24,335 nt of DNA from a virus (IMGVR_UViG_3300028027_000234:1-24335); one strand, 5' to 3'. Shown: positions 1 to 24,335, numbered from the stretch's first letter. The notes: generated by a model not told the origin, from the sequence alone. Program-made: numbers and translations.

Positions 1-60
1 TTCATTGTTTAATAAGTATACGTAATATTATAAAAAAACTCAATAGTTAAAAAAAATATT

Positions 61-267
61 TTAATATCTACCCGGTCTAAAGTATGGTGTGTATGTTCTA
101 CCACGTCTTGTTCTCTCTTGAAGATTCGGATGTTGTTTATAGTAATATTTTTTTGGATAGTTTTGATGTATCCATAATCTTCTTTCGTGAATAGATAATC
201 TAGTGGGTGTCATTATACATCCACTCATTGAAATAATCACAATCAATAATAAAATTAATTTTTTCAT
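61..267 (-). CDS. Small lipoprotein, unknown function
   Basis: A 68-residue protein. It starts with Lys-Lys and a hydrophobic stretch, then the lipobox SMSGC with the lipidated Cys at residue 17, so it should be cut by signal peptidase II and anchored to a membrane. The mature part is only about 51 residues, basic and rich in Tyr, Arg and His. It resembles in style the 14379-14594 lipoprotein (short, basic, Tyr-rich after the Cys). It lies just downstream of the tRNA-Glu gene on the same strand and has no promoter of its own that I can see, so it is probably co-transcribed with the tRNAs. No function can be assigned. Confidence 0.75.
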   Translation of the reverse strand: MKKLILLLIVIISMSGCIMTPTRLSIHERRLWIHQNYPKKYYYKQHPNLQERTRRGRTYTPYFRPGRY

Positions 268-282
268 ATTAATAATGTTTAG

Positions 283-354
283 TAGCCCTGCCGGGAGTCG
301 AACCCGACTTTCCAGGATGAAAACCTGGCGACCTAACCGATAGTCGACAGGGCC
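283..354 (-). tRNA. tRNA-Glu(UUC)
   Basis: Cloverleaf on the minus strand. Acceptor GGCCCTG pairs with CAGGGCT (one G-U), the anticodon loop carries TTC, the T loop is TTCGACT, and the discriminator is A. No encoded CCA. Last tRNA of the cluster in transcription order. Confidence 0.93.
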
Positions 355-429
355 AAAAATGATGTCTTTCCATCAGTCAACCACTTACAAACCGTTCCTT
401 GTTCGTCAATCCTCTTATGGCCGATTTTG

Positions 430-515
430 CGGAAGGAGTAGGATTCGAACCCACGGTACCTTTCAGTACAACAGTTTTCAAGACTGCCGCGATAGACCAA
501 CTCTGCCATCCTTCC
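430..515 (-). tRNA. tRNA-Ser(UGA)
   Basis: Class II tRNA of 86 nt. Acceptor GGAAGGA pairs with TCCTTCC, the anticodon loop CTTGAAA gives TGA, a long variable arm has a GTAC/GTAC stem, the T loop is canonical TTCGAAT, and the discriminator is G as expected for Ser. No encoded CCA. Confidence 0.93.
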
Positions 516-519
516 AATA

Positions 520-1149
520 TTATATCAAACTTTTCGTTTGTTTGTCGAACGTAAATCCCACATTACCCGCAACAACCACCCTATCTTTTGTTGAGTTGGG
601 TGCTGAATTTGGTACGTGATAAATGTTACCATCCATTATAACAATTTCTCCCTCTTTAGGAAGATACGAATAAATTTTATCTTCTAACCCTTTCACAAAT
701 AAAACACCATCATCACCTTCCAAATTGTCCGGCATTTGAAGATATATTACAAATGTGTAGTCAGGTCTAAAAACTTGTTGAGCTTCATTTAGTTCAACAT
801 GACTATGAAATTGTATTTCATTTTTTACTTTAAAATTGGTCTGTTTTGGTTTACCCGCTCTAACAATGTTAACCCACGTATCAACATACAAGTGATTAAA
901 ATTAACATTTTTTTCCTCGTACAATTCGGTACATTTTGAAATTGCTAAATCAATAACAGTATCCATTTTATGTTCAATCCATTTTTTATTTAAATCAATA
1001 TTCTTTTTATAAGCATATGCGTCCGTAAAATTAACTGGTGACGTTTCAACGATACGTTCACAAAGTTTAATAGATTCCGATTGTGTGTTAGACAAATCAA
1101 AAGTCGTTTTAACTAAATGTGTTTCGTCGTCAAATATTACTTTTTCCAT
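520..1149 (-). CDS. 2OG-Fe(II) oxygenase-like protein
   Basis: A 209-residue soluble protein resembling the phage-type 2-oxoglutarate/Fe(II)-dependent dioxygenases (double-stranded beta-helix). Visible signs are HSH at 115-117, a strand DYTFVIYLQMP at 130-140, an acidic turn followed by GVLFVKG, then EGEIVIMDGNIYHVPNS with His178 as the likely distal iron ligand, and Arg190 where the family binds the 2OG carboxylate. The acidic ligand of the usual HxD/E...H triad is not obvious, so substrate and even activity are uncertain. The family modifies proteins, nucleic acids or small molecules and is common in T4-like phages. It sits between tRNA-Ser and tRNA-Asp with a terminator-like hairpin just before its start. 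Confidence 0.65.
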   Translation of the reverse strand: MEKVIFDDETHLVKTTFDLSNTQSESIKLCERIVETSPVNFTDAYAYKKNIDLNKKWIEHKMDTVIDLAISKCTELYEEKNVNFNHLYVDTWVNIVRAGKPKQTNFKVKNEIQFHSHVELNEAQQVFRPDYTFVIYLQMPDNLEGDDGVLFVKGLEDKIYSYLPKEGEIVIMDGNIYHVPNSAPNSTKDRVVVAGNVGFTFDKQTKSLI

Positions 1150-1160
1150 TTTATTAATTT

Positions 1161-1189
1161 AAAAAACCCCCGATGAGATTATTTCGAGG
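1161..1189 (-). terminator. Terminator-like hairpin
   Basis: On the minus strand CCTCG pairs with CGGGG (one U-G) across a 12-base loop and is followed directly by six T. It would end transcripts coming from tRNA-Asp and the 1252-1356 element, just before the oxygenase gene. The stem is only five pairs, so termination may be partial. Confidence 0.45.
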
Positions 1190-1251
1190 TAGATATTCAC
1201 AGTTTTTCCTATTGAAAAACCCAACGCGTCTTACCGCTTAAAACGTCAAAC

Positions 1252-1356
1252 ATACTCGGTGGTTTTGTTACGACCATATTCCGAGACCCCCTCTTAAGGC
1301 CGTGGTAGGAGACAACCATAACATCTTGAAAGAACGTTACCAAACTTTCCGAGTAT
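1252..1356 (-). ncRNA. Structured element, possibly tRNA-like, next to tRNA-Asp
   Basis: A 105-base non-coding stretch bounded by a perfect 8-bp inverted repeat (ATACTCGG ... CCGAGTAT). Inside are a GAAAG/CTTTC hairpin whose loop contains GGTAA like a D loop, a TGGT/ACCA hairpin, and a CCT/AGG hairpin. It is GC-richer than the surrounding genes. The order recalls a class II tRNA, but I cannot place a 7-base anticodon loop or a normal T loop, so it may be a decayed tRNA or another structured RNA. It begins 14 bases downstream of tRNA-Asp in the same transcript. Confidence 0.35.
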
Positions 1357-1369
1357 CTCTCACTCGTTG

Positions 1370-1442
1370 CGGGACTGACGGGAGTTGAACCCGCTCCGTG
1401 CGCCGTGACAGGGCGACATCTTAACCGCTTGACCTCAATCCC
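1370..1442 (-). tRNA. tRNA-Asp(GUC)
   Basis: Acceptor GGGATTG pairs with CAGTCCC, the anticodon loop CTGTCAC gives GTC, the T arm GCGGG/CCCGT closes a TTCAACT loop, and the discriminator is G as expected for Asp. The outermost anticodon-stem pair is mismatched. No encoded CCA. Confidence 0.88.
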
Positions 1443-1631
1443 AAATAACAAGTTTTTTGTACCCTTCTGTACATCATAACCAATATATCTCTATAATGGT
1501 GGTTACATTTTCTCATTGGGTTAATTACTCCCCGATTATGGTAACTCTACCCTCACCATCCTACCTCGCGAGTCAGACGGAACTTTTGGGATTTATATAC
1601 CGTGGGGTTACACCACAGTCGTCACTTGTTG
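1443..1631. other. Non-coding gap with short inverted repeats
   Basis: Together with the tRNA-like element to 1702 this leaves over 300 bases without a protein gene. I see short hairpins (GTAC with GTAC at 1459-1472; GTGG/CCAC near 1602-1617 on the minus strand) and a GATGGTG/CACCATT pair at roughly tRNA spacing, but no fold good enough to call a tRNA. It may hold decayed tRNA genes. Confidence 0.3.
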
Positions 1632-1702
1632 TTGACTAAAAAGGATTCGAACCTTAAACCTGAGCTCCATTTACGGCCTCCGTGCCCCATACACCATAAT
1701 CA
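1632..1702 (-). other. tRNA-like element with a broken anticodon arm
   Basis: A 71-base element on the minus strand. TGATTAT pairs with TTAGTCA at six of seven positions at exact tRNA spacing, the discriminator is A, the T arm AAGG-TTCGAAT-CCTT is canonical, and a D-arm-like hairpin GTGT/GCAC has GGG in its loop. The middle does not fold into a five-pair stem with a seven-base loop, so no anticodon can be read. A second partial T-arm-like hairpin (1707-1724, eight-base loop) lies just upstream. Probably a decaying tRNA gene, less likely a functional tRNA mimic. Confidence 0.4.
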
Positions 1703-1726
1703 TTCCGATGGTTTCGAACCCATCAG

Positions 1727-1749
1727 TCTTAGAGTAATTAATTCTAAGA
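1727..1749. repeat. Inverted repeat, 7-bp arms
   Basis: TCTTAGA and TCTAAGA face each other across nine bases, forming a perfect hairpin just past the stop codon of the 57-residue gene. No T run follows on either strand, so it is more likely an RNA processing or stability hairpin than a terminator. Confidence 0.45.
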
Positions 1750-1756
1750 TTTATCT

Positions 1757-1930
1757 TTAGATTCTTGACTTTAATACGTCAAGTTCCTTTTTAATTCTTT
1801 TAATGTCAGAATCGGTAAGTGAAACTTTTGTATTAACACTTTTCTTTTCTGTTTTATTACCACTTTGTAATTGAGACTCCAATCTTTTAATTACATTCTC
1901 TTTTCTTGCTTTCTGTTCTAATGTTGCCAT
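1757..1930 (-). CDS. Small charged coiled-coil-like protein, unknown
   Basis: A 57-residue gene starting MATLEQKARK and ending VLKSRI. It is rich in Lys and Glu with heptad-like spacing of Leu and Ile at both ends (residues 4-22 and 38-57), separated by a Ser/Lys/Asn linker, so it is probably two short helices. It has its own promoter: TTTG-N20-TACCTTTA ends 13 bases before the ATG. That placement and the clean reading frame are the main reasons to believe it is expressed. No family is recognised. Confidence 0.65.
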   Translation of the reverse strand: MATLEQKARKENVIKRLESQLQSGNKTEKKSVNTKVSLTDSDIKRIKKELDVLKSRI

Positions 1931-1942
1931 ATACTTTTTTTA

Positions 1943-1974
1943 TAAAGGTACATAATAATTCACGGTATAACAAA
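1943..1974 (-). promoter_or_regulatory. Host-type promoter for the 57-residue gene
   Basis: On the minus strand TTTG (1971-1974), a 20-base spacer, then TACCTTTA (1943-1950). This matches the Bacteroidota housekeeping sigma consensus TTTG...TAnnTTTG in all but the last base. It sits directly after the short GIY-YIG gene and gives a leader of roughly ten bases. Confidence 0.6.
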
Positions 1975-2352
1975 TTATTTGGAATCTTTTTTTCTCTTTA
2001 TTTTTAAGGCTCGTTTTCCTGCAAACCTAAACTTCTTTTTATGTTCCTCGTTAACAAATCCACCCTCACCTCCAACTTTTAAATTAATACATAACTTATT
2101 ACTAACCACGTCCTCATTCACAATTTCCCTTTCTCTTTCTATTAGTGATTTCCTATTTGGTAAGAACTCTAATATCTCAAATTTGAACTTTTTTAAACCA
2201 TGTATTTTAATACTTCTTTTCAATTGAGTGCCACTTCCAATGTAACCATCATCTAAATTATCGGTTGAGTGCATCCCAATATAAAATTTTCCCGTTAATA
2301 CGTTTGTTGTTTTATAAATGAAATTATATTCCTTTTCTTTTTTCTTTTTCAT
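1975..2352 (-). CDS. GIY-YIG homing endonuclease, short copy
   Basis: A 125-residue GIY-YIG nuclease domain. FIYKTT (11-16) and YIGMH (24-28) are the two signature strands, followed by DGYIGSGTQLKRSI with the conserved Arg near 46 and an acidic IEREREIVNE segment near 71-80 carrying the likely catalytic Glu. It is a close paralogue of the upstream gene 2349-2975 over its whole length but stops after the nuclease domain plus a basic tail, lacking the NUMOD3-like DNA-binding region. Its ATG overlaps the upstream stop (ATGA), so the two are translationally coupled. Such genes spread by cutting alleles that lack them; here the setting is a tRNA cluster. Confidence 0.87.
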   Translation of the reverse strand: MKKKKEKEYNFIYKTTNVLTGKFYIGMHSTDNLDDGYIGSGTQLKRSIKIHGLKKFKFEILEFLPNRKSLIEREREIVNEDVVSNKLCINLKVGGEGGFVNEEHKKKFRFAGKRALKIKRKKDSK

Positions 2353-2975
2353 TTTTTCATTTTTCTACCTAATTTCCAACCTTCGGGTAGAACATCATCT
2401 TTCTTTATTTTTTTACTATCAATACCATCAGTTATCCAACATGTTCCAAATTGAGTGTTGTTTTCACCATAACACGTACCTTTTTTAAGGTCACTCATTT
2501 TCTTTTTAGTTTCTTCATTATGTTTTTTACCCGTCCAATCTAAATTAGGTCTAATTTTAATTAAAACTTTTTCTCGATATTCCATATCAGTTTTCATTCT
2601 TTCTCTATGAATATCGTGGAACATCATCCAAACTGACCTACCTCCAGCTGCGTGAAATTTCTTTCTATGTTCGTCGGTAGATAACCCACCACCTCCACCA
2701 TGTTGTAAATTCATTGAATTTGGGTCATTTAGTACTTCTTCATTTATTATATCTTTTTCTCTTTTTATTAACATTTCTTTACTCGGTAAAAATTCTAAAA
2801 TTTCAGTTTTAAAATTTTCTTTACCATGTTTATTAATAGAACGTTTTAATATTGTACCACTTCCAATATATCCATCATTAAGGTTATCGGTACAGTGCAT
2901 ACCATAATAATATTTTCCATTTATTAGGTTTGTTGTTTTATATATGTAATAATAGTGATATTTTTTTTCTGACAT
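2349..2975 (-). CDS. GIY-YIG homing endonuclease with NUMOD3-like domain
   Basis: A 208-residue free-standing endonuclease. The GIY-YIG domain spans about 6-95 (YYIYKT, YYYGMH, DGYIGSGT, Arg45, EKDIINEE). Residues 148-166 (TGKKHNEETKKKMSDLKKG) match the NUMOD3 helix-turn-helix-like DNA-binding motif, and the C-terminal part (GTCWITDG ... DDVLPEGWKLGR) is a second module seen in phage GIY-YIG proteins. No intron boundaries are visible, so it is probably a Seg-like free-standing gene, as in the T4 tRNA region. The first YIG Ile is Tyr here (YYYG), a mild change also tolerated in relatives. Confidence 0.9.
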   Translation of the reverse strand: MSEKKYHYYYIYKTTNLINGKYYYGMHCTDNLNDGYIGSGTILKRSINKHGKENFKTEILEFLPSKEMLIKREKDIINEEVLNDPNSMNLQHGGGGGLSTDEHRKKFHAAGGRSVWMMFHDIHRERMKTDMEYREKVLIKIRPNLDWTGKKHNEETKKKMSDLKKGTCYGENNTQFGTCWITDGIDSKKIKKDDVLPEGWKLGRKMKK

Positions 2976-3015
2976 TACTCATAATATACATATCATTTTT
3001 CATATAAAAAATAGT

Positions 3016-3087
3016 TGCGACGCTTCGGAATCGAACCGAATTAAGTTGGCTTATGAGACCAATGAAATACCTTACCTCCCGCCCGCA
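3016..3087 (-). tRNA. tRNA-Met(CAU), imperfect acceptor stem
   Basis: The anticodon arm TTGGT-CTCATAA-GCCAA gives CAT and the T arm TTCGG-TTCGATT-CCGAA is canonical. The acceptor ends pair only at the outer positions (GCGG with the 3' end GUCGC side); the inner three positions face G-G, C-C and G-G. It could be elongator or initiator Met, or Ile with lysidine at C34. Ends are accurate to one base. Confidence 0.75.
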
Positions 3088-3095
3088 ATATATGG

Positions 3096-3168
3096 GGTGT
3101 TTAATGGGATTTGAACCCATACTATCAGAACCACAATCTGACGTGCTAACCATTAACACTATAAACAC
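3096..3168 (-). tRNA. tRNA-His(GUG)
   Basis: Acceptor GTGTTTA pairs perfectly with TAAACAC, the anticodon loop ATTGTGG gives GTG, and the T arm is ATGGG-TTCAAAT-CCCAT. Position 73 is C as in tRNA-His. The base before position 1 is T, so the usual encoded G at -1 is missing. Confidence 0.9.
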
Positions 3169-3170
3169 AG

Positions 3171-3240
3171 AGGTCAATGTTGGAATCGAACCAACTCCGT
3201 TAGTTTTGCAGACTAACCGGCCTCCACGACCAAACTGACC
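3171..3240 (-). tRNA. tRNA-Cys(GCA)
   Basis: Acceptor GGTCAGT pairs with ATTGACC, the anticodon loop CTGCAAA gives GCA, the T arm is GTTGG-TTCGATT-CCAAC, and the discriminator is T, the Cys identity base. Only two bases separate it from the His gene. Confidence 0.93.
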
Positions 3241-3247
3241 TTATTTG

Positions 3248-3318
3248 AGGTCTCACAGGGATTCGAACCCCAATCATCTCGTCCGTAGCGAGACGTTTTT
3301 CCATTAAACTATGAAACC
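3248..3318 (-). tRNA. tRNA-Arg(ACG)
   Basis: Acceptor GGTTTCA pairs with TGAGACC, the anticodon arm TCTCG-CTACGGA-CGAGA gives ACG, and the T loop is TTCGAAT. A34 would need deamination to inosine by host TadA to read CGU, CGC and CGA. The discriminator is T, unusual for Arg. Confidence 0.9.
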
Positions 3319-3322
3319 ATTT

Positions 3323-3742
3323 TTATAAACAATTTTGCTTATATTTTTCCTCGGTACCAATTCTAATTGGAACGAACAACGCAAATCCGTCGTCATCCTC
3401 GAAATGGTTACACTTGTCTTCGTAGACATTCCCAAACTTTTCTCTATTATAGACAAAATCCTTTCCTGTCCATTTAGCAACAACCGCTCTTCTATGTTCA
3501 CCAACATAATATTCGCCTTCAACTAAGTCCTTTTTAGGGATTGCTCCGGCTTCAATTAATTTTGGAACATAATAATCCTTCCATTCCTGAATATCTACTT
3601 TTGGTAAATCAGGTACGTCCCTTGGGGTATTAATTTTTGGGAGATTTTCCCAATACTCTTTTACCCTTTTTTTTCTTTCTTCTCTTATTTGGATAAGTTG
3701 ACCTTCGGCCTTTAACTTAAATCCTTCTACATTGTTTTCCAT
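3323..3742 (-). CDS. Hypothetical protein, 139 aa
   Basis: A soluble protein of 139 residues that I do not recognise. Residues 1-35 are a charged helix (many Glu, Lys, Arg). A Pro-rich link follows (NTPRDVPDLPKVD), then a mixed region with Trp and Tyr and an acidic stretch NHFEDDDGF near 111-119 before the C-terminal strand ALFVPIRIG. No signal peptide or membrane segment. Its start overlaps the end of the 67-residue gene by 16 bases, so the two are probably expressed together, ahead of the tRNA-Arg to tRNA-Met group. Confidence 0.7.
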   Translation of the reverse strand: MENNVEGFKLKAEGQLIQIREERKKRVKEYWENLPKINTPRDVPDLPKVDIQEWKDYYVPKLIEAGAIPKKDLVEGEYYVGEHRRAVVAKWTGKDFVYNREKFGNVYEDKCNHFEDDDGFALFVPIRIGTEEKYKQNCL

Positions 3743-3930
3743 TGTGTTTTTCTATTATGTTTCCAAGATTTATATTCTCGGTATTTGTGGGAATAAATCG
3801 GTTTTCCATTTCCATGTCTTCCCCATACTTTATTGGGTGAACAATCATAATACCAACTGCCACTTCTTTTCTGACAGATGAAACAGTAATCCCATATCTG
3901 TTTCATTTTTTTTACCTTTTCTTCTTTCAT
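3727..3930 (-). CDS. Small basic protein with a CxxC, possibly zinc-binding
   Basis: A 67-residue basic protein. It has CFIC (residues 16-19) and a third Cys at about 30 with several His further on (GRHGNGKP, YSHKY, KHNR), compatible with a small zinc finger though the ligand set is not certain. Aromatic and basic residues dominate, which fits nucleic-acid binding. It starts four bases after a perfect 17-base palindrome (3935-3951) that may be an operator. Family not recognised. Confidence 0.65.
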   Translation of the reverse strand: MKEEKVKKMKQIWDYCFICQKRSGSWYYDCSPNKVWGRHGNGKPIYSHKYREYKSWKHNRKTQWKTM

Positions 3931-3934
3931 TTTA

Positions 3935-3951
3935 CATTAGTTTAACTAATG
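3935..3951. repeat. Perfect 17-base palindrome, possible operator
   Basis: CATTAGTT, one T, then AACTAATG. It lies immediately upstream of the ATG of the 67-residue gene, where a bound protein would block translation or transcription start. Its core TTAGTTTAACT recurs inverted at the imperfect palindrome 4425-4440. Confidence 0.45.
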
Positions 3952-3987
3952 CATATCATATTTCTTTTTCATAACTTTCAAATTTAG

Positions 3988-4058
3988 CACGGGTAGAGAG
4001 ATTCGAACTCCCATCGAGGGTTTTGGAGACCCGTATGCTGCCGTTGCACCATACCCGT
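3988..4058 (-). tRNA. tRNA-Trp(CCA)
   Basis: Acceptor ACGGGTA pairs perfectly with TACCCGT, the anticodon loop CTCCAAA gives CCA, the T loop is TTCGAAT, and the discriminator is G, the Trp identity base. Confidence 0.94.
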
Positions 4059-4064
4059 GTATTG

Positions 4065-4138
4065 TGACCCCGAATGGATTCGAACCATTGACTCCATCAT
4101 TAAAAGTGATGTGCTCTAACCAACTGAGCTACGAGGTC
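4065..4138 (-). tRNA. tRNA-Lys(UUU)
   Basis: Acceptor GACCTCG pairs with CGGGGTC, the D arm TAGCTCAGTTGG is canonical, the anticodon loop CTTTTAA gives TTT, the T arm is AATGG-TTCGAAT-CCATT, and the discriminator is A. Confidence 0.95.
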
Positions 4139-4144
4139 ATTATG

Positions 4145-4217
4145 TGGAGAAAGTTGGTTACGCTCCAACTCCTTCGGATTTTCAGTCCGACGCTTCTACT
4201 AAGTTAGCTTCTTCTCC
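4145..4217 (-). tRNA. tRNA-Phe(GAA) lacking canonical elbow bases
   Basis: Acceptor GGAGAAG pairs with TTTCTCC, the anticodon arm TCGGA-CTGAAAA-TCCGA gives GAA, and the T stem GTTGG/CCAAC is perfect, so the fold is clear. Yet the T loop is AGCGTAA instead of TTCRANN, the D loop has no GG pair, and position 8 is A rather than T. The G18G19 to T55C56 elbow contact therefore cannot form in the usual way. Confidence 0.85.
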
Positions 4218-4222
4218 TTATG

Positions 4223-4296
4223 TTGGAATAGATGGACTCGAACCATCGACATTCACCGTATCAGGATGACGCTCTAACCAACTGAGCTATATTCCA
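4223..4296 (-). tRNA. tRNA-Ile(GAU)
   Basis: Acceptor TGGAATA pairs perfectly with TATTCCA, the D arm TAGCTCAGTTGG is canonical, the anticodon loop CTGATAC gives GAT, the T arm is GATGG-TTCGAGT-CCATC, and the discriminator is A. Confidence 0.95.
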
Positions 4297-4302
4297 ATTC
4301 TG

Positions 4303-4372
4303 TGGACACGTTGGGAATCGAACCCATTCACTCTGATTGCAAATCAGGTGGTCTGCCATTGACATCCGGCCC
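4303..4372 (-). tRNA. tRNA-Ala(UGC), two acceptor mismatches
   Basis: The anticodon loop TTTGCAA gives TGC and the T loop is TTCGATT. The acceptor GGGCCGG faces CGTGTCC: the G3-U70 wobble pair that defines Ala is kept, but positions 5-68 and 6-67 are mismatched, as is the outer T-stem pair. The D arm is GTC/GAC. Confidence 0.78.
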
Positions 4373-4380
4373 ATAAACAA

Positions 4381-4412
4381 AAAACCTCGAGATTTTTAAG
4401 TCCCGAGGTTTT
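4381..4412. terminator. Hairpin terminator, usable on both strands
   Basis: AAAACCTCG pairs with CGAGGTTTT (nine pairs) across a 14-base loop, flanked by A on one side and T on the other. On the minus strand it lies between the 32-residue gene and the tRNAs, so it may act as a partial terminator or attenuator for the tRNA transcript. Confidence 0.65.
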
Positions 4413-4424
4413 CTAATATTTTAA

Positions 4425-4440
4425 GTTAAACTAATTTAAC
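4425..4440. repeat. Imperfect palindrome GTTAAA-CTAA-TTTAAC
   Basis: Six-base arms around CTAA, overlapping the stop codon of the 32-residue gene. It shares the 11-base core TTAGTTTAACT with the 3935-3951 palindrome in the opposite orientation. Confidence 0.35.
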
Positions 4441-4534
4441 CTACATCAGTATCATCGAGACATATAGACATACGAGTTTCATCCGCCCATTTTGAACAGA
4501 TTGTAAACGACATTGTATGTGTAAATTGTCTCAT
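4436..4534 (-). CDS. Micro-protein, 32 aa
   Basis: A 32-codon frame reading MRQFTHTMSFTIC and ending LDDTDVG. It is the first frame after a good host-type promoter (4563-4594), with its ATG about 29 bases past the -7 element, and a terminator-like hairpin follows. It could be a real micro-protein or a leader peptide controlling read-through into the tRNA cluster. Two Cys residues lie 12 apart. Nothing else is recognisable. Confidence 0.45.
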   Translation of the reverse strand: MRQFTHTMSFTICSKWADETRMSICLDDTDVG

Positions 4535-4562
4535 TGAATTTTTTTTAATTTCTTTCTTTTAA

Positions 4563-4594
4563 CAAAGATAACAATAAGTATCGAGAAAAACAAG
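4563..4594 (-). promoter_or_regulatory. Host-type promoter heading the tRNA region
   Basis: On the minus strand CTTG (4591-4594), a 20-base spacer, then TATCTTTG (4563-4570). The -7 element is a perfect TAnnTTTG and the spacer matches the other three minus-strand promoters exactly. It is divergent from the envelope operon starting at 4659. Confidence 0.65.
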
Positions 4595-4645
4595 AAAAGA
4601 CTGGTATTTTTTTTAAAAATTTACTATGCGAGTTGCCGGATTCTT

Positions 4646-4656
4646 GATATTTATTA
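4646..4656 (+). promoter_or_regulatory. GATATTTATTA motif, candidate late promoter
   Basis: Reads GATATTTATTA and ends two bases before the ATG at 4659. No TTTG lies 20 bases upstream. The same motif at the same two-base distance occurs before 14379 and 23846. If it is a -10 type element, the mRNA would be almost leaderless. Confidence 0.5.
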
Positions 4657-4658
4657 AT

Positions 4659-5198
4659 ATGACAAAAATAAAGAGATTAAATGTATCTCTACTGCCCTTG
4701 TTGTATCTTATCACATTTGCATTCTTTGTAGATGTGTTAAGACCAACAAAGGAGACCGAATCTGTGTATGTATCGGGTGTGGAGAATAAAATCAAGATAG
4801 GTAGACTTACGAACAACCGAAACTTGGCTTTTGGATGTAAAAACATCTTTCAGGAAATTTTACAAGATAAAGAATTCATCATCGTTGAGAGTCCCGAAAA
4901 CGCGGATTTAATTTTCCGTGCCGAAATTTTATACTTTGATGTAAACAGAACCAAAAGGAACATCTCAGTTTTCCATTCGGATGTTGAGGAGACTTTGGTT
5001 GTGATGAAAGGGTTTTTAACAGATAAGAACGGTAAAAAGATAAAGGAATCTGTTGCAGAGGAATCAAGTACTGAAATTTCAACATCAACTTTAATTACAG
5101 ATGAGGGTAGTGGGAAAATAAACCAACAAGCCCTTTCTTCCGCAATAAAGAAAACTTGTGAGTCACTAATAAATAAAACATTCTTAAATAAAAAATAA
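4659..5198 (+). CDS. CsgG-like envelope protein, first gene of the export operon
   Basis: A 179-residue protein with an N-terminal membrane segment (LLPLLYLITFAFFVDVL) that may be an uncleaved anchor or signal peptide. The exported part shows the order of a CsgG/TolB-N type alpha/beta domain: strand KIKIGRL, helix with CKNIFQEIL, strand EFIIVES, NADLIFRAEILYFDV, then TLVVMKGFLTDKNGKK and a final helix QALSSAIKKTCESLINKTF. The final helix matches in position the last helix of the clearer CsgG-like protein at 13598. An ATG at 4626 is in frame, but 4659 is preferred because the conserved motif sits at 4646-4656 and the first residues (MTKI) mirror those of 14379. Assignment to CsgG is by pattern only. 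Confidence 0.6.
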   Translation: MTKIKRLNVSLLPLLYLITFAFFVDVLRPTKETESVYVSGVENKIKIGRLTNNRNLAFGCKNIFQEILQDKEFIIVESPENADLIFRAEILYFDVNRTKRNISVFHSDVEETLVVMKGFLTDKNGKKIKESVAEESSTEISTSTLITDEGSGKINQQALSSAIKKTCESLINKTFLNKK

Positions 5199-5209
5199 AA
5201 ATAAATAAA

Positions 5210-6871
5210 ATGAAAAAATTACTTACGATTGGGATATTTTTTTTAATATCTTTCTATTCATTCGGTCAATTAACGGTTAATCAATCTATAGTTAGTAGAC
5301 CATCATATAAAGTTGGTGACACGATTCAAGTTAAATATACGGTCGCTAAAGGGACAACCACACCAAGATATTTTTGGTTAAGATACCAATATAATAATAA
5401 AGCGTTATCGTATGTTAATACGACTTGGTCTCAAGGTAGTTCAGTTCAAACGTTTTATACTAATTGGAGTAACTACAGTTTTACCCCAAATTCAACTAAA
5501 CCAACAATAAGTCTATATGAACAATACCTAATGACTCCGTGGAGTTATGCTGCGAATCCAAATTGGAGTGTTGGTCAATTAACCGTACAAAGAACAGACG
5601 CATCTATTGATGGGGACATTGCAACTCAAAGATACGTAATAAAGGATTTGGATTCATATACTAACATACACAAATTAGATTTATCTTATTCGATTGACGC
5701 TACGGGAGCAAATATATCTCCGGTTAGTACATCAACAGGATTAGTATCTCTAAGTAACGTCATTGGTAATACGTCTCAATTTAAGGTTAGGGTATTGTTT
5801 CCATCGGGATATGACATATCGGCACATAGTGTATCTTTATTACCTTTAACAACCGCGGGTGAAGTTAATTGGACGGCTCAAGCAATTGCAACAAAAATAT
5901 TAGACGCAACTGGCGAAGCGTTATTCACAACAGAAGTAAAGGTTGGAGATTCATTTGCAGTATTTGTAAATGCATCATTACAAAAACCATTTATGAATAA
6001 CATCGTTACCGTATCAGATGCATATAAAGCGTTTTTAGGTGTATCTCAAACTGATATTGGTGGTAATGGTACTTATTTCACTTATCCTGTATTAGAAAAA
6101 AATATAGGTCTTATTACTAAAAACAAAACAACTTTTAGTGAAAGTGATTCTTATAATTTATTCGCACACGTAATGGGTATTGACGTTTCACCTAGTGCCC
6201 TTATACCATCAAATGCCGCACCTGTGAATGGTGTTGTTAATTTCAAATGGATAACCGGTTTATTAAATCAAAGTTGGTTGGATGGTGTACCAAAATATAA
6301 AACTACAGTAACAACACCAATTCAAGCTGTTGATATGGTATATTCATGGGGTGGAGATTTAGATTTCTCACATTCATCATCACCAAGTGAAATTGCATCA
6401 AGAATATCAACGGGAAATTATTCAAATTCAGTTAATCCTGGTACGGTTGGTAGTTTAAATAGAACAATGTCAATGACAACTATGTCATATAATGCACCAA
6501 AATTAGAGAATGCAACATTAAGTATAACCTCAACTTTAGAAACCGGTAAAGTTATATTAAGAGGTACATTAACTAAAGCGGATTTGGCCGGATTACAAGT
6601 TATAATGAATTACGACCAAAGTAAATTAACGTTAGATAATGTAATATTTGACGCGGGTTCTACAATAACTAACTTTTCAACACATGAAAATGGTAGGTTA
6701 ACATTTGGTTCTATCGACCAACAAAAAACTGCAAGAATTAAGGTTGGGACACCTTACACATTAGTGTTCACACCGAAAACAACTTTAACAAATACCGCTG
6801 GTTTATTCTACTTTGTATTATCCGACGCAATTGACGGAGGTGGTAAGAAAATAAATTTAGTGATTGAATAA
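5210..6871 (+). CDS. Secreted adhesin-like protein with dockerin-like and cohesin-like C-terminal modules
   Basis: A 553-residue secreted protein. Signal peptide 1-19 ends SFG|Q. Residues 21-125 form a beta-rich domain opening with a stretch typical of Ig-like domains (SYKVGDTIQVKYTV). Residues about 150-255 look like a second beta domain. Residues 266-425 are a dockerin-like region: VSDAYKAF, a degenerate first loop near 306-316, and a second loop GGDLDFSH at 381-388, ending with RTMSMTTMS. Residues 430-553 resemble a cohesin-type beta sandwich (GLQVIMNYDQSKLTLDNVIF). The last two modules are paralogous to those of the next gene. It is Asn/Thr/Ser-rich and has no Cys. The likely place of action is the cell surface or medium; ligand unknown. 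Confidence 0.7.
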   Translation: MKKLLTIGIFFLISFYSFGQLTVNQSIVSRPSYKVGDTIQVKYTVAKGTTTPRYFWLRYQYNNKALSYVNTTWSQGSSVQTFYTNWSNYSFTPNSTKPTISLYEQYLMTPWSYAANPNWSVGQLTVQRTDASIDGDIATQRYVIKDLDSYTNIHKLDLSYSIDATGANISPVSTSTGLVSLSNVIGNTSQFKVRVLFPSGYDISAHSVSLLPLTTAGEVNWTAQAIATKILDATGEALFTTEVKVGDSFAVFVNASLQKPFMNNIVTVSDAYKAFLGVSQTDIGGNGTYFTYPVLEKNIGLITKNKTTFSESDSYNLFAHVMGIDVSPSALIPSNAAPVNGVVNFKWITGLLNQSWLDGVPKYKTTVTTPIQAVDMVYSWGGDLDFSHSSSPSEIASRISTGNYSNSVNPGTVGSLNRTMSMTTMSYNAPKLENATLSITSTLETGKVILRGTLTKADLAGLQVIMNYDQSKLTLDNVIFDAGSTITNFSTHENGRLTFGSIDQQKTARIKVGTPYTLVFTPKTTLTNTAGLFYFVLSDAIDGGGKKINLVIE

Positions 6872-6874
6872 TTT

Positions 6875-9187
6875 ATGAAGAAACTAATTGTTGTACTATT
6901 TTTATTAACATCATTTTTAGGGTTCGGACAGAGTGTATCTGCTCCGGACTCTAAGTCGTTTACACAATCCACTAGCGGACAAGATGCTAGTGGATTTGTT
7001 TTAAATGGTTTTAACTCAACGTCAACTCTCTTAGCTTCAATCAGTTTAGTGGAATTTCCAACAGGTACAACATTCGTATTAAACACAACAACGGGTTTAA
7101 CCGCAGCAAGTGGATTTACTTTAAGTGGTAACAAAACTCGTTTAGTGGTAACGGGTACAATGGCAAGTATCAATGCTGCGTTAGCATCTTTGAAAGTAAA
7201 TACGGGTTCAACAAAGGGTAATGTAAAATTATCGGTTGCGGCAACAATCAACCCAACGGGATTTTATTATAATGGTGTAAATGGACATTTTTACAAACCC
7301 GTAACAATTGGTACAACATATACTGGTGCTAGAGCGGCATCGTTACTAACAACATTCAAAGGACAGACAGGGTATTTGGTAACAATAACATCTGCATCTG
7401 AAAACGCTTTTATATATGCTAATGTACCACAAACTAATGTATGGTTTGCAGCAACGGATGAAGTTACTGATGGTAGATGGGTAATCGATGCGGGACCTGA
7501 AAAGGGAACTGTAATGAAGACCTCTAATGGACAACTTGCCGGAAATATAGCTGGTGTTTATAACAACTGGGCGGGCGGTGAACCAAATGGTGGTAATCAT
7601 AGTGAGGATTACGCGGTAACAAACTGGGGTGGGCAATCAACGTGGAACGATTTATCAAACAATTGGAATAATCCATACATAATTGAATATGGTACTTGGG
7701 CTAATCCAGATGATGCCACATTTACTGAATTTTATACCAATAGTGTAACCCACTCAAATGGAGAAGTTCTAACTGCACGATTTAATTTTGATTTTGGTGG
7801 TAACGTAGATGAAACTAAATTTTCATCAAAAGCAAATACATACATAAACAATATGTGGGGTGTAACAACTAATACATCAAGAGCAATAAGTGGATTGGGT
7901 AAAGTTGATATCACTAATGATTTGGACACAAACAAGATTAATACAGGATTTAAACCGATAATAACGGGTGGTGGGGTAGAATGGTCATATGTAAATCCAA
8001 ACGCAACTTGGATGGGTGTTGGTGTTAGTAGGTTGTTAATTGATATGAGACAATTTGGAAGTGTGGACCCAACAACAGTTACAAAAGTTAAAATATTAGA
8101 CGTGTATGATGGTTCAGTTAGTTATTTATCTCACGATGCAAATGGTTGGGCTCAATATAGTGTTCCATCTATTTTAACAAAGGTGACTGACGGTACATCG
8201 TCGTTTAATCAATATATTAGAAATGTGAATGGTTCAAACACAGATTACGCATTTGCTTGTAGTATATCATTTGAACAAACAACCTCATTTAAACAACACG
8301 GAATAGACCTGTCGTATACTAATCAAACAGATTTAAACACTTTATATAACAGTATTGTAACTGTGTCAGATGTATTCTTAGCATTTAAAGAGTTATCGAA
8401 TGGTGGATTATTTGGAAATCAAAGTGGATTAGAGTTTACGTCGGGTGTCCAATTTATGAACGCGGATGTGGACGGTAATGGTATATTTAACGAAGCGGAT
8501 ACCTATAAGTTATTACAACATTTAACAGGTACTCAATCATTAACACAATATTCCACATTAACATACCTAATGAAACTATATAGTAAATCCGAATATGACG
8601 GTATTTCTAAATCTAATTGGAATACACAATTCAATGCAAGTAGAAGTTTGTATCCGTTTAATTTGAATAGCGGTACATTGAATAACACATATAATGTGAA
8701 TGTAACTTGGGTGGGTGATGTCAATCTATCCCACTCTGCTCAACAATCGATAAGTGGAATTGCAAGTAATTCCATTAGAACAATGAGTATGAGTACTATG
8801 AGTACATCAGTTGCGAATGAGATAAACGCATCTATAATTACCGAAATGGTTGGAGACGTAATATATGCGTATGTTACGTTGGACCCATTACAACAAAACG
8901 TAGTGGGGACTCAATTTCAAATAAATTATGATAATTCAATTTTAAAATTTGAAAATGTTGAATTTAAAACAAAAGGCAACCCAATGAATTATGGAACCAA
9001 TAGAGGGACATACGTGAACGTTGGGTCACTAATAACCGATGGGTCAACATCGTTGGATAAAACGACTGAATACATAGTGAAATTTACTAAGACATCAAAT
9101 ATTACAAATGTTTTGGGATTAATTTCGGTGGGTAATACTGAAGCTGTAAATCAAAGTGGACAGTCGTTAAAAATAAAAATAAATTAA
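6875..9187 (+). CDS. Secreted adhesin with C-type lectin domain plus dockerin-like and cohesin-like modules
   Basis: A 770-residue secreted protein, three bases after the previous stop. Signal peptide 1-18 ends GFG|Q. Residues 20-122 match adhesin/cadherin-type repeats (GNKTRLVVTGTMASINAALASL). Residues 129-275 are a C-type lectin-like domain: a start like FYYNGVNGHFYK, NNWAGGEPNGG with the EPN sugar/calcium motif at 236-238, SEDY, and WND at 257-259. No disulfide Cys, as in many bacterial versions. Residues about 290-465 are a beta-rich region. The dockerin-like part has loop DVDGNGIFNEAD (531-542) and GDVNLSH (614-620), then RTMSMSTMS. Residues 647-770 are cohesin-like (GTQFQINYDNSILKFENVEF). 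Probably binds surface glycans and may self-associate. Confidence 0.82.
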   Translation: MKKLIVVLFLLTSFLGFGQSVSAPDSKSFTQSTSGQDASGFVLNGFNSTSTLLASISLVEFPTGTTFVLNTTTGLTAASGFTLSGNKTRLVVTGTMASINAALASLKVNTGSTKGNVKLSVAATINPTGFYYNGVNGHFYKPVTIGTTYTGARAASLLTTFKGQTGYLVTITSASENAFIYANVPQTNVWFAATDEVTDGRWVIDAGPEKGTVMKTSNGQLAGNIAGVYNNWAGGEPNGGNHSEDYAVTNWGGQSTWNDLSNNWNNPYIIEYGTWANPDDATFTEFYTNSVTHSNGEVLTARFNFDFGGNVDETKFSSKANTYINNMWGVTTNTSRAISGLGKVDITNDLDTNKINTGFKPIITGGGVEWSYVNPNATWMGVGVSRLLIDMRQFGSVDPTTVTKVKILDVYDGSVSYLSHDANGWAQYSVPSILTKVTDGTSSFNQYIRNVNGSNTDYAFACSISFEQTTSFKQHGIDLSYTNQTDLNTLYNSIVTVSDVFLAFKELSNGGLFGNQSGLEFTSGVQFMNADVDGNGIFNEADTYKLLQHLTGTQSLTQYSTLTYLMKLYSKSEYDGISKSNWNTQFNASRSLYPFNLNSGTLNNTYNVNVTWVGDVNLSHSAQQSISGIASNSIRTMSMSTMSTSVANEINASIITEMVGDVIYAYVTLDPLQQNVVGTQFQINYDNSILKFENVEFKTKGNPMNYGTNRGTYVNVGSLITDGSTSLDKTTEYIVKFTKTSNITNVLGLISVGNTEAVNQSGQSLKIKIN

Positions 9188-9192
9188 AAATT

Positions 9193-9474
9193 ATGGAATT
9201 TAATTTTGGATATGATGAAATGAAAAATTTCATATTAAAGACTGGTAAGTATAAAATTGTAAATGTTAAGTGTTTTAAACAAGTTCCTAGTAACTGGTAT
9301 AATGGTTTCCGATATATGGAAGATGAAGTGTATGTAGAAGTGGCTTACCTAATAGATGATATTGAAACTGAAAAATGGTTATTTAATGGTGAGTGGAAAG
9401 GAAACTATATGCTGCAGGGGAGAATTGAATCGGCTTTTCACACAGAGATGAAAAATAAACTATTAAATTTATAA
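9193..9474 (+). CDS. Hypothetical cytosolic protein, 93 aa
   Basis: A 93-residue protein that I do not recognise. It lacks a signal peptide or membrane segment, unlike its neighbours in the operon, so it stays in the cytoplasm. It is rich in aromatic and acidic residues (NWYNGFRYMEDEVYVEVAYLIDD) and ends in a short amphipathic helix. It sits six bases after the lectin gene and five before the first beta-barrel gene, so it is certainly co-transcribed; a chaperone or regulator of the exported proteins is possible but not shown. Confidence 0.7.
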   Translation: MEFNFGYDEMKNFILKTGKYKIVNVKCFKQVPSNWYNGFRYMEDEVYVEVAYLIDDIETEKWLFNGEWKGNYMLQGRIESAFHTEMKNKLLNL

Positions 9475-9479
9475 TATAA

Positions 9480-10373
9480 GTGAAAAAATTATTATTAATC
9501 ATATCGTTAGTTTTAATTGGATTTGTATCAAACGCACAAATCGTAAAACCCGATACATTACAATTATCACCAAAAGAATTATTTGGTGAAAGTGGAGATT
9601 GGAATAACTTGGGAATATTGGAATCTTATATTGATTTTTCAAAAGATGTTCTTTCATCATCAAACTTATCAGTTGGTATAATTGGAAAGCAAGTGTCCAC
9701 TACCTTAAATTTAGGATATAGTAAATCATCTAAAAATGGTAAATGGGGACATTCATTTTCATCATCAATAAATCCGATATGGAATTATTATGGTGTGGGA
9801 TATGGTTTTAGTAGAAATACGGACACAAGAACAACCACATTACAATCATTCTATTCAACCGATTTTGATTTTCAAAAGGACATTACACTATCATTCATCG
9901 ATGTGTTTAGAACTAAAAAGTTTGGAACATTTGGTTACAGTGTAATTGCATCAAAATCATTTTGGGGAACATACGAAGGTGAGTGGGAAGGAAAATATAC
10001 AGTTGATTCAGATGGTAACTTTTTAGATTTAATTTATCCAACTATGCCGGCATCGAGTCAAATTAGTTATAGAGGTATGATGATGTACACATACACATTA
10101 AAAACAAAAAGAGTTAATATTTCACCTCAAGTATTTGCCATGAGTGATATCTACCATGTATTCAAAGATGGTACCTCATCCGATTTAGCATATGTAGATG
10201 ATTTCAATTTAGACCTGTATTATGGTACATCTATGGATTGGAAAATAACTAAAAGATTTATTTTAAATACTAACGTAAGATTCAACAAAACGTGGGATAA
10301 ATTAAGTGAGTCAGTTGGTTATAAAAAGAGTAACCCAATAATGTTTATGATAGGAACAAACTTTCAATTTTAA
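9480..10373 (+). CDS. Outer-membrane beta-barrel protein, paralogue 1
   Basis: A 297-residue protein with a GTG start. Signal peptide 1-19 ends SNA|Q. The rest alternates polar and hydrophobic/aromatic residues in strands of 9-12 residues with short turns and ends in Phe (MFMIGTNFQF), the signature of an outer-membrane barrel recognised by BamA. The last 90 residues share an ordered motif with the proteins at 10373 and 14595: ISPQVFAMS, then GTSMDWKITKRF, NTNVRFN, then an IG-x-x-F end. An ATG start is not available at a better position, and the signal peptide fixes the start at GTG. Stop and next start overlap (TAATG). Role: pore or surface anchor, inferred. Confidence 0.75.
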   Translation: MKKLLLIISLVLIGFVSNAQIVKPDTLQLSPKELFGESGDWNNLGILESYIDFSKDVLSSSNLSVGIIGKQVSTTLNLGYSKSSKNGKWGHSFSSSINPIWNYYGVGYGFSRNTDTRTTTLQSFYSTDFDFQKDITLSFIDVFRTKKFGTFGYSVIASKSFWGTYEGEWEGKYTVDSDGNFLDLIYPTMPASSQISYRGMMMYTYTLKTKRVNISPQVFAMSDIYHVFKDGTSSDLAYVDDFNLDLYYGTSMDWKITKRFILNTNVRFNKTWDKLSESVGYKKSNPIMFMIGTNFQF

Positions 10374-11137
10374 TGAAAAAACTAATATTAATATTTTTAT
10401 TAACACCATTTATTTCATTTTCTCAAGACGCAAAAAATAGAGAAATGCAAATGCAGGTTAATAATTTACAACCACCTCCACCTCCAGGTCAAAAAGGTTC
10501 GGTGGTAAAAACAAATGCGTTTTTAACGTCATCTGATTTTGTGTTCTTACAAAAACCAACATATGAGAGTGGGTGGTTAAAGGCACTTTCATTAGGCGGA
10601 GGTAGAACATCACTTAATGGCGTCTATTCATATGGAGGTAATGGATTTGTAACAACAGAGGGTTCACAATATGGTGTGTCGGGATATGTTGGAAAAGGAA
10701 CAAATAACCTATTTCTTTCTTTCACGCGAATAGGTAATAATAAAACAACAACATTAACCTATGTAAAATTATACAAAGGAAAATGGAATAAAGGATTTGG
10801 TATAAATGCATCAAATAATTTCAGTCAAATAACCGATTCTTTACCTCCAATGTGGACAGGTGCTCCATCGGTAATGGTGTTCATAAATAGAACGTATGGT
10901 ACGGGTAGATTTACAATTACACCCGATTTACTATTAAGCTATTCTCATATGTATTGGGACATGGGATTGGGGAATCAAAAGATAGACCCAACATTTAACG
11001 CATTGGTAGGTACTTCATTTGGATATAGATTCTCTAAAAGATTTACCTTATTAGTGGCTTATAGAGGTAATATCAATACAAATCCTAAGTTTGGATTAAT
11101 GAATAACATTTCAATAGGTAATAAATTCAATTTATAA
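10373..11137 (+). CDS. Outer-membrane beta-barrel protein, paralogue 2
   Basis: A 254-residue protein. Signal peptide 1-17 ends SFS|Q. After it comes a short Met/Gln-rich link and the proline run PPPPPG (residues 35-40), which may cross or reach the peptidoglycan or the barrel mouth. The remainder is a beta-barrel pattern with the shared C-terminal order FTITPDLLLS, VGTSFGYRFSKRF, YRGNINT, NNISIGNKFNL. It is translationally coupled at both ends (TAATG before and after). Its barrel is shorter than that of paralogue 1, by perhaps two to four strands. Confidence 0.73.
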   Translation: MKKLILIFLLTPFISFSQDAKNREMQMQVNNLQPPPPPGQKGSVVKTNAFLTSSDFVFLQKPTYESGWLKALSLGGGRTSLNGVYSYGGNGFVTTEGSQYGVSGYVGKGTNNLFLSFTRIGNNKTTTLTYVKLYKGKWNKGFGINASNNFSQITDSLPPMWTGAPSVMVFINRTYGTGRFTITPDLLLSYSHMYWDMGLGNQKIDPTFNALVGTSFGYRFSKRFTLLVAYRGNINTNPKFGLMNNISIGNKFNL

Positions 11138-11484
11138 TGAAAAAAATTATATTAATATCGTTGATTTTATTGGTTGGTTGTACTAAACCTGAATTACCTG
11201 TACCGACACCTGAAGTTACGGTGAGTGACATCTTTAGTGTTAAAGAAAGTACAGTTACCGACGGTCAAGAAATAAACTTTAAATTGGAAAAGGAGGGTTC
11301 ATATACGTTAACACTAAAAGATAGTACATTGAACCAAGTAGTGACAAGGGAAAGATTCCAAGGTAAGGTAGGAATAAATAAATTAAAAATTTACACTAAA
11401 TCTATACAGACCAAGTATTTATATTTAACGCTGGTAGATAATAGTAATAATCAAATAGGTAAGACTATTATAAACCTAAAATAA
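11137..11484 (+). CDS. Lipoprotein with a beta-sandwich domain
   Basis: A 115-residue lipoprotein. The lipobox LLVGC places the lipidated Cys at residue 15, followed by TKPELPVPTPE, a Pro-rich spacer. The rest (about 30-115) is a small beta sandwich. Its end pattern, GKVGINKLKIYTKSIQTKYLYLTLVDNSNNQIGK, lines up with that of the next protein, so the two are paralogues. The fold resembles Ig-like and type IX secretion C-terminal domains. It probably sits in the outer membrane with the neighbouring barrels; TAATG overlaps on both sides show coupled translation. Confidence 0.72.
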   Translation: MKKIILISLILLVGCTKPELPVPTPEVTVSDIFSVKESTVTDGQEINFKLEKEGSYTLTLKDSTLNQVVTRERFQGKVGINKLKIYTKSIQTKYLYLTLVDNSNNQIGKTIINLK

Positions 11485-11876
11485 TGACAAAAATGGAAAA
11501 AATGAAAAAATTACTTACGATTGCATTCGTTGCGCTTATCCTTTCAGGATGTGAAAAAGACGATTTTATCCCCGATTCTTCAGTTGTGGTCACCCCACAG
11601 TTACAAATAAAAAATTCCGTTGGTATTAAACTAGAAACTTCATTTGTTTCAAGTGAAGTGTCTATGAACGTTAAAACCGAATTTGGTGGAAATGTAACAA
11701 TTAAAATATTCGACATTTCCAATAGAATCGTATCAAAAGAAAATGTAACAGTAAAAGTTGGTGATAATATCTTAAAGGTATACACGTCAGCCCTACCTGT
11801 GTCGGCATATAGAATTGCAATATATGACGATAAAGACAATATGTTAGGAATAACAGATTTCAATAAAATAAACTAA
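11484..11876 (+). CDS. Lipoprotein, probably surface-exposed, with a T9SS-tail-like fold
   Basis: A 130-residue lipoprotein; the start could also be the Met at 11502, which begins a more normal signal peptide. Lipobox ILSGC at about residues 19-23. The residues after Cys are EKDDF, close to the flavobacterial lipoprotein export signal (acidic residues after a Lys just past the Cys), which sends lipoproteins to the outer face of the outer membrane. The domain that follows reads like a type IX secretion C-terminal domain: VTIKIFDISNRIVS, VKVGDNILKVYTSALPVSAY, then RIAIYDDKDN. As it is attached by lipid at the other end, this is likely a shared fold and not a sorting signal. Paralogous to the previous lipoprotein. 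Confidence 0.72.
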   Translation: MTKMEKMKKLLTIAFVALILSGCEKDDFIPDSSVVVTPQLQIKNSVGIKLETSFVSSEVSMNVKTEFGGNVTIKIFDISNRIVSKENVTVKVGDNILKVYTSALPVSAYRIAIYDDKDNMLGITDFNKIN

Positions 11877-11895
11877 AAAACTAAAAACAAATACA

Positions 11896-12222
11896 ATGTC
11901 AGAAGAACAAGAACAAAGTAACGACGGAACACTATCTGGATTAAAGAAAACCATAATTGGTGTAATAACAACCGCAGTTATGGGGTTAGGAACTTGGGGT
12001 GTAACTCAAATTACAGGTGGGGATGAACCCGCACCAGTACAACAAGCGGCTCCGGTAATTAACATTACAAACTCAAACCAACAGCAACAACAAGCTCCAG
12101 GTAAAACGGTTATTATTCAAGGAGGAAATGGTGGGTCTAACACAAAAACAACACCAGCACCTGCACCTAAACCTAAGAAAAAAGAAGGTGATGAGTTTAA
12201 GGAAGAAGCACCTAAATGGTAA
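11896..12222 (+). CDS. Small single-pass membrane protein with Gln and Pro-rich tail
   Basis: A 108-residue protein with no cleavable signal. A polar N-terminus (1-15) precedes one membrane helix at about 17-40 (TIIGVITTAVMGLGTWGVTQI). Then come a Pro/Ala linker, a Gln run (residues 62-66), a Gly/Asn-rich strand region (TVIIQGGNGGSN) and a Pro/Lys tail. The low-complexity tail would lie in the periplasm if the N-terminus stays inside. First of five small membrane proteins in a row. Function unknown. Confidence 0.68.
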   Translation: MSEEQEQSNDGTLSGLKKTIIGVITTAVMGLGTWGVTQITGGDEPAPVQQAAPVINITNSNQQQQQAPGKTVIIQGGNGGSNTKTTPAPAPKPKKKEGDEFKEEAPKW

Positions 12223-12241
12223 AAATTAAAAAAGGAATATA

Positions 12242-12841
12242 ATGAAAGAAGAAACAGGTGGTTTTAAAGAATTATTAGGAAGTATGATGAAACGTAGATG
12301 GTTCATCACGGCTATCGTATTAGGTGGTTTTATGATAATCATCATGGGTATATTTGGAGCAATCCTAAATAAATCAGCAATAGAGGGAGAGTGGAAAGAA
12401 CTTCTTCTATTATTATTGGGAGCATTTATTGGTTCTTATGGTAAAATCATTGACTATTGGTTTAGTGATACCGATAAAGATAAGATGTTAGTTCAGAAAA
12501 TGGACGAGGAAGATGGTACTTCATTATCGAATACTGCCGATTTACCAAATAATCCAATTGTTCCAATGAGTGTTACTCCATTAGTGTTACCAACATCAAA
12601 TGAAGAAGTTGGACAAATTGTCCAAGTAACTGACCAAGTAAAAAAGGGTGTTGAAATTGATGAAGACGGTGACGGTGTAATGGATGGTTTAGATATCGAT
12701 GGTGATGGTAAAATTGATGAATATTTTACACACAGACAATGTGAACACGTTTGGGGTGACTTAGACGGAGACGGAATTGAAGAATGTTTAAAATGTGGTA
12801 AGGTTAAAGACGAAATGGCTGAAATACACATGGAGGGTTAA
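12242..12841 (+). CDS. Two-helix membrane protein with calcium loops interleaved with a zinc ribbon
   Basis: A 199-residue protein. Two membrane helices lie at about 19-42 and 52-70, the second reading LLLLLLGAFIGSYGKIIDYWF, a style seen in phage holin-like proteins. After a Pro-rich link comes a region with three DxDGDG loops (DEDGDGVMD, DIDGDGKIDE, DLDGDGIEE), the form of calcium-binding loops in dockerins and thrombospondin type 3 repeats. The third loop lies inside a CEHVW ... CLKCGK zinc-ribbon frame, so a Cys/His metal site encloses a calcium loop. N- and C-termini are on the same side of the membrane. No matching known family comes to mind. Confidence 0.65.
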   Translation: MKEETGGFKELLGSMMKRRWFITAIVLGGFMIIIMGIFGAILNKSAIEGEWKELLLLLLGAFIGSYGKIIDYWFSDTDKDKMLVQKMDEEDGTSLSNTADLPNNPIVPMSVTPLVLPTSNEEVGQIVQVTDQVKKGVEIDEDGDGVMDGLDIDGDGKIDEYFTHRQCEHVWGDLDGDGIEECLKCGKVKDEMAEIHMEG

Positions 12842-12872
12842 TTAAAAATAAAATAAATAAAATAGAAAAATT

Positions 12873-13121
12873 ATGAAATTTAAAGAATGGGTTATCGAAC
12901 TCTTCAAAGATGAAAGAGGTTCAATATCCGTAAAACCGGTAATTGCATTTATAGGAGCAATGTTCCTATGTATAACAATGATTTTAAACTCATTTTCACA
13001 TGCTGAGTTTGCACCATCACCAGAACTGGTTAATGCGGTGATGATTATTACAGGAATTGGTATGGGTGCCGATACACTTGATAAATTTTCCCATAAAAAG
13101 AAAGAAGAAACAGAAGGATAA
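12873..13121 (+). CDS. Holin-like small membrane protein
   Basis: An 82-residue protein with a charged N-terminus containing KDERGSISVKPV, two hydrophobic segments (VIAFIGAMFLCITMIL and LVNAVMIITGIGMGADTL), and a Lys/Glu tail. This plan, with a D-x-R/G-G-x-S lead before two short helices and a charged end, is common among small phage membrane proteins often annotated as holins. I see no endolysin nearby, so a lysis role is only a possibility. Size is typical for class II holins. Confidence 0.65.
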   Translation: MKFKEWVIELFKDERGSISVKPVIAFIGAMFLCITMILNSFSHAEFAPSPELVNAVMIITGIGMGADTLDKFSHKKKEETEG

Positions 13122-13139
13122 TAAATAAAACTTACGATA

Positions 13140-13370
13140 ATGACAAAAATATTAAATAAAACAAGTGAAATTCTTTTTAACACATTCTTAGTTGTTGCAA
13201 TGGTATGGATAGTATCTGCACTTTTAGTTCAGACTTTCTTTATTTATCTCGAATTAACAGAACAAAATGAGAGAATACAAAATATGGTAAACAAGGTTGA
13301 ATGGAAAATAGATGGAAGGTTTAAGAACAATCCTGATAACATATGGTACGAGGGTCCGGTTACAAAATAA
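13140..13370 (+). CDS. Small single-pass membrane protein with periplasmic helix
   Basis: A 76-residue protein with one membrane helix at about 15-37 (FLVVAMVWIVSALLVQTFFIYL), then a helical charged stretch (ELTEQNERIQNMVNKVEWKID) and a short polar end. The layout (one helix followed by a coiled-coil-like segment) recalls phage spanin or anti-holin type proteins but no specific match is visible. It lies 18 bases after the holin-like gene and 3 before the next. Confidence 0.62.
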   Translation: MTKILNKTSEILFNTFLVVAMVWIVSALLVQTFFIYLELTEQNERIQNMVNKVEWKIDGRFKNNPDNIWYEGPVTK

Positions 13371-13373
13371 AAG

Positions 13374-13580
13374 ATGAAAAAATGGTTTTTAGTGTACGAA
13401 CAAGTAATCTTGTTTTACACATTGGTAATATATCTAATTAGTTTTATGTTCATTTTTGATGAACAAATGAGAACTACAGATTGGATGGGACTTGTATGGA
13501 TTATACAGTTTTTTGGGTTGGCAACGTGGTTGGGTCTTAGAGGAAAGAAAAAAGGTTGGATATGGCCATCAAGACCATAA
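13374..13580 (+). CDS. Small two-helix membrane protein
   Basis: A 68-residue protein. Helix 1 at about 8-28 (YEQVILFYTLVIYLISFMFIF) and helix 2 at about 39-56 (MGLVWIIQFFGLATWLGL), then a basic tail RGKKKGWIWPSRP. The short basic end probably stays in the cytoplasm. Rich in Trp and Phe. Starts three bases after the previous stop, so it is part of the same membrane-protein set. Function unknown. Confidence 0.62.
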   Translation: MKKWFLVYEQVILFYTLVIYLISFMFIFDEQMRTTDWMGLVWIIQFFGLATWLGLRGKKKGWIWPSRP

Positions 13581-13597
13581 TATAAAATAATAAAAAT

Positions 13598-14317
13598 ATG
13601 AAAAAATTTACAACATCATTAATTTTGGTACTAATATCGATTGCGTCCATGGGACAAACAATTGGAAGTACCAAAACGGAACAATATAAAGCATCTTTCG
13701 AAACCAAGATTGATATTAGTCAATTTATGGATTATGAAGGTCCACAAATTCCTATTCAAATTTTAAAGGCGGGTATATCAGATGAAATGTATGAGATGTA
13801 TCCTGAATTAAAAGAAAAACGTGTAGGTTTGGGTGTTGCAAATATCACTATGGAATATTTGGAAAATCTTAATCGTTTTAAATTCACTGAAGATAAAACA
13901 GAGATTAAAAATAGAATGGTAAAACAATTTCAAGCATCTCAAGCTGGAATTTCAGAAAACAAATTAGATGGTAGAGGTAAGATTAATTTAGCAAAGTATT
14001 TTGTTACAATTGAGTGTTACGATTATTCAGTTTCAGAAGATGAATCAATTAACGTTAGAGACGGTGTGAGAGACAATATGGTAACTCGTATAGGTCTTCA
14101 GGTTAGATTTACCGATGCCGAAACTGGTGTCCTATTTGGGGCAAGTGGTTTAGGTGAAGCAACGACAAATCGACAATTAACATTATTATCAGACGCAACT
14201 GTTGACCCAATTAAATTCAATCAATCAACAATATCAATTGCAACTAAAAAGGCTTTAGATATTGCATGTGCAAGAATATTGGACCGTATGGTTAAGAAAG
14301 GTATTTTTACCAAATAA
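13598..14317 (+). CDS. CsgG-like curli-type secretion channel protein
   Basis: A 239-residue exported protein. Signal peptide 1-19 ends SMG|Q, so unlike E. coli CsgG it is not a lipoprotein. The body follows the CsgG order: strand KRVGLGVANIT (74-84), helix with IKNRMVKQFQAS (103-114), KINLAKYFVTIECYDYSVS (128-146) matching the buried strand of CsgG, a strand pair TRIGLQVRFTDAETGVLFGASG (163-184) like CsgG's LRVVNVSTGEIL region, and a final helix TISIATKKALDIACARIL (211-228). CsgG forms an outer-membrane nonamer that exports curli subunits. No CsgE, CsgF or curlin-repeat protein is evident here. Last gene of the operon, followed by a strong terminator. Confidence 0.75.
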   Translation: MKKFTTSLILVLISIASMGQTIGSTKTEQYKASFETKIDISQFMDYEGPQIPIQILKAGISDEMYEMYPELKEKRVGLGVANITMEYLENLNRFKFTEDKTEIKNRMVKQFQASQAGISENKLDGRGKINLAKYFVTIECYDYSVSEDESINVRDGVRDNMVTRIGLQVRFTDAETGVLFGASGLGEATTNRQLTLLSDATVDPIKFNQSTISIATKKALDIACARILDRMVKKGIFTK

Positions 14318-14338
14318 AATTATTTTACAAATGACATA

Positions 14339-14365
14339 AAAGGAGGTTCTATAACCTCCTTTTTT
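14339..14365 (+). terminator. Strong intrinsic terminator of the envelope operon
   Basis: AAAGGAGGTT pairs perfectly with AACCTCCTTT around a CTAT loop and runs into T. It ends the 4659-14317 operon and its T run directly abuts the next candidate promoter. Confidence 0.88.
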
Positions 14366-14376
14366 GATATTTATAG
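14366..14376 (+). promoter_or_regulatory. GATATTTATAG motif, candidate late promoter
   Basis: Reads GATATTTATAG, ending two bases before the ATG at 14379, and immediately follows the terminator, so a new transcript must begin here. No -33 TTTG is present. Confidence 0.5.
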
Positions 14377-14378
14377 TT

Positions 14379-14594
14379 ATGACAAAAATAATATTCATCG
14401 CACTATTGGTGTTATGTGCTGCATCTTGTACACCCGTTAAGTACGTTAACGTTAATAGTAGACATAACTACTATCAAAAACATCGTTCAAACACATATAC
14501 GATACCTGTTTGGATACCAAACGTTGGTGTTGTATTAGAGACACATGTTTATCGTAAACCAAGAGGTAAGTCGTTAAAAGTAACTAAAAGATAA
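14379..14594 (+). CDS. Small basic lipoprotein
   Basis: A 71-residue lipoprotein. The lipobox AASC puts the lipidated Cys at residue 17 of the frame starting at 14379. The mature part is about 55 residues, basic, with Tyr and His (VKYVNVNSRHNYYQKHRSN) and a hydrophobic middle (YTIPVWIPNVGVVLETHVY). A TTG start five codons earlier is possible but would fall inside the promoter motif. It resembles the 61-267 lipoprotein in size and make-up. The next gene starts directly after its stop, so this may be a small partner of the stalked barrel protein. Confidence 0.72.
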   Translation: MTKIIFIALLVLCAASCTPVKYVNVNSRHNYYQKHRSNTYTIPVWIPNVGVVLETHVYRKPRGKSLKVTKR

Positions 14595-15998
14595 ATGAGA
14601 AAATATGTTGTTTCATTTTTTACTATTTTTTTATTATTAATTTATCAAGATGTTAAAGCTCAAGTATTCACACAAACGTTCATAGACAAATGTACGGGAC
14701 AAACGAGAGTGGCAACAACAACATATGTTAATGGTAATGCCGTTGTTTCATTTTATGGTGATGTTAAGACATTTACACCACAAGAGGTACAAACGGGTCA
14801 ATTACAAGCTTGGTTACAATTAACATACGCAACGTACACTGCTATGACCTGTCCGCCCGCGGTGGTTGTTCAACAAACAGTTGTTCAACAAACAGTAGCA
14901 CAGGCAGTAACACAGGCGGCAGCGGCAGCAGCTTCATCAGCGGCATCTTCAGCTGCGTCTTCGGCAGCAAGTAGTGCCGCAAGTAGTGCAGCCTCTTCAT
15001 CGGCATCATCGTCGGCAGCCTCATCAGCATCATCATCGGCGGCTTCGTCATCAACACCACCACCCACTTCTAGTTCTTCGTCAAGTAGTTCTTCGTCAAG
15101 TAGTTCTTCATCTGAAGGTAGTTCTTCATCTGGAGGTAGTTCGTCAGAATCAAAAACAGAAAGTAGTTCAGAATCAAAAACTGAATCAAAGTCTGAAAGT
15201 AAAACCGAAGAAAAAAAGGAAGAATCAAAATCGGAATCAAAAGAAGAAAAGAAAGAGGAATCTAAATCTGAAGAAAAAAAGGAAGAAGAAAAGAAAAAGG
15301 AAGAAGAAAAGAAAAAAGAGGAAAAGAAAAAACAGCAATCACAAAATCCAATGTTAATTGCTTCCGATTTAACAACATCTGAAGACCCAGATGGTAAATA
15401 TAATGTTGTGGCTTCGGTGGGTGTATCGAAATCATCACTAATGGGTGACGTATCATATAGTGCCAACGTTATGATTTGGTCCACTTTAAATCAATTTGCG
15501 TTGTCCACTGGTATGACAAAAATGAATATGGATAGTAAAGGTAGACTATCATCGATAAATAGTTACTCAAGTACTGTAGCGTATCTACAAGGTAATTGGA
15601 TGGGATTATTGGGATATACGTGGATTAAACCACACCCAAAATTAGGGACGTTTGGTTATAACGTTGGGTTGATTACATTACTATTGAAAGGAACCGAACA
15701 AAAGTTTGATTTAAATCTTTCAACTTCAGTTGTTGCATTTTGGACTAAACCATATCAATATAGTAAAAAATTAACGTTATCCCCTCAAGTGTTTACAATG
15801 TATTCACCATTAAATTATAATACGTTCTCGGGAGGAACTACAGTTGGTAGACATTTTGGATTTTTAGTTGGGTCAAGTTTTGATTATAAAATAACTAAAA
15901 GATTTGGTTTTAGTTTTAATTATAAAATGAATTTAAACACTCTACCCGGAACAAGGATTACAAATAACTTTTTAATTGGTTCAAGAATTATGTTGTAA
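14595..15998 (+). CDS. Outer-membrane beta-barrel protein with long low-complexity stalk, paralogue 3
   Basis: A 467-residue exported protein. Signal peptide 1-22 ends KA|Q. Residues 24-88 form a small domain with Cys33 and Cys86 (TFIDKCTGQTR ... YTAMTCPP), likely joined by a disulfide, in the style of a recurring phage N-terminal module. Residues 108-249 are low complexity: AASS units, a Ser run, then alternating Ser/Lys/Glu ending in Lys/Glu. Residues about 253-467 are a beta barrel sharing the C-terminal order of the 9480 and 10373 proteins: LSPQVFTMY, VGSSFDYKITKRF, NYKMNLNT, NNFLIGSRIML. It ends in Leu, not the usual Phe. The stalk could span the periplasm or hold the small domain away from the cell. 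Confidence 0.77.
   Translation: MRKYVVSFFTIFLLLIYQDVKAQVFTQTFIDKCTGQTRVATTTYVNGNAVVSFYGDVKTFTPQEVQTGQLQAWLQLTYATYTAMTCPPAVVVQQTVVQQTVAQAVTQAAAAAASSAASSAASSAASSAASSAASSSASSSAASSASSSAASSSTPPPTSSSSSSSSSSSSSSSEGSSSSGGSSSESKTESSSESKTESKSESKTEEKKEESKSESKEEKKEESKSEEKKEEEKKKEEEKKKEEKKKQQSQNPMLIASDLTTSEDPDGKYNVVASVGVSKSSLMGDVSYSANVMIWSTLNQFALSTGMTKMNMDSKGRLSSINSYSSTVAYLQGNWMGLLGYTWIKPHPKLGTFGYNVGLITLLLKGTEQKFDLNLSTSVVAFWTKPYQYSKKLTLSPQVFTMYSPLNYNTFSGGTTVGRHFGFLVGSSFDYKITKRFGFSFNYKMNLNTLPGTRITNNFLIGSRIML
14916..15341 (+). repeat. Low-complexity coding repeat (Ala/Ser, Ser, Lys/Glu)
   Basis: The DNA coding for residues 108-249 of the stalked barrel protein. The first part uses mixed Ala and Ser codons, which lowers exact repetition; the end is an almost pure purine run of GAA, AAA and AAG codons. 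Repeats of this kind can change length by slippage in whole codons. Confidence 0.85.
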
Positions 15999-16004
15999 AT
16001 AAAA

Positions 16005-16032
16005 ATCCCCCAGTGTGGAAACACCGAGGGAT
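16005..16032. terminator. Hairpin between convergent genes
   Basis: ATCCC...GTGT pairs with ACAC...GGGAT around a GGAA tetraloop with two mismatches. On the minus strand it is followed by TTTTTA, so it should end the 16094-16411 transcript; it also lies just after the stop of the plus-strand gene at 15998. Confidence 0.65.
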
Positions 16033-16093
16033 ATGACAAAAATAAATAAATGTATCCTTACGATTGATACATTTAAAATATAATAAATGAAAT

Positions 16094-16411
16094 TTACATT
16101 GTCAAGTCAAAATGTAAATTTTTTATTTTTGAACAAGTTTCATAATCCTCAATCTGTTCAAAATATGGCATCACATCTCTTACAAGTATTTTAGTTTGAG
16201 TTTTTGAAAAATTAAATTCGGTATCCCATTCTAACCCACTAATCTCACTGACAACTAATAGTGATAATGTTTTCTTTCTTGATGTTTTTAATCCCTCAAA
16301 CACATCTAAAATGGATTTATATATAACACCTTTATTGGCATCATAAAACTCAGTAAAATCATTATAATTGTCTTTAATCTCCAATCTAATGAATGGTTCT
16401 TTTTTTGGCAT
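16094..16411 (-). CDS. Hypothetical protein, 105 aa
   Basis: A 105-residue soluble acidic/basic mixed protein that I do not recognise. Predicted mostly helical (YKSILDVFEGLKTSRKKTLSLLVVSEI) with a C-terminal helix ending LHFDLTM. One Cys. No signal peptide, membrane segment or clear motif. It follows the 56-residue membrane gene by 18 bases on the same strand and is followed by a terminator, so these two probably form a unit. Confidence 0.65.
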   Translation of the reverse strand: MPKKEPFIRLEIKDNYNDFTEFYDANKGVIYKSILDVFEGLKTSRKKTLSLLVVSEISGLEWDTEFNFSKTQTKILVRDVMPYFEQIEDYETCSKIKNLHFDLTM

Positions 16412-16429
16412 GTTGTAATTTGTTAAGGA

Positions 16430-16600
16430 TTATTTGTTAATGACGTTTTTATCAAATGCGTTAAATCGTTCTTCTAAAATGTGAATTCTTTTTTCAACGA
16501 CTGATAATTTGGACTTATAGATATTAATGGTGAACCATAACAATCCAAGTAATGCTAAATTTAAGACAAATAATATCTTTTCTTTTGATTTTTCTCCCAT
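16430..16600 (-). CDS. Small membrane protein with coiled coil, 56 aa
   Basis: A 56-residue frame starting MGEKSKEKIL. Residues 8-27 are a membrane helix (KILFVLNLALLGLLWFTINI), followed by a basic turn and a heptad-like helix LSVVEKRIHILEERFNAF. This makes a typical one-helix inner-membrane protein with a coiled-coil tail, as seen among phage spanin-like or signalling micro-proteins. It starts just after the terminator of the upstream lipoprotein and I see no clear promoter, so it may rely on read-through. Confidence 0.65.
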   Translation of the reverse strand: MGEKSKEKILFVLNLALLGLLWFTINIYKSKLSVVEKRIHILEERFNAFDKNVINK

Positions 16601-16620
16601 GTGTTTAAAATTTAAAATTA

Positions 16621-16641
16621 AAAAAATAGGGCCGAAGCCCC
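16621..16641 (-). terminator. Intrinsic terminator with UUCG loop
   Basis: On the minus strand GGGC-TTCG-GCCC followed by TA and then a T run. The very stable UUCG tetraloop and the position just after the lipoprotein stop make this a convincing terminator. Confidence 0.85.
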
Positions 16642-16646
16642 ATTTC

Positions 16647-16832
16647 TTATTTTACTTCTTCGATTTTGGCCGTACTGTCATTCACCGCAGTACCGACGTT
16701 AGTTGAATCCAATACAGTCGAATCTGTTGTTGTCGCCGTTGAGTCTGTTGCTTCATTTGAGGTAGACCCTGAACCACATGCCGCTAATGTAACTGATACA
16801 ATAACTGCGAATACTAATATATATTTTTTCAT
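16647..16832 (-). CDS. Small Ser/Thr-rich lipoprotein
   Basis: A 61-residue lipoprotein counted from the Met at 16832 (MKKYILVFAVIV). The lipobox TLAAC places the lipidated Cys at residue 19; the mature part is only about 43 residues, all Ser, Thr, Asp, Ala and Val (GSGSTSNEATDSTATTTDST), so it is an unstructured acidic tail. A start six codons earlier overlaps the promoter and is rejected. Its own host-type promoter and terminator make it a single-gene unit, suggesting early expression. An early surface or periplasmic lipoprotein suits a superinfection-exclusion role, but this is inference. Confidence 0.75.
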   Translation of the reverse strand: MKKYILVFAVIVSVTLAACGSGSTSNEATDSTATTTDSTVLDSTNVGTAVNDSTAKIEEVK

Positions 16833-16839
16833 ACTAATG

Positions 16840-16871
16840 TAAATATACACTTAATTTTTGACAAAACCAAA
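16840..16871 (-). promoter_or_regulatory. Host-type promoter of the lipoprotein gene
   Basis: On the minus strand TTTG (16868-16871), a 20-base spacer, then TATATTTA (16840-16847), one base from the TAnnTTTG consensus. The ATG lies seven bases on, giving a very short leader. Confidence 0.6.
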
Positions 16872-16874
16872 TAA

Positions 16875-16907
16875 AAATAAAAAACCCCAACTGAGAAGTC
16901 GGGGTTT
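16875..16907 (-). terminator. Terminator of the Clp ATPase gene
   Basis: AAACCCC pairs with GGGGTTT, with an inner ACT/AGT stem and GAGA loop. On the minus strand it is followed by TTTTTTATTTTTATTT. It lies about 110 bases past the Clp gene stop; an ATGGG/CCCAT hairpin at about 16919-16934 lies between them. Confidence 0.78.
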
Positions 16908-17020
16908 AAGGTCTTTCGATGGGTTCAACCCCATTTACTTTTGAAAAAAAACGAAAAGGTAATCGACAAAGAGAACCTCCGAGATATAAATATATATAAC
17001 TTTACCGAAAAGTCAAATAT

Positions 17021-19042
17021 TTACATTATTTTTTTTCCAATTGATAAAATACCATCTTTGTTACATTTAATATTTACCAATTTACCTTCTTTTATCTTAC
17101 CTCTTAAGATTTCATCACTTAAGAAGTCCTCACAAAGATTTTGAATGATTCTTTTTATCGGTCTTGCACCGTATCCTTCATTTTTATTTAAAGATAAAAT
17201 CTTCTCATTAACATTCAAATCGAAATTAATGATGTAATTTTTCTCTGCAAGTCTATCAACTAATTTGATTAATTCGATATCGATAATCTTCATTAATACA
17301 TCATCAGTCAACGGATTAAAAACTATAATATCATCAATTCTGTTTAAGAATTCAGGACTAAATTGTTGCTTTAAAGATTTATCAATAATGGTCTTTTTAA
17401 CTTGGTCACTTTGACTTTCTTTAGATGTGGTATTAAATCCAACTCCACCACCAAATTCAACAACTTTTTTTGCTCCGATGTTTGATGTTAAGATGATTAA
17501 GGTATTTGTAAAATTTACCTTTCTACCAAATGAATCTGTTAAATGTCCCTCATCTAAAATTTGAAGTAATAAATTGAAAACATCTTTGTGTGCCTTTTCT
17601 ATTTCATCAAATAAAATGACAGAGAATGGGTTATTTTTAACTTTCTCAGTTAATTGACCTCCTTCATCATAACCGACATATCCAGGAGGAGAACCGATTA
17701 ATCTCGACACACTATGTTTTTCCATAAACTCACTCATGTCAACCCTAATAACATTATCTTCTGAACCAAATAATGTACTGGCAATTGTTTTCGCAAGGAA
17801 TGTTTTACCTACACCAGTTGAACCTAAAAAGATAAATGAACCAATAGGTCTCGATGTATCTTTTATACCTACCCTACTTCTTCTTATTGATTTTGAAATG
17901 ATTGAGACAGCATTTTCTTGTCCAATAACTTTTTCACCTAAAATATTTTCTAATTCAAGTAACTTTTGGGTTTCATTAACATCCAATTTAGTTATAGGTA
18001 CTCCCGTCATTTCAGACACTATGTCATATACATCATTTACAACAACAGGTACTTTGTTATCTTTTTGACTTATTACCCAATTTTCTTTTTCCTCCTCTAA
18101 TTTTTTCTGAACTTTTTTCTCATCGTCCCTTAATTTTGCTGCCAATTCATAGTTCTGATTTTTCACAACTAATATCTTTTTTTCCTTAATAACGTCAACT
18201 TCTTTTTTAAGTTGTTCAATTATTTCAGGAATTTTAGTTGACACCTTTTTTTCGGACCCTAATTCATCTAAAATATCAATAGCCTTATCTGGAAATTGTC
18301 TATCGGTGATGTATCTCGAAGATAATAGGACAATTGTATCTATTACACCCTCACCGTATGAGACTTTATGGAATTCTTCGTAAGATGGTTTTAAATTATT
18401 TAAAATTTCAGTGGTTTCACTTGCTGTTGGTTCTTTCAATGTGATTTTTTGGAATCTTCTAACAAGTGCACTATCCTTTTCTATATGTTTTTTATATTCA
18501 TCAAACGTTGTTGCACCTATACATTGCATTTCTCCTCTAGCTAACGCGGGTTTCAATATATTGGCTGCGTCCATAGCTCCACTTGCGTTCCCTGCACCAA
18601 CCATGGTATGTAATTCATCGATGAATACAATTACATTTGGATTTTCCTGTAACTCATTTAAGATAGCCTTAATACGTTCCTCAAATTGTCCTCTATATTT
18701 TGTACCGGCAACCAATGATGTTAAATCTAAAGAGACTAAACGTTTATCTAAAAGGTTATTTGGGCAATTTCCTTTATGTATCATTATGGCTAATTTTTCA
18801 ACTAATGCAGATTTTCCAACACCAGCGTCTCCCACAATTACTACGTTATTTTTCTTTTTTCGAGATAATATCTGTGATATTCTTTTAACTTCTTTATCTC
18901 TACCCACAACTGGGTCAATTTTACCTTCTTCGGCCATTTTGATTAAATCTCTTGAGAAATTATCTAAAATTGGTGTCGTTGAGCCAGGTCTTCTACTCTT
19001 TTGATTTTGTCTCGGTCCTTCTTCAAAGAAATCTACTGCCAT
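17021..19042 (-). CDS. ClpC-like AAA+ unfoldase lacking the N-domain
   Basis: A 673-residue two-ring Clp ATPase. It lacks the Clp_N repeat domain of host ClpA/B/C (usually about 810-860 residues) and begins with a short linker, then PILDNFSRDL. AAA-1: Walker A GDAGVGKS (71-78), Walker B VIVFIDE (137-143), Arg finger near 195-196. A short UVR/M region at about 295-320 is ClpC-like. AAA-2: Walker A GSTGVGKT (407-414), Walker B VILFDE (475-480), NRID Arg finger at 568, sensor 2 GARPIKR (625-631). VGFN at 534-537 matches the ClpP-docking loop of ClpC, so it can probably feed host ClpP. No ClpP gene is in the window. Unfolds proteins with ATP in the cytoplasm; the target is unknown. Confidence 0.92.
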   Translation of the reverse strand: MAVDFFEEGPRQNQKSRRPGSTTPILDNFSRDLIKMAEEGKIDPVVGRDKEVKRISQILSRKKKNNVVIVGDAGVGKSALVEKLAIMIHKGNCPNNLLDKRLVSLDLTSLVAGTKYRGQFEERIKAILNELQENPNVIVFIDELHTMVGAGNASGAMDAANILKPALARGEMQCIGATTFDEYKKHIEKDSALVRRFQKITLKEPTASETTEILNNLKPSYEEFHKVSYGEGVIDTIVLLSSRYITDRQFPDKAIDILDELGSEKKVSTKIPEIIEQLKKEVDVIKEKKILVVKNQNYELAAKLRDDEKKVQKKLEEEKENWVISQKDNKVPVVVNDVYDIVSEMTGVPITKLDVNETQKLLELENILGEKVIGQENAVSIISKSIRRSRVGIKDTSRPIGSFIFLGSTGVGKTFLAKTIASTLFGSEDNVIRVDMSEFMEKHSVSRLIGSPPGYVGYDEGGQLTEKVKNNPFSVILFDEIEKAHKDVFNLLLQILDEGHLTDSFGRKVNFTNTLIILTSNIGAKKVVEFGGGVGFNTTSKESQSDQVKKTIIDKSLKQQFSPEFLNRIDDIIVFNPLTDDVLMKIIDIELIKLVDRLAEKNYIINFDLNVNEKILSLNKNEGYGARPIKRIIQNLCEDFLSDEILRGKIKEGKLVNIKCNKDGILSIGKKIM

Positions 19043-19065
19043 ATCTAATATTTTTTAGTTCAATA

Positions 19066-19097
19066 CAAATGTACCATAAATTATTCTAAAAAACAAA
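19066..19097 (-). promoter_or_regulatory. Host-type promoter of the Clp ATPase gene
   Basis: On the minus strand TTTG (19094-19097), a 20-base spacer, then TACATTTG (19066-19073), a perfect TAnnTTTG. The ATG lies 23 bases downstream. Best match of the four to the Bacteroidota consensus. Confidence 0.72.
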
Positions 19098-19127
19098 CAT
19101 ATGTCAAAATGTCAAAAAATTGATGTT

Positions 19128-19138
19128 GATATTTATTA
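19128..19138 (+). promoter_or_regulatory. GATATTTATTA motif, candidate late promoter
   Basis: Identical over 11 bases to the motif at 4646-4656, here 35 bases before the ATG at 19174. It lies in the divergent gap between the Clp gene and the plus-strand structural block. Confidence 0.45.
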
Positions 19139-19173
19139 AAAAAAATCGTATATTATATCATAAATAAAATATT

Positions 19174-19419
19174 ATGGGAATTATATCAGAACAAATTAAC
19201 GGTAAAATTATTAATGTTGACATCACGTCATCGAACATTAAATCGGCTCAGTATGATACTGAAACTGAAACATTAACCATCACTTTCAATAATGGCGGTA
19301 TTTATGAGTATTATAAGTTCCCTTGGTCTCATTTCACCAAATTTAGAATGGCGGAATCCCAAGGTAAGTTCTTTAATACGAATATAAATGGTAAATATAA
19401 ATTCCAAAAAGTAAAATGA
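19174..19419 (+). CDS. KTSC domain protein
   Basis: An 81-residue protein that is almost entirely a KTSC domain: SSNIKSAQYDTETETLTITF, then NNGGIYEYYKFPWSHF and the end GKFFNTNINGKYKFQKV. The family is named for a Lys-Thr-Ser-Cys element in some members, is found alone or fused in phages and bacteria, and is thought to bind nucleic acid or protein; its exact role is not settled. The stop overlaps the next start (ATGA), so it is co-translated with the nucleotidyltransferase, hinting at a joint function. Confidence 0.88.
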   Translation: MGIISEQINGKIINVDITSSNIKSAQYDTETETLTITFNNGGIYEYYKFPWSHFTKFRMAESQGKFFNTNINGKYKFQKVK

Positions 19420-20207
19420 TAGGTAAGTCCTTAGTTGATGAACTTTTTGAAGATAGTGAATTAGATAATAAAATTTTGAAGTCGTTTTCGGCTAAAGATG
19501 AGTTAGATAGTAACATTTTTAAAAAAGTTAAAGATTCGTATAAAATGGATGATAAAGTTAGAGAAACTTTATTAAAAATTACCGATGAGTTCATTGATTT
19601 CATTGGAGTTGAGTTTTTTGTTCATGATATCGTATTAACAGGGTCTCTCTCAAATTACAATTGGTCTGAGTTCTCCGATGTTGACTTACACATAATGGTA
19701 GACATGGATGAGAATGGTAAAAGTAAAAAGATTAATAACGAAACGTACCATCACTTAGTAAAGGAGTTTTTAGATGCAAAGAAGAACATTTGGAACGAAA
19801 AGCACGATATTAAAATTAAAGGATACGATGTTGAATTGTATGTTCAGGATATTGATGAAAAACACGTGTCTTCTGGTGTCTATTCAGTATTGAACAATAA
19901 GTGGATAATTGAACCTCAGAAGACTAAGGAGTTCATTGATGACCGAAAAATAATCGAAAAAGGTGAAGAATACATGAAGTTAATTGATAGGTTAATTGAG
20001 AAATCAAAAACAAACTTAGACCTATCTGACCAAATTGAATCCTTAAAAGCAAAGATTAAACGTTTCAGACAAAGTGGTTTGGAACAGGGTGGGGAATACT
20101 CCTACGAGAACTTAACCTTCAAATTATTAAGGAGAAACGGATACATTCATAAGCTATTAACACTAAAAACGGATATAACAGATAAAAAATTGTCTATACC
20201 ACAATAA
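19416..20207 (+). CDS. Nucleotidyltransferase-fold protein
   Basis: A 263-residue protein with a Pol-beta-type nucleotidyltransferase core: LTGSLSNYNWSEFSDVDLHIMVD gives the GS motif (76-77) and the two metal-binding Asp (88, 90), and GYDVELYVQD (136-145) gives the third acidic strand. A helical N-terminal region precedes it and a C-terminal helical region (RLIEKSKTNLDLSDQIESLKAKIKRF) with a basic end follows. Such proteins transfer NMP to RNA, protein or antibiotics; substrate unknown. Related proteins occur in T4-like marine phages. Coupled to the KTSC gene; a terminator overlaps the stop. Confidence 0.82.
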   Translation: MIGKSLVDELFEDSELDNKILKSFSAKDELDSNIFKKVKDSYKMDDKVRETLLKITDEFIDFIGVEFFVHDIVLTGSLSNYNWSEFSDVDLHIMVDMDENGKSKKINNETYHHLVKEFLDAKKNIWNEKHDIKIKGYDVELYVQDIDEKHVSSGVYSVLNNKWIIEPQKTKEFIDDRKIIEKGEEYMKLIDRLIEKSKTNLDLSDQIESLKAKIKRFRQSGLEQGGEYSYENLTFKLLRRNGYIHKLLTLKTDITDKKLSIPQ

Positions 20208-20223
20208 CAAGGGTTATTTTTTT
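20203..20223 (+). terminator. Short intrinsic terminator
   Basis: AATAAC pairs with GTTATT around AAGG and is followed by five more T. It overlaps the stop codon of the nucleotidyltransferase gene. The stem is all A-T but two pairs, so it may be leaky. Confidence 0.6.
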
Positions 20224-20234
20224 CCGTATATCAA

Positions 20235-20245
20235 TGTATTTATAG
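20235..20245 (+). promoter_or_regulatory. TGTATTTATAG motif, candidate late promoter
   Basis: Shares TATTTATAG with the motif before 14379, lies just after a terminator and 31 bases before the ATG at 20277. Weakest of the five copies. Confidence 0.35.
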
Positions 20246-20276
20246 GATAAGAATAACTTCATTTAACAACACAAAA

Positions 20277-21440
20277 ATGGGAGATTTAAAACCAATCGGT
20301 AGTGAGAAATTAAAAGGCGAGGATAAATTAAAAAGAATCCTTGAACTCACATACTTTAATGAGAATAAAAATACACCGAGTAACCCTCGTGCTGAGATTA
20401 TTAAAGAATCTACAATAGGGGGTATTTACGGAATTGTCAAAGAAAAAGACAGTTACTATGTTAAAAGAGGTTTGAACGAAAGTTCTCTTGATTACATTGG
20501 TGGAATGTTTATGAAAAATAAGAATAGATTTTCATCATATTCAGAAGCACTTAAGAGACTTGAACTATTAAAAGGACAAGAAGAACTACAAGAAGCAACA
20601 AAATATGTTCTAAAACAAAACAAACCTGTAGATATGCCAGCACCATCTGTTGAAGCCCCAATGGCTCCACCATCTGAAGTTGCTGCGGAAGCTCCATTAG
20701 CTTTACCACCTGCTGAAGGTGATATGCCAATGTCTGATGCGGGTGTGGAAGATTTACCACCAAGTGGTGATGAGTTACCTACATCACCTGAAGGTGAAGG
20801 TGAAGACGATTCTAACCCATTGAAGTTGATTCAAAAATTAACGGGTAAACTTGGTCAAAGATTAAGAGACGCTCAAGAAGACATGGAAAGTGATGACATT
20901 AAATATGTTATCAATTCAGTCGTATCGGCGTTAAATTTGGATAAGTTGGATTCGGAAGATAAAGAAGAAATTCTTACTCAATTCGAAGATGAAGATTCAT
21001 ATGATGGTGAAGAATCACCTGAAATGGGAGACGAAGTACCTGCAACACCTGAAGCTGAAGATAGTGAATTAGGTGAAGAAAATGATTTAGCGATGGATGC
21101 GTTAGAAAACTTAATCAACACATCATTTGGTGATGATGAGGAAGAAGTTGATGAACCATTTGTTGTATCTAAACCACAAGATACGGATGATTACAAAATG
21201 AAAATCAATCCAGGTGGAGAAGAAGATGAGTATTTTAGAAGTACCGCTAGAGATTTTAATTCTGACTTTGATTTAGATGATGAGGATGATGAAGATTATT
21301 TCAGTTTTGACATCAAAGAAGAAGACCCAATTGGGGACGAAGAAGGAACGACGGATAATACAGTTGAATTAGATATTAACGAATTAACGGATGTTATTAA
21401 CCAAAGTGTTAAAGAAGCGTTAGGAAAATACTTAAAATAA
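20277..21440 (+). CDS. Acidic structural-type protein, possibly scaffold
   Basis: A 387-residue very acidic protein. Residues 1-110 are mixed (KLKRILELTYFNEN; YVKRGLNESSLDYIGGMF). Residues 118-178 are a Pro/Ala/Glu linker (VDMPAPSVEAPMAPPSE). Residues 180-225 are a helical region (LKLIQKLTGKLGQRL) with predicted alpha packing, followed by long Asp/Glu-rich stretches and a C-terminal helix ELTDVINQSVKEALGKYLK. Its charge, flexible linkers and position upstream of terL suit a capsid scaffold or internal head protein, but there is no family match. First gene of a coupled block of four. Confidence 0.6.
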   Translation: MGDLKPIGSEKLKGEDKLKRILELTYFNENKNTPSNPRAEIIKESTIGGIYGIVKEKDSYYVKRGLNESSLDYIGGMFMKNKNRFSSYSEALKRLELLKGQEELQEATKYVLKQNKPVDMPAPSVEAPMAPPSEVAAEAPLALPPAEGDMPMSDAGVEDLPPSGDELPTSPEGEGEDDSNPLKLIQKLTGKLGQRLRDAQEDMESDDIKYVINSVVSALNLDKLDSEDKEEILTQFEDEDSYDGEESPEMGDEVPATPEAEDSELGEENDLAMDALENLINTSFGDDEEEVDEPFVVSKPQDTDDYKMKINPGGEEDEYFRSTARDFNSDFDLDDEDDEDYFSFDIKEEDPIGDEEGTTDNTVELDINELTDVINQSVKEALGKYLK

Positions 21441-21441
21441 A

Positions 21442-21834
21442 ATGTTTTTATTATACATCAATGAACTTGGAAGGGACTATAAAGGTCAACGACAATATGA
21501 ATTTATTTTCGGAAATGACATTGAGGTATTAGAAGACGAATGGTTTATAATTCCATCATCGGGTAGAGCAGTTCCACCTCAGATTGAGTTTATTGATTTA
21601 GTTGGGTTATTAAAAAACTCAGATTTAGAACTTGAACTTGTACAAAACTCTGATTATTTTGGGATGATTGACGCGGTTGATGGAATTGTTGCATTAGGAT
21701 GGGAAGATTTTGATAAGGAATCAGAAGAAAGACCAATTAGAGTTTCTTTTCATTTTGGTGAAGAATATGAGACGGTTGTTGAGAAATTAGAATCTAAAGG
21801 TTTAGAATTAATAAACGAAGAAATTAAAGAATAA
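21442..21834 (+). CDS. Hypothetical acidic protein, 130 aa
   Basis: A 130-residue acidic, compact protein that I do not recognise. Alternating strands (FLLYINELG; YEFIFGN; EWFIIPSSG) are followed by helices and a strand IRVSFHFGEE and a final helix TVVEKLESKGLELI, an alpha/beta pattern. It starts one base after the previous stop and sits in the structural block, so it may be a head or neck accessory protein. No signal peptide or Cys. Confidence 0.68.
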   Translation: MFLLYINELGRDYKGQRQYEFIFGNDIEVLEDEWFIIPSSGRAVPPQIEFIDLVGLLKNSDLELELVQNSDYFGMIDAVDGIVALGWEDFDKESEERPIRVSFHFGEEYETVVEKLESKGLELINEEIKE

Positions 21835-21839
21835 TTTTG

Positions 21840-22505
21840 ATGAAAAGAAATGAAATAGTACAAAAATTAATGAAGGAGGGGTTTTCTCCAAAAACATTAG
21901 TTAATATGACCGACAATCAATTAAACATGTTATCAGTAAGAATACTTTCTGAAGAGACTGTTATGATTTCAACAAAAAGTCCAACTTATGTAGCCGACAT
22001 GGCGGCAGCAAAAAAAGGATTAAAAACGATTGAAACTTATGAAGGTGAAGTTAAGGAAGACCTAAAAGGGAACCAAAAAAAGTTAGATAAAAACCACAAC
22101 GGTAAAATCGACAGTCAAGATTTTAAAATATTAAAAGGTAAAAAGAAAGAAGTTAAAGAAGGTCGTTGTGGAAAGTGTAATTGTGAGGAATGTGAGTGCG
22201 AAAAGAAAGAAGTTAACGAATGGGTTGATTCTTTGGTAGAAAATCAGTATTATTCATTTACAAGTAAAAATGAAATTATGGAAATGATTAGTACAAAATT
22301 AAATGAACAACCAGCAATTGCTGAACCCGATATCGATGTTGAACCAGATATTAGAGAACCAAAAGTAAATCCTGACCAAGACCCTTTTATTGACCCATGG
22401 GAGAATCCTAATGAGGGTCCTGACCCAAGTCCTAAATTTAAAAAAGATAGTTCAGATTTACCTGACTTCATGAGATTCAAAGACATTATAAATTCATTCA
22501 ACTAA
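21840..22505 (+). CDS. Hypothetical protein with EF-hand-like loop and Cys cluster
   Basis: A 221-residue protein; a TTG one codon earlier is possible but the ATG is preferred. Residues 1-35 are helical. At about 78-90 DKNHNGKIDSQDF fits a calcium-binding EF-hand loop. Soon after, CGKCNCEECEC packs five Cys within eleven residues, suited to binding zinc or other metal. The C-terminal third is Pro/Asp-rich (EPDIDVEPDIREPKVNPDQDP). An acidic, flexible, metal-binding protein in the structural block; function not known. The stop overlaps the next start by one base. Confidence 0.62.
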   Translation: MKRNEIVQKLMKEGFSPKTLVNMTDNQLNMLSVRILSEETVMISTKSPTYVADMAAAKKGLKTIETYEGEVKEDLKGNQKKLDKNHNGKIDSQDFKILKGKKKEVKEGRCGKCNCEECECEKKEVNEWVDSLVENQYYSFTSKNEIMEMISTKLNEQPAIAEPDIDVEPDIREPKVNPDQDPFIDPWENPNEGPDPSPKFKKDSSDLPDFMRFKDIINSFN

Positions 22506-23800
22506 TGGCCAAAGATAAAGTAACGAACAAAGAGAAGAAACCACTCATATTGGGTCAAAAAGGGGAACCAAAAGAACAAATGACGTTTGATGACGACAGT
22601 AGACCTAGTCCTGACGTTCAAACTGACTTATCAAATAAGGAAACACCATTTGATAAGGTTGATTTTCCTGAGGCTCCAGAACAACACACTAACTACGAAG
22701 AATTATTGGCATCTGAAGAATATAAACACGCTTTAGATAAATTAGCTGAATACACCGGAGTTAGAAATATTGGTGTAGGAATTAATGGTCAATACGCTCA
22801 GTTATCAAACCAAGCTGCTAGAATATTACAAGAAGTGATGAGAGCCGAAACTTCACATGAAGAAGAATTGGAACAGTTGTGTGAAAGAATTATTAGAAAT
22901 TATTTTAAAATACCAGAGAATAAGATTCAATTTAATTTTAAATTAGTTAAACAAGCTATAAAATTAAATAAAAGTCAGACTAAGGAAGAGTTACAACAAA
23001 AGGAAGAAGAATTGGCGGATGACGTTAATGAATTAAATCCTGAAAGAGCAAAAAGAAGAATAATCAATGCAATGACTCAAGGTCACGCTGTCGATGGTTC
23101 ATATCTTTATGAAACAGTAACTAACGAATTAGAAGCAATTATGGGTGTTGAAGGGATTGTTGAGAAATACTCAATATTTGTTTCAACAATGATGTTGGGG
23201 TATTGGCAAATTCCAAATGATATGATGGCCGCAGCTGGCGGTGGTGAAGGTGAGGGTGGTGCAGGTAAAACAAGAATAGACACATCAACAAATCCTCCAA
23301 CAATTTACGCTGAAGCAATGATATTTCCTTTCTTAATACATGAGGCGATAAAAGGAGTGATGGAGTTTTTAGGTAAAGAAAGAAAACCTGAAAATCCTGA
23401 AAATTATGAAAAGGCTAAAGATTTGGAAGACCAAATACAACATGAAATTTGGGATATTAGGTTAGGTAGGGCAATTTGGAAAAGATTAACAAATCTCTAT
23501 CCTAATGCAATTGTTACAGATGAAGAAAAGAAGAAAATACAATACTATATCTACGTAAACATCGCCAATTTACCAGTTAAAGAGTTTTTATTATTGTTTA
23601 AAGAAATAATGGAAGGTACTGAAATGGGTAGAACCTTAATCGGGGCCATATATTATGATTTATCAAGAAAAGTCGATAATGAAACCGTCACTAAATCTGA
23701 ATCCGAGTTTAGGAGATTAATGGATGAACTGATGGAAAAAAATAAAGACGAGAATTTTACGGACTTCCTGTCACAGATGGGAATAGGGTTATCAAAATAA
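22505..23800 (+). CDS. Hypothetical structural-type protein, 431 aa
   Basis: A 431-residue soluble protein without a recognised family. Residues 1-60 are polar and Pro-rich. From 64 on it is mainly helical: YEELLASEEYKHALDKLAEYTG, then an amphipathic helix set (EELEQLCERIIRNYFKIPENK; ERAKRRIINAMTQG), a Gly-rich loop GGGEGEGGAG near 246-255, and further helices to the end. Its size, position directly before terL and coupled start make a head, portal-accessory or neck protein plausible, but no portal signature (clip or stem helix) is clear. Confidence 0.6.
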   Translation: MAKDKVTNKEKKPLILGQKGEPKEQMTFDDDSRPSPDVQTDLSNKETPFDKVDFPEAPEQHTNYEELLASEEYKHALDKLAEYTGVRNIGVGINGQYAQLSNQAARILQEVMRAETSHEEELEQLCERIIRNYFKIPENKIQFNFKLVKQAIKLNKSQTKEELQQKEEELADDVNELNPERAKRRIINAMTQGHAVDGSYLYETVTNELEAIMGVEGIVEKYSIFVSTMMLGYWQIPNDMMAAAGGGEGEGGAGKTRIDTSTNPPTIYAEAMIFPFLIHEAIKGVMEFLGKERKPENPENYEKAKDLEDQIQHEIWDIRLGRAIWKRLTNLYPNAIVTDEEKKKIQYYIYVNIANLPVKEFLLLFKEIMEGTEMGRTLIGAIYYDLSRKVDNETVTKSESEFRRLMDELMEKNKDENFTDFLSQMGIGLSK

Positions 23801-23804
23801 AATG

Positions 23805-23832
23805 AAGGTCTCAATTCGAGACCTTTAGTTTT
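23805..23832 (+). terminator. Intrinsic terminator before terL
   Basis: AAGGTCTC pairs perfectly with GAGACCTT around AATTC, followed by TAGTTTTT. It closes the structural block and merges into the next candidate promoter. Confidence 0.88.
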
Positions 23833-23843
23833 TATATTTATTA
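23833..23843 (+). promoter_or_regulatory. TATATTTATTA motif, candidate late promoter of terL
   Basis: Ten of eleven bases match the 4646 motif, and it ends exactly two bases before the terL ATG. It follows a terminator directly, so terL needs its own start here. Confidence 0.5.
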
Positions 23844-23845
23844 GT

Positions 23846-24335
23846 ATGAGTAGAATAGAACAATTACATGAATATGCTCGAATAATTAAAGATGCACCAT
23901 ATGCGTTAAAAACGTATTTGCAAACATACGATAATACTCAAAAAAAATATGTTCCATTAGAACTTTTTCCTGACCAAATTCAATTGATTAAGGATTACGA
24001 AAATTATAATGAGAATATCACAAGAAAATATCGACAAGCGGGAGTTACTACGGTAACCGCCGCGTGGATTTCCAAAAAACTACAAACAGCAAAAAATACG
24101 GAACCTGAAAGGGTATTGATTATTGCGAACAAACGTGATACCGCGATTGAGATGGCTAATAAAGTTAGAAACTTTTTAGAACAATGGCCAGAGTGGATTA
24201 ACGTTGGATTTTCACCCGATAAAAATTCAGAAAGTAGATTTAGATTAAATAACGGTTGTGAGGTTAAGGCGGTTGCAACATCACCCGATGCATTACGTGG
24301 TTTCACACCCACAATACTTGTATTTGATGAGGCGG
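23846..24335 (+). CDS. terL: Terminase large subunit, N-terminal part (runs off the window)
   Basis: The first 163 residues of a T4 gp17-type packaging ATPase. Residues about 44-60 (LELFPDQIQLIKDY) form the adenine/Q-motif region. KYRQAGVTTVTAAW (about 68-81) is the P-loop: it lacks the usual GKT lysine and has Lys at the front instead, the deviant Walker A plan known from lambda gpA. RVLIIANKRDTAIEMANKV is the next strand-helix, and ILVFDEA at the right edge is Walker B with the catalytic Glu. It should cut and pump the genome into heads together with a small subunit, which is not in the window. The C-terminal nuclease domain is beyond the end. Confidence 0.9.
   Translation, partial: MSRIEQLHEYARIIKDAPYALKTYLQTYDNTQKKYVPLELFPDQIQLIKDYENYNENITRKYRQAGVTTVTAAWISKKLQTAKNTEPERVLIIANKRDTAIEMANKVRNFLEQWPEWINVGFSPDKNSESRFRLNNGCEVKAVATSPDALRGFTPTILVFDEA

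Follow-up and report, generated by a model that had tools for sequence, protein, structure and literature searches.

A conserved phage gene pair with predicted cohesin folds and dockerin-like modules may encode an exported lectin scaffold

Cohesins and dockerins are the modules by which bacteria assemble cellulosomes, and assembly of this kind is known from cellular organisms. Two adjacent genes in a 24.3 kb virus record (the window, by which we mean the whole stretch of 24,335 nucleotides analysed here) raise the question of whether a phage encodes such a system, and what it would be used for. An earlier note on this DNA had described their products, proteins A (553 aa) and B (770 aa), as secreted phage adhesins that share a C-terminal pair of dockerin-like and cohesin-like modules. 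Both open reading frames were confirmed at the coordinates below. They belong to a run of genes for signal-peptide or lipobox proteins, located between the nine tRNA genes and homing-endonuclease-like genes in the left part of the window and the gene for the terminase large subunit, which follows the A/B cluster after about 8 kb and occupies the right end. At 1975-2975 the tRNA genes are interspersed with two homing-endonuclease-like genes, and positions 17021-19042 encode a ClpA/ClpB-like AAA protein that shares about 55% identity with one encoded in a Flavobacteriaceae genome. The features of the two proteins, as identified or predicted, are the following.

5210..6871 (+): protein A; signal peptide, cohesin, X-like module, degenerate dockerin-like module, linker, cohesin
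5210..5266 (+): A signal peptide, residues 1-19, with Gln20 at the predicted +1 position (invariant, 55/55)
5267..5767 (+): A predicted N-terminal cohesin, residues about 20-186 (AlphaFold2 pLDDT about 90; VIA Z 13.7 to 2jh2, rmsd 2.2 over 130 residues)
5768..5977 (+): A X-like module, residues about 187-256, beta-rich by DSSP of the model, preceding the dockerin-like module
5978..6409 (+): A dockerin-like module, residues about 257-400, helical, calcium loops degenerate (hhalign 98% to the B module)
6353..6376 (+): A GDLDFSHS motif, residues 382-389 (D, S, H and S invariant, 55/55)
6410..6499 (+): A linker with RTMSMTTMS (mean identity 36%, largely predicted disordered)
6500..6868 (+): A predicted C-terminal cohesin, residues 431-553 (VIA Z 12.2 to 6kg8 over model residues 430-553; hhalign 99% to the B cohesin)
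6875..9187 (+): protein B; signal peptide, beta-rich N-domain, C-type lectin, middle region, dockerin-like module, linker, cohesin
6875..6928 (+): B signal peptide, residues 1-18, with Gln19 at +1 (invariant, 60/60)
7364..7681 (+): B C-type lectin domain, Pfam match over residues 164-269 (PF00059, 23.8 bits, cut-off 22.6)
8327..8770 (+): B dockerin-like module, residues 485-632 (Dockerin_1 in 31/48 members)
8465..8500 (+): B intact EF-hand calcium loop DVDGNGIFNEAD of the DxDGNG type, residues 531-542, second hand (canonical in 59/60 B)
8714..8737 (+): B GDVNLSHS motif, residues 614-621, near invariant (S and H in 58/58 ungapped B)
8810..9184 (+): B predicted C-terminal cohesin, residues 646-770 (VIA Z 14.6 to 6kgf_C, rmsd 2.2 over 125 residues)

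We used families of A-like and B-like proteins from IMG/VR (about 86 loci each) for the comparative analysis. Among the 84 viral loci having both genes, A precedes B directly on the same strand in 83, with intergenic gaps of -11 to +6 bases. Several of the records exceed 200 kb, suggesting that many carriers are jumbo phages or large fragments thereof. The C-terminal approximately 285 residues of A and B are homologous (BLAST E 1.6e-12, 31% identity), and profile-profile comparison with hhalign gave probabilities of 98% for the dockerin part and 99% for the cohesin part; the two proteins thus do end in the same pair of modules. Scans of the single sequences against Pfam, PHROGs, NCBIfam and PDB sequences found nothing for A and the lectin alone for B, so that family-wide scans and structure were required for module assignment. 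For this purpose, AlphaFold2 models of A and B were built from 48-row alignments.

The models support the cohesin-like C-termini that had been claimed for both proteins. The top structural matches of the B C-terminus are all cohesins, from cellulosomes and related systems; its best viral match comes from an uncultured phage and has an annotated secretion sorting domain. The full-length A model, whose top matches are likewise all cohesins, matches them twice, at residues 16-186 and 430-553, with the dockerin-like module in between. The first of these, which the earlier note had overlooked, has no reliable profile similarity to other cohesins and is identified from its predicted structure. Profile searches, which had been proposed as a check, gave matches at the level of the families, with the Pfam Cohesin model found in 43/48 B members and 20/48 A members, but neither window protein exceeds the cut-off (B scored 22.8 against PF00963, cut-off 24.1). 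The cohesin-X-dockerin structure of Clostridium thermocellum (3kcp_A) aligns loosely over A residues 20-385 (rmsd 8.7), and the distances of the X-like and dockerin-like modules of A are correlated (partial r 0.79).

The dockerin-like module of B was compared with 23 true dockerins from Ruminococcus-type genomes. The two-hand profile of B matched these with a probability of 89% and a score of 32 (hhalign; column-shuffled maximum 14); profiles made from the lectin, the N-domain and the cohesins of these phages gave no match to true dockerins. Both hands of B are in register with the true dockerins, giving the tandem arrangement of two F-hands described by PF00404. PF00404 also describes two calcium loops with Asp/Asn ligands, and B has one canonical loop, in the second hand. 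In the first hand the helix and the loop Asp12 are kept but most other ligands are gone, with no acidic residue at position 1 or 3. In the model the loop region consists of a helix (55-61), the loop (62-73) and a second helix (71-82). None of the 55 A family members has a canonical EF loop, in agreement with the proposed distinction between an intact loop in the 770-residue protein and a degenerate one in the 553-residue protein. When compared with true dockerins, the A module scored 16.7 against a shuffled maximum of 15.5, which is no direct match; its sole link to dockerins runs through B.

The sequence motifs previously noted fared differently. The loops and the GD-x-x-x-SHS motif are conserved, the latter being near invariant in both families and aligning with GDVTSTG of a scaffoldin dockerin from a related phage lineage (lineage iii, below). 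Both window proteins do contain RTMSM[ST]TMS, yet the string does not qualify as a signature of the families, since the linker around it is poorly conserved (identity 36% in A, 51% in B) and largely predicted to be disordered; in A the pLDDT is below 50 at residues 409-417 and averages 42 over the block 411-420. The modelled cohesins and the B dockerin-like module thus support the claim that both partner types occur on one chain. As modelled, A has a scaffoldin-like layout, with two predicted cohesins and a conserved, degenerate dockerin-like module.

The term adhesin is a reasonable inference from the C-type lectin, which B has and A lacks. In B and its equivalents in window-type phages, the N-domain and lectin (window 6932-7696, B residues 20-274) co-vary with one another and hardly track the remainder of the two proteins. 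Because they vary as a unit of their own, the lectins look as if exchanged between phages, as would fit changing glycan targets. These data suggest that lectins are swapped.

The invariant Gln at +1 of both proteins (55/55 A, 60/60 B) fits the Q-rule of Bacteroidetes, whose exported proteins have Gln at this position (PMC5837995, PMC10653852). By their sequences, A and B are thus of the exported type, consistent with their earlier description as secreted phage proteins. The hosts of these large phages are probably flavobacteria-like. A survey of 199 genomes from one Flavobacteriaceae family found a cohesin in 3, against 20/20 phage records (PF00963 over cut-off in 13/20). This rarity in genomes of the putative host family indicates that the partners of the phage dockerins are probably phage proteins. 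When GTDB genomes were scanned with the profile of the B C-terminus, no relative in cellular organisms emerged; nor did a search of the 199 Flavobacteriaceae genomes find one, a weak result as that search had no positive control.

Similar clusters occur in other phages, so that the system is larger than the earlier note described. The cultured Flavobacterium phage immuto (NC_055915) has a parallel cluster, gp013-gp018. Its gp013 consists of a lectin and a dockerin-like module with the loop DVNNDSRFTVSD, gp014 of cohesin-like and dockerin-like modules in the order cohesin-X-dockerin, and gp015 of a cohesin (36.7 bits) and a type IX secretion system (T9SS) sorting domain (44.8 bits, TIGR04183). 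The assignment of the gp014 cohesin is based on a structural match to B (A0A7T8ESD7, taken as gp014 by length) and on alignment with the fused scaffold described next, whose N-terminal part scores as cohesin in one relative (G018:82300). Equivalents of gp015 were found in twenty IMG/VR loci (L091-L110), one of which is immuto itself. In two more lineages, L111/L112/L117 (lineage iii) and L113-L115, the scaffold is fused into a single protein of 634-658 aa in the order cohesin-X-dockerin-cohesin-sorting domain, which matches gp014 plus gp015 end to end; the 658-aa protein of lineage iii is such a fusion. Across immuto and these two lineages, a cohesin (36.7-43.2 bits) and a T9SS sorting domain (31-50 bits) are thus found on the same chain. 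The lectin proteins of the fused-scaffold lineages carry an extra laminin-G-like domain, and in the phage lectin proteins at L118:2249-3997 and L113:6695-8389 such a domain either interrupts the C-type lectin domain or is attached to it. In the 186 kb record of lineage iii the cluster adjoins a GH19 endolysin gene. No sorting domain over cut-off was found in A, in B or in any of the 15 window-type records (0/15). The fused-scaffold profile gave three matches in the 199 Flavobacteriaceae genomes, each covering the sorting domain only.

The correspondence extends downstream of the cluster, where immuto gp016-gp018 correspond to three window genes.

11896..12222 (+): small membrane protein resembling immuto gp016 (N-terminal similarity)
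13598..14317 (+): secreted protein sharing 52.5% identity with immuto gp017, possibly CsgG-like
14595..15998 (+): low-complexity protein with a beta-barrel-like C-terminus, equivalent of gp018

Matches to equivalents in window-type loci reach E values of 9.5e-18 for gp016 and 4.6e-15 for gp018, and the 13598-14317 protein is a conserved neighbour in all four lineages. A CsgG Pfam match was obtained for one of its 13 relatives (E 2e-4), which leaves the CsgG identity weak. The C-termini of the proteins encoded at 9480-10373, 10373-11137 and 14595-15998 resemble outer-membrane beta-barrels, and with three such C-termini the cluster may remodel the envelope. The genes at 11137-11484 and 11484-11876 encode paralogous small lipoproteins (hhalign 100%). 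ORFs of similar size in several window-type phages gave sub-threshold TIGR04183 hits; the lipoproteins themselves are weakly similar to T9SS sorting domains (about 70%) and are tentative candidates for detached ones. A membrane protein encoded at 12242-12841 has an acidic tail rich in DxDGDG (DEDGDGVMDGLDIDGDGKIDEYF, GDLDGDGIEE).

On balance we favour the interpretation that A supplies the scaffold and B the lectin subunit of an exported phage cohesin-dockerin complex displayed on the infected cell. It is based on the cohesin folds (Z 12-15), the Pfam counts, the dockerin match of B and its loop (59/60), together with the pairing of A and B (83/84), the +1 Gln, the parallel clusters, the shared flanking genes and the rarity of cohesins in genomes of the putative host family. 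Counted against it are the single calcium loop of the B dockerin and the lack of any in A, the 0/15 window-type records with a sorting domain, and the absence of covariation between dockerins and partner cohesins. According to this model, the host Sec system would export A and B by their signal peptides, and the complex would sit outside the infected, flavobacteria-like cell. A would present its two predicted cohesins, into one of which the calcium-loop dockerin of B may dock; as B also has a cohesin, its dockerin could plug into another B. The product would be a branched or chained lectin coat. The T9SS sorting domain on related scaffolds would place them at the cell surface, and in window-type phages this tag would have been lost or replaced. 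Given relatives with a bacterial surface-export tag, infected cells probably display a sticky scaffold made by the phage. The B lectin would bind glycans of cells or particles, the most likely purpose being a glycan-binding coat on the infected cell. Such a coat might stick the infected cell and the lysate to neighbouring cells or particles, which we slightly prefer, or mask receptors against other phages, the two being close to evens. We propose more tentatively, at a little under an even chance, that flavobacteria phages build a cellulosome-like, calcium-dependent surface lectin scaffold, some via the host T9SS, which controls adhesion or superinfection.

A potential concern is whether the modules bind one another at all. 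The cohesin and dockerin folds could serve as Ig-like or calcium-stabilised spacers in secreted lectin proteins, as might be expected from the divergence of the dockerins (one calcium loop in B, none in A). Analysis of covariation between the dockerins and the cohesins of the other protein also gave no pairing-specific signal, and noncellulosomal cohesin and dockerin modules of unclear role exist, as cited in PMC9012536. We consider such spacers unlikely, because both partner types co-occur in four phage lineages whose lectins and fusions differ, host genomes rarely have a cohesin, and the calcium loop of B has been kept in 59/60 members.

In phages, lectins and Ig-like domains are frequently carried on the virion, and the terminase large subunit gene lies within the window about 8 kb away, so A and B could be adhesive fibres decorating the phage particle. 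This is improbable given the signal peptides with an invariant +1 Gln on both proteins, the T9SS sorting domains of their relatives, and the envelope-type flanking genes, with a GH19 lysis gene adjoining the cluster in lineage iii. The earlier note envisaged a head-to-tail polymer of A and B with A as a directional end-cap, since each chain has a dockerin and a cohesin and the dockerin loops of A are degenerate. With two cohesins and a conserved dockerin-like module, A would be a scaffoldin-like branch point and not a cap. There is also no evidence for the B dockerin binding the B cohesin, their covariation being uninformative because they are neighbours on one chain, and we regard the end-capped polymer as very improbable.

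If the exported lectin scaffold is correct, a conserved phage cohesin-dockerin cluster that recurs in many environmental phage contigs would represent a new viral way of remodelling the host surface, and the T9SS sorting domains on phage proteins would show phages routing their own cargo through the T9SS. Because immuto is in culture, the claims for a surface scaffold and for the T9SS are directly testable. In the open-access literature searched we found no account of a cohesin-dockerin system in a phage, and a phage isolation paper on the same host strain as immuto makes no mention of lectin, cohesin or immuto itself.

Among known systems, noncellulosomal cohesin and dockerin proteins from bacteria and archaea (Peer et al. 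2009, as cited in PMC9012536), including the ANME scaffoldin-like proteins, are alike in bearing cohesin and dockerin on non-cellulolytic, scaffoldin-like chains; they are cellular, whereas in the window system a lectin comes with a gene pair conserved in phages. The C-terminal sorting domain of T9SS type A cargo (TIGR04183, described in PMC11285876) is also found on the immuto-type and fused-scaffold phage proteins, but none over cut-off is present on A, on B or elsewhere in the 15 window-type records. The immuto cluster gp013-gp018 shares with the window the lectin-dockerin, cohesin-X-dockerin and cohesin proteins and the three downstream neighbours, and differs in that its scaffold is spread over two genes, its gp015 has a T9SS sorting domain, and the sequences are distantly similar. 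Relative to cellulosome scaffoldins and adaptors such as C. thermocellum CipA (3kcp), the present system is phage-encoded, has lectins in place of enzymes or cellulose-binding modules (none were seen), and in the window has dockerins with at most one calcium loop; it is like them in the cohesin fold, in the order of cohesin, X-like module and dockerin, and in having several partner modules per chain.
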